The translations under genes and the position numbers were made by a program. The notes beneath the pieces were generated by a model, which was given only the letters and a program-made list of their open reading frames with translations, was not told where the DNA came from and searched no databases. A DNA stretch of 64,000 nt from Butyrivibrio sp. MC2013 (GTDB lineage Bacteria > Bacillota > Clostridia > Lachnospirales > Lachnospiraceae), in contig NZ_AUKE01000018.1 in NCBI RefSeq assembly GCF_000424585.1, forward strand, positions 1 to 64,000, written 5' to 3'. This document shows, piece after piece, positions 1 to 64,000 of this stretch; positions within the stretch are counted from its first letter, which is position 1; each line of letters opens with the position of its first letter.

Positions 1-25
1 GTACTAATAGGTCGAGGACTTTACC
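1..25 (+). rRNA. 23S ribosomal RNA, 3' end (partial)
   Basis: The first bases (gtactaatag gtcgaggact) match the conserved 3' terminus of bacterial 23S rRNA, which in Firmicutes reads close to TACTAATAGGTCGAGGGCTT. The rest of the gene lies upstream of the window. The exact mature 3' end cannot be fixed by reading and is placed near base 25. No 5S gene follows; the next element is a terminator. Confidence 0.9.
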
Positions 26-82
26 AAATATAGTCTTGAAAAGTTTAGATTCAGTATTCAGTTTTGAAGGAATAAATATTAA

Positions 83-118
83 AAAGCTTGAGGTTGTCGC
101 CTCAAGCTTTTTTTTATC
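83..118 (+). terminator. Rho-independent terminator of the rRNA operon
   Basis: An 11-bp stem (aaagcttgagg / cctcaagcttt) with a 6-base loop is followed by a run of T. It ends transcription coming from the 23S gene. It also lies just beyond the stop of the leftward chemoreceptor gene and could serve it from the other side. Confidence 0.9.
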
Positions 119-143
119 TATTTCTTAATTTTAGTTTATGATC

Positions 144-2096
144 TCATTCTCTCGAAGCAAGGTTTTCTACTTCATCCCTTACTTTCTCCATTGTCTCAGT
201 CAGTGTCCTTGTAGAACTTGAGATGTCCTGAGCTGAGCTTGCCAGATTCCTGATCTTGTCATTTACTTCATTGACTATATTTAAGAGATCTGAAGTTTCT
301 GCAGTGATGCCTTCAAGAGCATTCTTGATATTATTATTGGCTTCGCCGCTGTTTTGAGCAGTAGTCTTGGAATCTGCAGCAAGTTCATTGATCTCTTCTG
401 CAACTACTGCAAAGCCCTTGCCGGCATCACCGGCTCTTGCTGCTTCGATCGCTGCATTTAATGCCAACAGATTGGTCTGGTTTGCAATTTCCACTACCTT
501 GCTGTTATTGATCTCCAGCTCATCCAGATAGGAAGTGATCCTGTTCATGGAATCATTGACCTTATTACAGAAATCTGTAACATTGGTCATGTCTTCAGAT
601 ATAGTATTGCTGGCATCAGCATTACTGTTATTACCCGAGCTGATCTCATGCATTGTGCTGTTAACTGACTCAAAGTGTTCATTGATGGTATTGATCGCAT
701 CGAGGATACTCTGTTTTTGCTTTTCAAGCTCTGCTCTTTCGTGCTCAACAAGTTCCTGGGCTTCTCTTTTCTCTATTTCCACCAGATCCTTGAGATAATG
801 TACGCAGTTGGATTTATGATTAAAGCCATTATATATAGCAATAGCCATATCTTTACAGGTGGCGTATCCGCAGCAGGAGCAGTTGACCCTTCTGGATTCC
901 TCATCTTTCTTATTCATTGAATTAAATATAGTATTAAGCTCAGATTCAGAAGGTATCTTGTGGCTGCAAGTTGCTGATCTGTCAGTATATCTTCTTAGAT
1001 AATCTTCTAGCTTAAGACCTTTAAACTGCTTATTAAGAGCCTCCATTCGCTTTTCGGGAGTAAGAGGTCTTGACCATGGGCTCTTCTTATCACTTTTCTT
1101 TACCCTTTCCTGGATGGCATGGATATTGTAGAGGGGGTCATCACCGGATGTGATCTTTGGGTCTGTACCTGTTCCGGATAAACAACCGCATCTGCAGTTT
1201 AGTGCATCAATAAAGAGGAAGGGAGTTTTACCGCCCTTTATCCTATCTGCATTTTTCTCCAGGAAGTGATACATATGTTTTTCGCCTTCAATCTGTCTGA
1301 TAAAAGCATCACTTCCCAGGAGCCAGTATACATTATCTTTGAGACCTCCTGGCATTGGATAGATAGAGCCAAGGCCGTATTCGATCTCATCATTTACTGG
1401 ACTTCCTGAGATATTATGCTCTTTGACATATTTCATCAGATGATAGAAGGTGACATTGTATTCTACATAGCCCTTATTTGCAGGGTCATCTATCTCCATT
1501 TTCTTTGCAATACAGGGACTTATAAAGGCAAGCTTGTCCTTTATGCCCATTTCCTTTCTGGCGTAGACAGCCGCACACATCAGGGGGCTTTGAACAGGAA
1601 AGAGCTTAGGCAGGAGCTGCGGAAGGTATCTCTCAATATAGCCTACAACAGCAGGGCAGGGCTGGGATATTCCGCCCAGGAAATGGTGCTTTTGTATATA
1701 ATTGATATATGCCCATGTAGTTATATCAGCTCCAAAGGATACGCTGATCAGTCTGTTTACTCCCATTTTCTTAAGTCCGCCCAATACCGAGGAGTATTCT
1801 TTTGGATAATCGGCCAGAAAGGCAGGAGCGATGAGAAGGGATATTTTCACTCCCTTTTTAAGGTCTGCAAAGAATCTTTCGGTATCATCGTTGTATTCTC
1901 TGGCGTCATGTTCGCATACATCAAAGCAGGCTCCGCAGGCTATACACTTGATGCCATCAACCTTTATCTTTGATTCGCCATTTTCATCAGGATCGGTTGA
2001 TACGCAGGCTCCCATACAGCTGCAGGCGCTTATGCATTTGTTGCAGCCTACACACTTATCATTGGTATATACCAGAGCATCAAATTCGTTGGCCAT
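144..2096 (-). CDS. Soluble chemoreceptor fused to a sensory-type [FeFe]-hydrogenase module
   Basis: A 650-residue cytoplasmic protein with no membrane segment. In order: a 2[4Fe-4S] ferredoxin domain (residues about 10-65; [11 protein letters not shown] and [11 protein letters not shown]); an iron-hydrogenase large-subunit domain (about 80-350) with H-cluster-type cysteines in [22 protein letters not shown] and NCRCGC; a four-cysteine Fe-S domain (CSCCGYATC, later NC); then a methyl-accepting chemotaxis signalling hairpin (about 480-650) with the core [18 protein letters not shown]. The start is the ATG at 2096, preceded by GGAGGG; an in-frame upstream codon at 2120 lacks a comparable site. 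In catalytic hydrogenases the first H-cluster loop reads TSCCP; here the cysteine that relays protons is a proline, as I would expect in a sensory enzyme. Inferred role: reporting H2 or redox state to the chemotaxis machinery. Confidence 0.85.
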
Positions 2097-2238
2097 ATTA
2101 CCCTCCGTAATGTGCCGCAAGATATACAGTCAGCAGCTACTCTAGCTAGTATCTCGGTCATTTTAATGCTTTTTTCCACCCTCTTTTTACAATAGTTTTA
2201 TTGACGAATTTTTCAGATTATTTATGTATATATTTCTT

Positions 2239-2268
2239 TTTACATATGCAGATAAACTGTGATATACT
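2239..2268 (+). promoter_or_regulatory. Probable sigma-A promoter of secDF
   Basis: TTTACA (2239-2244), 18-bp spacer, TATACT (2263-2268) with an extended -10 TG at 2260-2261. The gene start is 63 bp downstream. It lies in the 234-bp divergent region between the chemoreceptor and secDF; I saw nothing else convincing there. Confidence 0.5.
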
Positions 2269-2330
2269 TAAATTCGTGTGAATGTCGCAATTTGACGTCA
2301 TAACGCACTAATAACGGAGGTTGTTTCAAG

Positions 2331-4661
2331 ATGAAAAAGATTAAGCAGGTACTTGCGCTAGTTCTTGTACTGGCTGTGCTTGGAGGCTTGTTCTTCGTGG
2401 CATGGTTCGGAATAGGAGCCAGCAAGGATGGTTCGATGCACGACATCCAGTTCGGACTTGATCTCTCAGGTGGTGTTAGTATCACGTATCAGGTTGAGGG
2501 TGAAAACGGGGGGAATCCTACTACTGCAGAAATGGATGATACCATTTACAAGCTGCAGAGACGTGTAGAGTCAGAGCTTGGCACTACAGAGGCATCTGTA
2601 TACAGGGAAGGGGAGAACAGGATCAATGTTGAGATTCCCGGTGCTACAGATGAAATCTTCGCAACACTTTCCACTCCCGGTAATTTATACTTCATCAGGG
2701 AATTCAATGATGAAGGTGAAGCAAACTATGTAGACAATTCAGCAGAGATCTACGGCATGAGCCTTGGTATCTATGAGCTTGCTGAAGGAGTCACCATTGA
2801 CTCACTTAAGGAGTCCGGAGATATCATCCTTGAGGGTAAGGATGTGGCCGGTGCTCAGGCAGGTATCATGACTCAGAACGGAACAGATTATGTTGTTGAA
2901 CTGACTCTTACTGATGAAGGTAAGAAGAAGTTTGCAGATGCTACTACAGCAGCTGTTGTAAATCATGATACCATCGGTATCTACTACGATGGTGAATTCG
3001 TAAGTGTTCCCACTGTTGAATCTGCTATTACAGCCGGTGTGGCTCAGATCACACACATGAGTTCCTATGAATCAGCTCAGAGCCTTGCTTCCACCATCCG
3101 TATCGGTGGACTGGACGTATCTCTGACAGAGCTACGTGCCAATGTAGTTGGTGCTCAGCTGGGATCCAGTGCTATACATACCAGTAAGATCGCTGCCATG
3201 ATCGGTCTTGCACTTATCGTATTATTCATGGTCATCATTTACAGAGTGCTGGGTGTTGCAGCATCCCTGGCACTGGGCTTCTACAGCTGCCTGGTTGTTA
3301 TACTGCTGTCAGCATTCAATATCACACTGACACTTCCCGGTATTGCAGGTATCATCCTGTCAATCGGTATGGCAGTAGATGCCAACGTGCTGGTATTCTC
3401 ACGTATTCGTGAAGAGCTTGCAAACGGAACTGAAGTACAGAAGGCTGTTAAGTCAGGTTACTCCAAGGCTCTTTCAGCTATTCTTGATGGTAATATCACC
3501 ACACTTATAGCTGCGCTGGTTCTGGGACTTAGAGGATCAGGTACTGTTAAGGGCTTTGCTATCACACTTGCTCTTGGTATCATCGTTTCCATGTTCACAG
3601 CACTCTTTATCACTAGGATCATTACCAGAGTACTTTACAATCTTGGTTTCAAGGATGAGAAGTATTACGGCAAGGCTAAGGCTGCAGGTTCCATTGATTT
3701 CGTAAAGAGGCGTAATGTATTCTTTGCTATCTCATGTGCCATCATCGTACTGGGACTTGCTGTTATGGGTGTAAACCATGCACAGAACAAGGGTGCATTT
3801 AACCTGGCTATCGATTTCGCCGGTGGTACATCCACTACTGTAGTATTTGACGAGCTTCCTTCAACAGAAGAGCTTGAGAATGATATTGAGCCTGCTATCA
3901 TCAAGGCTGCAAATGATGCAGATGCATCTCTGAATGTTACTTCTATCTCACATCAGGTTGTAGAAGGTGAGAATACAGTAGTATTCAAGACTATCACACT
4001 TCCTGAACCTTCCAGATCAGCTGTAGAGGATGTTCTTGAGACAACAGAGTCCTATGCAGTATCTGAAGTAACATATGAGTCCATCAGTGCTACTATCAGT
4101 AACGAGATGACCAAAGATGCCATCGTAGCTACTATCCTGGCTCTGATCCTGATGCTGGCATACATCTGGCTGAGATTCAGAGATCTGAGATTTGGTGCAA
4201 GTGCGATCATCGCTCTGGCTCATGATGCTGCTATGGTTATCATGTGCTATGCATTTACCAGAATTGAAGTAGGTTCCACATTTATCGCAGCTGTACTTAC
4301 AATTATCGGTTACTCTATCAACGATACCATCGTTACCTTCGACCGTATCCGTGAGAACCAGCATAATGTTCGTACAGAGGATGACCTGAAGGAACTTGTT
4401 AATAAGTCCGTTAACCAGACTCTTACAAGATCACTCTTCACATCCATTACTACTTTCATCATGGTACTCTGCCTCTTCATCGTAGGTGTTGAAGATATAA
4501 GGACATTTGCACTGCCTCTTATGATCGGTGTAATTGCAGGTACATATTCTTCAATCTGTATCGCAGCAGAGCTGTGGTTTATCATGAAGAAGAAGTCTAT
4601 GTCATCAGCTAAGGCTGCTGGTAAGGCTGACAAGAATGGCAAGAAGACAGCAAATGCATGA
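2331..4661 (+). CDS. secDF: Protein translocase subunit SecDF (fused)
   Basis: A 776-residue fusion of SecD and SecF, the proton-driven membrane accessory of the Sec translocon that pulls secreted proteins outward. The N-terminal membrane helix (residues about 5-28) is followed by the SecD signature DIQFGLDLSGGVSITY and a large extracytoplasmic P1 domain. The first transmembrane bundle contains GIAGIILSIGMAVDANVLVF. After about residue 455 the SecF half begins, with LAIDFAGGTST and a second bundle ending in TIIGYSINDTIVTFDRIREN. Each half shows six predicted membrane helices in total, as in the fused Firmicute proteins. A GGAGG site sits 10 bp before the ATG. The gene is transcribed alone and ends in a terminator. 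Confidence 0.96.
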   Translation: MKKIKQVLALVLVLAVLGGLFFVAWFGIGASKDGSMHDIQFGLDLSGGVSITYQVEGENGGNPTTAEMDDTIYKLQRRVESELGTTEASVYREGENRINVEIPGATDEIFATLSTPGNLYFIREFNDEGEANYVDNSAEIYGMSLGIYELAEGVTIDSLKESGDIILEGKDVAGAQAGIMTQNGTDYVVELTLTDEGKKKFADATTAAVVNHDTIGIYYDGEFVSVPTVESAITAGVAQITHMSSYESAQSLASTIRIGGLDVSLTELRANVVGAQLGSSAIHTSKIAAMIGLALIVLFMVIIYRVLGVAASLALGFYSCLVVILLSAFNITLTLPGIAGIILSIGMAVDANVLVFSRIREELANGTEVQKAVKSGYSKALSAILDGNITTLIAALVLGLRGSGTVKGFAITLALGIIVSMFTALFITRIITRVLYNLGFKDEKYYGKAKAAGSIDFVKRRNVFFAISCAIIVLGLAVMGVNHAQNKGAFNLAIDFAGGTSTTVVFDELPSTEELENDIEPAIIKAANDADASLNVTSISHQVVEGENTVVFKTITLPEPSRSAVEDVLETTESYAVSEVTYESISATISNEMTKDAIVATILALILMLAYIWLRFRDLRFGASAIIALAHDAAMVIMCYAFTRIEVGSTFIAAVLTIIGYSINDTIVTFDRIRENQHNVRTEDDLKELVNKSVNQTLTRSLFTSITTFIMVLCLFIVGVEDIRTFALPLMIGVIAGTYSSICIAAELWFIMKKKSMSSAKAAGKADKNGKKTANA

Positions 4662-4740
4662 TGAATATATCTTATGGTTCTATGGAGCCGTAAGACCTAT
4701 GATAACTGCTTAATGCAGCTGACATCTACAATAGCAATTA

Positions 4741-4793
4741 CCGCGGGATTAACCTGCGTCAATTATGACAGCAGTTTATCCCGCGGATTTTTT
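4741..4793 (+). terminator. Rho-independent terminator after secDF
   Basis: A 12-bp stem with one mismatch (ccgcgggattaa / tttatcccgcgg), with an inner pairing CTGC/GCAG, is followed by ATTTTTT. Its position argues against any recJ start upstream of 4812. Confidence 0.9.
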
Positions 4794-4811
4794 GATATAG
4801 GAGCATTACTA

Positions 4812-6767
4812 ATGGCCAGATGGATGGTTATGCGAAAGGGAGCAGATTTTCAGAAGATTGCCGCCGATCATCATATCAGTATGATCCTGGCAAGGCTTAT
4901 AAGAAATAGAAATGTACAGGGGGACCAGGAGATAGAGAGATTCCTGAGAGGGGATCTGTCTGATCTGAGGGATCCTCATACATTACCTGATATAGATAAA
5001 GCTGCTTCTATCATGAAATCGAAGATTGACTCCGGATCCAGGATCAGGATCATAGGAGATTATGATGTGGATGGGATCACCTCCACTTATATATTATTCA
5101 GCGGATTAAAGCTGGCAGCTCGTGGAACGGATACATATGTAGATTACAGGCTTCCTGACAGGATAACTGATGGCTATGGTCTCAATGAAAGGCTGGTAAG
5201 GGAAGCTGCCGATGACAATATCGATACTATAATGACCTGCGATAATGGTATTGCTGCTCATGAGCAGATAAGGCTTGCTTCAGAGCTGGGAATGACTGTA
5301 GTAGTAACGGATCATCATGAAGTTCCCCTTGATAAAGAGAGCGGAGAAGAGATCCTGCCTCCTGCAGAAGCTGTGGTGGATCCAAAGAGATCCTCCTGCC
5401 AGGCTCCCTTTAAGGAAATATGCGGCGGCTTTGTGGCTTATAAATTTCTCCAGGTGCTCTTTGAGCTTTATAAAACAGATGGAGTGATATTAGATGATGC
5501 TGTTATATCAGATGATGGAGCGATAATTAAAGAAGATACAGATGTAAAGTGTTCCAGAAGAGGCGCTATCAGCCAGGCTATGCTATCAGCATATATGGAT
5601 GAAGCTACTCAAATGGCCGCCCTTGCTACAGTATGTGACGTAATGCCTCTTGAAGATGAGAACAGGATCATTGTAAAAGAGGGCTTAAAGCGCATGGAGC
5701 ATACGGGCAATCTGGGCCTTAAATGTCTGATGGATGTCACGGGACTTGCTGACAAGAGTCTGACAGCTTATAGCCTTGGATTCATAATCGGACCATGTAT
5801 GAACGCTACCGGAAGACTGGATAACGCTACCAGAGCAGTGAGACTATTGGCAGGGGGTGATATGGCAGAAGCTGCGTCTATTGCCGTTGATCTCAAGGAA
5901 TTAAACGACAGCCGTAAGACCATGACCGTTGAAGGCGTCACAAAGGCTTCTGAGATGGTAGACTCCATGGATAAGATACCGGATATCCTGGTACTATACC
6001 TGCAGGATCTCCATGAATCCATTGCCGGAATAGTAGCAGGCAAGATCAAGGAGAAATACAACAGACCTACCATAGTCCTCACAGATGGTCAAAATGGAGC
6101 AAAGGGCAGCGGCAGATCCATTGAAGCTTATGATATGTTTACAGAGCTCTCAGCCTGTAAGGACCTTTTTGATAAATTTGGCGGACACAAGATGGCTGCC
6201 GGGCTCTCACTTCCCAAGGAAAATATAGGGGCCCTCTCTGAAAGGCTAAATGCAGCTTCTGTGCTTACAGAGGACGATTTTACACAGGTCCTGAGGCTGG
6301 ATATGGAGCTTCCCATTTCCTATGTGACCATGGATCTGGTCAGAGAACTGGAGAATCTTGAACCTTATGGCAATGGCAATGCCAAGCCCTGCTTTGCAGC
6401 CAGGAATATCAGGATACTATCCGGCAGGATCATGGGCAAGAACAGGAATTGCGGCAAGTATAACTGCCAGGATCCTGACGGCAACAGATTTGAGATGGTA
6501 TATTTTGGTGATATGCAAAGATGGCACGATTTCCTCATAAAGCGATATGGCACTGATGCCCCCGACAGGATCTATAATAATATGGGGAGAGGGGAATACA
6601 CAGATGCACTTCAGTGTCGTGAATACAAGGATGTATCCCGACACGATTTGAAGTGCAGGGATGCACTTCAGTGTCGTGATATTGTGATCAATATCGCCTA
6701 TTATCCTGATATTAACAGTTGGAACGGCAGAGAGAGTCTTCAGATCATCATGAATGATTATTGCTGA
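4812..6767 (+). CDS. recJ: Single-stranded-DNA-specific exonuclease RecJ, with a palindromic element inserted in frame
   Basis: A 651-residue DHH-family 5'-3' exonuclease of DNA repair and recombination. The DHH domain shows IGDYDVDGITSTYIL (residue about 80), TCDNGIAAHEQ and VVTDHHEVP (about 166); a DHHA1 nucleic-acid-binding segment with GSGRSIEAYDMF and FGGHKMAAG follows; an OB-type C-terminal domain ends with INSWNGRESLQIIM. The ATG at 4812 follows TAGGAG; a longer frame from 4674 would run through the secDF terminator. Residues 598-622 are encoded by a palindromic repeat that also occurs outside genes in this window (see 6603-6678). RecJ-like residues resume after it, so the insertion kept the frame. 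The gene ends 16 bp before the murE start. Confidence 0.93.
   Translation: MARWMVMRKGADFQKIAADHHISMILARLIRNRNVQGDQEIERFLRGDLSDLRDPHTLPDIDKAASIMKSKIDSGSRIRIIGDYDVDGITSTYILFSGLKLAARGTDTYVDYRLPDRITDGYGLNERLVREAADDNIDTIMTCDNGIAAHEQIRLASELGMTVVVTDHHEVPLDKESGEEILPPAEAVVDPKRSSCQAPFKEICGGFVAYKFLQVLFELYKTDGVILDDAVISDDGAIIKEDTDVKCSRRGAISQAMLSAYMDEATQMAALATVCDVMPLEDENRIIVKEGLKRMEHTGNLGLKCLMDVTGLADKSLTAYSLGFIIGPCMNATGRLDNATRAVRLLAGGDMAEAASIAVDLKELNDSRKTMTVEGVTKASEMVDSMDKIPDILVLYLQDLHESIAGIVAGKIKEKYNRPTIVLTDGQNGAKGSGRSIEAYDMFTELSACKDLFDKFGGHKMAAGLSLPKENIGALSERLNAASVLTEDDFTQVLRLDMELPISYVTMDLVRELENLEPYGNGNAKPCFAARNIRILSGRIMGKNRNCGKYNCQDPDGNRFEMVYFGDMQRWHDFLIKRYGTDAPDRIYNNMGRGEYTDALQCREYKDVSRHDLKCRDALQCRDIVINIAYYPDINSWNGRESLQIIMNDYC
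6603..6678 (+). repeat. 57-bp-period palindromic element inside recJ
   Basis: The 19-mer gatgcacttcagtgtcgtg occurs at 6603-6621 and again, exactly, at 6660-6678, so the period is 57 bp. Between the copies are a short hairpin (atacaaggatgtat) and a long hairpin whose arms are cgacacgatttgaagtgc and gcacttcagtgtcgtg. The unit corresponds, in reverse complement, to the elements at 24856-24994, and in the same sense to 31097-31153. Translated, it gives the 19-residue unit DALQCREYKDVSRHDLKCR followed by the start of a second copy (DALQCRD). Confidence 0.88.
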
Positions 6768-6783
6768 AGAATGGAGGGATATT

Positions 6784-8277
6784 ATGAAATTATCAGATCT
6801 TATCAGAAATCTGGATTGTAAGGTTTACGCAGGTTCTACAGGCTCAGAGGCAGATATATCTACTATAGAGATCAGTTCTGTGATCAATGACAGCAGGAAG
6901 GTCGGCGAGGGTTGCCTTTTCATATGCATAGAGGGTGCCAATTTTGATGGTCACAGTGCTGCCGGGGAGGCAGCAGCAAATGGCGCAGCAGCTCTCCTTG
7001 TGATGAAGAAATTGGAGAATATACCTGAAAATGTTGCTGTTGTCATGGTAGAGGATACAAGGAAGGCTATGGCCATTGTGTCAGCCCAGTGGTTTGGACA
7101 TCCTGCAGAGAGCCTTAAGACTGTGGGCATCACAGGCACTAAGGGTAAGACTACTACTACATATCTTATCAAGAGCATGCTGGAGAATGCAGGCCATAAG
7201 GTTGGCCTCATAGGTACTATTGAAGTTATAATAGGAGATGAGCACATTCCTGCTCTTAATACCACTCCTGAGTCCTATGATCTTCAGCAGTATATGAGAA
7301 GAATGGTAGACGCTGGATGTGACTGCCTTGTCATGGAGGTCTCATCCCAGGCGCTGATGCTTAGCAGGGTAGGAGGCTTTACTTTTGACATAGGTATCTT
7401 TACCAATATTGAGCCTGATCACATAGGTCCCAATGAGCACAAGGATTTTGAAGAATACATGCACTGCAAGGGACTGCTCTTTAAGCAGTGCAAGGTTGGA
7501 ATAGCAAATGCCGATGATGAGCATATGGAAAAGGTGCTGGAAGGTCACAGCTGCACATTGGAGACCTTTGGTTTTGGTGAAAAGGCAGATCTTAGAGCTA
7601 TCAATCTTGCCTATATCAGAAAGCCCGGTGAACTGGGCGTATTCTTTGATACCGAAGGAATATACGAGATGCATGCTCTGGTCAAGACTCCGGGTAAGTT
7701 CTCTGTATATAACGCCCTGTGTGCTATAGCTGTAGCAAGACATTTTGGCTGTGATGACAAGCAGATCGCAGATGCTCTGGCAGCTGCCAAGGTCAAGGGT
7801 CGTATAGAGATGGTCAAGGTGTCTGATGATTTTACTCTTATGATCGACTATGCTCACAACGCCATGGCGCTTAAGAGCCTTCTCATGAGCCTTAGAGATT
7901 ATCGTCCTAACCGCCTGGTAAGCCTCTTTGGCTGCGGCGGCAACAGATCCAAGCTTAGAAGATTTGAAATGGGTGAAGTCAGCGGCAGGCTCTCAGATCT
8001 GACTATCATTACTTCAGATAATCCCAGATTTGAAGATCCCATGGATATCATTCATGATATAGAGACCGGCATCAAAAAGACTGATGGCAAATACGTGGAG
8101 ATCCCAGACAGAAGAGAAGCAATAAAGTATGCCATTGAGAATGCCCAGCAGGGCGATATCATTGTACTTGCAGGCAAGGGCCATGAAGATTATCAGGAGA
8201 TAAAAGGCGAGAAATTCCCTATGGACGAGAGAGTCATTGTAGCTGATATCGTAAAGGAAATGGATCATAATGACTGA
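6784..8277 (+). CDS. murE: UDP-N-acetylmuramoyl-L-Ala-D-Glu:meso-diaminopimelate ligase
   Basis: A 497-residue cytoplasmic Mur ligase that adds the third stem-peptide residue to the peptidoglycan precursor. It has the N-terminal UDP-binding domain, the ATP loop GTKGKTTTTY (about residue 117), the central ALNTTPESYDL substrate region, and a C-terminal domain with TSDNPRFEDP (about 411). DNPR at this point is the known marker for meso-diaminopimelate rather than lysine. The ATG at 6784 is chosen because GGAGG precedes it by 6 bp; an earlier in-frame codon overlaps the end of recJ. It overlaps priA by 8 bp, so the two are probably translationally coupled. Confidence 0.95.
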   Translation: MKLSDLIRNLDCKVYAGSTGSEADISTIEISSVINDSRKVGEGCLFICIEGANFDGHSAAGEAAANGAAALLVMKKLENIPENVAVVMVEDTRKAMAIVSAQWFGHPAESLKTVGITGTKGKTTTTYLIKSMLENAGHKVGLIGTIEVIIGDEHIPALNTTPESYDLQQYMRRMVDAGCDCLVMEVSSQALMLSRVGGFTFDIGIFTNIEPDHIGPNEHKDFEEYMHCKGLLFKQCKVGIANADDEHMEKVLEGHSCTLETFGFGEKADLRAINLAYIRKPGELGVFFDTEGIYEMHALVKTPGKFSVYNALCAIAVARHFGCDDKQIADALAAAKVKGRIEMVKVSDDFTLMIDYAHNAMALKSLLMSLRDYRPNRLVSLFGCGGNRSKLRRFEMGEVSGRLSDLTIITSDNPRFEDPMDIIHDIETGIKKTDGKYVEIPDRREAIKYAIENAQQGDIIVLAGKGHEDYQEIKGEKFPMDERVIVADIVKEMDHND

Positions 8278-10543
8278 CAAGAAGGATTATCCTTTTGCCA
8301 ATATAATAATCAATATTTCCCATGAACAGGTAGATAGGGCCTTTGGCTACAGGATACCTGACAGACTAAGGGGCATGATAGATGTGGGCAGCTGCGTGAT
8401 CGTGCCTTTTGGCAGGGGAGATCACCTAAGAAAGGGTTATGTGGTCGAACTGACCGATAAGTCTGATTATGATGTAAACAAATTAAAATATATAAATGAT
8501 ATAGCAACTAAGGACCTTCCTGCAGAGGATGTATTTATAAAGCTGGCTGCATGGATGAGGAGAAATTATGGCTCTACCATGTATGCAGCCCTGAAAACAG
8601 TACTTCCTGCTCATAAGAAGCAAAGCGGCCTTAAGCACCGCTTTATATCCCTGAGAATGGATATTAGGGAGGCCAGAGAGTATTACTATGAGTGCAAGAC
8701 CAAGCACAGAAAGGCCCAGGAGAGGCTACTTGAAGCGATACTTGAGGATCCGGAGGTCAGGCTTCCCTATGAACTGATCACAGGCAAGATGGGTATATCC
8801 TCTGCAGTTATCAGGGCGCTTAAGGATAAGTGCGTGATCAAGGTGGAGGAAGAGGACTATCTCAGGAATCCTGTCAGGGACATGAAGGTTACCGGGGATA
8901 ATCTCTGTTTGTCCAATGAGCAGCAGGCTATTGTGAGCAGAGTCATATCAGATTACGACCAGAATATCAGGCGTACCTACCTTATCCACGGTATCACAGG
9001 AAGCGGCAAGACTGAGGTCTATATCAGGATGATCGCTGAGATCATCAAAAGGGGCAAGCAGGCTATAGTACTGATCCCCGAGATTGCCCTGACCTATCAG
9101 ACTCTTATGCGTTTTTACAGGCATTTTGGAGACAGGGTATCTGTCATGAATTCCACGCTTTCTCCCGGAGAAAAATATGACCAGTTTGAAAGAGCAAGGC
9201 AGGGCCTTATAGATGTAATGATAGGGCCAAGGTCAGCTCTTTTTACTCCTTTTCCAGGTTTGGGACTGATAGTCATGGATGAAGAGCATGAAGGCTCTTA
9301 TAAATCAGAACAGATGCCCAGGTATCACGCAAGAGAGACAGCAGTTGCCCTTGCAGGTATGCTGCCTGACAAGGCCAGCGTGGTCCTGGGAAGTGCCACA
9401 CCTTCATTGGATGCCTATTACAGGGCTCTCACCGGAGAATACGTACTCCTTCGCCTCACCAGGCGTCTCACAGGCGGTACCCTTCCTGAAGTTGTCAGAG
9501 TGGATTTGAGGGAAGAACTCAGAAGTGGCAACAGGTCTATCTTCTCCAGAGTGCTGAGAGAAGGCATAGAAGAAAGGTTGACCAAGGGTGAGCAGGTCAT
9601 GCTCTTTATCAACAGACGAGGCCTGGCAGGCTTCGTATCCTGCAGAAGCTGCGGACATGTATTTAAATGTCCTCATTGTGATGTATCCTTATCAGAGCAC
9701 AGAGGCGGCAAACTGGTATGTCATTACTGCGGCTACAATGAACCTGTGAGGAAAATCTGTCCCAAATGCGGATCCAAATATGTATCTTCATTTAGAGCAG
9801 GTACCCAGCAGATTGAAAATGAGGTCCACAAATTCTGGCCGGGAGCCAGGACTCTCAGGATGGATGCAGATACTACCAGGTCCAAGGACAGCTATGAGAA
9901 GATCCTGTCCTCATTTGCTAACGAGGAAGCCGATATACTCATAGGTACTCAGATGATAGTCAAGGGACATGATTTTCCGTCTGTTACTCTGGTAGGCGTA
10001 TTGGCGGCGGATATGTCTTTGTATGCCGCTGATTACAGGGCTGCCGAGAGGACCTTCCAATTGCTGACTCAGGCCGCAGGAAGAGCAGGTAGAGGACAGC
10101 TTCCCGGGCTTGTTGTCATCCAGTCCTATCAGCCTGATAATTATGCTATAGTCTCAGCTTCGGGACATGACTACGAGTCCTTCTATAATGAAGAGATAGA
10201 ATACAGGAGGCTCATGGGCTATCCGCCGGTGGGACATATGATGGCAATAGGCATTTCCTCAGGAGATGAAGAAAAGGGCATAGCCTTTGCCAATAGGCTA
10301 AGGGCCCATCTGGACAGGAATAGAAAGGATAAGACAGGCTCTGTACTTATCGGCCCCACGCCTGCTGCTATATCCAAAATTAATGATATTTTCAGATTTG
10401 TGATATATGTAAAAAGCAGTAATTATGCTATATTAACCTCAATAAAGGATCTGGCCGATGAATTTGTTAAGGAAATGCAGGCGGCTGGACAATACAGAGG
10501 TTATTCTGTACAATTTGATTTTGATCCTATGAATACCTTTTGA
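8270..10543 (+). CDS. priA: Primosomal replication-restart helicase PriA
   Basis: A 757-residue superfamily 2 DNA helicase that reloads the replisome at stalled forks. The N-terminal DNA-binding region (YRIPDRL...GSCVIVPFG) precedes the helicase core with Walker A GITGSGKTEVY (about residue 241) and DEEH box IVMDEEHEGSYK (about 336). A zinc-binding insertion holds the eight paired cysteines CRSC, CPHC, CHYC and CPKC (about 457-505). The C-terminal half has the helicase motif QAAGRAGRG. The length is within the usual 720-810. It overlaps murE by 8 bp and lies 15 bp before def, matching the conserved Firmicute priA-def-fmt order. Confidence 0.97.
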   Translation: MTDKKDYPFANIIINISHEQVDRAFGYRIPDRLRGMIDVGSCVIVPFGRGDHLRKGYVVELTDKSDYDVNKLKYINDIATKDLPAEDVFIKLAAWMRRNYGSTMYAALKTVLPAHKKQSGLKHRFISLRMDIREAREYYYECKTKHRKAQERLLEAILEDPEVRLPYELITGKMGISSAVIRALKDKCVIKVEEEDYLRNPVRDMKVTGDNLCLSNEQQAIVSRVISDYDQNIRRTYLIHGITGSGKTEVYIRMIAEIIKRGKQAIVLIPEIALTYQTLMRFYRHFGDRVSVMNSTLSPGEKYDQFERARQGLIDVMIGPRSALFTPFPGLGLIVMDEEHEGSYKSEQMPRYHARETAVALAGMLPDKASVVLGSATPSLDAYYRALTGEYVLLRLTRRLTGGTLPEVVRVDLREELRSGNRSIFSRVLREGIEERLTKGEQVMLFINRRGLAGFVSCRSCGHVFKCPHCDVSLSEHRGGKLVCHYCGYNEPVRKICPKCGSKYVSSFRAGTQQIENEVHKFWPGARTLRMDADTTRSKDSYEKILSSFANEEADILIGTQMIVKGHDFPSVTLVGVLAADMSLYAADYRAAERTFQLLTQAAGRAGRGQLPGLVVIQSYQPDNYAIVSASGHDYESFYNEEIEYRRLMGYPPVGHMMAIGISSGDEEKGIAFANRLRAHLDRNRKDKTGSVLIGPTPAAISKINDIFRFVIYVKSSNYAILTSIKDLADEFVKEMQAAGQYRGYSVQFDFDPMNTF

Positions 10544-10558
10544 TAATGGAGGATAGAA

Positions 10559-11068
10559 ATGGCCATCAGACAGATACGTGAACTGGGAGACAGCGTCCTG
10601 GAGAAAAAATGCAAACCTGTTAAAGAGATGAATGACAGTCTCAGACAGCTGATAGATGATATGTTTGAAACTATGTATGAGGCAAACGGAGTAGGCCTTG
10701 CAGCTCCTCAGGTAGGAATACTTAAAAGGCTGGTAGTAATAGACTGTACAGGTGAGGATCCGTTTGTTTTTATCAATCCTGAAATAGTTGAAGCTGACGG
10801 AGAGCAGACAGGCTATGAAGGATGCCTCTCACTCCCCGGGAAGAGCGGTGTTGTGACAAGGCCTAATCACGTGGTTGTAAAGGCTCTTGATGAGAACATG
10901 GATGAATTTACCCTTGAATGTGAGGAACTGATGGCAAGGGCAGTCTGCCATGAGCTGGATCACCTTGATGGCCACATGTATGTGGAAAAGGTAGACGGCG
11001 GCATCAATGGTCTTGTTGATAACAGTGAGCTCAACAGAGAAAGCAGTGAAGAGGAAGAAGAAGCTTAA
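10559..11068 (+). CDS. def: Peptide deformylase
   Basis: A 169-residue metalloenzyme that removes the formyl group from nascent protein N-termini. All three family motifs are visible: GVGLAAPQVG, EGCLSLPG (metal-binding Cys) and CHELDHLDG (two metal-binding His and catalytic Glu; most relatives have Gln before the HELDH). The acidic tail ESSEEEEEA is unremarkable. A GGAGG site lies 7 bp before the ATG. The stop codon shares a base with the fmt start (TAATG), so def and fmt, which act at opposite ends of the same formyl cycle, are coupled. Confidence 0.97.
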   Translation: MAIRQIRELGDSVLEKKCKPVKEMNDSLRQLIDDMFETMYEANGVGLAAPQVGILKRLVVIDCTGEDPFVFINPEIVEADGEQTGYEGCLSLPGKSGVVTRPNHVVVKALDENMDEFTLECEELMARAVCHELDHLDGHMYVEKVDGGINGLVDNSELNRESSEEEEEA

Positions 11069-12012
11069 TGAGAATAGTATATATGGGAACTCCTGATTTT
11101 GCAGTTGGGCCCTTAAAGGCTCTTTGCGAAGCAGGATATGAGATCGTAAGTGTAGTTACCCAGCCTGACAGGCCAAAGGGCAGGAGCGGTAAGCTGGTAT
11201 TCTCTCCTGTCAAGGAATATGCCGTCAGCAGGGATATTGAAGTATTTCAGCCGGAGAAGATAAGGACTGCAGATAGTGTGGAATACCTTAAGGGGCTGGA
11301 TGCTGATATTTTTGTGGTGGCGGCGTTTGGTCAGATACTGAGTAAAGAAGTTCTGGATATACCAAGGTATGGCTGTGTCAATATCCACGCTTCACTCCTT
11401 CCTCTCTACAGGGGAGCATCTCCCATACAGCAGGCGCTATTGGATGGCAGAGAGCAGACCGGCGTTACTCTTATGCAGATGGATGTGGGCATGGATACCG
11501 GTGATATCCTGATGCAAAAGACTATAGATATACTAAATACAGATACAGCAGGGACTCTCTTTGACAAACTGATGGAGCTTGGCTCCGATATGATAGTAGA
11601 AGCTATGCCTCTAATTGAAGAGGGTAAGCTATCAGCCACTCCTCAGGATGAGAGTCTGGCCAGCAAGGTGGGCAAGCTCACCAAGGAAATGGGCCGCATT
11701 GACTGGACTTTAGATGCTGCATACATAGACAGGCAGATCCGTACCATGGATCCCTGGCCCAGTGCGTATTGCACCTACAAGGGCAAGACTATCAAGATAT
11801 GGAAGGCCCGTCCTATTGAAAATACCGAGCAGGAAAGCGCCTATGGCAATATCCCCGGTACTGTGATAAATGTTTCAAAAAGCAGCTTTGTAGTTGCTTG
11901 CGGAGATGGCCTTTTGGAAGTAGCCGAGCTGCAGCCTGAGAGCAAGAAACGCATGAGCGCAGGAGATTTTATCAGGGGTAATCACCTGGCTGTCGGAGAG
12001 AGAATGGAGTGA
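11068..12012 (+). CDS. fmt: Methionyl-tRNA formyltransferase
   Basis: A 314-residue enzyme that transfers a formyl group from 10-formyl-THF to initiator Met-tRNA. The N-terminal Rossmann-like domain starts RIVYMGTPDFAVGPL and carries the active-site segment VNIHASLLPLYRGASPIQ (Asn, His) with GVTLMQMDVGMDTGDIL (Asp). The C-terminal tRNA-binding domain begins near residue 205 (RIDWTLDA) and ends with GDFIRGNHLAVGERM. The length is normal. The 74-bp gap after it contains a possible hairpin (atagcagg / cctgctat). Confidence 0.96.
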   Translation: MRIVYMGTPDFAVGPLKALCEAGYEIVSVVTQPDRPKGRSGKLVFSPVKEYAVSRDIEVFQPEKIRTADSVEYLKGLDADIFVVAAFGQILSKEVLDIPRYGCVNIHASLLPLYRGASPIQQALLDGREQTGVTLMQMDVGMDTGDILMQKTIDILNTDTAGTLFDKLMELGSDMIVEAMPLIEEGKLSATPQDESLASKVGKLTKEMGRIDWTLDAAYIDRQIRTMDPWPSAYCTYKGKTIKIWKARPIENTEQESAYGNIPGTVINVSKSSFVVACGDGLLEVAELQPESKKRMSAGDFIRGNHLAVGERME

Positions 12013-12086
12013 CTGTGATAATAGCAGGTGGGCGCAATATTGGATGAAGGTTATATCGTAGCCTGCTATGTTAACGGAGGGAGCAT

Positions 12087-12776
12087 ATGTACGGATATTA
12101 TTATGACTGGACTTACATTCTGGTACTGATCGGTGCACTGATCAGTATCATTGCAAGTGCAAATGTAAATGCCACATTTAAAAAGTATTCAAGACAAATG
12201 TCTGCCAGAAGGCTGACAGGTGCTGAAGTAGCTCAGGCCATACTGGAGAGAAACGGTATATATGATATTCAGGTATGTCATGTTCCCGGTAATCTCACAG
12301 ACCATTTTGATCCCAGGACAGGTATTGTCAATCTGTCGGACTCAGTCTATTCCTCAACTTCAGTTGCTGCGCTTGGAGTAGCTGCTCATGAGTGCGGCCA
12401 CGTTCTTCAGCACAAGACAGAGTATCTGCCTCTTAAGATCAGATCATCCCTGGTACCTGTAGCTAATTTTGGTTCCAGGTTTGGCATTTGGGTAGTTGTG
12501 GCTGGACTTGCATTTGCCATGGAGCCTATCACTACAGTGGGTATATGGCTCTTTTCCGCAGCGGTAGCCTTCCAGATAGTGACCCTTCCTGTGGAGCTTG
12601 ATGCTTCAAGGAGAGCGCTGGCTATGCTGGAAGATTATGGCCTTATGGGTTCAGACGAGACCAGGGCTTCCAGGAAGGTACTGGGAGCAGCGGCGCTGAC
12701 CTATGTAGCAGCGGCTGCAGCATCCGTATTGCAGCTGGCAAGGCTCTTGATCCTTAGAAACAGAAGAAGAGATTGA
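12087..12776 (+). CDS. Membrane zinc metallopeptidase, YugP family
   Basis: A 229-residue membrane protein of the Zn_peptidase_2 (YugP) family. A membrane helix (about residues 10-26) is followed by the catalytic HEXXH motif AAHECGHVLQHK (about residue 97). Two or three further hydrophobic helices (about 130-165, 200-220) follow, with a likely third metal ligand in PVELDASRRAL. The substrate is not known. A GGAGG site precedes the ATG. The stop overlaps the rsmB start (TGATG). The gene sits between fmt and rsmB in many clostridia, so its presence in this translation operon is normal though unexplained. Confidence 0.87.
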   Translation: MYGYYYDWTYILVLIGALISIIASANVNATFKKYSRQMSARRLTGAEVAQAILERNGIYDIQVCHVPGNLTDHFDPRTGIVNLSDSVYSSTSVAALGVAAHECGHVLQHKTEYLPLKIRSSLVPVANFGSRFGIWVVVAGLAFAMEPITTVGIWLFSAAVAFQIVTLPVELDASRRALAMLEDYGLMGSDETRASRKVLGAAALTYVAAAAASVLQLARLLILRNRRRD

Positions 12777-14197
12777 TGGATAATAACAGAGATATAGCAT
12801 TAAAGATAATAATGCAGCAGGATGAAAAAGGTCAGGTCAAGGGCCTTATCAGGGACGTGCTCACCAGATATGATTATCTGCCGCCCAGAGACAAGGCTTT
12901 TATCAAGAGACTGGCCGAAGGCGTTATGGAGCGCAGGATCACACTGGATTATGTGATCAATAAATATGCCAGACTTCCTGTTGAGAAGCAAAAACCCCTT
13001 ATCAGATCTGTACTTCGGATGAGTACCTATCAGATCCTATTCATGGACCAGGTGCCGGATTCCGCTGCAGTGAATGAAGGGGTTAAACTTGTTTCCGGGC
13101 ATGGCTTTTCCAGCCTCAGAGGCTTTGTGAACGGAGTCCTTAGAAATATTTCAAGGACAGGAAGGGACGTGGAATTTCCCCCTCTTAGAGGAGTGAGCAG
13201 GGAGGACAGTATCAGAGCCTTGTCGGTGAGATATTCCATGCCGGAAGCTGTCTGCAGGATATTCGAAAAAGAGTATGGTACAGATAAGACTGCTGAGATA
13301 TTTGGAGCATTCCTTGAACCAAGACCTGTAACAATCCGTTTGGATGAGAGGCTTGGCAGGGAAGAGATGGATGATCTCATAGGCAGGATGAGATCTGAAG
13401 GCGGAGAGGATTTACAGATTAGACGGCATCCTGTGCTTTCATATGCATACGAACTATTTCATACAGATAATATACGCTTTCTACCCGGCTACGATGAGGG
13501 CAGCTGGATTGTACAGGATGTGAGCTCCATGCTGGTAGCAGAGGCTGCCATGCTGAAAAGGGGTGACATAGTCATAGATGTCTGCAGCGCGCCCGGAGGC
13601 AAGGCTCTTCATGCGGCAGCCAAGCTGGCGGCTATGGACTGGGGCGCAGAAGCTGTTTTGGCTGATAGCAAAACAGCCAGGGGACATGTATATATGAATG
13701 ATATCAGTGAGCAGAAGGTTGATATCATCAGCGAGAACCTCTATAGGATGGGACTGGAGGATATGGCATCTGTAAGGGTACATGATGCCACAGTCCATGA
13801 CAGTGACTGTGAGAACAGCTGCGATGTCCTCTTATGCGATTTGCCCTGCTCAGGACTGGGTATAATGGGCCGAAAGCCTGATATCAGATATCAGGTCAGT
13901 GAGGATAATATCAGCTCACTGACAGCTATCCAGAAAGATATAATCGCAAATGTCTGGAATTATCTTAAGGTGGGCGGTACCATGATCTATTCTACCTGTA
14001 CCCTTGATCCTGAAGAGAATGAGAAAATGCTGGATTATATATGTGAGAATTATCCATTTGAAAGGGTGGCCATAGAAGGGGATGCCTTTAAGGCTTTTGC
14101 AGGAGAAAAGAGTCTGAAGGAAGGGTATCTGAAGCTCCTTCCCGGAGAGTATGATACAGACGGCTTCTTTTTGGCAAGGCTTAGAAGGGTCAGATAA
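12776..14197 (+). CDS. rsmB: 16S rRNA (cytosine-967-C5)-methyltransferase RsmB
   Basis: A 473-residue SAM-dependent enzyme. The N-terminal NusB-like RNA-binding domain (to about residue 140; SAAVNEGVKLV) is followed by the methyltransferase domain with the SAM loop VCSAPGGKALH (about 268) and the two family cysteines in LCDLPCSGLGIMG and YSTCTLDPEEN (about 405). Length is at the upper end of the family. The ATG at 12776 overlaps the preceding stop; a TTG three bases upstream is also in frame but less likely. Confidence 0.95.
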   Translation: MDNNRDIALKIIMQQDEKGQVKGLIRDVLTRYDYLPPRDKAFIKRLAEGVMERRITLDYVINKYARLPVEKQKPLIRSVLRMSTYQILFMDQVPDSAAVNEGVKLVSGHGFSSLRGFVNGVLRNISRTGRDVEFPPLRGVSREDSIRALSVRYSMPEAVCRIFEKEYGTDKTAEIFGAFLEPRPVTIRLDERLGREEMDDLIGRMRSEGGEDLQIRRHPVLSYAYELFHTDNIRFLPGYDEGSWIVQDVSSMLVAEAAMLKRGDIVIDVCSAPGGKALHAAAKLAAMDWGAEAVLADSKTARGHVYMNDISEQKVDIISENLYRMGLEDMASVRVHDATVHDSDCENSCDVLLCDLPCSGLGIMGRKPDIRYQVSEDNISSLTAIQKDIIANVWNYLKVGGTMIYSTCTLDPEENEKMLDYICENYPFERVAIEGDAFKAFAGEKSLKEGYLKLLPGEYDTDGFFLARLRRVR

Positions 14198-14261
14198 GTC
14201 AGTGAGCCTGATATATGATGCCTCTAAGCTATGAGCGGCATCGCTGGATGTGAGGATTATT

Positions 14262-15311
14262 ATGAAGAGAGATCTGAGATCCATACCTTTGGATGAACTG
14301 ATAAATGAGATAGAAGGCCTGGAAGAGAAGAAATTCAGAGCCAGGCAGCTCTATGAGTGGATCCACAAAAAGATGGTCATGGATTATGACGAGATGAAGA
14401 ATATTCCCTCTTCGCTCAAGAACAAATTAAGAGAGAATTATTCTTTTGGCCGGATCAGGGCTGTTGAGGTCAGGGAGTCTGCTATTGATGATACCAGAAA
14501 GTTTCTCTTTGGCCTGGAAGACGGAAATGTAATAGAAAGTGTATATATGAAATACAAGTTTGGCAGCAGCGTATGCATCTCATCCCAGGTGGGCTGCAAT
14601 ATGGGCTGCCGCTTTTGCGCATCTACCATAGACGGCTGTATCAGGAGTCTGTCTGCCGGAGAGATGCTGGGCCAGATATATGCTATCTCAAGATATATGA
14701 ATGAGAGGATCTCTCATGTGGTAGTCATGGGCTCAGGAGAACCTCTGGATAATTACGATAATCTGCTGAACTTTATCAGGATGCTCACTGACGAAAACGG
14801 AGTGAACCTCTCTCAGAGAAATCTGACAGTATCCACCTGCGGTCTGGTCCCTGAGATGAAGAAGCTGGCAGATCAGAAATTCCAGATCAATCTGGCTATC
14901 AGCCTTCACGCTTCCAATCAGGCAGGCAGGGAGACCCTTATGCCTATAGCAAGGAGATACAGCCTGGACGAGCTGATGGAGGCCTGCAGGTATTATTTTG
15001 ATACTACAGGCAGGCAGCTGACCTTTGAATATTCCCTGGTAAAGGGGGTTAATGATAAGGAAGAGGATGCTGCAGAGCTGGCAGAGCTCCTTAGGGACTT
15101 TAACTGCGTAGTAAATCTGATACCTGTAAACCCTGTCAAAGAAAGAGACTTTAAAGCTCCTGACAAAGAGTCTTCCAGGGCTTTTCAGCACAGATTGCAA
15201 AAGAAAGGCATAAATGCTACCATCCGCAGGGAGATGGGAAGAGATATAAACGGGGCCTGCGGACAGCTTAGAAGAAGCTATTGTTTGGCAGATAATGCTG
15301 ATAAGCAGTGA
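14262..15311 (+). CDS. rlmN: 23S rRNA (adenine-2503-C2)-methyltransferase RlmN
   Basis: A 349-residue radical-SAM enzyme that methylates A2503 of 23S rRNA, and A37 of some tRNAs in characterised relatives. The radical-SAM cysteines are in CNMGCRFCAS (about residue 112). VVMGSGEPLDNYDN matches the SAM-binding strand, and the catalytic C-terminal cysteine lies in NGACGQLRRSY. The ATG at 14262 follows TGAGGA at a good distance; the GTG at 14250 in the same frame has no site. The 64 bp after rsmB contain a weak hairpin (gatgcc/ggcatc). Confidence 0.96.
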   Translation: MKRDLRSIPLDELINEIEGLEEKKFRARQLYEWIHKKMVMDYDEMKNIPSSLKNKLRENYSFGRIRAVEVRESAIDDTRKFLFGLEDGNVIESVYMKYKFGSSVCISSQVGCNMGCRFCASTIDGCIRSLSAGEMLGQIYAISRYMNERISHVVVMGSGEPLDNYDNLLNFIRMLTDENGVNLSQRNLTVSTCGLVPEMKKLADQKFQINLAISLHASNQAGRETLMPIARRYSLDELMEACRYYFDTTGRQLTFEYSLVKGVNDKEEDAAELAELLRDFNCVVNLIPVNPVKERDFKAPDKESSRAFQHRLQKKGINATIRREMGRDINGACGQLRRSYCLADNADKQ

Positions 15312-15451
15312 CTTAGAAATATATCTATCCTCATAAAATTTGCAAGTTTTCTGAATCTATAATACAATTAGTAGGATAAAAAAGCAGGTATCCACAATAC
15401 ACCTGCCTATTATTTATGTCCGGAGGAAAGACTCCGGTTTGGAGGAGTGTT

Positions 15452-16183
15452 TTGATCAGATCGTTTTCCATAACTGATATAGGACAGGTCCGCAAACTGA
15501 ATCAGGATTATGTTTTCAGCTCAGAAGAAAGACTGGGGAACTTATCCAATGTCTTTATTGTTGCCGACGGCATGGGCGGACATAAGGCCGGTGATTATGC
15601 TTCCTGTCTTGCAGTTAAGACTGTAAAGAGCGAGATCCAGAAATCTTTTGAACAAAGTCCCGTCAAGATCCTTGATGGGGCGATCCAGACGGCCAATGAC
15701 AAGATCAGAGAGGCTGCAGCCATGGATGAGAACCTTCGGGGGATGGGTACTACCATGGTGGCTTGTACTGTGATGGGCCGTTTTCTTCAGGTTGCCAATG
15801 TAGGCGACAGTCGACTTTATATCATAGACAAGGATAATATCAGACAGATCACAAGAGATCATTCCCTTGTAGAGGAAATGGTGCGCATGGGCGGTATTGA
15901 CAGAGAGACTGCCAGGCATCACCTGGACAAGAATGTGATCACAAGGGCAGTAGGAGCCGCTGAGCGGGTTGATGTGGACTTCTTCCAGGAGGAAGTGCAT
16001 CCCGGAGATTATATTCTTATGTGCTCTGATGGCCTCACCAACATGATCGAGGACGATGAGATACATAAAATCGTATCTTCCGGCAAGGAGCTGGAGGATA
16101 TAGGCAAGGAACTGGTGGAGACTGCCAACTCAAATGGTGGCAGAGATAATATAGCTGTGATCCTGATCCAGATCCCGGGGTAA
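15452..16183 (+). CDS. prpC: PP2C-type Ser/Thr protein phosphatase, partner of PrkC
   Basis: A 243-residue metal-dependent phosphatase that reverses the action of the neighbouring PASTA kinase. Motifs: DIGQVRKLNQDYVF at the N-terminus, VADGMGGHKAGDYAS (metal-binding Asp and Gly), TTMVACTV, NVGDSRLYII, QITRDHSLVEEMV, LMCSDGLTNMI and GGRDNIAVILI. The start is taken as the TTG at 15452 because GGAGGAG precedes it by 5-6 bp and the protein then begins at the family's usual point. An ATG at 15416 would add 12 residues and has no ribosome-binding site. It is followed by prkC after 52 bp. Confidence 0.94.
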   Translation: MIRSFSITDIGQVRKLNQDYVFSSEERLGNLSNVFIVADGMGGHKAGDYASCLAVKTVKSEIQKSFEQSPVKILDGAIQTANDKIREAAAMDENLRGMGTTMVACTVMGRFLQVANVGDSRLYIIDKDNIRQITRDHSLVEEMVRMGGIDRETARHHLDKNVITRAVGAAERVDVDFFQEEVHPGDYILMCSDGLTNMIEDDEIHKIVSSGKELEDIGKELVETANSNGGRDNIAVILIQIPG

Positions 16184-16235
16184 AGAATAGCCTCATTTGC
16201 AGGCCGGGAATTTGGAAGATTAAGGAGTTTGATAG

Positions 16236-18272
16236 ATGATAAGAATCGGAATGATCATAGGAGACCGCTATGAGATTCGTGAGAAGATCGGAACTGGCGG
16301 TATGTCCGATGTATATAGGGCGCATGACCATAAACTAAACAGACCTGTTGCTGTTAAGGTGCTGAAGGCTGAATTTTCGGAGAACCAGAATTTTGTAGAG
16401 AAGTTTCACTCCGAGGCCCAGGCTGCTGCAGGCCTTATGCATCCCAACATAGTAAATGTGTATGACGTAGGTAATGATAAAGGCATCCATTACTTCGTTA
16501 TGGAGCTGGTAGACGGTATTACCCTTAAGAAATATATAGAAAAGAAATCCAGACTCTCAGTAAGAGAGGCTGTCAGCATAGGTATCCAGGTGGCTATGGG
16601 ACTGGATGCTGCACATAAGAACGGTATCATCCACAGAGATATCAAGCCCCAGAATATCATGATCAGCAAGGAAGGCAAGGTCAAGGTAACAGATTTTGGA
16701 ATTGCCAAGGCTGCATCATCAAATACTATTACCAGTAATGTAATGGGATCCGTTCATTATACATCTCCGGAGCAGGCCAGAGGCGGCTTCTCAGATGCCA
16801 AGAGCGATATCTATTCACTGGGCGTGACCCTCTTTGAGATGGTCACGGGAAGAGTACCCTATAACGGAGATACTACAGTTGCTATAGCTATTAAGCATAT
16901 TCAGGAGCCTTTTCCGGCACCCAAGGAATATGCACCTGATCTGCCCATCAGCGTAGAGAAGATCATAATCAAATGTTGTCAAAAATCTCCTGACAGGCGC
17001 TATCAGAGTGCTCAGGAGCTGATAGCGGATCTCAAGAGATCCCTGATAGAGCCCGACAGCGATTTTGTTGTGCTGGTAGACCCTGATGTGGTGGGTGCCA
17101 CGAGGATCGCTACAGATGGTGAGCAGGAGACTATCCGTCACCAGAATACAGGAATATCCAGAACTGAACAGCTAAGGCTCAAGGATGAGGTATCCCAGGC
17201 AGTAGAGCCTGTGCCGGCTCCCACACCTGCACCTGTGAATACAGGCGTATATGATAAGCCTGCTCCAGGCCCCAGACCGGTCCAGAGGCCTGTGTCCAAT
17301 ACCAGACCCAGGAGGGATAGTGAGCCCGATCACGGTCTTGATAAGACTATGATTGTGATGGGCGTCGTAGCTGCGGTCATGGTGGTATTCCTCCTTGTGG
17401 TATTCGTTTTATCCAAGATGGCAGGAGGGGGTGCCAGCGAGAATCCTTCATCTGCTGCCAGCAGCGGTGTGCCTGTTGAGGATAATATAGGTATCATTGT
17501 TCCTGAGGTTGTGGGCTATTCATATGCAGAAGCCAAGTCCGTATTAACAGAGAAGGGCTTTAAGGTAGAGAAAATATCTGATGATGAGAGCAAAGAGCCT
17601 CTGAATATAGTAACAGGCCAGTCAGTTGCCAAGGGGTCAAGACTGCAGGCGGGTGAGACCATCAGCCTCAATGTCAGCTCAGGCAAAGGCGTAACGGCCT
17701 CTGACGTGGCTTCTACGGAAGATAGCAAAGAGGAAGAAGAGGATGATGGCAAGATCAAGATGCCTTCAGTTATCGGTATGGATGAAGCTGCTGCCAGACT
17801 GACACTTGTTGAGAACGGCTTTGACAATGACAAGATCATTATCATTGAAGTAAATCATGACAATGAAGGCCTGAATGGAAGTATATTGAATCAGACTCCC
17901 GGATCAGGAACAGAAGTATCTAAGGATGAGCAGATCACTCTGGAGATGTCTATAGGACCTGCAAGGACTCAGACCTATAGCTTCTCAGGAACTATAGAAG
18001 CTCCCGGCGAGGATTCCATGTATACTCCCGGTACTCCTGTTAATATCACTATCACAGCCTCTGATGGTACATTGCTCCTTAGTACAGCGACATCATCTTT
18101 CCCTTATTCTGTATCACCTCTTAGCGGAATAGCATCATCAACAGGTACCTTGGAGATGAACTTTGTCATTACCACTCCTATGACTACCGATCCTGAGACA
18201 GGTGTGACCACAGGGGGTACCACAGAGACCAGATCAGTGACCAGAGTATTGAATTTCACCCCTGAATCCTGA
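16236..18272 (+). CDS. prkC: PASTA-domain Ser/Thr protein kinase (PrkC/PknB type)
   Basis: A 678-residue membrane kinase that senses peptidoglycan fragments or lipid II in known relatives. The cytoplasmic kinase domain (residues 10-270) shows the glycine loop GTGGMSDVYRA, catalytic lysine in VAVKVL, HRDIKPQN and DFGIAK. A proline-rich linker (about 320-365) leads to one membrane helix (about 370-394). Outside are two PASTA domains (VPEVVGYSYAEAKSVL and MPSVIGMDEAAARLTL) and a C-terminal domain of about 110 residues rich in Thr/Ser that I do not recognise. Most relatives carry three or more PASTA repeats. AAGGAG precedes the start. Its phosphatase and rsgA flank it, as in B. subtilis. Confidence 0.95.
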   Translation: MIRIGMIIGDRYEIREKIGTGGMSDVYRAHDHKLNRPVAVKVLKAEFSENQNFVEKFHSEAQAAAGLMHPNIVNVYDVGNDKGIHYFVMELVDGITLKKYIEKKSRLSVREAVSIGIQVAMGLDAAHKNGIIHRDIKPQNIMISKEGKVKVTDFGIAKAASSNTITSNVMGSVHYTSPEQARGGFSDAKSDIYSLGVTLFEMVTGRVPYNGDTTVAIAIKHIQEPFPAPKEYAPDLPISVEKIIIKCCQKSPDRRYQSAQELIADLKRSLIEPDSDFVVLVDPDVVGATRIATDGEQETIRHQNTGISRTEQLRLKDEVSQAVEPVPAPTPAPVNTGVYDKPAPGPRPVQRPVSNTRPRRDSEPDHGLDKTMIVMGVVAAVMVVFLLVVFVLSKMAGGGASENPSSAASSGVPVEDNIGIIVPEVVGYSYAEAKSVLTEKGFKVEKISDDESKEPLNIVTGQSVAKGSRLQAGETISLNVSSGKGVTASDVASTEDSKEEEEDDGKIKMPSVIGMDEAAARLTLVENGFDNDKIIIIEVNHDNEGLNGSILNQTPGSGTEVSKDEQITLEMSIGPARTQTYSFSGTIEAPGEDSMYTPGTPVNITITASDGTLLLSTATSSFPYSVSPLSGIASSTGTLEMNFVITTPMTTDPETGVTTGGTTETRSVTRVLNFTPES

Positions 18273-18285
18273 GGATAAAAGATCT

Positions 18286-19191
18286 ATGCAGGGAAGAATA
18301 ATCAAAGGAATTGCAGGCTTTTACTATATTGATGTTCCGGGCAAGGGTGTCTATGAATGTAAAGCCAAGGGTATATTCAGGCAGCAGGGCATCAAACCTC
18401 TGGCTGGAGACTGGGCAGAGATAGAAGTCATATCTGACACGGATATGACCGGCAATATCATCAGTATCAGGGACCGCGCCAATAAGCTGCTTCGTCCTCC
18501 TGTGGTCAATATCGACCAGGCGCTGATCGTATTTGCCATAGTCCATCCGGAGCCGTCCTATAATCTGCTGGACAGATTCCTCATACAGATGAGGCAGCAG
18601 GAGATACCTGTAGTCATATGCTTTAATAAGCAGGATATAGCAAGCCCGGAAGAACAACAGCTTCTTGAGGATACCTACAGGAACTGCGGTTATGATGTTG
18701 TATTTATAAGCGTAGCTGAGCAGACAGGTATAGATGATCTCAAGGCTAAGCTTAAGGGACGGACCACAGTAATGGCAGGCCCCAGCGGCGTTGGCAAGTC
18801 ATCTCTTATCAATCTCCTTCATCCTCAGGCTGAGATGGAGACAGGAGAGCTGTCCAGGAAGATAGCAAGGGGCAGGAATACCACCAGGCATTCCGAACTC
18901 TTCCATGTCAAGGGACTTGGAGATGATACATATATCATTGATACTCCCGGCTTTACCAGCCTTTATCTTGAGAATGTTACAACTCAGGATCTGCCTTATT
19001 ACTATCCGGAATTTGAGCCCTATGAGGATCTGTGCAGGTTTAGAGGCTGCAGTCATATCACAGAGCCTGATTGCGGAGTCAAGGAGGCTCTGGAGAAGGG
19101 CGAGATATCTCGTATTCGATATGCCAATTATTGTATGATCTATGAAGATCTGAAATCCATGAAACCGACTTATTCCCGAAAGGGCAGATAA
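18286..19191 (+). CDS. rsgA: Ribosome small-subunit-dependent GTPase RsgA
   Basis: A 301-residue circularly permuted GTPase that acts late in 30S subunit assembly. The N-terminal OB fold is followed by the permuted motif order: FNKQD first, then the P-loop GPSGVGKSSLINLL, GRNTTRH (switch I) and DTPGF. The C-terminal zinc motif is in CRFRGCSHITEPDC. It starts 13 bp after prkC and ends directly before a strong terminator. In B. subtilis rpe and thiN follow; here the operon stops. Confidence 0.96.
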   Translation: MQGRIIKGIAGFYYIDVPGKGVYECKAKGIFRQQGIKPLAGDWAEIEVISDTDMTGNIISIRDRANKLLRPPVVNIDQALIVFAIVHPEPSYNLLDRFLIQMRQQEIPVVICFNKQDIASPEEQQLLEDTYRNCGYDVVFISVAEQTGIDDLKAKLKGRTTVMAGPSGVGKSSLINLLHPQAEMETGELSRKIARGRNTTRHSELFHVKGLGDDTYIIDTPGFTSLYLENVTTQDLPYYYPEFEPYEDLCRFRGCSHITEPDCGVKEALEKGEISRIRYANYCMIYEDLKSMKPTYSRKGR

Positions 19192-19228
19192 AAGAACGGC
19201 GCAGTTTTTATAGCTGCGCCGTTCTTTT
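19192..19228. terminator. Bidirectional terminator between rsgA and the two-component operon
   Basis: A 13-bp stem (aagaacggcgcag / ctgcgccgttctt) with a 9-base loop lies in A-rich and T-rich flanks, so it can end both the rightward rsgA operon and the leftward sensor-kinase operon. Confidence 0.9.
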
Positions 19229-19288
19229 GCCCATAAAGTAACATGAGATATTTTACAGCTATGCTGAAAAGGCTAGAGCCTGATGATA

Positions 19289-20500
19289 TCAGGATTTGCA
19301 TCCGGCACCCTGGAAGCGTACATGGAAGGTGACTATATGATTCCTGCTTTCTGCATAGATACTCCCTTTATGAAGATCTGTGAGGCGTCTTGCAATAGCA
19401 AGACCCAGGCCATAACTGCCATTGCGGGAGCGGGCTTTGTCTGTGCGGTAGAAACGGTGAAAGATATTCTGCAGCGTCTCAGGAGACATGTCAGGAGCGC
19501 TGTTACTGATCTGGAGGGATATCCTGTGAGAATCGTTTTGTCTAAGGACCACCCTGATGGGTGTACCGGGATCGGCATATTTACCTGCATTATCCAGTAG
19601 AATATCCATTATCTGCCTTAGCATAGAGGGATCGCCCTTCATGCATATCCTCTCTTGTATATCGCTTATGAGTTCGTGACCTTTCTCAAAGAGTTCAGCT
19701 TCCATGGTCAGACAGCTGTCTGATACAAGCTTGGAATAGTCCAGGACTTCAAAATCCTCTTTTGAGATCTGCTGATCAAGCTTGGTCAGATCCAGAAGGT
19801 TTCTGATAAGGTCCCTCATTTGTCTTGATTCCGTGAGTATGTTTTCAACGTAGCGCTTTTTTTGCTCAGGGCTGCCCTTGTCTTTGTCTAACAGCTCTGC
19901 ATTGGTCATGATGACGGTGAGGGGAGTCTTGAGCTCATGAGAAGCGTCTGCTATGAATTCTCTTTGGCCATTGATGGCAATCTCTGCCGGTTTGGTAGCC
20001 CATCCTGAGACAAAGAGAGCCAGGAAAAAGGAAATGCCTGAAGAGAGCAGCCACAGTGCAGCACAGGTCCTCTTTAGACTGGCGGAGTAAGCTATATCGG
20101 AGCTGGCATCTGCCAGGGCACACCTGGTACCACCGGAAATGGAACGGGCAATATAGTAGACGCCCCAGCTGTCTATGCGCATAGTTTTCTTGCCAATCTG
20201 GTCCTTTAGTATCTCGCGATAGATCCTCTCTGCATCATTTCTGTTGTACTTCTTGCTGTAGATCTTGGTCACAGCTCCTATGGGGTCCACTTCAAAAAGA
20301 GTGTAATCGGAGAAATCGTCGCTGCTGCCGGAAGTCAGCATGCCTCCTGGCGTGAGCAGTACCATTTCCAGGGCGCTCTGTGCATTGTGAAAGGAACTCT
20401 TGTATTCTATAAACGGGATAGAGAAGAATAGAACTCCAAATACAATAACAGATATGCTGAAAATATAAATCTGTAACCTTATCCTGAACTTATTGATCAT
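19289..20500 (-). CDS. Sensor histidine kinase (OmpR-type partner)
   Basis: A 403-residue membrane kinase. Helices at about residues 10-30 and 138-160 bracket an extracytoplasmic sensor region of about 105 residues. The phospho-acceptor histidine is in ADASHELKTPLTV (about residue 188). The ATP-binding domain shows LLDNAGKYA (N box), FHRFYRTDKARS and GSYGLGLAIARRL; the G1 box is unusual (SNSAPDMSP in place of a DxGxG-like stretch). It begins 24 bp after its response regulator and ends the leftward operon. The signal cannot be deduced from the sensor region. Confidence 0.93.
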   Translation of the reverse strand: MINKFRIRLQIYIFSISVIVFGVLFFSIPFIEYKSSFHNAQSALEMVLLTPGGMLTSGSSDDFSDYTLFEVDPIGAVTKIYSKKYNRNDAERIYREILKDQIGKKTMRIDSWGVYYIARSISGGTRCALADASSDIAYSASLKRTCAALWLLSSGISFFLALFVSGWATKPAEIAINGQREFIADASHELKTPLTVIMTNAELLDKDKGSPEQKKRYVENILTESRQMRDLIRNLLDLTKLDQQISKEDFEVLDYSKLVSDSCLTMEAELFEKGHELISDIQERICMKGDPSMLRQIMDILLDNAGKYADPGTPIRVVLRQNDSHRISLQISNSAPDMSPETLQNIFHRFYRTDKARSRNGSYGLGLAIARRLTDLHKGSIYAESRNHIVTFHVRFQGAGCKS

Positions 20501-20524
20501 CTTGGTCCCTTGATCTTCCTGTGA

Positions 20525-21196
20525 TTATTCGCCGCATTCAAGGTGGTAGCCCACGCTTCTGACGGATACAATGCTGACCTTGCTTTCCAAACTCTTTAAT
20601 TTCTTTCTAAGGAAAGCAATATAGACTTCCACGTTATTCTCTATTGCATCGGAGTCATAGCCCCATACACAGTCCAGTATCCTGCTCTTGGGGATATTGC
20701 TGCTTCCTGTCTGCATGAGGAGCCGCATTACGTCAAATTCCTTGGAAGAAAGCCTCAGGCTCTTGCCGCCGCAGGCTAGAGAAACAGCAGTCAGATCCAG
20801 AGAGAGGTCGCCAAAGACCATTTCATTTACCCTGTCCTTTTGCCTTCTAAGAAGAGCGTTGATACAAGCCAGGAGCTCCGCGGATTCAAAGGGTTTGGTA
20901 AGATAATAGTCAGCACCTGCGTTTAAACCTTCTACTTTGTCGGATATCTCACTTCTGGCTGTGAGCATCAGAATAGGAGTGCCTATTTTCTCTGCTCTGA
21001 GTCTGGTAGATACTTCAATACCTGAGAGTCCCGGAAGCATAACATCCAGGATCAGGAGGTCGTATATCTGGCTTCTGGCCATCTCCAGTCCTTCCGCCCC
21101 ATTATGTACAGCTTCTGCATCATAGCCTGCATCCTCCAGCAGGTCGCAGATGGATGAAGCCAGAATCACTTCATCTTCGATAATCAGTATTCTCAT
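20525..21196 (-). CDS. OmpR/PhoB-family response regulator
   Basis: A 223-residue DNA-binding regulator. The receiver domain carries the acidic pocket IIEDE, the phospho-acceptor Asp51 in LILDVMLPG and Lys101 in TKPFE. The winged-helix domain shows LSSKEFDVMRLLM and NNVEVYIAFLRKKL. AGAGGA precedes the start. It is the second of three leftward genes and pairs with the histidine kinase. Its targets are not visible; the divergent ABC transporter operon is a candidate by position only. Confidence 0.95.
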   Translation of the reverse strand: MRILIIEDEVILASSICDLLEDAGYDAEAVHNGAEGLEMARSQIYDLLILDVMLPGLSGIEVSTRLRAEKIGTPILMLTARSEISDKVEGLNAGADYYLTKPFESAELLACINALLRRQKDRVNEMVFGDLSLDLTAVSLACGGKSLRLSSKEFDVMRLLMQTGSSNIPKSRILDCVWGYDSDAIENNVEVYIAFLRKKLKSLESKVSIVSVRSVGYHLECGE

Positions 21197-21248
21197 ATAT
21201 TTCCTCTGTGTAGATAAATGCTATGGGTAATCAAACAGATGGCAACCA

Positions 21249-21617
21249 TCAGTCCATGATCCTCTTGTGAAGCTCTACGGCCAGTCTGTACCAGTGCTGT
21301 GTCTTGTTTTCCAGGAAAAAATAATGTCTCAGATAAAAGCCTGTAAGAACGATGAGCAGGAGAAATACTACTGCGCTCACAGGCATGAGTCTGGGAAAAC
21401 TGAGCATTATAATGAGTGAGAAAAGAGTGACGATGATAGTGGTCATGAGGACCAGCAGGTGTACCAGTCTTTCGTGCTGGAGGAGAGAGAGCTTTTTCAT
21501 ATGCCACTTAAGTGTGTCAGCGGGATCATCTCCGTTTTCTTCAGCTCTTGTAAGGTAGATCTCATGGTCTCTGCAGAATTTCCTCATATTGATGCCATAT
21601 TTATCCTCTTTGTTCAT
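21249..21617 (-). CDS. Small two-helix membrane protein of unknown function
   Basis: A 122-residue protein, first gene of the leftward operon. A charged N-terminal half (to about residue 50) is followed by two hydrophobic helices (LVHLLVLMTTIIVTLFSLII and PVSAVVFLLLIVLTGFYL) and a short basic tail. The ATG at 21617 is preceded by GGGGAGG; an in-frame codon at 21653 lies upstream of that site. I do not recognise the family. Its position, 52 bp ahead of the response regulator, suggests a role in or regulation by the same signalling system. Confidence 0.75.
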   Translation of the reverse strand: MNKEDKYGINMRKFCRDHEIYLTRAEENGDDPADTLKWHMKKLSLLQHERLVHLLVLMTTIIVTLFSLIIMLSFPRLMPVSAVVFLLLIVLTGFYLRHYFFLENKTQHWYRLAVELHKRIMD

Positions 21618-21745
21618 GGTCGGATCCTCCCCTGTTATATTATTTTGCTTCACCTATACATGATACCATACAGCGACCATTAGATGAAATGTATCGTCCA
21701 TTTGCCCTGCTTAGGGTAATCATTACTAAAAAGCAAACACTTTCT

Positions 21746-21774
21746 TTGACAAAAATTCCCAAGTAAGTTAAACT
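21746..21774 (+). promoter_or_regulatory. Probable sigma-A promoter of the ABC transporter operon
   Basis: A consensus TTGACA (21746-21751), exact 17-bp spacer and TAAACT (21769-21774). It leaves a 5' leader of roughly 125 bases before the permease start, in which no known regulatory RNA was recognised. Confidence 0.55.
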
Positions 21775-21905
21775 GATATTGATAAAAAATAAACAATCTT
21801 TTGGCGCTTATGTGGTAATAAAATACTTGGGCATATAAGCAATTGTAGAATAATAATACGATTGATAAATATAGCAAACAAAGGGGATAAAGGGGAAATA
21901 AGGAT

Positions 21906-22631
21906 ATGAAAAAGTATATTAGCCTGGCAGTTGCAGTATTGATCTGGATCATACTATGGCTGCTGGCAGGGCTTATGATAGGAGACAGTTCTGTTTTTGC
22001 AGGACCTGTGGAAACACTCCAAAGTCTGGCACAGCTATGCTCGGATGGAAAGCTAATAAGTGCCATGATGGCTATCATATTGCTGGTCGCAGCGGGATTT
22101 ATCCCAGGGGTCATCATCTCCATCTTACTGGCAGCTTTATCTGTGCGAAATGATCTGGTCAGGACCTTCATCAGTCCTTTGATGGCATTTATGAAGACCC
22201 TGCCCGGAGTATGTATGATCGTGCTCCTGCTCATATGGATGCCGGGAGATGCTGCTCAGATACTTATCAGTTTATTTATGACGTTGCCCATCGTATATGA
22301 TTGTGTACTTAAGGCTGTACAGTCATCTGATGATGAATTACTGGAGATGGCATATGTATTCAGGATGGGACTTGCTGACAAGATACGCTATATCTACCTT
22401 CCGGAGATGAAGGCGCCTCTGCGTGGGTGCCTGGGTGCAGCTTTGTCTACCGCCTTTAAGGGCGCGCTTGCAGCTTCATTTATCAGTCAGGCAGAGGGCA
22501 GCATAGGTGCGGGACTGTATGCTGCTATGACCACTCCTTCTGCAGCTATGATAATTGCATGGAGCCTTGCGGCAATTCTGGCATATCTCATCATGTCCCT
22601 GATACTCAGATTGATTGGAGAATGTATATGA
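21906..22631 (+). CDS. ABC transporter permease, NitT/TauT (SsuC-like) type
   Basis: A 241-residue membrane protein with five or six hydrophobic helices. The ATPase-contacting EAA loop reads ELLEMAYVFRMGLADKIRYIY, and ISPLMAFMKTLPGV is typical of the nitrate/taurine/sulfonate/thiamine-precursor importers. The start follows AAGGAT. The ATPase gene overlaps it by four bases (ATGA). No substrate-binding protein gene lies nearby, so the substrate cannot be named and the binding protein must be encoded elsewhere if this is an importer. Confidence 0.86.
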   Translation: MKKYISLAVAVLIWIILWLLAGLMIGDSSVFAGPVETLQSLAQLCSDGKLISAMMAIILLVAAGFIPGVIISILLAALSVRNDLVRTFISPLMAFMKTLPGVCMIVLLLIWMPGDAAQILISLFMTLPIVYDCVLKAVQSSDDELLEMAYVFRMGLADKIRYIYLPEMKAPLRGCLGAALSTAFKGALAASFISQAEGSIGAGLYAAMTTPSAAMIIAWSLAAILAYLIMSLILRLIGECI

Positions 22632-23215
22632 CTATTTCTATAGAAGATATCGTACAGGAATATAATGGACGAACTGTCATAGATCATTTCAGTACAGGTC
22701 TTGAGAATGACCAGACGCTGATCCTCTACGGACCATCAGGCGCAGGCAAGACAACGCTCCTTCGCATTATCCTGGGCCTTGAGAAGCCCACGTCCGGCAA
22801 GGTGGTCCTTATGGGCGACTACAAATATGACAGGCTAAGCGCAGGAGTGGTATTTCAGGAGGATCGTCTCATAGAATCCCGCAGTGCTGTGGTCAATGTT
22901 GCTGTAGCTGCCAAGGCATCGCAGGGGCATGCCAGAGAGGAATTGTCCAGGCTTATTGACAAGGACAGGCTGGATATACCTGTTTCAGAGCTTACAGCTG
23001 CAGAGCGAAGGCTGGTTGCCATAGTTAGAGCTATGGTACATACTGCAGACCTTTTTTTGCTGGATGATCCCTTCAGAGGGCTTGATACTGATGCAAGGCA
23101 AAAAGCGATCAGCTATATCCTTGAGGCAAAGGGCAGCAATCCCCTTTTGATCACGGCCCATGAAGAAGATGAATTTGATTTTGGACGCAAGGTAAGGATG
23201 CAGGCCGGCCGTTGA
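22628..23215 (+). CDS. ABC transporter ATP-binding protein (short, weak signature motif)
   Basis: A 195-residue ATPase, shorter than the usual 240-260. Walker A GPSGAGKTTLL (residues 35-45), Q-loop VFQEDRL, Walker B LFLLDDPFRGLD and H-loop ITAHEEDE are all present. The signature motif, normally LSGGQ, reads LTAAE. It overlaps the permease by four bases and is its obvious partner. The degenerate signature may lower ATPase activity, though some NitT/TauT ATPases tolerate variation here. Confidence 0.88.
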   Translation: MTISIEDIVQEYNGRTVIDHFSTGLENDQTLILYGPSGAGKTTLLRIILGLEKPTSGKVVLMGDYKYDRLSAGVVFQEDRLIESRSAVVNVAVAAKASQGHAREELSRLIDKDRLDIPVSELTAAERRLVAIVRAMVHTADLFLLDDPFRGLDTDARQKAISYILEAKGSNPLLITAHEEDEFDFGRKVRMQAGR

Positions 23216-23335
23216 TAATTAGTAGATCGCAGTACAGAGATTGTGGTAGTTTACCGATATCATAGTGGTAAGAGTGCGCCCTGGCATATCAAGTCTATGC
23301 GCATTTAAATATAATATTAAAAGAGGAGGCGACAT

Positions 23336-24847
23336 ATGGTTACTAATGATGAGGGAATCGTTCGTTTTAAACACAATATTATGGAAGAGGTATGCCGCCT
23401 TGCATGGGCAGGCAATCTTAATGAAGAGAGCAAAAATGAACTGGTGATGAAGACCATTCCCGGTCCCAAGCCTATGTTCAGATGCTGTATATATAAGGAA
23501 AGAGAGATAGTAAGAGAGAGGATCCGTCTGGCTTGTGCCCAGAATACCTCGGATAATGAGGGCTCCAAAAACGTGGTACAGGTTATAGGTGCGGCCTGTG
23601 ATGAATGTCCTCTTTCTGCATATTCTGTTACAGACAACTGCAGATTCTGTATGGGCAAGGCCTGTCTGAATTCCTGCAAATTCGGTGCTATAAGCCCCGG
23701 CGAAGTAAGAATGCATATCGATCCTCAGAAGTGTAAGGAATGTGGTATGTGCTCCAGGGCATGTCCCTACAGTGCTATAGTGCATCTCCAGAGACCTTGC
23801 AAAAAGGTATGTCCTGTAGGTGCTATCACCTATGATGAGAATGGTCTGTGCAAGATTGATGAGAGCAAGTGCATCAACTGCGGACACTGTATACATTCAT
23901 GTCCTTTCGGTGCTATTGGTTCCAAGACATATCTGGTACCTATCATCGAGGCTATATTGGCAGGCAAAGAAGTGATCGCTATGGTGGCGCCTGCTATTGA
24001 AGGTCAGTTTGGTGAAAATATTGATATGGCTGCACTGCGTGCTGCTTTTAAGAAGCTGGGCTTTGCGGATATGGTAGAAGTAGGTCTGGGCGGTGATATG
24101 ACAGCCGCTTATGAATCTCTGGAGTGGTCAGAGGCCCTGGAAGAGGGACGTAAGATGACTACTTCCTGCTGTCCTGCCTTTATTAACATGCTCAGAAAGC
24201 ACTTCCCTGAACAGTTTGAAGCAAATATGTCATCTACAGTATCTCCCATGTGCGCTGTATCCAGATATCTCAAGCTCACACATCCCGGATGTGTGACAGT
24301 CTTTGTAGGTCCCTGCATTGCAAAGAAGTCTGAGGCTCAGGACAAATCTGTTCCGGATAATGCAGATTATGTTATTACCTTCGGTGAGCTGGGAGCCTTC
24401 TTCAGATCCAAGGATATCAAGCTGGAGCCTGTGGAAGATAGCTATCAGGAAGCTTCAGCCTTTGGTAAAAAGTTTGCTTCTTCCGGCGGTGTGGCAGCTG
24501 CAGTTCTGGAGTGCATTAGGGAAAGAGGCGGCAACGCTGATGATATCAAGCTGTATAAGGCTGCAGGCGGAGATGATTGCAGAAGGACGCTTCTCATGCT
24601 CAAGGCAGGCAAGTTTACAGATGATTTCATCGAGGGTATGGTATGTCCCGGCGGCTGTGTAGGTGGCCCTTCCAAGAGAAAGACTGAGCAGGAGATCACT
24701 AAAGCCAGGAATAACCTCCTTGCCAAGGCTGATGATCGTAAGATCATAGAGAATCTGAGAGATTACCCTATGGATCAGTTCTCCATGCACAGAGATGGCA
24801 GCAATGATCTGGAAATGACAAAGAGGGTAATGAATACCGCGGAATGA
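23336..24847 (+). CDS. [FeFe] hydrogenase, group B (monomeric)
   Basis: A 503-residue iron-sulfur protein. An N-terminal segment with cysteines (CDECP, CRFCMGKACLNSC) is followed by two ferredoxin-type clusters (CKECGMCSRACPYS and CINCGHCIHSCPFG, residues about 135-200). The hydrogenase domain carries L1 TSCCPAF, a cysteine in VSPMCAVSRY, L2 GPCIAKKSEA and L3 MVCPGGCVGGP, giving all four H-cluster ligands and the proton-relay cysteine. These loops fit the poorly characterised group B enzymes rather than the bifurcating HydABC type. GAGGAGG precedes the ATG. No maturase (hydE/F/G) or electron-transfer subunit is adjacent. Confidence 0.9.
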   Translation: MVTNDEGIVRFKHNIMEEVCRLAWAGNLNEESKNELVMKTIPGPKPMFRCCIYKEREIVRERIRLACAQNTSDNEGSKNVVQVIGAACDECPLSAYSVTDNCRFCMGKACLNSCKFGAISPGEVRMHIDPQKCKECGMCSRACPYSAIVHLQRPCKKVCPVGAITYDENGLCKIDESKCINCGHCIHSCPFGAIGSKTYLVPIIEAILAGKEVIAMVAPAIEGQFGENIDMAALRAAFKKLGFADMVEVGLGGDMTAAYESLEWSEALEEGRKMTTSCCPAFINMLRKHFPEQFEANMSSTVSPMCAVSRYLKLTHPGCVTVFVGPCIAKKSEAQDKSVPDNADYVITFGELGAFFRSKDIKLEPVEDSYQEASAFGKKFASSGGVAAAVLECIRERGGNADDIKLYKAAGGDDCRRTLLMLKAGKFTDDFIEGMVCPGGCVGGPSKRKTEQEITKARNNLLAKADDRKIIENLRDYPMDQFSMHRDGSNDLEMTKRVMNTAE

Positions 24848-24855
24848 GAATGAAT

Positions 24856-24994
24856 GACATAGAAATGCATCCATGCACTTCTGAACATGTCAAAATACAT
24901 CCCTGTATATGACATAGAACTGCATCCATGCAGTTCTAAACATGTCGTGATATATCCGTATATCATGACATAGAAGTGCATCCATGCACTTCTT
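24856..24994 (+). repeat. Tandem array of the 55-57-bp double-hairpin element (three units)
   Basis: gacat-starting units at 24856, 24911 and 24967 (periods 55 and 56). Each long hairpin has the form gacatagaaNtgcat-cc-atgcaNttct...catgtc. The variable pair is A/C, C/G and G/C in units 1-3, so units 2 and 3 differ by a compensated base pair. Short hairpins (atacatccctgtat, atatatccgtatat) join them; the third unit is cut after ttctta. The array lies between the hydrogenase stop and its terminator. Confidence 0.88.
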
Positions 24995-24999
24995 ACTGA

Positions 25000-25039
25000 A
25001 GCCGTTACGGAACTTGCATGATCCGTAACGGCTTTTTTT
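25000..25039 (+). terminator. Rho-independent terminator of the hydrogenase gene
   Basis: A perfect 12-bp stem (agccgttacgga / tccgtaacggct) with a 10-base loop and seven T. It follows the palindromic array, so the array is expected to be part of the hydrogenase mRNA. Confidence 0.92.
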
Positions 25040-25110
25040 CTTAAGATATATTCCAAAAGAGCCGATAGATATACAGATAGTTATGTATTTTTTATATGGG
25101 AGGTTTTGGG

Positions 25111-25968
25111 ATGAAGATCACAAAGACGATAATGGCCTTATCTCTGGCGGCGGCACTCTTTTTGGGACAGGGATATACAGCTGTCGCTGTTACTACGTCC
25201 AATGATCCGTATACAGCGCTTGCAAATGCGACTACGGTTTATCAGGGGGTGGATTACTCTTCAGAATACAATGCCCTTGATTATTATCTGAATTATCCTG
25301 ATCTGCAGCAGGCCTTTGGTGTGGATCCCTTTATGCTGGTCAGACATTATGCTGTATATGGCAGGTGGGAAGGCAGGATCGCCAACAGGATGCTATATTC
25401 TACTACATTGGTAGTACCTTCAGGAAGTACTGGAGTGTCACTTATCAACGTGGTCCAGCATGACAACGGAGGCATGACAGCCGCCCAGGAATCGGTTGCC
25501 AGGAGCATAGCTTCTCAGATTGCAGATAATATCACTACTATCATCAATAATTATCAGGCTAGTGGTGGTTCCTCATCCGGCAAAAAGAAGAAGTCAGTGA
25601 CTGTATCAGAAGTGGAAAAGGTAGCCTATGCAGCAGGCGTAGTAAGAGCTTATCTGGATAGGGGATCCCTGGTAGAGAACGGCAGATTCTCCAACAGTGC
25701 ATATGGAGTATTTGTAGCAGGCCAGTACAATTCAGGTGGCGCCACAAGGGCCATGGGGCTGGTGCTGGATTACCTTGGTGTGACCTGGGAGCATGCTAAT
25801 CTTGGCACCACCTCCGATCAGTGGTGCAGAGTAGTGGTGGACGGTGTTGAAGGATATGCAGATGCCATGAGCGGAACTGCAGGAGAAGGCAAGAGCCCTC
25901 TTGAAGGCGGCGGAGGCAAGGGAATCTCCTATGCTGACATAAGGAGCAAATTCAATGTAAATAAGTGA
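25111..25968 (+). CDS. Secreted protein with a degenerate transglutaminase-like domain
   Basis: A 285-residue exported protein. The signal peptide (residues 1-28) ends near YTAVAVT. A YYLNYPDLQQAF...VRHYAVYGRWEGR module (about 50-85), frequent in Lachnospiraceae wall proteins, is followed by a Ser/Gly/Lys linker (about 150-165) and a C-terminal domain that aligns by eye with transglutaminase-like domains. Where active members have a Cys in a GxCxGYA context this has YNSGGATRAM, and where they have HAWN it has DQWCRV; the third-position Asp survives (GYADAM). It is therefore probably a binding domain rather than an enzyme. The ATG at 25111 follows GGGAGG. Confidence 0.75.
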   Translation: MKITKTIMALSLAAALFLGQGYTAVAVTTSNDPYTALANATTVYQGVDYSSEYNALDYYLNYPDLQQAFGVDPFMLVRHYAVYGRWEGRIANRMLYSTTLVVPSGSTGVSLINVVQHDNGGMTAAQESVARSIASQIADNITTIINNYQASGGSSSGKKKKSVTVSEVEKVAYAAGVVRAYLDRGSLVENGRFSNSAYGVFVAGQYNSGGATRAMGLVLDYLGVTWEHANLGTTSDQWCRVVVDGVEGYADAMSGTAGEGKSPLEGGGGKGISYADIRSKFNVNK

Positions 25969-26045
25969 TCTGTAATTTAATCACATCAGATCATCTGGCT
26001 TGTTATTGTTAAAAGAATTTAATCATGTGGAATTGAGCAAAAGTT

Positions 26046-26519
26046 ATGACAGAGCCAAAAAGAACTAGTATAATTAAAAAAAGAAGAGCAATAAACGCAT
26101 TATCGGCTATTTTGCTGGGAGCGCTTCTTGCGGTTTTCTCGCCACTTAGCTCTGTTATAGCAGAGCCCATGACCATGATCACTGTCAGGACCTTCAGGAA
26201 TCCTGATGAGATCACTTCTATCAGGATAGGGAGCAGTGTGGAAGTTATCAGCTCCAATGCTTTTACACCTATGGTCAATCTCACCACCATTACTGTGAGT
26301 GAGAGTAATGGCAATTATGCTTCTTACAGCGGCTGCCTTTATGACAAAGAGCTTAAGACTCTGCTATGCTTTCCCGCTGCCAGGACAGAAGCGTATATAC
26401 CAAAGACTGTTACAGCCATTGGGCCCTTTGCCCTAAAAGGCGTAGATACCAAGGTGAAGAATACGATCAAGGATCTTGTGGAGTCCAGGTCAGGAGAAGT
26501 TTCGGAAGAAGGAAATTAG
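26046..26519 (+). CDS. Short exported leucine-rich-repeat (BspA-like) protein
   Basis: A 157-residue protein. After a basic N-terminus a hydrophobic segment (about residues 17-40, LSAILLGALLAVFSPLSS) serves as signal peptide or anchor. It is followed by BspA-type LRR_5 repeats: ITSIRIGSSVEVISSNAFT, LTTITVSESNGNYASYSG and CLYDKELKTLLCFPAART. Such repeats usually come in long arrays; here only two or three remain, so this may be a minimal or trimmed member. It has no sortase signal. A small gene of unknown function follows after 3 bp. Confidence 0.72.
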   Translation: MTEPKRTSIIKKRRAINALSAILLGALLAVFSPLSSVIAEPMTMITVRTFRNPDEITSIRIGSSVEVISSNAFTPMVNLTTITVSESNGNYASYSGCLYDKELKTLLCFPAARTEAYIPKTVTAIGPFALKGVDTKVKNTIKDLVESRSGEVSEEGN

Positions 26520-26522
26520 TCT

Positions 26523-26849
26523 ATGGCACTTGCACCGATCAGCTCAGTAGGCAGCTATAATAAAGTTCAGCCCCTTAATTACAGGCTCAGCAATGAGTCT
26601 GTGGTTTCTGCTGCTTATATGGAAGCTGTAAAGAGATCGGGGGGCGCCGGGGACAAAGTTCTGCCCGTAGATCCCGTTGCCTATCCCGATTCCAAAAAAG
26701 TGCCCCTTAAGTCTTCCGATAAGCTTAGGACTGATGCCATGTTCAATGCAGTCGCAGGAACTTTTGACGGCGAAGTGACAGGCTATGAGAGAAACGGTTC
26801 TTCAAGCAGCTATTCAACTGCAGGCGCGCATATTGACTATTTGGTCTAA
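26523..26849 (+). CDS. Conserved-looking hypothetical protein, 108 residues
   Basis: Not recognised. It is hydrophilic, Ser-rich, with no membrane segment or signal peptide, and starts MALAPISSVGSYNKVQPL. It begins 3 bp after the LRR protein and ends before a terminator, so the two are probably co-transcribed. AAGGA precedes the ATG by about 9 bp. Codon use resembles its neighbours, which supports real coding. Confidence 0.65.
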   Translation: MALAPISSVGSYNKVQPLNYRLSNESVVSAAYMEAVKRSGGAGDKVLPVDPVAYPDSKKVPLKSSDKLRTDAMFNAVAGTFDGEVTGYERNGSSSSYSTAGAHIDYLV

Positions 26850-26897
26850 GCTCCGGCATATTGATTTTCGACACCTACCTCATTAATATTGATCAAT

Positions 26898-26921
26898 GAG
26901 CACCTTTAAAGTGCTCTTTTT
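26898..26921 (+). terminator. Rho-independent terminator
   Basis: Stem gagcac / gtgctc extended by ctttaaa pairing, followed by TTTTT. It ends the transcript of the two preceding genes. Confidence 0.82.
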
Positions 26922-26972
26922 CTATGCTAATATAGTGAGTTGATAAATTGTAATGAATCGGAGGAATCAGAA

Positions 26973-27599
26973 GTGAACTCACCTTATATTGTAGGTATTG
27001 CAGGCGGAACAGGATCAGGTAAATCTACTTTTACCAACAGACTTAAGAAGATCTTTGGAGATCAGGTCACTGTGCTCTATTATGATAATTATTACAAGGC
27101 GCATGATGATCTGCCCTTTGAAGAACGCAAGAAGATCAACTATGACCATCCCGATGCTTTTGAGACAAGTCTCCTTTTGGAGCATCTTAAAAAGCTCAAG
27201 GCCGGAGAATCTATCCAGTGCCCTGTATATGACTACACCCGTCACAACAGATCAGGAGAGTTTGTTACAGTTAATCCCAGCAAGATCATCCTCCTGGAAG
27301 GTATCCTGGTTCTGTCAGATAAGCGCCTTCGCAACATGATGGATATCAAGATATTTGTAGAAGCTGATGCTGATGAGAGGATCCTGAGAAGAGTGCTCAG
27401 AGATGTTAAAGAGCGCGGAAGGGATATTGAGAATATAGCGGATCAGTATCTTACGACAGTTAAACCCATGCATTATCTCTATGTTGAGCCTACAAAGGGA
27501 TATGCAGATATAGTTATCAACTCCGGAATGAACGATGTTGCTCTTGATGTGATGCAGACCAAGATAAGGAGCCTGCTCGAAAGCTGGGATAATGGATGA
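26973..27599 (+). CDS. udk: Uridine kinase
   Basis: A 208-residue P-loop kinase of pyrimidine salvage (uridine/cytidine to UMP/CMP). Walker A is IAGGTGSGKSTF at the N-terminus; the substrate region reads YYDNYYKAH, INYDHPDAFE and PVYDYTRHNR; the lid reads RRVLRDVKERGRD. The GTG at 26973 is chosen because GGAGG stands 8 bp ahead and the protein then has the family length. An upstream in-frame codon at 26940 has no site. Confidence 0.94.
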   Translation: MNSPYIVGIAGGTGSGKSTFTNRLKKIFGDQVTVLYYDNYYKAHDDLPFEERKKINYDHPDAFETSLLLEHLKKLKAGESIQCPVYDYTRHNRSGEFVTVNPSKIILLEGILVLSDKRLRNMMDIKIFVEADADERILRRVLRDVKERGRDIENIADQYLTTVKPMHYLYVEPTKGYADIVINSGMNDVALDVMQTKIRSLLESWDNG

Positions 27600-27610
27600 A
27601 TTGTTATCAC

Positions 27611-27639
27611 TTCTGAATGCACCAATAATATGATAAAAT
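27611..27639 (+). promoter_or_regulatory. Probable promoter of the rubredoxin gene
   Basis: TTCTGA (27611-27616), 17-bp spacer and an extended -10, TGATAAAAT (27631-27639). The rubredoxin start is 38 bp downstream. Confidence 0.45.
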
Positions 27640-27677
27640 AGTTTATGTATTATAAATCTTATTTCAGGAGGTCAAAA

Positions 27678-27839
27678 ATGCAGAAATACAAATGTGAATT
27701 GTGTGGCTATGTTTATGATCCCGAAGTGGGCGATCCTGATAACGGAATCGCTGCAGGTACTGCTTTTGAAGATCTGCCGGCAGATTGGGTATGTCCCCTT
27801 TGCTCAGCAGATAAGGAGAACTTCTCTCCTGAAGATTAA
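27678..27839 (+). CDS. Rubredoxin
   Basis: A 53-residue electron carrier with one iron held by four cysteines in CELCGY and CPLCSA. The family core [20 protein letters not shown] and [11 protein letters not shown] is intact. AGGAGG precedes the ATG at 27678. In anaerobes rubredoxin delivers electrons to oxygen- or peroxide-reducing enzymes such as rubrerythrin or flavodiiron proteins; none is adjacent here. Confidence 0.97.
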
Positions 27840-27852
27840 GAAGACTATTAAC

Positions 27853-27882
27853 GGGGCCGGCCTCCTGAAGGGGCCGGCTCTT
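27853..27882 (+). terminator. Likely terminator after rubredoxin
   Basis: A GC-only stem (gccggcc / ggccggc) with a 9-base loop lies 16 bp after the stop. The T-tract is weak (tctt), so termination may be partial. Confidence 0.5.
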
Positions 27883-27910
27883 ATGATGTATATAAAAGAG
27901 AGATTAACAG

Positions 27911-28732
27911 ATGAATATAACAAGGATAACTGATCTGGACAGTCCGGAGCTGCAGATATATACCAATAGAAAAGAAAATCAGCTCTATAGGATAAATGAA
28001 CCGGAGCCCGGTATCTTTATAGCGGAGAGCCCAAATGTGATCATGAGAGCTCTGGCAGCAGCTTATGAGCCCATATCCTTCCTACTGCAGGAGGGAGAGG
28101 AGCTTAGAGAGGTCAACTCATTTATTCATGACTATCCGGACGCACCTGTATATGTGGGAGCAAAGGCCCTACTGGAGAAGATAACGGGAATGGCTCTTAC
28201 AAGGGGAGTGCTCTGTGCTATGAAGAGAAGGCTCCTGCCGGATGTGGAAGATGTGATAAGGGATGCCAGTCGTATAGCGGTACTGGAGAACGTGGTCAAT
28301 CCTACTAATCTGGGAGCTATATTCAGATCTGCTGCAGCTCTTGGCATAGACGCCGTCATCTTGACACCGGGCTGTACCGACCCTCTTTACAGGAGAGCAG
28401 CCAGAGTCAGCATGGGGACAGTGTTTCAGCTGCCCTGGACCTATTTGCCAAAGGGTGAGAGCAGTTGGCCGGCAGATGGCATGAAGCTCCTAAAGGACAG
28501 GGGCTTTGCTACAGCAGCAATGGCGCTTAAGGAAGATACAGTCAGCATAGATGACGAGAGTCTGATGAGCGAAAAGAAAAAGGCCATCATCCTCGGTACA
28601 GAGGGTGATGGCCTGATGGACGATACTATTGCCATGGCGGATTATACTGTGATGATACCCATGGCACATGGCGTGGATTCACTTAATGTGGCTGCTGCAT
28701 CTGCAGTTGCCTTCTGGCAGATCAGAGCCTAA
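27911..28732 (+). CDS. TrmH/SpoU-family RNA 2'-O-methyltransferase
   Basis: A 273-residue SPOUT methyltransferase. After an N-terminal substrate-binding domain come the three SpoU motifs: VNPTNLGAIFRSAAALG, LGTEGDGL and VMIPMAHGVDSLNVAAASA. The catalytic Asn and the trefoil-knot residues are present. The family contains rRNA and tRNA 2'-O-methyltransferases, and the exact RNA target cannot be told from sequence alone. It converges on the HerA-like ATPase gene with only 26 bp between the stops and no obvious terminator. Confidence 0.9.
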   Translation: MNITRITDLDSPELQIYTNRKENQLYRINEPEPGIFIAESPNVIMRALAAAYEPISFLLQEGEELREVNSFIHDYPDAPVYVGAKALLEKITGMALTRGVLCAMKRRLLPDVEDVIRDASRIAVLENVVNPTNLGAIFRSAAALGIDAVILTPGCTDPLYRRAARVSMGTVFQLPWTYLPKGESSWPADGMKLLKDRGFATAAMALKEDTVSIDDESLMSEKKKAIILGTEGDGLMDDTIAMADYTVMIPMAHGVDSLNVAAASAVAFWQIRA

Positions 28733-28758
28733 ATAGGATAGAAGAGAGCTTTGCCTGA

Positions 28759-30324
28759 TCAGAGCTTGAAGAGAGTACCAAATAGTCCTCTTCCAAGGCT
28801 GGCTCCTACATTTCCGCCCAGGGTCTTGCCAAACTTACCAAAGCTGGAACCTACGGTCTTGCCCACTTCTCTTCCTACAGTTCCTGCAACAGAGTTGCCA
28901 ACGGCCTTGGCAGCTCTTTTTTTGCGGGCTTCTTCAGCTTTTTTTGCTTTCTCTTTTTCTTTTTCAGCTTCTTTTTCAGCCTTTTCTTTTTCCTTTGCCT
29001 TTTCAGCTTCTTCCTTGGCCTTAAGAGCTGCAGCCTCAGCTTCCATTCCTCTTCTGGTCAGAAATTCATATGCGGAAAAATCATCTACCATATCCTTGTA
29101 GTTCTTGTAGAGAGATAATCCTGTATATACTGACTCACGTGTGCGCTCATCTACGCTGCCCAGCATACTCTGGGGCGGCAGTACCATGCACTTGTGGGCA
29201 ATGGTAGGCACGCCTTCATCGTCCAGAAGAGAGATAACTGCTTCGCCTGTGCCCAGGCTCTGTATGGCCTCGAAGGTATCAAAGGCAGGATTGGCGCGGA
29301 AGGAATCTGCAGCAGCCCTTACAGCCTTTTGATCTGAAGGAGTGTACGCATGCAGAGCGTGCTCGATCTTGTTTCCCAGCTGAGCCAGGACTCCATCGGG
29401 GATATCTCTGGGATTCTGTGTGATAAAGAAGATCCCTATACCCTTGGAACGGATCAGCTTGACTACCTGTTCGATCTTGTCCAGAAGAGCCTTGGGCGTA
29501 TCTTTAAAGAGCAGGTGGGCTTCGTCAAAGAAGAAGACCATCTTGGGCTTTTCGGGATCACCCACTTCAGGCATATTCTCAAAGAGCTCTGAGAGCATCC
29601 AGAGGAGGAACATGGAGTAGAGGGTTCCGTTTTGTATGAGACTTGAGGAATCCAGGATGTTGATATAGCCCTTGCCGTCCTTGGTACGGAGAAAATCACT
29701 GATATCCAGTGCAGGCTCTGCAAAGAAGGTCTCGCCCCCGTCCATCTCCATAGCTACTACGCTCCTGAGTATGGCTGAGATGGATACAGGGCTCATCTTG
29801 CCATATTCCTGGGCAAAGTCCTTGTTGTTCTCTGATATATAATTGAGAAGGGCCTTGAGATCCTTGGTATCTGTGAGTACCAGACCCTCGTCATCAGCTA
29901 TCTTGAAAGCGATTGACAGTATGTCTGACTGCAGCTCATTGAGGTCCAGTATCCTGGACAGGAGAAGAGGCCCCATCTCTGTGATGGTGGTACGAAGAGG
30001 GATACCTGTCTTGCCGTATATATCCCAGTAAGCCGTAGGATAGGATGTGTATTCAAAGTCCGCAGGAGCTATTCCCAGCTTGTCCAGCCTTGATTCCATG
30101 CCGCTTCCTTTGCTGCACATACCTGCAAGATCGCCTTTGACATCAGCCAGAAATACAGGCACACCCATTTCAGAAAAGCCCTCTGCCAGGACCTTGAGAG
30201 TGACAGTCTTACCTGTTCCTGTGGCACCTGCTATCAGGCCGTGCCTGTTAGATCTGCCGGGAAGCAGACATATGTCCTCACCATTTTCGTCTTTTGCAAT
30301 AAGAATTTTACCGTCTTTTAGCAT
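28759..30324 (-). CDS. HerA-like ATPase, DUF853 (YjgR) family
   Basis: A 521-residue P-loop ATPase. The N-terminal RecA-like domain has GLIAGATGTGKTVTLK (about residue 30) and Walker B MVFFFDEAHLLF. FFITQNPRDIPDGVLAQLGN is characteristic of the YjgR family. Residues about 430-475 are a long Glu/Lys/Ala coiled coil and the last 45 residues are Gly-rich. The family is widespread but functionally uncharacterised; a HerA-type hexameric translocase is inferred. It is transcribed alone. Confidence 0.88.
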   Translation of the reverse strand: MLKDGKILIAKDENGEDICLLPGRSNRHGLIAGATGTGKTVTLKVLAEGFSEMGVPVFLADVKGDLAGMCSKGSGMESRLDKLGIAPADFEYTSYPTAYWDIYGKTGIPLRTTITEMGPLLLSRILDLNELQSDILSIAFKIADDEGLVLTDTKDLKALLNYISENNKDFAQEYGKMSPVSISAILRSVVAMEMDGGETFFAEPALDISDFLRTKDGKGYINILDSSSLIQNGTLYSMFLLWMLSELFENMPEVGDPEKPKMVFFFDEAHLLFKDTPKALLDKIEQVVKLIRSKGIGIFFITQNPRDIPDGVLAQLGNKIEHALHAYTPSDQKAVRAAADSFRANPAFDTFEAIQSLGTGEAVISLLDDEGVPTIAHKCMVLPPQSMLGSVDERTRESVYTGLSLYKNYKDMVDDFSAYEFLTRRGMEAEAAALKAKEEAEKAKEKEKAEKEAEKEKEKAKKAEEARKKRAAKAVGNSVAGTVGREVGKTVGSSFGKFGKTLGGNVGASLGRGLFGTLFKL

Positions 30325-30366
30325 TTTTTCCTCCCGCTTAAGCTTATGCTGTAACCCTTGAAATCA

Positions 30367-30562
30367 ATATTATGGCTGTTGCCACATTTATACGTGGCAA
30401 CAGCTATATTATGAGGTACTAACGGATTGTTCCGTTTCTTCGAAACTCTCACAATCCTAAAACATTCGCAAATCCGCACTACGTGCTACTTTGCTCATGT
30501 TTTGTGGGTCATAAATTCATATTCGATTTCGAGCAAGCTCGAATCGAAATGACTTTTGACCC
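30367..30562. repeat. Cluster of four hairpins in the gap upstream of the HerA-like gene
   Basis: The 377-bp gap contains, in series: tggctgttgccac / gtggcaacagcta (30371-30403); ggattgt..gtttc / gaaac..acaatcc (about 30424-30457); aaaacat..gcaaa..gcac / gtgc..tttgc..atgtttt (about 30459-30503); and gggtca..cgatttcgagc / gctcgaatcg..gaccc (about 30506-30562). The nested arms with unpaired bulges look like an evolved folded element rather than one terminator. No other copy was seen in the window. No protein is encoded there. Confidence 0.7.
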
Positions 30563-30645
30563 TTACGTCATATTATAGCATATAACAGGTGCGATAAATG
30601 ATTGACTGTTATATCGGATAAATATAGATATCATTAATTACTCTT

Positions 30646-30654
30646 TGCTATAAT
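30646..30654 (+). promoter_or_regulatory. Extended -10 promoter of the 82-residue protein gene
   Basis: TGCTATAAT: a perfect -10 hexamer (30649-30654) with the extended TG motif. The -35 position has no clear match. The gene start is 48 bp downstream. Confidence 0.45.
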
Positions 30655-30701
30655 CATGTTAAGTGTGGTTGCATGGGTTTATTTACAAAGAGGGTGATGC
30701 C

Positions 30702-30950
30702 ATGTCAGAAGAGATGAGGATGACAGTATCAGGTAAGGTTAAAGACAAAAACGGCAAGCCGGCTATTTATGTGACTTTTGAAGATGAAGGTCGCTTTGCT
30801 GAAGGCGAAGCTTATTCCGGGGAGATCAGGACTTCTAAGGGCTTTAGTGATAAGGAATTAGAAGGACTGAGATTTTATCTCCTTAACAATACCTTAGCGA
30901 TCGAGAAGATGGCTCTTGAAGTCAATCCTATGAAGGCATTCCTTAAATAA
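30702..30950 (+). CDS. Hypothetical protein, 82 residues
   Basis: Not recognised. A soluble, charged protein beginning MSEEMRMTVSGKVKDKNGK and ending NPMKAFLK; the pattern of alternating hydrophobic residues suggests a small beta-rich fold (ISVTFEDEGRFAEGEAYSG region). The ATG at 30702 follows GAGGGTGAT; an upstream in-frame codon at 30663 lies right against the promoter. It stands alone between the hairpin cluster and the flagellar hook-type gene. Confidence 0.7.
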   Translation: MSEEMRMTVSGKVKDKNGKPAIYVTFEDEGRFAEGEAYSGEIRTSKGFSDKELEGLRFYLLNNTLAIEKMALEVNPMKAFLK

Positions 30951-30998
30951 TAAGTTCTGCAGATGCGCTCATTAAGCATAGACAGTGAATTATATAAT

Positions 30999-31024
30999 TA
31001 AAGAACGTTCTTTTTCCGATATAA
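30999..31024 (+). promoter_or_regulatory. Perfect palindrome and possible sigma-D (sigma-28)-type promoter
   Basis: TAAA (30999-31002) and CCGATATAA (31016-31024) resemble the flagellar sigma-28 elements (TAAA and GCCGATA), but the 13-bp gap is a little shorter than usual. The 14-bp palindrome aaagaacgttcttt (31000-31013) lies between the two boxes. The context, upstream of a flagellar hook-type gene, is what makes it worth noting; the gene start is 230 bp away. Confidence 0.3.
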
Positions 31025-31096
31025 GTTATGGATAGATTTATGCTGCGCCATGAGAGGGATGATTCCCTGTGGGGCAGAGCAGTTTTCAAGGCAAAA

Positions 31097-31153
31097 AATA
31101 CAAGGATGTATTTCGACATGCTCAGAAGTGCAGGTATGCACTTCTATGTCGTG
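31097..31153 (+). repeat. Single copy of the 55-57-bp double-hairpin element
   Basis: A short hairpin (aatacaaggatgtatt) is followed by a long one with arms cgacatg..cagaagtgca and tgcacttctatgtcg. It aligns base for base with the unit inside recJ, and with the reverse complement of the array at 24856-24994. It lies 100 bp before the hook-type gene, in its probable leader. Confidence 0.85.
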
Positions 31154-31253
31154 AGCTGCAGTTAGTATCAGGTATATATCATGAGGCGCTAGTATTATAC
31201 GCCCGTCGTTGCTCCATGGAAGGGGGATAATATATACCGGAAAAAGAGGTTTT

Positions 31254-32546
31254 ATGCTTAAGTCTTTGTATTCAGCGGTTTCCGGCCTGAATATCCATCA
31301 GACAGAAATGGATGTCATAGGAAACAACATTGCCAATGTCAATACCAATGGTTATAAGAATTCCAGTGTGAATTTTTCTGATGTTCTATATCAGACCACT
31401 TCCGGCGGTACAGGCCCTAGTGAAAACAGGGGTGCGGTATCTCCAAAACAGGTGGGTCTGGGCGGTATGGTCGCCTCTATTGATGTGCATCTGAACGTGC
31501 AGGGCCCGGCTATGATAGACGGCGGTCAGTTCAGTATGATGATCAACGGCTATAATTTCTTTGTGGTAAACGGAGATGATAATACCTACTACACCAGGGA
31601 CGGCTCTTTTAAGCTGGATGTAGAGGGCAATCTTGTAAATAATCAGGGCTATTACGTAATGGGATGGCTAAGTAATAACGGCGCGCCCATTAATACTGAA
31701 AATGAGCTTAGTCCCATTGACCTTGCCACTCCGCAGCTTGAGACTTCTCCCGGCGTGGCTACCACCAGGCTCCATGCTACGGGCAATATCGACCAGACTG
31801 ATCCACAGCTGGAAAAGGGCAGAGGTATGCTGGCGTCTGTCTATAATGCTGCGGGAGAGCAGTTTAATCTCAGATTCACACTGACTGATGCTGCAGATGA
31901 GGATGCAGGTACCTATGACCTGGTGCTAAACGGTATGAGTACATCGGATGGTGAGAAAATTGACATGGCAGAAACTACCTACAGGATGGTATTTGACAAG
32001 GGAAACGGCAATCTGATATCTGCAGGCGGCAATGCAAACGGCCAGGTCAATATCACTATACCCGGGGCAGCAGGTGGCGGAACGGTGACTCTTGATCTGT
32101 CCGCTATGAAAAATTATAATCACGGCGGCATGACCAATATGAATATCGCAAGAGGCGATGAAGAGGGCCAGGGAGCCGGAAGGCTCACAGGTAACCTCAA
32201 AGGTTATTCCGTATCCAAGGGCGGTATCATAACTGCTGAGTATACCAATGGTGAGAACAGGATAGTGGCTCAGATTGCCACAGCCCGCTTTACCAATATG
32301 TCGGGACTTCTCAGTGAGGGAGATAATCTCTATTCAGCTACCAGAGCTTCGGGCGAAGCTCAGCTTATGGCAGTGGATGAGGATGGAGGCTCCATCTCCC
32401 AGGGCGTTTTGGAAGGCTCTAATGTGGATCTGTCCGATGAATTTACCAGGATGATCACCGCTCAGCGTGCATTCCAGGCCAACAGCAGAGTGATCACCAC
32501 TTCCGATCAGATGCTGCAGGAACTTAAGACCTTAAAGTCATCCTAA
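31254..32546 (+). CDS. flgE: Flagellar hook-type protein (FlgE/FlgF/FlgG family)
   Basis: A 430-residue rod/hook protein. The N-terminus, MLKSLYSAVSGLNIHQTEMD followed by IGNNIANVNTNGYKNS, is the family's polymerisation signature. YFFVVNGDDNTYYTRDGSF-type residues mark the central domain (FVVNGDDNTYYTRDGSF), and the C-terminus LSDEFTRMITAQRAFQANSR is the matching coiled-coil end. By length it fits the hook protein FlgE better than FlgF or FlgG, so the symbol is tentative. AAGAGG precedes the ATG. No other flagellar gene is in the window, so it is detached from the main flagellar operons. Confidence 0.86.
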   Translation: MLKSLYSAVSGLNIHQTEMDVIGNNIANVNTNGYKNSSVNFSDVLYQTTSGGTGPSENRGAVSPKQVGLGGMVASIDVHLNVQGPAMIDGGQFSMMINGYNFFVVNGDDNTYYTRDGSFKLDVEGNLVNNQGYYVMGWLSNNGAPINTENELSPIDLATPQLETSPGVATTRLHATGNIDQTDPQLEKGRGMLASVYNAAGEQFNLRFTLTDAADEDAGTYDLVLNGMSTSDGEKIDMAETTYRMVFDKGNGNLISAGGNANGQVNITIPGAAGGGTVTLDLSAMKNYNHGGMTNMNIARGDEEGQGAGRLTGNLKGYSVSKGGIITAEYTNGENRIVAQIATARFTNMSGLLSEGDNLYSATRASGEAQLMAVDEDGGSISQGVLEGSNVDLSDEFTRMITAQRAFQANSRVITTSDQMLQELKTLKSS

Positions 32547-32639
32547 ATCTTGCAATGGCCACCGGTCTTGGCGTATAATCGTTAGTTATTGAGGCGATAA
32601 TGATGCCAAAGATAGAATAATATAAGGTGGTCCGGGGAT

Positions 32640-33443
32640 ATGGAGTTATCTAAGAAGAGAATAGTAGTAAAGGTGGGCACTTCCACCCTTACCAATGAGG
32701 AAGGCTTTATCAATATCAGGCAGATGGACAGGCTCTGCAGAGTGCTGGCAGGCGTGGAGAATATGGGCTATGATCTGGTCCTGGTATCATCAGGAGCCAT
32801 AGCTGTGGGAGCAGGCAAGATGAGACTGTCCCAAAAGCCCAAGGAACTGCGTATGAAGCAGGCTGCAGCTGCAGTGGGTCAGCTGGAACTGATGCATATA
32901 TATGATAAATTCTTTGGAGAATATAACAGACTGGTAGCCCAGATCCTGCTCAGCAATGATGATGTGCAGGATCCCGAGAGAAGAGAGAATCTCTCCGGTA
33001 CTCTTAATGCACTTCTTGAGAACCATATCATACCTATCATCAATGAGAATGACTCTATCAGCCATACCGAGATCGAGTCTGATAAGAAGCTCTTTTCCGA
33101 TAATGACATGCTCTCTGCTGTAGTATCCGTATTCTGCGGCGCGTGCAAGCTCATCATCTTATCTGATATAGACGGAGTATATGATTCCAATCCCCGCACG
33201 GATCCGGGTGCCAATCTGATCTGCAGGGTGGAAAACATTGATGAAGAGCTTAGGAGCGTAGCCGGAGATTCAGGCAGCAACAGGGGTACCGGCGGCATGA
33301 TGACCAAGCTTGATGCCGCAGAGCTGGCTACAAAACATGGCATAGATGTACTGGTTATCAATGGCAATGATCCGGACAAGATCTATGACATATTGGATAA
33401 GAAGATAGTGGGAACTCTCTTTGTTGGCAAGAAGCTCCACTGA
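32640..33443 (+). CDS. proB: Glutamate 5-kinase (without PUA domain)
   Basis: A 267-residue amino-acid kinase that phosphorylates glutamate in the first step of proline synthesis. Motifs: VVKVGTSTLTNE, LVSSGAIAVGAGKM, KQAAAAVGQLELM, INENDSISHTEIE, FSDNDMLSAVV, LILSDIDGVYDSNPR and GTGGMMTKLDAAELA. It ends after the kinase domain, lacking the C-terminal PUA domain of the about 367-residue E. coli enzyme; PUA-less forms are known in Firmicutes. The usual partner proA is not adjacent, and a terminator follows directly. AAGGTGG precedes the start by about 9 bp. Confidence 0.93.
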   Translation: MELSKKRIVVKVGTSTLTNEEGFINIRQMDRLCRVLAGVENMGYDLVLVSSGAIAVGAGKMRLSQKPKELRMKQAAAAVGQLELMHIYDKFFGEYNRLVAQILLSNDDVQDPERRENLSGTLNALLENHIIPIINENDSISHTEIESDKKLFSDNDMLSAVVSVFCGACKLIILSDIDGVYDSNPRTDPGANLICRVENIDEELRSVAGDSGSNRGTGGMMTKLDAAELATKHGIDVLVINGNDPDKIYDILDKKIVGTLFVGKKLH

Positions 33444-33507
33444 TTGAACTGATATGTGATAGGCCATATTTTCTTACATATCTTATTACTGACATATCAA
33501 AACAAAT

Positions 33508-33550
33508 AAGGTGATCGCTTCAAACTATGATTGAGGCGATCACCTTTTCT
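33508..33550. terminator. Bidirectional terminator between proB and the leftward gene
   Basis: A 16-bp stem (aaggtgatcgcttcaa / ttgaggcgatcacctt, one G-T pair) with a 7-base loop, with A-rich and T-rich flanks. It serves two convergent genes. Confidence 0.93.
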
Positions 33551-33561
33551 TATAGACAATA

Positions 33562-34137
33562 TCAATATTCAACTTTACTGGTGTACTTGTCGTAGATCTC
33601 GCGAAGGTAGGTCTTGACCATCTCAATATTGGCCATCTTGTGAAGATTATCATTGCCCATGCTCAGCGCGATCTCGTCTGCCAGAAGGAGCATGTCATAA
33701 ATCTTGAGCTTGAAGGCATTTCTGTCCAGCTCGGTGATGTTCACACTTACAAGAGGAGCACCCAGCTTCATGGTGATATTCTCATCAGAGATGCCTGCCT
33801 CCATTAGCTTGCTGACGGGATCGAAATTGATGTAGATGATCAGAGTCTCTTTCTCGTGTCTCTTGAGAGTAATGGGAGTCTGATGACTTACCTCCATCCA
33901 CTCATAGAAATCTGCTACATCGGGATTCATAAGGTACTCGGTAAGCTCCTCGGTGTGCTTGTCCACATACTGGAGATATGCACTGGCATTGGGGCCTGTG
34001 TAATTGAGCTCGACCTTGAGTCCGTTATCTGTCTGATTGAGTCTGCATTTGTCGGCTACGTCTCTGATCTTAAAGGCAGAGCTGTCATTGCCGATCATCT
34101 TAAGGGTTCCTGTTTCAAGTTCCTGCTTAAATTCCAT
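33562..34137 (-). CDS. Hypothetical protein, 191 residues
   Basis: Not recognised. It is soluble, acidic, and has no signal peptide or membrane helix; it starts MEFKQELETGTLKMIGND. A mixed alpha/beta pattern with a Lys/Asp-rich C-terminal helix region (MVKTYLREIYDKYTSK) is all that can be said. GGAGT precedes the ATG. Codon use matches its neighbours and it has its own terminator, so it is very likely a real gene. It is transcribed alone, divergent from ftsK. Confidence 0.8.
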   Translation of the reverse strand: MEFKQELETGTLKMIGNDSSAFKIRDVADKCRLNQTDNGLKVELNYTGPNASAYLQYVDKHTEELTEYLMNPDVADFYEWMEVSHQTPITLKRHEKETLIIYINFDPVSKLMEAGISDENITMKLGAPLVSVNITELDRNAFKLKIYDMLLLADEIALSMGNDNLHKMANIEMVKTYLREIYDKYTSKVEY

Positions 34138-34237
34138 CTTAAATCACTCCTGATATATCCTCGTAATAGTTATACAATCATGCCCATATGCAGGGCTGGT
34201 CTGCAACGCATAAAGTATAGCATAACGACGCTTAAAA

Positions 34238-34246
34238 TGATATACT
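34238..34246 (+). promoter_or_regulatory. Extended -10 promoter of ftsK
   Basis: TGATATACT (extended TG plus TATACT), 50 bp before the ftsK start. No good -35 box is seen, which is normal for extended -10 promoters. Confidence 0.45.
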
Positions 34247-34296
34247 TAGTAGGCAAAAATGGGTTATAAAATTACAGATATATGAGGTGGGGGAGA

Positions 34297-37236
34297 ATGG
34301 CTAAAGCATCATCAGGTTCTATGAAGAAAAATCCGCCTGAAAATAGATCAAACCGATCAAATAAAGCAAATGGATCAAGAAGATCCGGCAGTTCAAAAGG
34401 GGCGGCTTCTGCAAGAAGAGATGCAGCAGCTGTATCAGGACTTGCAGAATACGGACTGGGGACGGAGATAGCTGTCATCAGTCTCTTTGCGCTGGCTATT
34501 TATCTTTTTCTATGCAATTTCAGGATATGCGGGCCTATTGGCAATACACTAAGCGATGTGATGTTTGGACTCTTTGGCTTCATGGCCTATATCATGCCTG
34601 TCTTTGCTGCGTCTGCAGCAGTGTTTTATATTTCCAACAGAGGTTCACGCCCTGCTGTTATCAAGATACTGGCAGCTACAGGTGTAGTGCTTGACCTTGG
34701 CATGCTATTTGAGATCATAGGAGGCGGCACTGCTGAGAGCAGCTATTACCTGCCGGCTATTTACAATTCAGCTGTAGACCTTAGGGGAAGGGGCGGCGTT
34801 ATAGCAGGGAGCCTTGCTTATGCTCTGACTCATTCAGTATCTATGGTGGGCACGGTGATAATCATGCTGGTCCTGGCCATTGTATGCTTTGTGATCCTGA
34901 GCCAGAAGTCATTTATCAGGGGCATGAAGAAAAGCGGCAGCAGCATCAGGATGAAGGCCAGAGATGAGAGACTTCGCTATGAGGAAGCTGCTGTGAGAAG
35001 GCGCGCCCTTCATGAAGAGAGGATGCGCAGGATTGAGGAAGAGAGGCGCATTGCCAGGCAGCAGGCAGAAGATGACAAGATCCTCAGAAGAGATATCCAT
35101 GTAAGAGGTGTGAATTTCAATACCGATCTTCGCTATGATGAAGATAATGAAAAGGGAAATGAAATGGGTGATGTGGAGGAGGCTCTCGCATCTGCCTTAG
35201 AAAGCACTATCGCAGTAAAGGAAGAGGAAAACGAGCATCCTCCTATTAATATCAATAGCATCAATGATATTCGTGATGATATTCATGACGATATACATGA
35301 GATATCCCCTCGCGGATTTGAAAAGATTCCGGAAGGATACAGTGATGGCATGGGGGATCCCGGAGATGAAGAGGATGAACCCTATGCAGACAGCGTGGAT
35401 TTTGATGAGATAACAGAGGATGGCCCCGGAGGTCAGAGAAGATTCAAGGGTTCATCCATTGAAGATGAGGAGCATGCAGCAGATGGCAGGCTTGTGGCAA
35501 GAATGGCCAGGTCTGAAGAAGAACTTTCTGATGAGCTGCCTCAGATCCCTGTCCATGCAGGGGGCAAGGATTATGGCAATGGCATCTCTGATGAAGGCTA
35601 TTCCATTCATGCTCAGGATCACGTATCTGCATCAAACTCTAAGGTGGCTATAGATGGACGAAGGAGCGAAGGGGGAGCTATGCCTACTCAGAGTCAGACC
35701 GGCGGCGCTAATGATCTCTCTATGGCTTTGGCTTCGCAGCCGGTGAAGAAGCCCGCTAAGCCAAAGCCCTATGTATTTCCGTCTACCAAGCTCCTTAAGG
35801 AGAACAAGAGAAACAAGAATGCCGATTCCGCAGCTGTGCTGAGAGAGACGGCTATCAAGCTGGAGAAGACTCTTAAGACCTTTGGCGTAAACGTGACTGT
35901 CACCGATATCAGCCAGGGACCTACAGTCACCAGGTACGAGATACAGCCTGAGGTGGGTGTAAAGGTATCCAAGATTGTCAATCTCCAGGATGATATCAAG
36001 CTCAATCTGGCTGCTACAGATATCCGTATAGAAGCGCCTATACCGGGCAAGGCAGCCATAGGCATAGAGGTTCCTAACAAGGAAAATGTGACAGTCTCCC
36101 TAAGGGAACTGCTGGAATCCCAGGAATTCAAGCAGTCAACAGCCAACCTGACATTTGCAGTGGGCAAGGATATCGCGGGTAAGACCGTGATCACAGATAT
36201 AGCCAAGATGCCTCACGTACTCATAGCAGGGGCTACAGGCTCCGGTAAATCAGTATGTATCAATACTCTTGTATTGTCCCTGATATATAAGTCTTCGCCT
36301 GAAGATGTAAAGCTGATCATGATAGATCCCAAGGTAGTAGAGCTGTCTGTATATAACGGCATCCCTCACCTGCTGATCCCTGTAGTGACAGATCCCAAGA
36401 AGGCTTCTGCAGCACTTAATTGGGCTGTTGCAGAGATGTCACGCAGATACAAGCTCTTTGCAGATGCGGAAGTAAGGGACCTTGTGGGCTACAATGAATA
36501 TGTAGAAGCTCATAAGTCAGAAAACGAGAATCTGGCTAGACTACCCAAGATTGTGATCATAGTAGACGAGCTTGCAGATCTTATGATGGTAGCAGGTAAT
36601 GAAGTAGAAGAAGCTATCTGCAGACTGGCGCAGCTGGCCAGAGCCTGCGGCATACATCTGGTCATTGCCACCCAGCGTCCCTCTGTTGATGTCATCACCG
36701 GTCTTATCAAGGCCAATATGCCCAGCAGGATAGCTTTTGCGGTATCCAGTAGTACTGACAGCCGTACCATACTGGATATGGTAGGTGCTGAGAAGCTCCT
36801 GGGCAAGGGCGATATGCTGTTCTATCCTCAGAGCATGAGTAAGCCCGTGAGACTCCAGGGAGCTTTTGTATCAGACGGAGAGATCCAGCAGGTTACTGAT
36901 TTTCTCAAGTCCAGGGCGGGAGATGACAAGTATGATGAGGAGGTCAGCCGCCAGGTAGAGAGCATGGAAGCTGTATCGGCTGCAAGCGATGCATCCGGCA
37001 AGGGTTCCGGCTCTGACAAGGATGAATATTTTGAAGATGCAGGAAGATTTATCATAGATAAGGAGAAAGCTTCCATAGGAATGCTCCAGAGAGTATTCAA
37101 GATAGGCTTTAACAGGGCTGCCAGGATCATGGATCAGCTGGCAGACTGCGGCGTAGTCAGTCAGGAGGATGGTACCAAAGCCAGGAAAATACTGATGTCT
37201 ATGTCTGAATTTGAACAAATGCTCAAAGAGGGTTAA
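34297..37236 (+). CDS. ftsK: DNA translocase FtsK/SpoIIIE
   Basis: A 979-residue septal DNA pump. A basic N-terminal stretch is followed by about four membrane helices (residues about 45-210). A long acidic, low-complexity linker (about 230-480) includes an Arg/Glu-rich coiled coil ([17 protein letters not shown]). The motor domain has [14 protein letters not shown] (about 645) and [13 protein letters not shown]. The C-terminal gamma winged helix, which reads DNA polarity sequences, is [20 protein letters not shown]. The linker accounts for its length over B. subtilis SpoIIIE (787). The start at 34297 is preceded by GAGGTGG. Confidence 0.95.
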
Positions 37237-37289
37237 AATCCCTTTTGTAAGACTGATATATGTGTGCGCCTTATGGCAGGAGGTGAAGT

Positions 37290-38960
37290 GTGAAAACTGA
37301 TATTGAGATCGCAAGAGAAGCCGTGAAGCTACCCATCACAGAGATAGCTTCAAAGCTGGGGATGACCGGGGATGATATTGAGCCTTATGGCAAGTATAAG
37401 GCCAAGATCAGCGAGGATTTCTTAAAAGGTCTGGAGGGCAAGCCCCAAGGCAAGCTGGTACTGGTGACCGCTATCAATCCCACACCGGCAGGTGAAGGCA
37501 AGACTACTACCAGTATAGGCCTTGCAGATGCGCTTAACAGGATAGGTGTAAAGACCGTGGCAGCTCTTCGTGAGCCTTCACTGGGACCTTGCTTTGGTAT
37601 AAAGGGTGGTGCCGCAGGAGGCGGATATGCCCAGGTAGTTCCTATGGAAGATCTCAATCTCCATTTTACAGGTGATTTTCATGCGATCACTTCCGCCAAT
37701 AACCTGCTTGCAGCACTTCTGGATAATCATATCCAGCAGGGCAATGAGCTGGGTATAGATAGCAGACAGATAGTATGGAAGAGGGCTGTGGATCTTAATG
37801 ACAGGACCCTCCGTAATGTAGTAGTAGGTCTTGGAGCCAAGGCTGACGGCTTTGTAAGAGAAGACCATTTTGTTATCACAGTTGCTTCAGAGATCATGGC
37901 AGCTTTTTGTCTGGCTCTGGATATGAAGGATCTCAAAGAGAGACTCTCCCGCATAATCGTAGCTTACAACTTTAAGGGCGAGCCTGTTACAGCAGGAGAT
38001 CTTCATGCGGTAGGCTCAATGGCAGCTCTGTTAAAGGATGCCATCAAGCCCAATCTGGTACAGACCATTGAACATACACCTGTTATTGTACATGGCGGAC
38101 CTTTTGCCAATATTGCTCACGGCTGCAATTCTGTAAGAGCTACCAAGGCTGCGATGGCTCTTGGTGATGTAGCTATCACAGAGGCAGGCTTTGGTGCTGA
38201 CCTTGGCGCTGAGAAGTTCCTGGATATCAAGTGCAGACAGGCAGGTCTTCGTCCTGATGCAGTAGTCCTTGTAGCTACTATCAGAGCGCTCAAGTACAAT
38301 GGCGGTGTGCCCAAGACTGAGCTCTCCGCAGAGAACCTGGATGCGCTGAAGAAGGGTATCGTCAACCTTGAGAAGCATATCGAGAATCTGCAGCAGTACG
38401 GCGTTCCTGTTGTTGTTACCCTTAATTCCTTTGTTACCGACACTGAAGCTGAGATTAGCTATGTAAGAGAGTTCTGCAAGGAGAGAGACTGCGACTTTGC
38501 TCTGAGTGAAGTATGGGCCAGAGGCGGAGAAGGCGGCGAAGAGCTGGCCAGGATGGTAATGAATACTCTGAATAATAAGGAGAGTCATTACGCTCCTATC
38601 TATCCTGACAAGATGTCTCTGGAAGACAAGATCAGTGCGGTGGCTGAGAAGATCTATGGTGCAAAAGGAGTCGTATATTCTGCAGCTGCCAAAAGACAGC
38701 TATCCAAGATCACTGAGATGGGCTTTGGAGATCTTCCTGTATGTATGGCCAAGACTCAGTATTCCTTATCTGATGATCCTGCCCTCCTTGGCAGACCTGA
38801 GGATTTTGATATTACTGTCAGAGAAGCTTATGTATCAGCAGGTGCAGGCTTTGTAGTGGCCCTTACAGGCTCTATCATGACTATGCCCGGACTTCCCAAG
38901 CGTCCTGCAGCCTTTGACATCGATGTAGATGATGACGGCAATATCATCGGACTCTTCTGA
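37290..38960 (+). CDS. fhs: Formate--tetrahydrofolate ligase
   Basis: A 556-residue enzyme that makes 10-formyl-THF from formate, THF and ATP, the entry step of the methyl branch of the Wood-Ljungdahl pathway and a C1 source for purines and fMet-tRNA. The ATP loop is [21 protein letters not shown] in part ([14 protein letters not shown]), followed by [37 protein letters not shown] and [16 protein letters not shown]. The length is exact for the family. It starts with GTG after AGGAGGTG. It feeds the same formyl pool used by Fmt in this window. Confidence 0.97.
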
Positions 38961-39031
38961 TGGCTTTTATGGATGACTTATGAAACGAAAGTGAACTGAG
39001 TCATTAGATTATTGATACAGAGGTAGCTGCC

Positions 39032-40102
39032 ATGAAATGTCCACGCTGTGGTGCAGATATTCCGGAAGAAGCTCTTCTTTGTCCGGAATGTGGTGAAGAT
39101 ATTAAATTTGTACCTGAATATGATCCTGAATTTGAGAACAGCATGAGCGAATCCCTGTCAGAACTGGCAGGGGATTTTGGCAAGCTTACAGTAGACAGTA
39201 AGACTTCCGCAGCTGCTGATGACATGGATGAAGACGATATTGAGGCGGAGAGGGAGTTTGATGCCAACGAAGAGGGTCATATCCTGGGCAGCCCTGTGCT
39301 AACCATATGCTTCATGTGTCTCCTCCTTATAGCTCTGGGCTTTGGAGCTTTTGAATTCGTCACCAAAAGCGGTGTTCTGTCCTTTGAAAAGGACATGAAG
39401 GAAGAAGTGTCTCTCACAGATAATATAGATGCCCTGGATGAAGCTACAGCTGATGACACTGGCGATCAGGAAAATGGGGCTGGTGAAGATGCTGCCTCTA
39501 ATGAGGAAACGTCTGATGATAGCTCTGAGGAATCATCTGAAGAAGAACTCATAGCACCTCCTGAGCCTACCGTGCTTGAAGACAGCGGCGAGTATTCTGA
39601 GGTGACCCAGATAGTGGCTGTAGCCCAGGCTGGTTCATCGGTATTCTATACCACTGATGGCACAGAGCCAGGAGCTACAGCAGTGAGATACACTGAACCT
39701 ATCGCTATGCCTTATGGAGAGAGCGTATTTAAGTTTGTGGCTGTGGATGACGTGACAGGCGCTATGTCAGATATAGTGGAGAGGGAGTACTCCTTTCATT
39801 ATCCTGTTCAGTTCAGCCACGAGCAGGCTGTATCTGCTCTCTTAAATGAGCTTATAGCCAAGGGCTACCTCCTGGATGGCATGGGCACCGTAGCGGGAAT
39901 GGAAGGTTACAATCTCTATATCATACAAAAGACCGAGGTGATAGACGGTGCTGATTACTATGTGATCACTGAGAACCATGTCTATCCCGACGGATCCCAG
40001 ACTCAGTCAGGTCTCCTCTTTGGAGTAAATGTTACCAGCGGACTGGTATACAGACTGGGCAGTGATGAGCAGGGCAATTATTTCTTAAAGCCTCTTACCT
40101 GA
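39032..40102 (+). CDS. Zinc-ribbon membrane protein with chitobiase-type beta domain
   Basis: A 356-residue protein. An N-terminal zinc ribbon (CPRCGADIPEEALLCPECGED) is followed by an acidic linker, one membrane helix (about residues 92-112), and a very acidic stretch (about 130-178). Outside are a chitobiase/beta-hexosaminidase C-terminal-like domain (SSVFYTTDGTEPGATAVRY, about 200-250) and a C-terminal domain of about 90 residues (EQAVSALLNELIAKGYLLDG). Its function is unknown. The layout, a cytoplasmic ribbon with an outside beta domain, is frequent in Lachnospiraceae. It stands alone between fhs and nfnA. Confidence 0.78.
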   Translation: MKCPRCGADIPEEALLCPECGEDIKFVPEYDPEFENSMSESLSELAGDFGKLTVDSKTSAAADDMDEDDIEAEREFDANEEGHILGSPVLTICFMCLLLIALGFGAFEFVTKSGVLSFEKDMKEEVSLTDNIDALDEATADDTGDQENGAGEDAASNEETSDDSSEESSEEELIAPPEPTVLEDSGEYSEVTQIVAVAQAGSSVFYTTDGTEPGATAVRYTEPIAMPYGESVFKFVAVDDVTGAMSDIVEREYSFHYPVQFSHEQAVSALLNELIAKGYLLDGMGTVAGMEGYNLYIIQKTEVIDGADYYVITENHVYPDGSQTQSGLLFGVNVTSGLVYRLGSDEQGNYFLKPLT

Positions 40103-40159
40103 CAGTTTGGGCTTGCAATAATAATGAAGTTGATTTATAGTCTTTTATAGTTTTAATAC

Positions 40160-40198
40160 GTTAAAGCGAAAACGTGAGCTTTAACTTGGCAATGCCAA
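40160..40198. promoter_or_regulatory. Two adjacent hairpins upstream of nfnA
   Basis: gttaaagc (40160-40167) pairs with gcttaaac-type gctttaac (40178-40185), and ttggcaatgccaa (40186-40198) is a second small hairpin. They lie 26 bp before the nfnA start. They could be a weak terminator of the upstream gene or a leader element; no T-run follows. Confidence 0.35.
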
Positions 40199-40223
40199 AT
40201 ATATCAGGCAAGGAGAGAGGATT

Positions 40224-41099
40224 ATGTTCAAGATTTTGGAGAGAAACGTGCTGGCAGCAAACATCTATCAGATGGTTGTTGAAGCTCCCCGCGTTGCTGC
40301 AGGATGTCTTCCGGGACAGTTTCTGATAGTACGTGTGGATAATGAAGGTGAGAGGATCCCTCTTACTATCTGTGACTACGACAGGGAGAAGGGAACCGTA
40401 GAGATAGTAGTTCAGTCCATCGGTGCAGAGACCAATCAGATTGCCAAGATGCAGACCGGTGACTGCTTTGCTGATATAGTAGGACCTCTTGGTAATCCTT
40501 CCGATCTGGTAAAGGAAGACCTTGAGGAGTTAAAGAAAAAGAAGATCGTATTCATAGCAGGCGGTGTAGGTACTGCTCCTGTTTATCCCCAGGCTAAATG
40601 GCTTAAGGAGCATGGCGTAACAGCTGATGTTATCATAGGTGCCAAGAATAAGGACCTGGTGATCCTGGAAGAGAGATTTAAGAGTGTTAGCAATCTCTAT
40701 ATCACCACCGACGATGGTTCTTACGGACGCAGTGGTATGGTTACCAAGTGTCTGCAGGATCTGGTAGATGAGGGTCATCAGTATGACCTGTGTATTGCTA
40801 TAGGTCCCATGATCATGATGAAATTCGTATGCAAGCTGACCAAGGAACTGGGTATCCCAACAGTTGTATCCATGAACACCATCATGGTAGACGGAACAGG
40901 TATGTGCGGTGCCTGCCGTCTGACAGTAGGCGATGAGGTGAAGTTTGCATGTGTTGACGGACCTGAGTTCGATGGTCACCTGGTAGATTTTGACCAGGCT
41001 ATGAATCGTATGAAGCTCTATGCTACAGAAGAGGGCAGACTCAGGCTCGCTCAGGAAGAGGGCAAGACTCACCACGGCGGCTGCGGCGTTTGCTCATAA
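40224..41099 (+). CDS. nfnA: NfnA-type ferredoxin-NADP+ reductase subunit (small subunit)
   Basis: A 291-residue flavoprotein resembling the small subunit of NADH-dependent reduced ferredoxin:NADP+ oxidoreductase. FAD-binding IPLTICDYD and NAD-binding IAGGVGTAPVYPQ are followed by the C-terminal [2Fe-2S] region: GTGMCGACRLTVG, FACVDGPEFDGH and GGCGVC. The family is also annotated as sulfide dehydrogenase subunit or as the dihydroorotate dehydrogenase electron-transfer subunit; the adjacent GltA/NfnB homologue favours the bifurcating Nfn complex. AAGGAGAGAGG precedes the ATG. Confidence 0.88.
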   Translation: MFKILERNVLAANIYQMVVEAPRVAAGCLPGQFLIVRVDNEGERIPLTICDYDREKGTVEIVVQSIGAETNQIAKMQTGDCFADIVGPLGNPSDLVKEDLEELKKKKIVFIAGGVGTAPVYPQAKWLKEHGVTADVIIGAKNKDLVILEERFKSVSNLYITTDDGSYGRSGMVTKCLQDLVDEGHQYDLCIAIGPMIMMKFVCKLTKELGIPTVVSMNTIMVDGTGMCGACRLTVGDEVKFACVDGPEFDGHLVDFDQAMNRMKLYATEEGRLRLAQEEGKTHHGGCGVCS

Positions 41100-41141
41100 T
41101 ACTAGTAGTGGACAGATTTCATTATAGAAACGAGGAGACTT

Positions 41142-42542
41142 ATGGCTATAGAAGTTGATGTATTAAAGAGAGTTCCTGTTCGTGAGCAGGAGCCCAAGGT
41201 AAGAGCTACCAATTTTGAAGAAGTATGTCTGGGCTATAATAAGGAAGAAGCCGAAGCAGAGGCTACCAGATGTCTTAATTGTAATAATCCCCAGTGTCAG
41301 AAGGGATGCCCTGTTGCTATTGATATTCCCGCATTTATACAGGAGGTCAAGGTAGGCAATATCGAAGGTGCTTATCAGATCATCTCCAAGTCTTCAGCAC
41401 TTCCTGCAGTATGCGGACGTGTATGTCCTCAGGAATCACAGTGTGAAGGCAAGTGTATCAGAGGCTTCAAGGGAGATCCGGTATCTATCGGTAAGCTGGA
41501 GAGATATGTTGCTGATACTGCAAGACAGATGGGCATCAAGCCCAACGGCGCTACAGAGAAGAGAAACCACAAGGTCGCAGTGATAGGTTCCGGCCCTTCA
41601 GGCCTCACAGCTGCAGGAGACCTGGCAAAGATGGGCTATGATGTTACTATCTTTGAAGCTCTCCATGAGGCAGGCGGTGTACTGGTATACGGTATTCCTG
41701 AATTCCGTCTTCCCAAGGATGCTGTAGTTAAGAAAGAGATCGAAAACGTTAAGAGCCTGGGCGTCAAGATTGAGACAGACGTGGTAATAGGCAGAAGCGT
41801 TACTATAGATTCACTGATGAAGGACGAGGGCTTTGATGCGGTATTTATCGGATCAGGCGCAGGTCTTCCCAGATTCATGCATATCCCCGGTGAGCAGGCA
41901 ATGGGCGTATTCTCAGCAAATGAGTTCCTGACCCGTTCCAACCTTATGAAGGCTTTCCGTGAGGATTCCACTACACCTATCATGCATCCCAAGAAGGCTG
42001 TTATCGTAGGCGGCGGTAACGTCGCAATGGATGCAGCAAGGACAGCACTTCGTCTGGGAGCAGAGGTACATGTTGTTTACCGTCGTTCCGAAGAGGAGCT
42101 TCCTGCGCGTAAAGAGGAAGTAGAGCATGCTAAGCAGGAAGGCATCATCTTTGACCTTCTCACCAATCCTGTAGAGATCCTGGCAGATGAGAACGGCTGG
42201 GTAAAGGGTTGCAGATGCATCCGTATGGAGCTGGGCGAGCCTGATGAATCCGGCAGAAGAAGCCCTGTTGAAGTGGCCGGATCTGAATTTGATATCGAGT
42301 GTGACTGCGTGATCATGTCACTGGGTACCAGCCCCAATCCTCTTATCAGTTCCACAACAGAGGGACTGGAGATCAACAGAAGGAAGTGTATCGTGGCAGA
42401 AGAAGGAAACGGCCAGACTTCCAAGAAGGGCGTATTCGCAGGCGGAGATGCTGTTACAGGTGCAGCTACAGTTATACTGGCTATGGGTGCAGGAAGAGCA
42501 GCTGCTCAGGGCATAGATGAATATTTAAAGAGCCTTGACTGA
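41142..42542 (+). CDS. nfnB: NfnB-type subunit (glutamate synthase small-subunit family)
   Basis: A 466-residue iron-sulfur flavoprotein. N-terminal cysteine clusters CLNCNNPQCQKGCP and CGRVCPQESQCEGKC bind two [4Fe-4S] centres. The FAD site is VAVIGSGPSGLTAAGDLAKMG and the NADPH site VIVGGGNVAMDAARTALRLG. It is homologous to the glutamate synthase small chain; without a large chain nearby, and just 42 bp after nfnA, the pair most likely forms the electron-bifurcating Nfn complex that balances NADH, NADPH and ferredoxin in fermenting clostridia. A terminator follows. Confidence 0.9.
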   Translation: MAIEVDVLKRVPVREQEPKVRATNFEEVCLGYNKEEAEAEATRCLNCNNPQCQKGCPVAIDIPAFIQEVKVGNIEGAYQIISKSSALPAVCGRVCPQESQCEGKCIRGFKGDPVSIGKLERYVADTARQMGIKPNGATEKRNHKVAVIGSGPSGLTAAGDLAKMGYDVTIFEALHEAGGVLVYGIPEFRLPKDAVVKKEIENVKSLGVKIETDVVIGRSVTIDSLMKDEGFDAVFIGSGAGLPRFMHIPGEQAMGVFSANEFLTRSNLMKAFREDSTTPIMHPKKAVIVGGGNVAMDAARTALRLGAEVHVVYRRSEEELPARKEEVEHAKQEGIIFDLLTNPVEILADENGWVKGCRCIRMELGEPDESGRRSPVEVAGSEFDIECDCVIMSLGTSPNPLISSTTEGLEINRRKCIVAEEGNGQTSKKGVFAGGDAVTGAATVILAMGAGRAAAQGIDEYLKSLD

Positions 42543-42578
42543 TAACAATTCAGTTACAAAAAGTTAACATTATTGCGC

Positions 42579-42617
42579 GCGCCTGCAGGCCTAATCATGT
42601 GTCTGCAGGCGCTTTAT
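42579..42617 (+). terminator. Rho-independent terminator after nfnB
   Basis: A perfect 10-bp stem (gcgcctgcag / ctgcaggcgc) with a 14-base loop, followed by TTTATT. Confidence 0.85.
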
Positions 42618-42619
42618 TG

Positions 42620-42628
42620 TGCTATAAT
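42620..42628 (+). promoter_or_regulatory. Extended -10 promoter of the 42.7-kb operon
   Basis: TGCTATAAT, identical to the element before the 30.7-kb gene, directly follows the terminator. The first gene starts 52 bp downstream. Confidence 0.45.
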
Positions 42629-42679
42629 GTTCTTGTTGTTTAAAGAATAAGGCTCGCTTTTGGGAAAGGATTCGCCTGC

Positions 42680-43150
42680 ATGGGTTATATGAGCAAAGAA
42701 GAGAAGGCAGAAGATAATCATTCCTCTGCAATAGTACTGTTATCCTGCGGTATAGTGGGACTTGCCGGTGTCATATTCATTCTGACCAAGAATCCACTGC
42801 ATATGCAGCTTTTCAACAGGTATATGTCCGCCGGGGTCATGGGAGCTCTTTTTGTACTCTTTATCGTATCAGGCCTGGTATCTCTCAGGAATTATAAGAG
42901 ATTCAGCTCTGAGGCTGCTCTGGAGAATAATCTCAGGAGTCAGCTCCATGATTGGTGCCTGGAGAATCTTACACCTGACGAGATCAACAATGCCACGGGA
43001 GCCGTGGGAGACAACGCGGAAAATTACTTTGTACGTATCAGCTATATGAAGGAAGCAGTCATGAAGAAATTCATGAACCTGGATGAGAATCTCCTGGACC
43101 GTTTCCTGGATAGCTATTACAGTGAAATATACGACAGGATAGGGAGCTGA
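42680..43150 (+). CDS. Hypothetical two-helix membrane protein
   Basis: A 156-residue protein not recognised by family. A short charged N-terminus is followed by two membrane helices (about residues 18-36 and 50-72; VLLSCGIVGLAGVIFIL and GVMGALFVLFIVSGLVSL) and a cytoplasmic C-terminal half with alternating helix-forming residues (EAVMKKFMNLDENLLDRF). AAAGGA precedes the ATG by about 9 bp. It is the first gene of an operon continuing with rlmH, phoH and ybeY, five bases ahead of rlmH. Confidence 0.75.
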   Translation: MGYMSKEEKAEDNHSSAIVLLSCGIVGLAGVIFILTKNPLHMQLFNRYMSAGVMGALFVLFIVSGLVSLRNYKRFSSEAALENNLRSQLHDWCLENLTPDEINNATGAVGDNAENYFVRISYMKEAVMKKFMNLDENLLDRFLDSYYSEIYDRIGS

Positions 43151-43155
43151 GAGCT

Positions 43156-43635
43156 ATTAAGATCAGTATATTATGTGTCGGCAGGATCAAAGAGAAATAT
43201 TGGAATGATGCCATAGATGAGTATTCCAAGCGCCTTTCCAGATATTGCAAGCTGGAGATATGCCAGGTCGCAGATGAGAAGACTCCTGACAAGGCACCGG
43301 AGGCTCTAGAGAACCAGATAAAGGCCAAAGAGGGAGCAAGGCTGATGGCCAAGATGGACCCCGCTGCCCTGAAGGTGGCGCTGGCCATAGACGGCAAGAA
43401 GCTGGATTCTCCGGGACTTGCAGCCGGGATAGAGAAGGCTGGTCTGTCAGGCATCAGTCATATACAGTTTATAATCGGGGGGTCACTGGGGCTTTCGGAA
43501 GAGGTGCTGCGCGCTTCTGACAAAAGGCTCAGTTTTTCGGATATGACTTTTCCCCATCAGATGATGAGAGTAATACTATTGGAACAGATTTACAGAGCTT
43601 ATAAGATCACTAGCGGGGAACCATATCATAAATGA
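43156..43635 (+). CDS. rlmH: 23S rRNA (pseudouridine-1915-N3)-methyltransferase RlmH, ATT start
   Basis: A SPOUT-class enzyme that methylates pseudouridine 1915 in helix 69 of 23S rRNA. Read from the ATT at 43156 it is 159 residues, the usual length in Firmicutes, and begins (M)KISILCVGRIKEKYWNDA, matching the family start MKI. The SAM-binding C-terminus has LAIDGKKLDS, FIIGGSLGLSEEV and MTFPHQMMRVILLEQIYRAY. There is no ATG, GTG or TTG in this frame between the preceding stop region and the conserved N-terminus; GGGAG (43142-43146) stands 9 bp before the ATT. The next in-frame ATG (43345) would delete the first 63 residues. The stop overlaps phoH (ATGA). Confidence 0.88.
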   Translation: MKISILCVGRIKEKYWNDAIDEYSKRLSRYCKLEICQVADEKTPDKAPEALENQIKAKEGARLMAKMDPAALKVALAIDGKKLDSPGLAAGIEKAGLSGISHIQFIIGGSLGLSEEVLRASDKRLSFSDMTFPHQMMRVILLEQIYRAYKITSGEPYHK

Positions 43636-44672
43636 CAAATGAAGGCAGAAAGAGACTTGTGCTGACTGCGGAGCAGATGAGAAATGTGTTCGGCATGAAT
43701 GACAAGCATATCAGAAAGATCGAAGACAAGCTGGGAGTGACAGTTACAGTCAGAGACGGGGAGATAGTAATAAGAGGAGAAGAGGAAGCTGCAGAGAGCG
43801 CCGGTATCATCATAAAAAGGCTCTGTGCGCTGTCCGAAAAGGGAGAAGACGTGGAAGAACAGGCAGTAGATTACGCTATCAGTATCGGCGAAGAGGAGAA
43901 GGGCTCAAAGGAGCCGGCGGACAGTAACCTCCTGGCAGATATGAAGAGCGACCTTATATGCCATACCATCACAGGTAAGCCCATAGCACCCAAGACACTG
44001 GGACAAAAGAAGTATGTGGATGCCATAAGGGACCACATGATCACCTTTGGCCTGGGACCTGCAGGTACGGGCAAGACCTATCTGGCCATGGCTATGGCTA
44101 TCACAGCATTCCAGAGAGAGGAAGTATCCAGGATCATATTAACAAGGCCTGCCATTGAAGCAGGAGAGAAGCTTGGCTTTTTGCCCGGTGACTTGCAGAG
44201 CAAGGTAGATCCATATCTCAGGCCCCTTTATGACGCCCTCTATCAGATCATGGGCGCTGAGCGCTTCAATGCCAATATGGAGAAGGGTCTTATAGAAGTG
44301 GCTCCTCTTGCCTATATGAGAGGCCGTACTCTGGATAGTGCTTATATCATATTGGATGAAGCTCAGAATACTACACCGGCCCAGATGAAGATGTTCCTGA
44401 CCCGTATAGGCTTTGGCTCCAAGGTCATCGTGACAGGTGATGCCAGCCAAAAGGATCTGGCTCCGGGAAGCCAGTCGGGCCTGGATGTGGCACAGGCAGT
44501 ACTTAGGGGTATAGATGATATTGCTGTATGCAACCTGACCAGCAAAGACGTGGTAAGGCATCCTCTTGTACAGAAGATAGTAAAGGCCTATGAGGATTAC
44601 GAAAAGAAGGAAGCTGCCAGAAGCCAGAGACATAAAAATAATGACAGAAAAAAGGGAAGGCTGAGGATATGA
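43632..44672 (+). CDS. phoH: PhoH-family ATPase
   Basis: A 346-residue P-loop NTPase/RNA-binding protein. An N-terminal KH-like segment (about residues 15-60; IRKIEDKLGVTVTVRDGEIV) is followed by the PhoH core with GPAGTGKTYLAMAMA (about 141), ILTRPAIEAGEKLGFLPGDL and YIILDEAQNTTPAQMKMFL. The family is tied to RNA metabolism by its constant neighbour ybeY. It overlaps rlmH by 4 bp and the next gene by 4 bp (ATGA). Confidence 0.95.
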   Translation: MTNEGRKRLVLTAEQMRNVFGMNDKHIRKIEDKLGVTVTVRDGEIVIRGEEEAAESAGIIIKRLCALSEKGEDVEEQAVDYAISIGEEEKGSKEPADSNLLADMKSDLICHTITGKPIAPKTLGQKKYVDAIRDHMITFGLGPAGTGKTYLAMAMAITAFQREEVSRIILTRPAIEAGEKLGFLPGDLQSKVDPYLRPLYDALYQIMGAERFNANMEKGLIEVAPLAYMRGRTLDSAYIILDEAQNTTPAQMKMFLTRIGFGSKVIVTGDASQKDLAPGSQSGLDVAQAVLRGIDDIAVCNLTSKDVVRHPLVQKIVKAYEDYEKKEAARSQRHKNNDRKKGRLRI

Positions 44673-45973
44673 AAGAAGATATAGCAGTTTCCGGGGGGAA
44701 GAGGCCTTGGCTCATAAGAGCGTTGTCTCCCCTTCTATGTGCTCTTATATATGGACTATTGGTATACGGAGCGGCTATCTACTATCACCTGGACATGGCC
44801 GTAGCTGTGAGGAATCTTCTTGTAACAGTATTTGGCACTGTCATCACTGTTTATGTATATAACGATGCCAGGATCAGGGGCAGGCTCTTTTTTGATAATG
44901 AGGATCATCCCCTGAGATTCTATGGTCTATTTGCAATATTTGCCCTGGCAGGACTCTTTCTTCCCATGGTCAACAGCATGATATGGCCATTTATCTGTGT
45001 ATTTGTCATATTATCGCTGTGCTCTGAGAGGCTGCCCGGTATCATAGGCTCTACAGTGCTGTTGATGACAGGTGTGCATCTTACAGCAGATGCATCCTCC
45101 GGAGTCTTCTTTATGTATCTGATGGCAGGACTGGTATCTGCTCTTCTCATATGCGGCGCCAGTGAGAGCCTGTCCTTTGGATGGCCTCTTATGGCTTCGC
45201 TGATGATACTCCTGGTCATGCTCAGTGCTTATCATCTTCTCTTTCTGAATCAGACCTTTGGCATGAATATGCTGGCAGCGCCCCTGATCAATGCGGGTAT
45301 CAGCCTGGTGCTCCTACTTATCATGCTCAATTTCTACGGGGTATATGTGGTAAGGGGTAAGAGCGATGCCTATATGGAGATCAATGATCCTGAGTACGGC
45401 ATTCTTGTAAAACTTAGGAAGGAAGATCCTGCTTCCTATTACAGAGCGGTGCATACTGCATATCTGGCTGAGAAATGTGCAGAAGGACTGGAGCTGGACA
45501 TAGGAGCCGTGAAGTGCTGTGCATACTATCATGAGCAGCTTGATCCGGAGATTGCAGCAGCTGCATCTGCCAAAGCACCTGCAATAGCATCGTCAAAAGG
45601 ATTAGCAGAGACAGCCAAAAAAGCATATTCCGCTGCAGGAGAAGATGCCGATGAAGAGATCAGAGCCCTGGCTCTAAAGATGCCCCGTGAAGCAAGGCAG
45701 CTCATAAATGAGTACCGAAACGGGGGCAAGAACAGTCCCGTATCCAAGGAGGCTACTCTTGTCAGCCTCTGTGAGGATCTGGTAAGACGTATCACCGAGA
45801 TATACTCTCTTAACAGCAAAGCAAAGCCTGATACTGACAGGCTGATCGATGATCTTGTAGAAAAGAAAGAGATATATGGTAATCTTAAGGATTCCAGAAT
45901 ATCCATGGCAGAGATAGGTATTATCAAGACTCTATTAAAGAAGGAGAAACAATACTATGATCTTCTCCGTTGA
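44669..45973 (+). CDS. PgpH-like membrane protein with degenerate, shortened HD region
   Basis: A 434-residue protein occupying the pgpH slot between phoH and ybeY. It has about seven membrane helices (residues 15-230) and then a cytoplasmic domain. True PgpH, a c-di-AMP phosphodiesterase of about 700 residues, has a large extracytoplasmic domain before the helices and an HD domain with HSxxV...HDIGK after them. Here the extracytoplasmic domain is absent; the cytoplasmic part begins RAVHTAYLAEKCAEGLELD and reads CCAYYHEQLDPE where the metal-binding His-Asp is expected. A c-di-AMP phosphodiesterase activity is therefore doubtful. It overlaps both neighbours. Confidence 0.75.
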   Translation: MKEDIAVSGGKRPWLIRALSPLLCALIYGLLVYGAAIYYHLDMAVAVRNLLVTVFGTVITVYVYNDARIRGRLFFDNEDHPLRFYGLFAIFALAGLFLPMVNSMIWPFICVFVILSLCSERLPGIIGSTVLLMTGVHLTADASSGVFFMYLMAGLVSALLICGASESLSFGWPLMASLMILLVMLSAYHLLFLNQTFGMNMLAAPLINAGISLVLLLIMLNFYGVYVVRGKSDAYMEINDPEYGILVKLRKEDPASYYRAVHTAYLAEKCAEGLELDIGAVKCCAYYHEQLDPEIAAAASAKAPAIASSKGLAETAKKAYSAAGEDADEEIRALALKMPREARQLINEYRNGGKNSPVSKEATLVSLCEDLVRRITEIYSLNSKAKPDTDRLIDDLVEKKEIYGNLKDSRISMAEIGIIKTLLKKEKQYYDLLR

Positions 45974-46460
45974 TAATGAAACGGGTGCAGCTTTTGATTT
46001 TGACATAGAGGAAGTTGCCAGGACGGTATGCAAGGCAGTCCTGGACAGCGAGGGCTGCCCTGAAGAAGTAGAGATAAATATGCTCATAACAGACGACGAA
46101 GGTATCCATGAGATGAACAGGCAGTTCAGGGATATAGATAGAGAGACGGATGTACTCTCTTTCCCCAATGTCAGTTATGAAGATCCCGGTGACTTTGGTG
46201 TATTTTCGGGGGATCAGAGGGAAGATATCTATGACCCCGATGCCCGGGCTATATATCTGGGTGACATTGTGATCAATGAGAACAGGGTCAGATCCCAGGC
46301 TGAGGAATATGGACACAGCCAAAAGAGGGAATTTGCTTTTCTCACAGCTCATTCCATGCTGCATCTGTGCGGTTATGACCACATGGAAGAGGATGAAGCT
46401 GCTGTGATGGAAGCAAAGCAGGCGGCTGTACTGGAGGGACTGGGTATCGTGAGAGACTAA
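45957..46460 (+). CDS. ybeY: Endoribonuclease YbeY
   Basis: A 167-residue zinc RNase of 16S rRNA 3'-end maturation and ribosome quality control. The metal motif is HSMLHLCGYDH (H3xH5xH); the N-terminal half has INMLITDDEGIHEMNRQFRD and DRETDVLSFP, both family hallmarks; LGDIVINENRV is the conserved loop. AAGGAG precedes the ATG, which lies inside the last 17 bases of the preceding gene. Confidence 0.96.
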   Translation: MIFSVDNETGAAFDFDIEEVARTVCKAVLDSEGCPEEVEINMLITDDEGIHEMNRQFRDIDRETDVLSFPNVSYEDPGDFGVFSGDQREDIYDPDARAIYLGDIVINENRVRSQAEEYGHSQKREFAFLTAHSMLHLCGYDHMEEDEAAVMEAKQAAVLEGLGIVRD

Positions 46461-46502
46461 GCTGTATCCGGCCCCTAATGTCTTGTGCGGGAGGACTATG
46501 AC

Positions 46503-48125
46503 ATGAAGCTTACGGGTGAAAGGGTCCAAAAGGCCCATGTTGCTACTCAGGCAGCGATCGCATCTGTGATTGTGCTGATGCTTATCAGGATCATATTGAC
46601 CAGAAATACCACTTCCCTTGGGGGCGGTATAATATCAGGTCCCTTGGATCTGCTTCTTATAGCTTTTTCTTTTCTCTGCTTTGGACTTGAGCATGCTCTG
46701 TCGGGTGCAACCAGAGCACTGGCAGGCCAGCGCAGGTACAAGGACGCTGTCACTACAGCAAAGGGACTTATCCTGAAGGGGATGATCATCGGGGCTGCCG
46801 CCGGCTGCCTTGTGATATTGGGATCATTCTTTCTAAGAGATGCTCTGTTTACTTATTCCATTAGCTTTTTGTCCTATTGCACCATAGGCATAGCCATTGT
46901 GCTTATGTCTGTCACAGGCGGCATCAGCGGATATCTGCAGGGGCTGGGCTTTAAGGCTGTGGGACTATTATCTTATATCATATTCGACCTGGTATCCCTA
47001 TTGGTAGCACTCATAGCTTCCGGCTCTCTGAGCGCTTATGGGGAGAAGGTGGGAAGACTCCTTCTCAGGGATGATCCGGCGGCAGGATACGGAGCTTTTG
47101 GAGGAAGCCTTGGCTTTCTTGCAGGAGCTGCCTGCATGCTCATATGTCTTATAGTGCTGCAGAGTCTAAGGGCTGCCAAGATCAGGGAATTTACCCGTAC
47201 CGGTGAGCAGGATGCCAGGGGAGAGATGCTGGGCGTATCCAGGATGGCAATATACTTTGGATTTGTCTTTGGCCTGCCCTTTATACTCCAGCTTAGCGAC
47301 GAGATCATCTACAGGTCCATGGCTGCTCGTAATCATGTCAAAGGGGATATCATCAGTAATTGGGGTATGTACAGCGGAATGGTCATGCCCTTTGAATGGA
47401 TGATCATGGGCATAGCTATCATCATCTGCCTTCCCGGTGTCTACAGCCTATGCGCCAGCATAGCACACAAGGACAAGCAGGAGGCGGCAAGCGGTATACT
47501 CAGAGGCTCCAGGCTCCTTATGACAGGCCTTATTCCCTGCAGCATATTCACCATGATCCTGGCAGCATCCATACTGAAAGGGATATTCCGTACCCCTTCA
47601 GATGATGTGGTAGCTATAGTAAAGTATTGCGCGCCTCTTATAGTGACCATACCGGCGGCTTTCCTTTCTAATTCAATTTTACTAAGGCTACGTGCCTTCA
47701 GGGCAGTGCTGATCAATCTCCTTACAGGGGCCTTGGTGCACTATATATTTGCCTTTGTATTATCCGGACCTCTTAAGGCAGAGATAGCCTTTGCGCCTCT
47801 TAGCCAGTCGATTTGCTTTGCACTTATCGCTCTTATGGCCTACATCGAGATATCGGGTATGCTGCGTGCAAGGCCCAGCATTGTCAGGGTGATACTGGTG
47901 CCGCTTGTGTGCTCGCTGGTGGCAGGTCTTGCCGTATTTGGGCTGGATCTCTTTTTGCCGGAGCTCATAGGCGAAGTGCTGACCATACTGGTGTGTGCGG
48001 TGATAGGAGGCTTTCTCTACATCCTCTTTATGCTGATCATGAGAGGCATAGACGAATACGAAGTGGAGAGCATCCCCGGAGCATCCTTCATAGTATTGAT
48101 CGCCAGGGGCTTCCATTTGATCTAA
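46503..48125 (+). CDS. MATE/MurJ-type polysaccharide or lipid flippase
   Basis: A 540-residue integral membrane protein with 12-14 hydrophobic helices and little soluble sequence, in the MATE/MOP superfamily close to SpoVB/MurJ/oligosaccharide flippases. Pointers are ALAGQRRYKDAVTTAKG after the second helix and SCGQ-less, GISGYLQGLG-type helix 4-5 sequence (GGISGYLQGLGF). The ATG at 46503 follows GGGAGG by 8 bp; a GTG 18 bp upstream is in frame but overlaps that site. The substrate is unknown. It ends at the edge of a long palindromic non-coding region. Confidence 0.78.
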   Translation: MKLTGERVQKAHVATQAAIASVIVLMLIRIILTRNTTSLGGGIISGPLDLLLIAFSFLCFGLEHALSGATRALAGQRRYKDAVTTAKGLILKGMIIGAAAGCLVILGSFFLRDALFTYSISFLSYCTIGIAIVLMSVTGGISGYLQGLGFKAVGLLSYIIFDLVSLLVALIASGSLSAYGEKVGRLLLRDDPAAGYGAFGGSLGFLAGAACMLICLIVLQSLRAAKIREFTRTGEQDARGEMLGVSRMAIYFGFVFGLPFILQLSDEIIYRSMAARNHVKGDIISNWGMYSGMVMPFEWMIMGIAIIICLPGVYSLCASIAHKDKQEAASGILRGSRLLMTGLIPCSIFTMILAASILKGIFRTPSDDVVAIVKYCAPLIVTIPAAFLSNSILLRLRAFRAVLINLLTGALVHYIFAFVLSGPLKAEIAFAPLSQSICFALIALMAYIEISGMLRARPSIVRVILVPLVCSLVAGLAVFGLDLFLPELIGEVLTILVCAVIGGFLYILFMLIMRGIDEYEVESIPGASFIVLIARGFHLI

Positions 48126-48135
48126 GTGGTGGGCG

Positions 48136-48285
48136 GGGGCTGAACGAGGATTGCAACAGCGGGACGGCTCTCGCCTTGGCTGCTCGTCGTCACGTTACTA
48201 ATATTTGCGGCCCACCTTCGGTGACCCGCAAATAAAGTAACGACGCTCGCAGACACCCGCCTTTTGCAATTCCTCGTGCAGCCCC
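48136..48285. repeat. Long imperfect palindrome (about 150 bp) in the 48.1-48.5-kb gap
   Basis: The arms ggggctgaacgaggattgca (from 48136) and tgcaattcctcgtgcagccc (to 48284) pair with few mismatches, and inner arms gttactaatatttgcgg (48194-48210) and ccgcaaataaagtaac (48226-48241) close the centre, so about 150 bases can fold on themselves. The rest of the 387-bp gap holds smaller hairpins, such as actgcgtcagcagt (48329-48342) and gcaaaaagcgaagcgtttgc. No credible protein is encoded. It could be a non-autonomous mobile-element remnant or a structured RNA. Confidence 0.65.
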
Positions 48286-48512
48286 TCGCGCATGCATTTA
48301 GGCATGATGGAGCCCCGTACCCGTAGAACTGCGTCAGCAGTGATTTTATAACGAGCAAAAAGCGAAGCGTTTGCGAGTTTAACGTTAATGTGTATATGAG
48401 CAAAGCTTGTTTGGAATCGCCCGTTTATATGACCTATGTAAGAAGTGACTCACATGCTATTAAAAGATAAATTTACACCTGGATCAACATAATAAAAGTG
48501 GAGGAAAGATAA

Positions 48513-48857
48513 ATGCCATTTATATCAACTAAGACTAGTGCAATAATAACAAAGGAGCAGGAGCTTCAGCTTAAGGAGCGTCTGGGACAGGCTATCTCTA
48601 TCATTCCCGGCAAGAGCGAGAACTGGCTGATGTTGGCTATAGAAGGTGATATCCCCATGTATTTCAAGGGGGATAATTCTCAGCCTGTAGCCTTTATCGA
48701 AGTGAAGATATACGGCGGAGCTTCAAGTGAAGTATACGAGAAGATGACTGCAGAGCTTACAAGTATATATGGTGATATACTGGGTATTGCACCTAATAAT
48801 ATGTACATACGCTATTTTGGTTCTGACGACTGGGGCTGGAACGGCAGCAATTTCTGA
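48513..48857 (+). CDS. MIF-family tautomerase-like protein
   Basis: A 114-residue homologue of macrophage migration inhibitory factor/phenylpyruvate tautomerase. It starts MPFISTKTSA, exposing the catalytic N-terminal proline after Met removal, and has NWLMLAIEGD, AFIEVKIYGG and the C-terminal DWGWNGSNF typical of the family. Trimeric tautomerases of this type occur sporadically in gut anaerobes; the bacterial role is not settled. A GGAGGA site precedes the ATG. The repeat array starts 2 bp after its stop. Confidence 0.88.
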   Translation: MPFISTKTSAIITKEQELQLKERLGQAISIIPGKSENWLMLAIEGDIPMYFKGDNSQPVAFIEVKIYGGASSEVYEKMTAELTSIYGDILGIAPNNMYIRYFGSDDWGWNGSNF

Positions 48858-48858
48858 A

Positions 48859-49142
48859 AATGTATATGTTATTAGACGTACCTTCAGAAACACGCATTTA
48901 CTGCGTGTTTCGTGAGAACATGTTGCTGGCAAATAGGCCCGGCGGCCCTAGCCGCTCTCAAATGGCCTATTTGCATACATTCTTGGATATTTTATCCAAG
49001 AATGTATATGTTATTAGACGTACCTTCAGAAGCACGCATTTACTGCGTGTTTCGTGAGAACATGAATCTGGCAAATAGGCCCGGCGGCCCTAGCCGCTCT
49101 CAAATGGCCTATTTGCATACATTCTTGGATATTTTATCCAAG
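48859..49142 (+). repeat. Left array: two tandem 142-bp three-hairpin elements
   Basis: Units at 48859-49000 and 49001-49142, almost identical (differences near gttgc/gaatc and aaacac/aagcac), plus a few bases of a third. Each unit folds into three hairpins: aaacacgca/tgcgtgttt, gcaaataggcc/ggcctatttgc with an inner gcggc/gccgc, and atacattcttggat/atccaagaatgtat. Stop codons occur in the frames through the units, so I do not read it as coding. The array ends 32 bp before the cysteine-synthase-like gene. Confidence 0.93.
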
Positions 49143-49174
49143 AATGTATGCTATTTAGAGGAGGACAATAGCGG

Positions 49175-50101
49175 GTGATTTACAACAATGTGCTGGAAGC
49201 GGTGGGGCACACACCAATGATCAGGTTAAACAGGATCCCGGACCCAGATGGAGCCGAGATCCTTGTTAAGTTCGAGGGACTGAATATAGGAGGTTCTATC
49301 AAGACCAGGACTGCCCTGAATATGATACAGGAAGCTGAGAAAGCAGGGCTTATAAAAGAGGATACTATCATCGTAGAGCCTACCAGTGGTAATCAAGGTA
49401 TAGGACTGGCTTTGGTAGGGGCTGTTAAAGGTTATAAGATCAGGATCATCATGCCTGATTCAGTCAGCGAAGAGCGAAGGAAGCTCATAGAGCACTACGG
49501 AGCAGAGGTGGTGTTGATCCATGATGACGGGGACATAGGAGCATGCATCCGGGAATGTTTGGCAACAGCTCTGAGGATGAGGGATGAAGATCAGGGAGTA
49601 TTCGTACCTCAGCAGTTTGAGAATCCTGCCAATACCATGGCTCACAAGGATCATACAGCCCAGGAGATATTAGAGGATGTTGAAGGCCCCATAGACGGCT
49701 TTTGCTCCGGTATTGGTACCGGCGGCACTATCACAGGTATAGGACAGGCATTAAAGGAGCATTATCCTTCCATAGAGATATGGGCAGCAGAGCCTGAGAA
49801 TGCGGCTATACTTGCAGGAGGAAATATAGGTACGCACCTTCAGATGGGCATAGGTGACGGCATAATACCGGATATCCTGGATCAGTCCATATATGACGAT
49901 ATATGTGTGATCTCTGATGAAGAGGCTTTAGAGATGTCCAGGCGTCTGTCTGCAGAGGAAGGCATCATGTGCGGCATATCAAGCGGTACCAATGTAGCTG
50001 CAGCCGTAAGACTGGCACGTAAGCTGGGCAAGGGAAAGATTGTTGTTGCTGTTCTTCCTGACACGGCAGAGAGATATTTTTCCACGCCTTTGTTTGACTG
50101 A
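49175..50101 (+). CDS. Cysteine-synthase-family PLP enzyme
   Basis: A 308-residue fold-type II PLP enzyme close to O-acetylserine sulfhydrylase (CysK). The PLP lysine is Lys43 in GGSIKTRTA, where most CysK proteins read GSVKDR. Other landmarks are present: VEPTSGNQGIGLA, CSGIGTGGTITGIGQ (phosphate cradle) and GIMCGISSGTN. It starts with GTG after GAGGAGG at a 10-bp gap. No serine acetyltransferase is adjacent, so the reaction could be cysteine synthesis or a related beta-replacement. It is the first gene inside the repeat-bracketed island. Confidence 0.85.
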   Translation: MIYNNVLEAVGHTPMIRLNRIPDPDGAEILVKFEGLNIGGSIKTRTALNMIQEAEKAGLIKEDTIIVEPTSGNQGIGLALVGAVKGYKIRIIMPDSVSEERRKLIEHYGAEVVLIHDDGDIGACIRECLATALRMRDEDQGVFVPQQFENPANTMAHKDHTAQEILEDVEGPIDGFCSGIGTGGTITGIGQALKEHYPSIEIWAAEPENAAILAGGNIGTHLQMGIGDGIIPDILDQSIYDDICVISDEEALEMSRRLSAEEGIMCGISSGTNVAAAVRLARKLGKGKIVVAVLPDTAERYFSTPLFD

Positions 50102-50200
50102 TAGTGATACATGGCGCATTTGTCTGAACAAGAGATATATCAGATCCCGGACACATGGGCTTGTATGGGATGAATAATAACTGAATAATCAAGAATACGA

Positions 50201-50237
50201 GACTGTAAAAGGGCTATGGCTCTTTTATGGTCTTTTT
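50201..50237 (+). terminator. Rho-independent terminator
   Basis: gactgtaaaagggc pairs with ggctcttttatggtc across a 3-base loop, followed by TTTTT, 100 bp after the cysteine-synthase-like gene. Confidence 0.8.
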
Positions 50238-50689
50238 CTTTTGCTGTAAATATGTATGTTTGCTGTGATTATAGATAAAAATGTTTAATTAAAATAGTAA
50301 AATAATATAACATAAAAAAGTTGAAGTATATAGTAAATAAAAGTTTAAAATAATCTAACTATATTGCGTTAAAATAATATCATTATAATATAAAAACGCG
50401 GATAATGTGGCTTGTATAGATTGTAACAAGAGACTAGATAGTTAAAAAAATAGAAATATAATCATATATTAAATGCATAATTAACTTAATAGAAGATATT
50501 ATGAAAATTCTATTAATTGCCGATATTCTTGTTGAAGTAGCCAAGATTCTTTTGGTTCTTATAAGTAAATAGGAGGGAGCGCGATGAGTTAATGGTGTTT
50601 CTGCAAGAAAAGATCTGGTGAATACAAATGGAATAAGTATTTAGTAACTATCAAGGATGGCATCTATTTAGTGAACAGGAGGAAAGCAA
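50238..50689 (+). promoter_or_regulatory. AT-rich leader/upstream region of the giant surface-protein gene
   Basis: About 450 bp, markedly richer in A/T than the flanking genes, especially 50262-50530. It contains AT-rich candidates for promoter boxes too numerous to choose from, one possible 23-residue peptide gene (50501-50572), and a strong ribosome site (aggaggg, 50571-50577) followed by only a start-Ser-stop triplet series (atgagttaa, 50583-50591). No further gene is seen. Confidence 0.5.
50501..50572 (+). CDS. Possible 23-residue hydrophobic peptide
   Basis: An ATG-initiated frame of 23 codons starting MKILLIADIL and ending LLVLISK, with a single Asp, Glu and Lys spaced so that one face of a helix is charged. 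A weak AGAAGA lies 5 bp before the ATG. It resembles small membrane-active or signalling peptides in composition only. It is inside the AT-rich leader of the giant surface-protein gene. Chance occurrence in AT-rich DNA is possible. Confidence 0.3.
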   Translation: MKILLIADILVEVAKILLVLISK

Positions 50690-53600
50690 ATGAAAGTGAG
50701 CAAACTGTTATCAAAGATATGTTCTTATTTGCTCGTGATATCACTTGTTTGGACAGGAATGCCGGTACAGGCAGCTCCTGCATTTACAGGTGAGGACGAG
50801 TCAGATATTGAACAGTCTGAGGTAAGATATGGTAATGATCTGTTCTCTGCTCAGGAGCATGAAAACGAGTGGGCCGTTACTTTCTATGACTATTATTCTG
50901 GTTCTTCGTCTTGGGAGTTTTGGTCTACTGTTTATGTACAGAAGGATACAGCCTTTGGTGATAATCTGGACAACGTATCACCACAAGGCAGACTGGGCTA
51001 TGCATTTGAAGGCTGGTTTACAGATGGAAATTCAGGGAGCATGCCTCAAACTGATCCCCTGGATGAGAATACCATCATAACAGAAGCCAGGAATTATTAT
51101 GCATATTATACGCAACTGGTTGACCCTGTATTTAATGAAACTTATCTTTCGGCTTCTACAATTTATTATGGGGTACCCTATAATTTTGATGATTCGTTAA
51201 ATACTCTATTTACTAATGCAGCTTCTTTTCCCGAAGGCGCAGAGATAGATTTCTCGAGTTCTGATGAAACTGTGGCTACAGTATCCGCAGACGGCAGTAC
51301 TATTACAACTGTTAAGCCGGGTAGCTGCAATATCACAGCCACTCTTAAGTCTAAATATGGCAATACGTTGGGATCAGCCTCTCATGCCTTTACTGTTGAA
51401 AAGAGGCCTATTAAGATTGAGGCTGGAAGCCTTAGCAAGGTTTATGACGGAATCGCGCTTACAGAAGATGATTATACAGTATACCCTTCTAATGGAACAA
51501 ACCTTGTTGATGGTTTAGGCCTTGCATCCGGTGATGCTATCAATGAAGTAACTATGACTGCGGCTTCCACAATTACAAATGTTGGCAGCTGTGACAATGT
51601 TATAGGTAGCGTAACCTTGACAGGCGATAAGGTATTTTTGGATTATTATGATCCTACATATGTTAATGGTACATTGACTGTAACACAGAGACCCATTAAG
51701 CTTCAGTCAGCAGGCGATAGCAAGGTATATGATGGTACAGCGCTTACTAAAAATGCAGCTACTGATGTTTCCCTTGTTGTGGATGACACTTATCTTGCTC
51801 TGGTAGACGGACATACTGTTGTTCCTACAATTACCGGAACTCAAACAGCAGTTGGAGACAGTGATAATACTTTCACTGCTATGATTGAGGATGGCGAACA
51901 TCATGATTTAACTGCTAACTATAATATAGAGTATGTATTTGGTACTCTGTCTGTAACACTTGCTCAGTTTGAAGGTATAACTTCTAGTGATTTTTCAGGG
52001 ACCTATGATGGCAATTCAAAAAGCTTTTATTTAACAGGAGTTCCTGACGGAGCTACTGTTAAGTATAGAACAAGCGAATCAGGTGAATACGACCTTACAG
52101 AAAAGCCTGGATTCTATATTGGCAATCATACAGTTTATTGGCAGGTTACTAAGAGTGGATATACACCTTTAGAGGGATCTGCAAACGTAAATATTGCAAA
52201 GGCTACAGCAACAGCTGCAGCTGATGGCGAAGCTGAAGGAGTAGTAACAGTACCTTATGACGGAGACTTGCACGGCATATCACTGACAGTTAAAGATGGT
52301 GGTCAAAATGTGGTGGCTCCTGCTAAGTATACTGTATACTTTGGCACAACAGCTGAAAATTGTGATCAGAGCTCGCTGACATATGCTGAAGTAGGCGAAT
52401 ACCCTATATTCTATAAAGTTGTATCAGATTATTATAATGATATTACTGGTTCAACGATACTGAAAATAGGTGGTCAGGTGGCAGTAGCACAGACTCCGCC
52501 AGTAGCAAATAACAGGGATTACAATGGGAATGAAGACTTCCTTGTAACGTTAGGACTTACTGCTGATGGTAATATAAGGTATACTCTTGGAACTTCAACA
52601 GCACCTGATACTACAGGATGGGGCTCTAATAGACCTAAGGCTACAAATGCGGGCACATATTACGTTTGGTATTATGTAAGAGGTGATGAGAACCATAGTA
52701 ATTCTGAGCCTATCTGTATTCCTGTTACTATTAGCAAGGTTGCTATCGATGCAGCTACAACTGCGCCTACAGCCATTAATACAACTTATAATGGTTCTGC
52801 TAAGGAACTGGTAAATCCCGGATCTAATTCTCAGGGAACAATGTACTATCAGGCTACTGATACAAATGATCAGCCTGCTACTACAACAGGTTTTAGTACA
52901 TCTATCCCGACAAGGACTAATGCAGGTACCTATTATGTATGGTATTACATAAAAGGTGATAGCAATCATCTCGATAGCTCGATTTCTGCTTCGGCAGTTA
53001 CGGTTACTATTTCGCCAAAGATGGCCGCTGTTACAACTACTCCTGCAGCAAATACGCTGTCATATACAGGTGCATCCCAGACGCTTATAACAGCCGGAGT
53101 AGCAGAAGCCGGAACACTTTATTACAGACTGGGGGCTGGCGGAGTTTGGTCCACATCTTTACCGTCAGCAACTGGTGCCGGAACATATGATGTGTATTAC
53201 TATGTTAATACAAGTGGTCTATCAAACTATACAGATAATGGTTCCACGACCTCTCCATTAGGACCTATAAATGTAACTATATCAAGAGTAGATCCCAGCG
53301 TAACAACACCTACAGCTAAAACAGGTTTAGTATACAATGGTTCAAGTCAGGTTTTGGTAAATTATGCTACAAGTTCTGACGGTACTGTAAAGTATAGCTT
53401 GGGTACAGCTACGGTATGCAATAATAACTGGTATCCTGATGCTTCGCAGACAGAAGCCGGAACATATTATGTATGGTATAAGGTAACAGGCGATTCTAAT
53501 CATAATGATCTTGGACCTCTGGGGCCTGTTCAGGTTACAATTGCTCAGGCTTCGCCAAGTTATGATCATTGGCCTGATCAGTCAACATCTAGCTTGACTT

Positions 53601-56600
53601 ATGACGGAACCAATTATAATCTGATGAGTTCTTTGGGATCTGATTTAGATTCCGGTACATGGTATTATGCAGTATCTCCATCAGCTAGTGAACGTCCTGC
53701 TGATTCAGCATTTGGAACAGGTAATTATTATAAGGCAGATGCAGGTACATGGTATGTATGGTGCAAATATGTTCCGACTAGTGGCAATTATAGTACAGTT
53801 GTAAACCGCGCGGATTACGGCCCTGTTACGATTTCTCTTGCTGGATCTTCATTTATAGGAAGCTTTTATAAGGGGTTTGATACCAGATATGATGAAAGCG
53901 AGAAGACGCTGATAGGAGTAAGCCCTCGTAATATTTCATTGGATCCTTATGACGGTTATTATACTATCGGTGGTACCCTCAAGTACAAGGTAGAAGTATT
54001 TACACCTGAAGTAGGCGAACTCTATTATGATAGACCGGATTCTTATCAAAAAATAGTATCCAATGGTTCAGGAGGATACCGTTATACAGGAACAGCTCCT
54101 GCCAAAGATACAGATGACTGGATTTCACTGGCACATGGCACTAGTTACTATGCTTCTAATTTACCTAAAGCAACTGAGGCAAGGATCTACATTGTATGGT
54201 ATTACGTAGATGGCGATCCTAACCATTCTGATACAGCTGTTAGCAATTATGTAGTTGAGATACCTAAGTCACGTATTGTTATCACAGCTAATAACGTTAC
54301 CATAGAGTATGGTGAGAACTGGGAGAACTATCTGAACTCCACAGTTACCAAGTATACTCTTGCTGACGATTATTGGAATCCTAATGACTATGAGCTGCTT
54401 AAGCTCGACTATGGTAAGCAGAATAACACTCATGTAGGAACATATACTTATACTCCTGCATTGCCTGACTCTGAGAGATTCCTTTATAACCTGAACTATC
54501 AGAAGCAGACCTATAATCAGGGTACTATTACTATTGTACCTGCTCCGTTGACAGTTACTGCCGGAAGCTTTTCAAAGATGCATGGCATCGAGGACGTTGA
54601 TGTTGCAGGTGTGGAATTCCCTAACTACACATACTGGACAGCTACAGGCTTTAAGTATCAAGAGAGTAAGGAAACGCTGACCGCTGCAACAGCGGTTGAG
54701 CCTTACACTCTTAAAGTAAAGGTAGACAGAGCAGAAGGCGAGGATTACGGCAATTATGCAATTACTGCAGTATCTTACGATCCTAATGATCCTAGCCGTG
54801 TGTTTAGTACCTACAGAGTCTACAACGCAGATCACAGTGAATATGTAGACTATGACCAGCAGGGTGACTACTACATCATCTATGAGGCCGGCAATTGTGA
54901 GATCAAGTCCAGAGATATTAATCAGGATTATCTGACAGCACCTGTTGAGGATAATTGGCAGACATATGTTAGACATGATCTGGTATACGACGGAGAAGAC
55001 CAAGATCTCCTCGCTGTTAAGCCTACATACGAAGCTGATGATGTAGAAGGCAAGATCAGGTATTATGTATCTGAAACCGAGATCAATCCTATAGACATCC
55101 CTGTTGAGGGCTGGACGGATGCACCTGCTCCGCCTATGGCAATGCATGCCGGACACTACTATGTATACTACTACGTTGATAATAGTGACAATGTTAACTA
55201 TGATGATCTGACAGTTACTTTTATAAGAGGCCTGGATTATGAGAATCCTCTTGAAGTGGATATTGCCAAGGCTCCTGCACCTATTATCGATGATTATCAT
55301 GTAGATCTGGTAAGAGCAGTTGACTCTCATGAGTTCTCAGGAAGATTCACTCCTGAAGGAAGTGTAGCCGTAGATGATGGTGATTTGGTAACCTTCCCTA
55401 CGTACTATTCAGGACTGGGAGTAAACTATGAGATTACTCAGGGTAGTGTGATTTCAGCTGATGGCAGGTCATCGCTTGAAGCAAGGCTCAGTACGCTGGC
55501 AGCTAAGATCCGTATGGGCGCTGATCCTGATAATGCACCCGGCAAAGTTGTTGCAGAAAAGGTTACCCTTTCTGCCAGAGGTACAACAGGTAATATCACA
55601 GTTAATGTAACTACTGCATCTGGTACAGAATTTAGACCTGTAGATGATGGAGATGCTACACCTGTTCTCTACGAAGACTTTGAAGTTGCAAATGTTAATA
55701 TCACCTTCTCTATCAAGGGTCAGGAAGAAAATGATCCTATAGAGTCCGGCGAGATGGATGCTGAATTCATAGATGATATCCCTACGGCTATCATTGGAGA
55801 AGATGCTGATGGTAATCCTTATGGATACAAGTGTCTGGTATATGACGGAACAGCCCTTACACCTGAAGTCATTGTTAGAAACGGAACAAAGACACTGACC
55901 AAGAATGTGGATTACACTATCTCTTATAAGAATAATAAGAAAGCCAACGCTCTTATCTATGAGGTTCGTGATCCTGAAAACAATGCACCTTATACTATCG
56001 TAGAAGAAGCAGTCTACGATGACGATGATAACATTGTAGATTACAAGGATGAAGACTATAATGCAATCCTCAAGAAGAAGGGCAAGAATGTAACTCTGGC
56101 ATCTGTTATCATCAAGGGCAAGGGCAACTATACCGGAACCAAGGTGCTGTATTTCATCATTGCCAAAGCGGATATTGCTAATGCACAGGCAGGCAACACC
56201 GTAGTTACCAATGGTAAGAAGGCAGCTCCTATACTGACTTATAAGGGTAGTGTACTTAAGAAGGGCACTCATTACACAGCTAATCTGAACAAGGTATACT
56301 ATGTTGGCGGAGCTCACGATCCTATCATCATTACCGGTAAAGGTAACTTTGCAGGTACTAAAGAGGTAGATATCGAAGTAGCTGCTACTTACAAGAAGTT
56401 TACAGCTTCACTGGCAAGCGGTATTGACTTTACCTACAATGCTGAAGAGCATTACCTGACAGAGGACCAGCTGATAGTAAGAGATGCAGGTTCCAAGGAA
56501 GTATTGCACGTCGGCACTGATTACAAGCTCAGCTATTCAAATGCAGTAAATGCAGGAACAGTTAAGGTTACTATCACAGGCTCCGGTCTCTATAAGGGCA

Positions 56601-57670
56601 AGGTAACCAAGAGCTATAAGATCAAACCTGCCAAGGATGCACAGTTTACAGTTACCAATAAGGCAAAACTTGAAGATGTTGGCTTTACATATTCAAAGGC
56701 AGGCGTAACACCTCCTGTATATGTAACAGCGGATATCGACAGCAATCACAGAGGAGTATCCCTTGTAGCAGGTAGAGATTACAAGGTTACTTACAGTCAG
56801 AATAAGAAGGTAGGATACGGCAAGGCTACTATCACCTTCATGGGTAACTTCAAGGGCGCAGGTCCTGAGAAGGGCGGCAAGGCATATCAGTACTTCAAGA
56901 TCAAACAGGCAGAACTGGATGATGGCGGACTGGCATGGAGTGTATCAACACCTTTTATCTTCAGTGCAAATAAGAAGACCTTTGGTTCCTATAAGCTGAC
57001 AACAGGCAAGAACTTTGTAGTAACCTACAACAACATAGCTATTAACACCAAGGATTATACAATTGAATACTATTCCAACCCTGAGCGTACTGCTAAGCTT
57101 AAGAACAGCACCAAGATCAGCAACAAGTTTAACGAGGAAGGTGTTCAGACTGTATATGTAAGACTTAAGAATAACAGCAAGAACAAGAACTACAAGAATG
57201 CCGTAATAGATACTATTCACTATGACATCCAGCGTAATAACAGCAGGAAGGTTACAGCCGGCAGAAAGGACGTCAAGGTACAGCTGATCAACAAGAATAC
57301 CGGTAAGGTTGCCAGTGCTCAGTATACAGGCCAGGAGATTGAATTTGATCCTACAGATGAAGATAATGATCTTTGGATCATGGTAACCGTAGGCAGCGGC
57401 AAGAAGCGCGAGGTTTATATCTGGTCAGGTCTTGGCGAAGCAGATCCTAAGCCTGCCTGGTGGCCTACAAAGTATTATAAGGGCGATGTAAGCGATCACT
57501 TCAATATTGATGTTGTCAATAATACCTTGAAGGGTACAGGCTACATCATACTTGAGTCCAAGCTTGACAGTGAGAGATTCGACGGCAGTAAGATCGCTAA
57601 ATTCAAGATTGTATCCAATAATGTGAAGAACACTATTGCGGATATCGTGACCACCCTGTTTATGACCTGA
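50690..57670 (+). CDS. Giant secreted repeat protein (InlB/MBG/Ig-like domains)
   Basis: A 2,326-residue exported protein. Signal peptide 1-30 (ending GMPVQAAPAF); an InlB/Listeria-Bacteroides-type repeat (about 60-145; LGYAFEGWFTDGNSGSMP); an Ig-like region (about 150-240); two MBG-type repeats starting KRPIKIEAGSLSKVYDG and QRPIKLQSAGDSKVYDG; then five or more repeats of about 85-95 residues (about 600-1060) each ending AGTYYVWYYV-GDxNH; further MBG/YDG domains (about 1200-1650); and a C-terminal part with several GKGNYTGTKVLYFIIAKA-like units. There is no LPXTG motif, no terminal membrane helix and no choline- or SLH-type anchor. AGGAGGA precedes the ATG. It is likely an adhesin or wall-associated fibre; the ligand is unknown. 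Confidence 0.87.
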   Translation: MKVSKLLSKICSYLLVISLVWTGMPVQAAPAFTGEDESDIEQSEVRYGNDLFSAQEHENEWAVTFYDYYSGSSSWEFWSTVYVQKDTAFGDNLDNVSPQGRLGYAFEGWFTDGNSGSMPQTDPLDENTIITEARNYYAYYTQLVDPVFNETYLSASTIYYGVPYNFDDSLNTLFTNAASFPEGAEIDFSSSDETVATVSADGSTITTVKPGSCNITATLKSKYGNTLGSASHAFTVEKRPIKIEAGSLSKVYDGIALTEDDYTVYPSNGTNLVDGLGLASGDAINEVTMTAASTITNVGSCDNVIGSVTLTGDKVFLDYYDPTYVNGTLTVTQRPIKLQSAGDSKVYDGTALTKNAATDVSLVVDDTYLALVDGHTVVPTITGTQTAVGDSDNTFTAMIEDGEHHDLTANYNIEYVFGTLSVTLAQFEGITSSDFSGTYDGNSKSFYLTGVPDGATVKYRTSESGEYDLTEKPGFYIGNHTVYWQVTKSGYTPLEGSANVNIAKATATAAADGEAEGVVTVPYDGDLHGISLTVKDGGQNVVAPAKYTVYFGTTAENCDQSSLTYAEVGEYPIFYKVVSDYYNDITGSTILKIGGQVAVAQTPPVANNRDYNGNEDFLVTLGLTADGNIRYTLGTSTAPDTTGWGSNRPKATNAGTYYVWYYVRGDENHSNSEPICIPVTISKVAIDAATTAPTAINTTYNGSAKELVNPGSNSQGTMYYQATDTNDQPATTTGFSTSIPTRTNAGTYYVWYYIKGDSNHLDSSISASAVTVTISPKMAAVTTTPAANTLSYTGASQTLITAGVAEAGTLYYRLGAGGVWSTSLPSATGAGTYDVYYYVNTSGLSNYTDNGSTTSPLGPINVTISRVDPSVTTPTAKTGLVYNGSSQVLVNYATSSDGTVKYSLGTATVCNNNWYPDASQTEAGTYYVWYKVTGDSNHNDLGPLGPVQVTIAQASPSYDHWPDQSTSSLTYDGTNYNLMSSLGSDLDSGTWYYAVSPSASERPADSAFGTGNYYKADAGTWYVWCKYVPTSGNYSTVVNRADYGPVTISLAGSSFIGSFYKGFDTRYDESEKTLIGVSPRNISLDPYDGYYTIGGTLKYKVEVFTPEVGELYYDRPDSYQKIVSNGSGGYRYTGTAPAKDTDDWISLAHGTSYYASNLPKATEARIYIVWYYVDGDPNHSDTAVSNYVVEIPKSRIVITANNVTIEYGENWENYLNSTVTKYTLADDYWNPNDYELLKLDYGKQNNTHVGTYTYTPALPDSERFLYNLNYQKQTYNQGTITIVPAPLTVTAGSFSKMHGIEDVDVAGVEFPNYTYWTATGFKYQESKETLTAATAVEPYTLKVKVDRAEGEDYGNYAITAVSYDPNDPSRVFSTYRVYNADHSEYVDYDQQGDYYIIYEAGNCEIKSRDINQDYLTAPVEDNWQTYVRHDLVYDGEDQDLLAVKPTYEADDVEGKIRYYVSETEINPIDIPVEGWTDAPAPPMAMHAGHYYVYYYVDNSDNVNYDDLTVTFIRGLDYENPLEVDIAKAPAPIIDDYHVDLVRAVDSHEFSGRFTPEGSVAVDDGDLVTFPTYYSGLGVNYEITQGSVISADGRSSLEARLSTLAAKIRMGADPDNAPGKVVAEKVTLSARGTTGNITVNVTTASGTEFRPVDDGDATPVLYEDFEVANVNITFSIKGQEENDPIESGEMDAEFIDDIPTAIIGEDADGNPYGYKCLVYDGTALTPEVIVRNGTKTLTKNVDYTISYKNNKKANALIYEVRDPENNAPYTIVEEAVYDDDDNIVDYKDEDYNAILKKKGKNVTLASVIIKGKGNYTGTKVLYFIIAKADIANAQAGNTVVTNGKKAAPILTYKGSVLKKGTHYTANLNKVYYVGGAHDPIIITGKGNFAGTKEVDIEVAATYKKFTASLASGIDFTYNAEEHYLTEDQLIVRDAGSKEVLHVGTDYKLSYSNAVNAGTVKVTITGSGLYKGKVTKSYKIKPAKDAQFTVTNKAKLEDVGFTYSKAGVTPPVYVTADIDSNHRGVSLVAGRDYKVTYSQNKKVGYGKATITFMGNFKGAGPEKGGKAYQYFKIKQAELDDGGLAWSVSTPFIFSANKKTFGSYKLTTGKNFVVTYNNIAINTKDYTIEYYSNPERTAKLKNSTKISNKFNEEGVQTVYVRLKNNSKNKNYKNAVIDTIHYDIQRNNSRKVTAGRKDVKVQLINKNTGKVASAQYTGQEIEFDPTDEDNDLWIMVTVGSGKKREVYIWSGLGEADPKPAWWPTKYYKGDVSDHFNIDVVNNTLKGTGYIILESKLDSERFDGSKIAKFKIVSNNVKNTIADIVTTLFMT

Positions 57671-57735
57671 TAGCGAATCTGCTATGAGAGACTTGTTAAT
57701 TAAATAGCATCACCGGGGATGAGCCCGGGAGTATT

Positions 57736-57767
57736 GAGCGGAGCGCGTCAGCGCTCCGCTCTTTTTT
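57736..57767 (+). terminator. Rho-independent terminator of the giant gene
   Basis: A perfect 11-bp stem (gagcggagcgc / gcgctccgctc) with a 4-base loop and six T. Confidence 0.93.
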
Positions 57768-57811
57768 CGTGTATAATGTATTGAGAAATTTACTGAGTGA
57801 TGACCTTAAAG

Positions 57812-58104
57812 CATACATTCTTGGATAAAACATCCAAGAATGTATGCAAATAGGCCATTTATAAGCAGCTAAAGCTGCTGGGCCTATTTGCCAGATTCAT
57901 GTTCTCACGAAACACGCAGTAAATGCGTGTTTCTGAATGGTCATCTAATAATACATACATTCTTGGATAAAATATCCAAGAATGTATGCAAATAGGCCAT
58001 TTGAGAGCGGCTAGGGCCGCTGGGCCTATTTGCCAGCAACATGTTCTCACGAAACACGCAGTAAATGCGTGTTTCTGAAGGTATGTCTAATAACATATAT
58101 CATT
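57812..58104 (-). repeat. Right array: two tandem 142-bp elements, inverted
   Basis: Units starting at 57812 and 57954 (period exactly 142). They are the reverse complement of the left array at 48859-49142. The first unit has inner arms agcagc/gctgct where the others have agcggc/gccgct, a G-C to A-T exchange on both arms that preserves pairing. It ends 30 bp before the next gene. Confidence 0.93.
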
Positions 58105-58133
58105 TAAAGTATCTGGTAGGAGACTGACAAATC

Positions 58134-59369
58134 GTGAAGAAACTGATCGTATGCGGCGCGGGGGCAGCAGGTATGGCTGCCGCGATCATGGCTGCCCGTA
58201 AAGGAATAGATGTAACTGTCATAGAGAAGACTGAGGTAGCTGGGAAGAAGCTGACCATGACCGGTAATGGCAGGTGCAATCTGACCAATGAGGATATGTC
58301 TGCGGACTGCTATAATCCCGCTGCCAGAGAATATATGGATAAAGCACTTCATATCTTTAGCTGGCAGGATACTGTCTCCTTTTTTGAGAGTATGGGGCTG
58401 ATAACAGAGAGCGAAGAGGGCTATCTCTATCCGGTATCAGGTCAGGCTACGACAGTAAGAGATATCATGCTCCTGGAGCTTGAGAGACTGGGAGTGGAGA
58501 TCATCTACGGGCAGCAGGTCAAGGAAGTGCTCACATGTGATGCGTCTGTTACCGGCGTCAGGACAGACAAGGGGAGATACCCTGCAGACCATGTGATACT
58601 TGCTATGGGCGGCAAGGCAGGCCCATCCTCTACAAAGTCTACAGGTGACGGCTACTATATAGCCGGTAAGGCAGGGCTGTCTGTGGCTGAAACAAGGCCT
58701 GCTCTTACAGGACTATTGACTGACGAGTTGACCTTTAAAGGCGGAGCGGGCGTCAGGAGTCTTGCCAATATCAGTCTCTGCTTTTATGATGGAGAAGGAT
58801 TGGAAAGAATAGCAGCTACAGAGTACGGGGAAGTGCAGCTGACCGATGGCAGGATATCAGGTATCCCGGCTATGCAGCTGAGCAGGCAGGCGGGAGAGCT
58901 GATGGGCGAGAGGCCCTTTGCAGAGATAGACTTCCTGCCTGCATATACTGATGAGACTTTTGAAGCTATGCTGGGATCTGTCCTTGCTGCTGCTGAGGGC
59001 AGGACCGTGACTCAGCTCCTGTCGGGAGTCTGCAACAGTCATCTGGCAGAATTGATCTGCAGGATCTGCAGGATAGCTCCTGATATGAAAGTGATCAGGG
59101 GAGAGCGCTCCGCTGATCAGGCTGCAGAAGCTGTCAGGCGTTTACGGAAGGTCAGGATAGCTATCAAGGGCTTATCTGACTATGACAAGGCTCAGGTCAC
59201 CACAGGCGGTGTAGAGCTGAAGGACCTGTCAGATGACCTGGAGGCTGCAAACTGCCGAGGGCTCTATGTAATAGGCGAACTTGCAGATGTTGACGGCAGA
59301 TGCGGCGGCTACAACCTGCAATGGGCATGGACCAGTGCCTATATAGCCGGCAGAGCTATTTGCAGATGA
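58134..59369 (+). CDS. FAD-dependent oxidoreductase, HI0933/YhiN family
   Basis: A 411-residue flavoprotein. The FAD site is KLIVCGAGAAGMAAAIMAA, followed by the family signature GKKLTMTGNGRCNLTN. The C-terminus has QVTTGGVELKDLSDDLE and GELADVDGRCGGYNLQWAW, also diagnostic. The family is widely conserved but its reaction is unproven. The GTG at 58134 follows TAGGAG at 11 bp. It lies directly outside the right repeat array and 51 bp before another flavoprotein gene. Confidence 0.9.
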   Translation: MKKLIVCGAGAAGMAAAIMAARKGIDVTVIEKTEVAGKKLTMTGNGRCNLTNEDMSADCYNPAAREYMDKALHIFSWQDTVSFFESMGLITESEEGYLYPVSGQATTVRDIMLLELERLGVEIIYGQQVKEVLTCDASVTGVRTDKGRYPADHVILAMGGKAGPSSTKSTGDGYYIAGKAGLSVAETRPALTGLLTDELTFKGGAGVRSLANISLCFYDGEGLERIAATEYGEVQLTDGRISGIPAMQLSRQAGELMGERPFAEIDFLPAYTDETFEAMLGSVLAAAEGRTVTQLLSGVCNSHLAELICRICRIAPDMKVIRGERSADQAAEAVRRLRKVRIAIKGLSDYDKAQVTTGGVELKDLSDDLEAANCRGLYVIGELADVDGRCGGYNLQWAWTSAYIAGRAICR

Positions 59370-59420
59370 TTGATTAAAATAATATATGTATATTACTGAT
59401 AGTTACTTTTAAGGATAGTT

Positions 59421-61127
59421 ATGATCAAGATTTCTGATATAAAAATAGTAAATGATACAGATAAAGAAGCTTATATAAACGGAGTAGGGGACCCGGCTGC
59501 CCTGGAGCGCTTTCTCGTAAAATATGCGGCAGGAGAACTTAGGTGCCCGGCTAAGGATATAAGAAGCCTGAAGGTCTTAAAGCATTCCATTGATGCCAGG
59601 AAGAAGCCTGACATAGTGGATATATATGCTGTGGCAGTAGAGCTTTCCGCCACAGAGGGTATGGAGCCTGCCAAAGCCCGTTCTATTGAAGAGAAGCTGA
59701 TCAAAAAGAGCAGGAATAAGAAAGCTCTGATCTATGAAGAGAAGCGATATGTCTTCCCTTCAGGAGGAGACAGGGCCATGACCCAAAGGCCTGTTGTAGC
59801 AGGTATGGGTCCCGGTGGCCTCTTTGCAGCTTATGAGCTTGCCCTTCACGGCTACAGGCCCATAGTCATAGAGAGGGGCCGATGCGTAGAAGACAGGGGC
59901 GCAGATGTGGAGCGCTTTTGGAATACAGGGGTTCTGGATCCTGAGAGCAACGTGCAGTTTGGCGAGGGGGGAGCAGGAGCCTTTTCCGATGGCAAGCTCA
60001 ATACCCTTGTCAAGGACAAGGATGGAAGAGGCGCCCATGCGTTGGAGGTCTTTGTGGCATCAGGAGCTCCAAAAGAGATCCTCTATGAATCCAAGCCCCA
60101 TATAGGGACAGATAAGCTGGTGACTGTAGTTAGGAATATGCGCAGGGAGATCATAGACAGAGGCGGCGAAGTCTTTTTTGAGACCAGGCTTACAGAGCTG
60201 ATAAAGGGAGAAGATGGCCGGCTGACAGGTATCAAGGTGGCAGATAAGGATGGCGAGAGAGTGATTGGGACTTCTCAGCTCATCCTGGCCATAGGTCACA
60301 GCGCCAGAGATACCTTTGAAGAGCTTCATAAGGAAAAAATACTCATGGAGCCCAAGGCTTTTGCAGTGGGACTTAGAGTGGAGCACAGGCAGTCCGATAT
60401 CGATATGTCCCAGTACGGCAGGCAGAGGGGAGAGAGCCTTCCTGCAGCTCCTTACAAGCTGGTGCATAATACTTCTGAAGGAAGAGGTGTATACTCTTTT
60501 TGCATGTGCCCCGGTGGACATGTGGTCAATGCCTCTTCGGAAGAGGGGCGCCTGTGCGTCAATGGCATGAGTTATTACGCAAGGGACAGCAGAAACGCAA
60601 ATTCTGCTATAATAGTCACTATCAGCCCTGAGGATTACGGAGATGGCAGTGTATTGTCGGGAGTAGCATTCCAGAGAGAGATTGAGCGCAGAGCTTACCT
60701 GGCAGGCGGCGGCGCTATTCCTGTGGAATATTATAAGGATTTTAAAGACGGGTCACAGGCGCCCCTTTCCTATGAAGAAGAGGGCAGGCAGGACTGGAAC
60801 AGGCCCTGCTGTAAGGGAAATTGCAGCTTCTCTGATGTGAGGTCTATACTACCTGAATATATTAATCGGTCTTTGATAGAGGGTATCGAGAGATTCGGAT
60901 CTATCATAAAGGGCTATAATAAAGATGATGTGCTGCTGGAAGGCGTAGAAGCCAGGACCTCATCACCTGTAAGGATACTGCGTGATGAGAAGATGGTCAG
61001 CCCTTCCCTTAAGGGCCTTTATCCCTGCGGAGAAGGGGCCGGATATGCAGGAGGCATCATGTCTGCAGCTATGGATGGCATCAAGGTGGCAGCTGCCATC
61101 GCAGAGGAATATCATCCGGCTTTTTGA
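59421..61127 (+). CDS. FAD-dependent dehydrogenase, COG2509 type
   Basis: A 568-residue flavoprotein. An N-terminal domain of about 110 residues (RSLKVLKHSIDARKKPDI) precedes the FAD motif VAGMGPGGLFAAYELALHG (about residue 127). The segment NVQFGEGGAGAFSDGKLNT and the C-terminal GLYPCGEGAGYAGGIMSAAM identify the COG2509 family. No substrate is known. AAGGAT precedes the ATG closely. It is probably co-transcribed with the HI0933-type gene. Confidence 0.9.
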   Translation: MIKISDIKIVNDTDKEAYINGVGDPAALERFLVKYAAGELRCPAKDIRSLKVLKHSIDARKKPDIVDIYAVAVELSATEGMEPAKARSIEEKLIKKSRNKKALIYEEKRYVFPSGGDRAMTQRPVVAGMGPGGLFAAYELALHGYRPIVIERGRCVEDRGADVERFWNTGVLDPESNVQFGEGGAGAFSDGKLNTLVKDKDGRGAHALEVFVASGAPKEILYESKPHIGTDKLVTVVRNMRREIIDRGGEVFFETRLTELIKGEDGRLTGIKVADKDGERVIGTSQLILAIGHSARDTFEELHKEKILMEPKAFAVGLRVEHRQSDIDMSQYGRQRGESLPAAPYKLVHNTSEGRGVYSFCMCPGGHVVNASSEEGRLCVNGMSYYARDSRNANSAIIVTISPEDYGDGSVLSGVAFQREIERRAYLAGGGAIPVEYYKDFKDGSQAPLSYEEEGRQDWNRPCCKGNCSFSDVRSILPEYINRSLIEGIERFGSIIKGYNKDDVLLEGVEARTSSPVRILRDEKMVSPSLKGLYPCGEGAGYAGGIMSAAMDGIKVAAAIAEEYHPAF

Positions 61128-61205
61128 TAAGCTTTTGATGTTATTGTTGTATTAACGGGATCAATGTACCTAGTCTGATACATTGAGTCATGCTAAGGAA
61201 ACGAT

Positions 61206-61853
61206 ATGAGTACTAATGATAAGATAAAGCCCCTTGAGGCCAGGAAGGACGGCCTTAGGAGGCGCAGCGAACTCTCTCCCGAGAGGATGCGGGCTGAATC
61301 AGAGGCTATCACCGATAGGGTGACAGGGCTAAAGCGCTATAGGGAAGCCGATAAGGTGCTGGTCTACGCATCCTACGGCTCTGAAGTGGATACAGCCGCG
61401 CTGATATCCAGGTCTCTCCTCCTGGGCAAGAAGGTCTATTGCCCCAAGGTGACAGATCCTAAGTCCGGTCATATGGAATTCTACCGCATATTGAGTTCAG
61501 GCGAGCTTTCCAAGGGATATCACGGCATACCTGAGCCTAATATCACAGAGGATGGGAAGAGCTCTGACGAAAATGATAATGCTGGCAGAAGCGCCGGGCA
61601 TAGGATATATCTAAAGGGCAGGAACAGGGATCATTCTGCGACTATAGTGCTGGTGCCGGGTACTGCTTTTGACAGGGAGCTTAACAGATGCGGCTATGGC
61701 GGCGGCTTCTATGACAGGTATCTGGAGGAACTCCCCGGTGCTTGTCTCTGCGGTATCTGCTATGATGAGCAGATACATGACAAGGCTATAGATACTGCAG
61801 CTCATGACAGGAAGATGGATATGATCATATCCGCCGGAGCTGTTATCTCGTGA
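61206..61853 (+). CDS. 5-formyltetrahydrofolate cyclo-ligase
   Basis: A 215-residue enzyme that turns 5-formyl-THF into 5,10-methenyl-THF with ATP, returning stored folate to the C1 cycle. LVYASYGSEVDTAAL, GKKVYCPKV, GHMEFYRI and the signature VPGTAFDRELNRCGYGGGFYDRYL are present, with the C-terminal HDRKMDMII. An insertion of about 25 polar residues (about 118-140) precedes the signature. It joins fhs and fmt of this window in folate metabolism. Its stop overlaps the in-frame region of the next gene's leader. Confidence 0.92.
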   Translation: MSTNDKIKPLEARKDGLRRRSELSPERMRAESEAITDRVTGLKRYREADKVLVYASYGSEVDTAALISRSLLLGKKVYCPKVTDPKSGHMEFYRILSSGELSKGYHGIPEPNITEDGKSSDENDNAGRSAGHRIYLKGRNRDHSATIVLVPGTAFDRELNRCGYGGGFYDRYLEELPGACLCGICYDEQIHDKAIDTAAHDRKMDMIISAGAVIS

Positions 61854-61870
61854 TCAGTAAAAGGAATATT

Positions 61871-62989
61871 ATGAAGAATCTTAATTTATCAGCAGTAAGT
61901 GAAAATCTGACAAAAGACATAGGCTCCAGACGAAGGGAGCTTATAGATATAGCAAAGCGCCTGGGGGAAAATGGCCTCCTGGTGCGTACTTGGGGCAATA
62001 TCTCAGTGCGTGACGGCAAGGATCATATGCTCATCAGTCCCAGCGGTATCAGATATGAGGATATGGAAGCTGACAATATATGCAGGGTCAATATCAGAGA
62101 CCTGAGCTGGGATGGCAAGCTCAAGCCCTCCAGTGAGATGCTGGTACATGCGGCTGCTTATATTGCAAGGCCTGACTGCGAATACATCGTGCACACTCAT
62201 CAGACCTATGCTACAGTGGCTTCCTGCCTTGGTATCAAGGACCTGAAGATTTATTCGGATGATTATGATCTGAGGATACCTGTGGCAGATTATGCTCTGC
62301 CCGGTACTGCAAGGCTGGCTGACAACGTGGCCTCATGTCTTAACAGGCACAGGGGATCTGACTTTATCCTTCTTTCCAACCATGGCACCCTTTGCCTGGG
62401 AGAGAGCGCAGATGAATGCGTAGAGCAGTCTGTATATATGGAAAAAGCCTGCAGGCATTATCTGACTGATAAGTGCAGGACTGATCTGGACTGCGGCATA
62501 GTAAAGGGCTACGACTCCCATATGGAGGACGGCAGGATAGTATACGAGGACGGGGATGTTCCTCAGAGAGTTAAGAGGATTCACGAGGAGATCTACAAAA
62601 AGCGCCCCGACGTCAGCTATATAGTACATAACAAGTCTGAAGCAAGCCTCATTGTATCCAGAAGAGCCACTGTGCTCAGGCCCCTTTTGGATGATTTTGC
62701 CCAGATTATAGGCACGGGTGTCAGGATACCCTTTAATTATCATGGCAGGGACGGCGGAAGGCTCATTGTATCCTCTAAGGTAAACTGTGTATTTGTACCT
62801 GACGACGGTGTATACTGCCTGGGCGACGATCTGGAGGAAGCAAGGGCAGCAGCTCTCATCGCCGATAAAGCCTGCATTGCCCAGGTGGCAGCCTCCAGAT
62901 CCGGTCACGGCAAGGCCCTTGGCCTCATAGACTGTATGAAGATGAATCGCAATTACCGCAAAAAATACGCAGCACTTGCCAAGAAATAG
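61871..62989 (+). CDS. Class II aldolase/adducin protein with two tandem domains
   Basis: A 372-residue protein. The first domain (about 15-200) keeps the metal and catalytic residues of class II aldolases: WGNISVRDG, PSSEMLVHAAAY (Glu), IVHTHQTYA (two His) and LLSNHGTLCLG (third His). The second domain (about 235-350) begins RVKRIHEEIYKKRPDVSYIV and repeats the fold outline, but has IVHNKSEAS where HTH is expected and so probably cannot bind metal. The ATG at 61871 follows AAAGGA; a GTG at 61850 is in frame but overlaps the previous stop. The sugar-phosphate substrate is unknown. Confidence 0.82.
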   Translation: MKNLNLSAVSENLTKDIGSRRRELIDIAKRLGENGLLVRTWGNISVRDGKDHMLISPSGIRYEDMEADNICRVNIRDLSWDGKLKPSSEMLVHAAAYIARPDCEYIVHTHQTYATVASCLGIKDLKIYSDDYDLRIPVADYALPGTARLADNVASCLNRHRGSDFILLSNHGTLCLGESADECVEQSVYMEKACRHYLTDKCRTDLDCGIVKGYDSHMEDGRIVYEDGDVPQRVKRIHEEIYKKRPDVSYIVHNKSEASLIVSRRATVLRPLLDDFAQIIGTGVRIPFNYHGRDGGRLIVSSKVNCVFVPDDGVYCLGDDLEEARAAALIADKACIAQVAASRSGHGKALGLIDCMKMNRNYRKKYAALAKK

Positions 62990-63081
62990 TTGGCGAATTA
63001 GTGCAGTAATGGTCGCATCTGTGGTATCATATTACTATAACTTTTGGGGAAGCTGATTTGTTACAATCGGAGGATGGACAG

Positions 63082-64000
63082 ATGGCAGAGAAGACAGCAA
63101 AAGACAAGCGATATGTGGCATACGTATCAAGCTATACTAATGGAACGGGGGACAAATACGGTATCCGTATCTATGATGTGGATGTTGCAAAAGGACGCAT
63201 GACCGAGAAGGATAAGGTTGTGATCACCAATTCATCCTATATCACTCAGTCCAAGAAGAAGACACATCTGTATTCAATTACTGATTTTGGAGTAGAATCC
63301 TACAGGATAGAAAAAGACGGATCTCTGACAATGCTCAATGAAGAGTCTATCAACGGTATGAGAGGCTGTTATCTCTCAACTGATTATGAGGATAAGTTCC
63401 TTTTTTGCGGAGGCTATCATGATGGTAAGGTGACAGTCCTTCGCCTGAATGATGACGGCAGCATTGGGCCTATCACAGATGAGATATATCAAAAGGGCCT
63501 TGGCGCTGCTGCAGGACGTAATCATATGCCTCATGTGCAGTGCTCGCGTATGACCAAGGACAATAAGTTCCTCTGCGTGGCAGATCTGGGCATGGACAGG
63601 ATCAATGTGTATAGGCTCGACCACGAGACCGGCAAGCTTGAAAATGCCGATGTGATCCACTGTGATCAGAATTCATCACCCAGACACCTGCGCTTTAGTG
63701 CAGACGGAGAGTTCCTCTATGTGGTAACAGAGCAGAAGAATTCCATAGACGTGTATCATTACAAGGTAGATGCTAATGATATGCCTGATTTTGAGAGGAT
63801 ACAGTCCGTGTCCACTATAGATGAGCCTGATATCCAGGGCGTGGCTTCCAGTGCGCTGAGCTTCTCCGAAGACTACAGCTACCTGGTATCATCCAATATG
63901 GGTGAGAATTATGTGGACGTATATAAGGCAGACAAGAAGACCGGCAAGCTCAAGAAGATGCTGGGACTGCCTATTTCCGGAGAATATCCCAAGGATGCCT
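63082..64000 (+). CDS. Lactonase-family seven-bladed beta-propeller protein (partial, 3' end outside window)
   Basis: The frame is open from the ATG at 63082 to the window end (306 codons). It begins MAEKTAKDKRYVAYVSSYTN and matches the 6-phosphogluconolactonase (Pgl/YkgB, COG2706) family: GCYLSTDYEDKFLFCGGY, HMPHVQCSRMTKDNKFLCVAD, LGMDRINVYRLDHETGKL, SSPRHLRFSADGEFLYVV. Probable role: hydrolysis of 6-phosphogluconolactone or another lactone. GGAGG stands 8 bp before the ATG. The remaining 40-50 residues should lie beyond base 64000. Confidence 0.88.
   Translation, partial: MAEKTAKDKRYVAYVSSYTNGTGDKYGIRIYDVDVAKGRMTEKDKVVITNSSYITQSKKKTHLYSITDFGVESYRIEKDGSLTMLNEESINGMRGCYLSTDYEDKFLFCGGYHDGKVTVLRLNDDGSIGPITDEIYQKGLGAAAGRNHMPHVQCSRMTKDNKFLCVADLGMDRINVYRLDHETGKLENADVIHCDQNSSPRHLRFSADGEFLYVVTEQKNSIDVYHYKVDANDMPDFERIQSVSTIDEPDIQGVASSALSFSEDYSYLVSSNMGENYVDVYKADKKTGKLKKMLGLPISGEYPKDA

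Follow-up and report, generated by a model that had tools for sequence, protein, structure and literature searches.

The 3' part of the recJ gene of Butyrivibrio sp. MC2013 carries an in-frame copy of a dispersed hairpin-forming repeat, probably a non-autonomous DNA element of the same sort as REPs and the Rickettsia palindromic elements whose spread was confined to a single clade of the genus. The gene lies in a window of 64,000 nucleotides (the whole stretch of DNA analysed), in which the following features of recJ were delineated.

4812..6767, plus strand: recJ coding sequence, 651 aa, from its translation and the domains DHH, DHHA1 and RecJ_OB.
6594..6677, plus strand: insert of 81-84 bp (27-28 codons), EYTDALQCREYKDVSRHDLKCRDALQCR, delimited by alignments to insert-free RecJ of relatives.
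6594..6620, plus strand: putative truncated first unit, 27 bp, the start of hairpin B fused to the 3' half of hairpin A, from the sequence and the 57-bp direct repeats.
6621..6677, plus strand: complete 57-bp unit with the GGA strand as coding strand, from direct repeats, BLAST matches and the covariance model.
6623..6636, plus strand: hairpin B, ATACA-AGGA-TGTAT, from the sequence; its stem covaries in the family (helix 1).
6639..6676, plus strand: hairpin A, outer stem CGACAC/GTGTCG and inner stem GAAGTGCA-GGGA-TGCACTTC, from the sequence; its stems covary (helices 2 and 3).

The preliminary description of this DNA had placed a palindromic repeat with a period of exactly 57 bp at 6603-6678. 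The period is exact, as GATGCACTTCAGTGTCGTGA occurs twice in identical copies offset by 57 bp (6603-6622 and 6660-6679), and a repeat does stand in recJ at that place; the insert defined by alignment is larger, with a right edge at 6677 and a left edge that carries a one-codon uncertainty (6594 or 6597). The recJ frame stays open across the insert and through INSWNGRESL as far as the stop at 6767, as had been claimed, and the residue given as the start of the repeat, 598, is right if recJ begins at the ATG at 4812. A covariance-model match covers 6638-6698 (E 2.6e-7).

The repeating unit of the family is about 57 bp long and consists of hairpin B followed by the longer hairpin A, which has an outer and an inner stem. 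Both hairpins present ANGGAT in the loop, on one and the same strand, and units are arranged head-to-tail in arrays. With covariance model R1, built from 18 units, 65 arrays were found in the MC2013 genome from 88 matches kept (those at E<=0.01 minus two antisense shadows, plus two with E about 0.05); at E<=1 there were at least 107 matches with 150 of 2550 candidates scored. BLAST with the 60-mer 6620-6679 gave 66 matches at E<=10 in this genome, the best beyond recJ itself at 2.3e-16, and the pattern GAAGTGCANNNATGCACTTC with up to two mismatches matched 80 times forward and 83 times in reverse, whereas the reversed control pattern matched in neither direction; the pattern searched is nearly palindromic, so that a single site was often scored on both strands. 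The intergenic copies do therefore match the recJ unit well above chance level, as the preliminary description held, and two of them lie in the window.

24855..24993, minus strand: intergenic array comprising three A hairpins, with GGA on the minus and TCC on the message strand, located 7 nt past the stop of ORF 23336-24847.
31098..31152, plus strand: intergenic single B+A unit with GGA on the plus strand and an A loop GGTA, from the sequence, BLAST and the covariance model.

The hairpin centres of the array at 24.86-24.99 kb are spaced 55 and 56 bp apart, the periods originally reported for it. Contrary to what had been hinted, a spacing of 57 bp is not peculiar to recJ: 25 of 65 neighbour spacings in four genomes are 57 bp, the rest being 30 bp (2) or 55, 56, 58 or 59 bp. 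Because this is a common spacing of the family, 57 bp in recJ need not mean selection for the reading frame. On the TCC strand the inner stem is typically preceded by NNNCATAG, mostly paired within the outer stem. When the last 57 bp of MC2013 arrays were read as a closed loop, one frame of the TCC strand remained open in 53 of the 57 arrays; for the three frames of the GGA strand the numbers were 33, 27 and 35.

Searched against Rfam at the gathering score across the 64-kb window, the element matches no family; the sole match there was a Clostridiales-1 RNA (RF01699) at 30412-30570 on the minus strand, with 110.5 bits. Five of the 65 MC2013 arrays sit within MITE-like repeats. Four such copies (L105-L108, on contigs C3, C3, C7 and C12) are 252-265 bp long, 99.6-100% identical and contain one unit each, and L104 on contig C2 holds related, more diverged copies. 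Two larger repeat families in the related genome G058 also carry one unit per copy, one comprising L173, L179, L188, L190, L192 and L195 and the other L300-L303, L305, L306, L309, L310 and L312. Some arrays (L317, L369, L178) include an extra hairpin without the GGA loop, with GAGTTTC and GAAACTC arms or a variant of these.

Stem variation in the family was assessed in an alignment of 49 rows drawn from 80 picked units of MC2013, G058 and one MAG record. Among 959 stem cells, 153 held double-sided changes that still pair, two held one-sided changes that still pair and 12 were unpaired; wobble pairs filled five. Double changes occurred at 15 of the 20 pairs, and the covariation score was reached by none of 500 shuffles. 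The selection of rows used a stem criterion admitting G-T, which inflates the paired figure of 98.7% and hides broken stems while leaving the wobble count unaffected. Change in the stems is thus almost solely Watson-Crick exchange, with GGA kept in both loops. Counts of G-T versus A-C showed no strand preference (12 versus 15 in 73 MC2013 units, 2 versus 3 in 47 G058 units). Use of wobble pairs to identify a functional strand was dropped, given these even counts; an earlier count in favor of G-T on the GGA strand had come from a selection that rewarded G-T.

Comparison with relatives indicates that these RecJ residues are an addition. They are missing from RecJ in 21 of 21 same-genus species whose C-termini were inspected (17 same-genus species, G074 and the carriers G058, G076 and G077), in agreement with the expectation that the 19-residue unit would be absent from relatives. 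Three of these insert-free species, G058, G076 and G077, have the element at other sites in their genomes. At the insert site the chain reads ...YNNSVNEDIVLNIAYYPDINSW... in G058 and ...YNNMGRGEYTDALQCREYKDVSRHDLKCRDALQCRDIVINIAYYPDINSW... in MC2013. Pfam places DHH at residues 77-218, DHHA1 at 392-481 and RecJ_OB at 496-649; the insert falls inside RecJ_OB, directly before the segment that aligns with the solved RecJ 8y30, an alignment too weak to count by itself. Among relatives this part of the OB domain varies, and as far as sequence comparison can indicate, that variability fits an exposed loop. The insert peptide would be made and placed on the RecJ surface, and RecJ with the insert is putatively still working.

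Two further genes offer comparable cases among the arrays flagged within predicted genes, five in MC2013 and one in G058. A GGDEF protein of MC2013 (L026) has VYRDVCRHDQKCTDALLCREYNN at residues 144-166, with the same strand and frame as in recJ and a similar peptide; Pfam GGDEF matches it in two stretches, the best at 36-137, and on this split the copy is accepted as an in-frame insert. In G058 the GH43 protein L203 carries, at residues 490-512, a GGA-sense copy that separates GH43 (171-450) from GH43_C2 (514-681) and is likely an in-frame insert as well. The copy in L014 forms a C-terminal tail. Two opposite-sense copies, in a 101-aa ORF with no Pfam match (L021) and in a 695-aa ORF with none above the Pfam cut-off (L115, which comes from the 65 covariance-model arrays and not from those flagged), are weak coding cases in ORFs that may not be real, and L009 is probably a chance hairpin.

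Searches across the genus with model R2, scoring 68 candidates per genome, detected the element in 4 of 79 genomes (MC2013, G058, G076 and G077), with at least 66-70 matches in each, and with strict filters in none of the other 75. Model R1 matched none of the other 40 of 41 relatives, a set without the carriers G058, G076 and G077. Among 392 genomes of the order, with 13 candidates scored per genome so that weak carriers may be missed, matches were found in three: MC2013, G077 and G365, the last belonging to another genus of the family and having three matches. The pattern TACANGGATGTA occurs 54 times in MC2013, 46 times in G058 and 64 times in G076; of the 61 genomes covered, the remaining 58 have no more than seven matches apiece. 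The four carriers group together as a single clade (support 99/95) in a RecJ tree with 33 rows. A scan for the A-hairpin pattern matched three stretches; a MAG contig of Erysipelotrichaceae (L155) and a viral contig (L157) each hold one A-type hairpin.

Within the clade the arrays appear changeable. Sites shared by G058 and G076 differ in unit number (2 versus 3, 1 versus 3, 1 versus 2) and in letters. An array overlaps or closely follows 38 MC2013 genes, one of which has a clear counterpart (87% identical) among the 32 such G058 genes fetched. Judged from these gene comparisons, such low sharing would fit separate gains. Some array sites are common to G058, G076 and G077; part of the placement could consequently be inherited, which counts against our preferred explanation. 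One shared site lies behind a 98%-identical gene in all three (L200, L352 and L327 in G058, G076 and G077, respectively), with outer-stem letters that differ in each. In the pair L344/L174 a G076 gene seems to have had its last codons replaced by the element, and the stop of the G058 counterpart has none. A 111-aa gene is followed directly past its stop by arrays in G058 and G077; in MC2013 (L090) no unit was found within the ~35 nt available past its stop.

The most regular property of the family is its placement. A structural scan of 58 loci from MC2013, 63 from G058, 20 from G077, 33 from G076 and three from G365, which retains some chance hairpins (L009 and L029 at least) and copies within MITE-like elements, put 164 of 170 arrays in the four genomes outside script-predicted genes (52 in MC2013, 56 in G058, 21 in G077 and 35 in G076). 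Of the arrays at most 30 nt behind a stop or overlapping it, 82 of 84 have one orientation, with TCC on the message strand (30, 21, 10 and 21 TCC-sense and 0, 2, 0 and 0 GGA-sense in MC2013, G058, G077 and G076), a count into which sites common to G058, G076 and G077 enter more than once. Within 30 nt before a start the corresponding numbers are 3, 0, 1 and 0 for TCC and 1, 1, 0 and 1 for GGA. Where the upstream gene is TCC-sense (132 arrays), 19 arrays overlap the stop, 51 begin 0-5 nt past it, six at 6-15 nt, seven at 16-40 nt and 49 beyond; of the GGA-sense arrays with a gene on that side, two lie within 30 nt and 38 beyond, so that orientation is mixed farther out. The stops ahead of the 76 close arrays are TAA in 39, TGA in 22 and TAG in 15. 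In G365, three units behind a stop, one TCC-sense and two GGA-sense, run contrary to the bias and count against the preferred explanation. The recJ copy is GGA-sense, the rarer orientation relative to the arrays behind stops.

This placement raises the question of whether the element is instead a working RNA structure at message 3' ends, where it would protect the upstream message or act on ribosomes at the stop codon, with the recJ copy as a stray. The near-uniform orientation of close arrays and its loss farther away (49 TCC-sense arrays past 40 nt and 38 GGA-sense ones past 30 nt) favor such a role, as does the start of 51 of 76 close arrays at 0-5 nt past the stop, seen also when 100-350 nt separate it from the next gene. 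One hint that orientation tracks the gene and not replication comes from 55 G058 arrays on contig C1, in which 19 close TCC-sense arrays lie behind leading-strand genes and one behind a lagging-strand gene (remaining arrays, 21 leading to 14 lagging); since TCC sense defines the close class, that one case carries the whole test, for which the GC skew of the retrieved pieces served to separate the chromosome halves, with the boundary set at 2.35 Mb. Against an RNA role, conserved RNA stems are expected to show more wobble pairs, and the five in 959 cells observed here fall below that expectation, with neither strand preferred. Moreover, one of 38 MC2013 sites is common to G058, and a terminating ribosome is expected to melt a hairpin 1-3 nt past the stop. 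We regard an RNA role as unlikely, though it deserves some weight. Slightly less credence is given to a stop-sensing process, either insertion coupled to termination or strong selection, by which hairpins would reach stops and of which the recJ copy would be an off-target insertion; it is suggested by the 51 of 132 arrays at 0-5 nt and 19 overlapping, versus six at 6-15 and seven at 16-40 nt, a pattern seen across the four genomes with very few exceptions as to strand.

Two other readings fare worse. The ANGGAT loops could be CsrA-binding sites, with the arrays acting as CsrA sponges or message control sites. The CsrA consensus is RUACARGGAUGU, which hairpin B fits; GGA is retained in both loops while the stems change, and the MC2013 genome has one csrA. 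The loop sequence made the sponge attractive, but in 82 of 84 arrays behind stops it is the antisense strand that has GGA, the upstream message having TCC, and the sponge was set aside for this reason; even with the recJ copy itself GGA-sense, a CsrA role is very improbable. That the recJ repeat is a local duplication unrelated to the intergenic copies would fit the 20-bp pair being the main repeat detected within 6500-6800, but it is refuted by genome-wide matches with the two hairpins in the same order and by the similar peptide in the GGDEF protein, and has almost no credibility left.

Under the preferred reading, a dispersed hairpin DNA element, the element would have spread within one clade of the genus while its units multiplied in tandem. 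Once MC2013 had diverged from the other carriers, a full unit and a truncated one would have entered recJ, strand-reversed relative to the commoner orientation. With an open frame on that strand, a length that is a multiple of three and a variable OB stretch to receive it, RecJ could carry 27-28 extra residues. Movement may take place as single-stranded hairpin DNA by means of a trans-acting enzyme. A dedicated Y1 transposase was considered and set aside: all 20 genus genomes tested have Y1 transposases, whether or not they carry the element, and no unit adjoins any of the nine Y1 loci scanned (4 of 4 in MC2013, where contig ends truncate two, and 5 of 14 in G058, G076 and G077). This counts against the preferred reading, as does the lack of a readable target-site duplication at recJ, where the relatives are too diverged.

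Finally, the element was compared with known systems. MITEs are likewise non-autonomous repeats, and the four 252-265-bp MC2013 elements enclose one unit each, but neither terminal inverted repeats nor, with relatives so diverged at recJ, a target duplication could be defined for the unit. RAYT and IS200-IS605-like systems share hairpin repeats, compensatory stem changes and tandem modules (PMC2817692), and MC2013 has Y1 transposases; they differ in that no unit stands beside a Y1 gene in the nine loci. The GTAG/CGTC REPs resemble the MC2013 element in high copy number, short palindromes and a location mainly between genes (65 arrays; 164 of 170 outside genes). As described in PMC3733652, they have an unpaired GTAG or CGTC tag at one end, whereas the MC2013 element lacks this and has a mostly paired CATAG, and they differ from its two-hairpin unit in head-to-tail arrays; the same text does not contain the words Firmicutes, Clostridium, Clostridia or Bacilli. 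REPs lie less than 20 bp from 3' ends, supply TAG stops and in some cases sit inside ORFs, where more than half of the inserts are dimers or groups encoding 20-30 residues, many in DNA synthesis or repair genes (PMC3733652). The Rickettsia palindromic elements (RPE) are palindromic repeats found between genes and also in frame within conserved protein genes, according to PMC2229807, and the MC2013 element likewise occurs between genes and in frame in recJ while missing from orthologues. RPE are 105-146 bp long versus a unit of about 57 bp here and belong to a distant phylum. The parallel drawn with Rickettsia by the preliminary description is thus apt, with REPs inside DNA-repair genes a still closer precedent (PMC3733652). 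Its remark that no such description was known for Lachnospiraceae also stands, as none was recognised for Butyrivibrio or Lachnospiraceae in the open-access literature. As far as the literature covered goes, the element is distinguished by the two-hairpin unit, fixed GGA loops, near-pure Watson-Crick exchange and placement at 0-5 nt. This tight, oriented placement at stop codons is a testable case for how repeats choose or keep sites, and four related genomes allow one element to be tracked as it spreads, grows in tandem and is captured by coding sequence. In total, the recJ case fits the known pattern of REPs and in-frame RPE (PMC3733652, PMC2229807) and adds Butyrivibrio to the bacteria with protein-coding palindromic repeats, the host gene here encoding a conserved DNA-repair enzyme.
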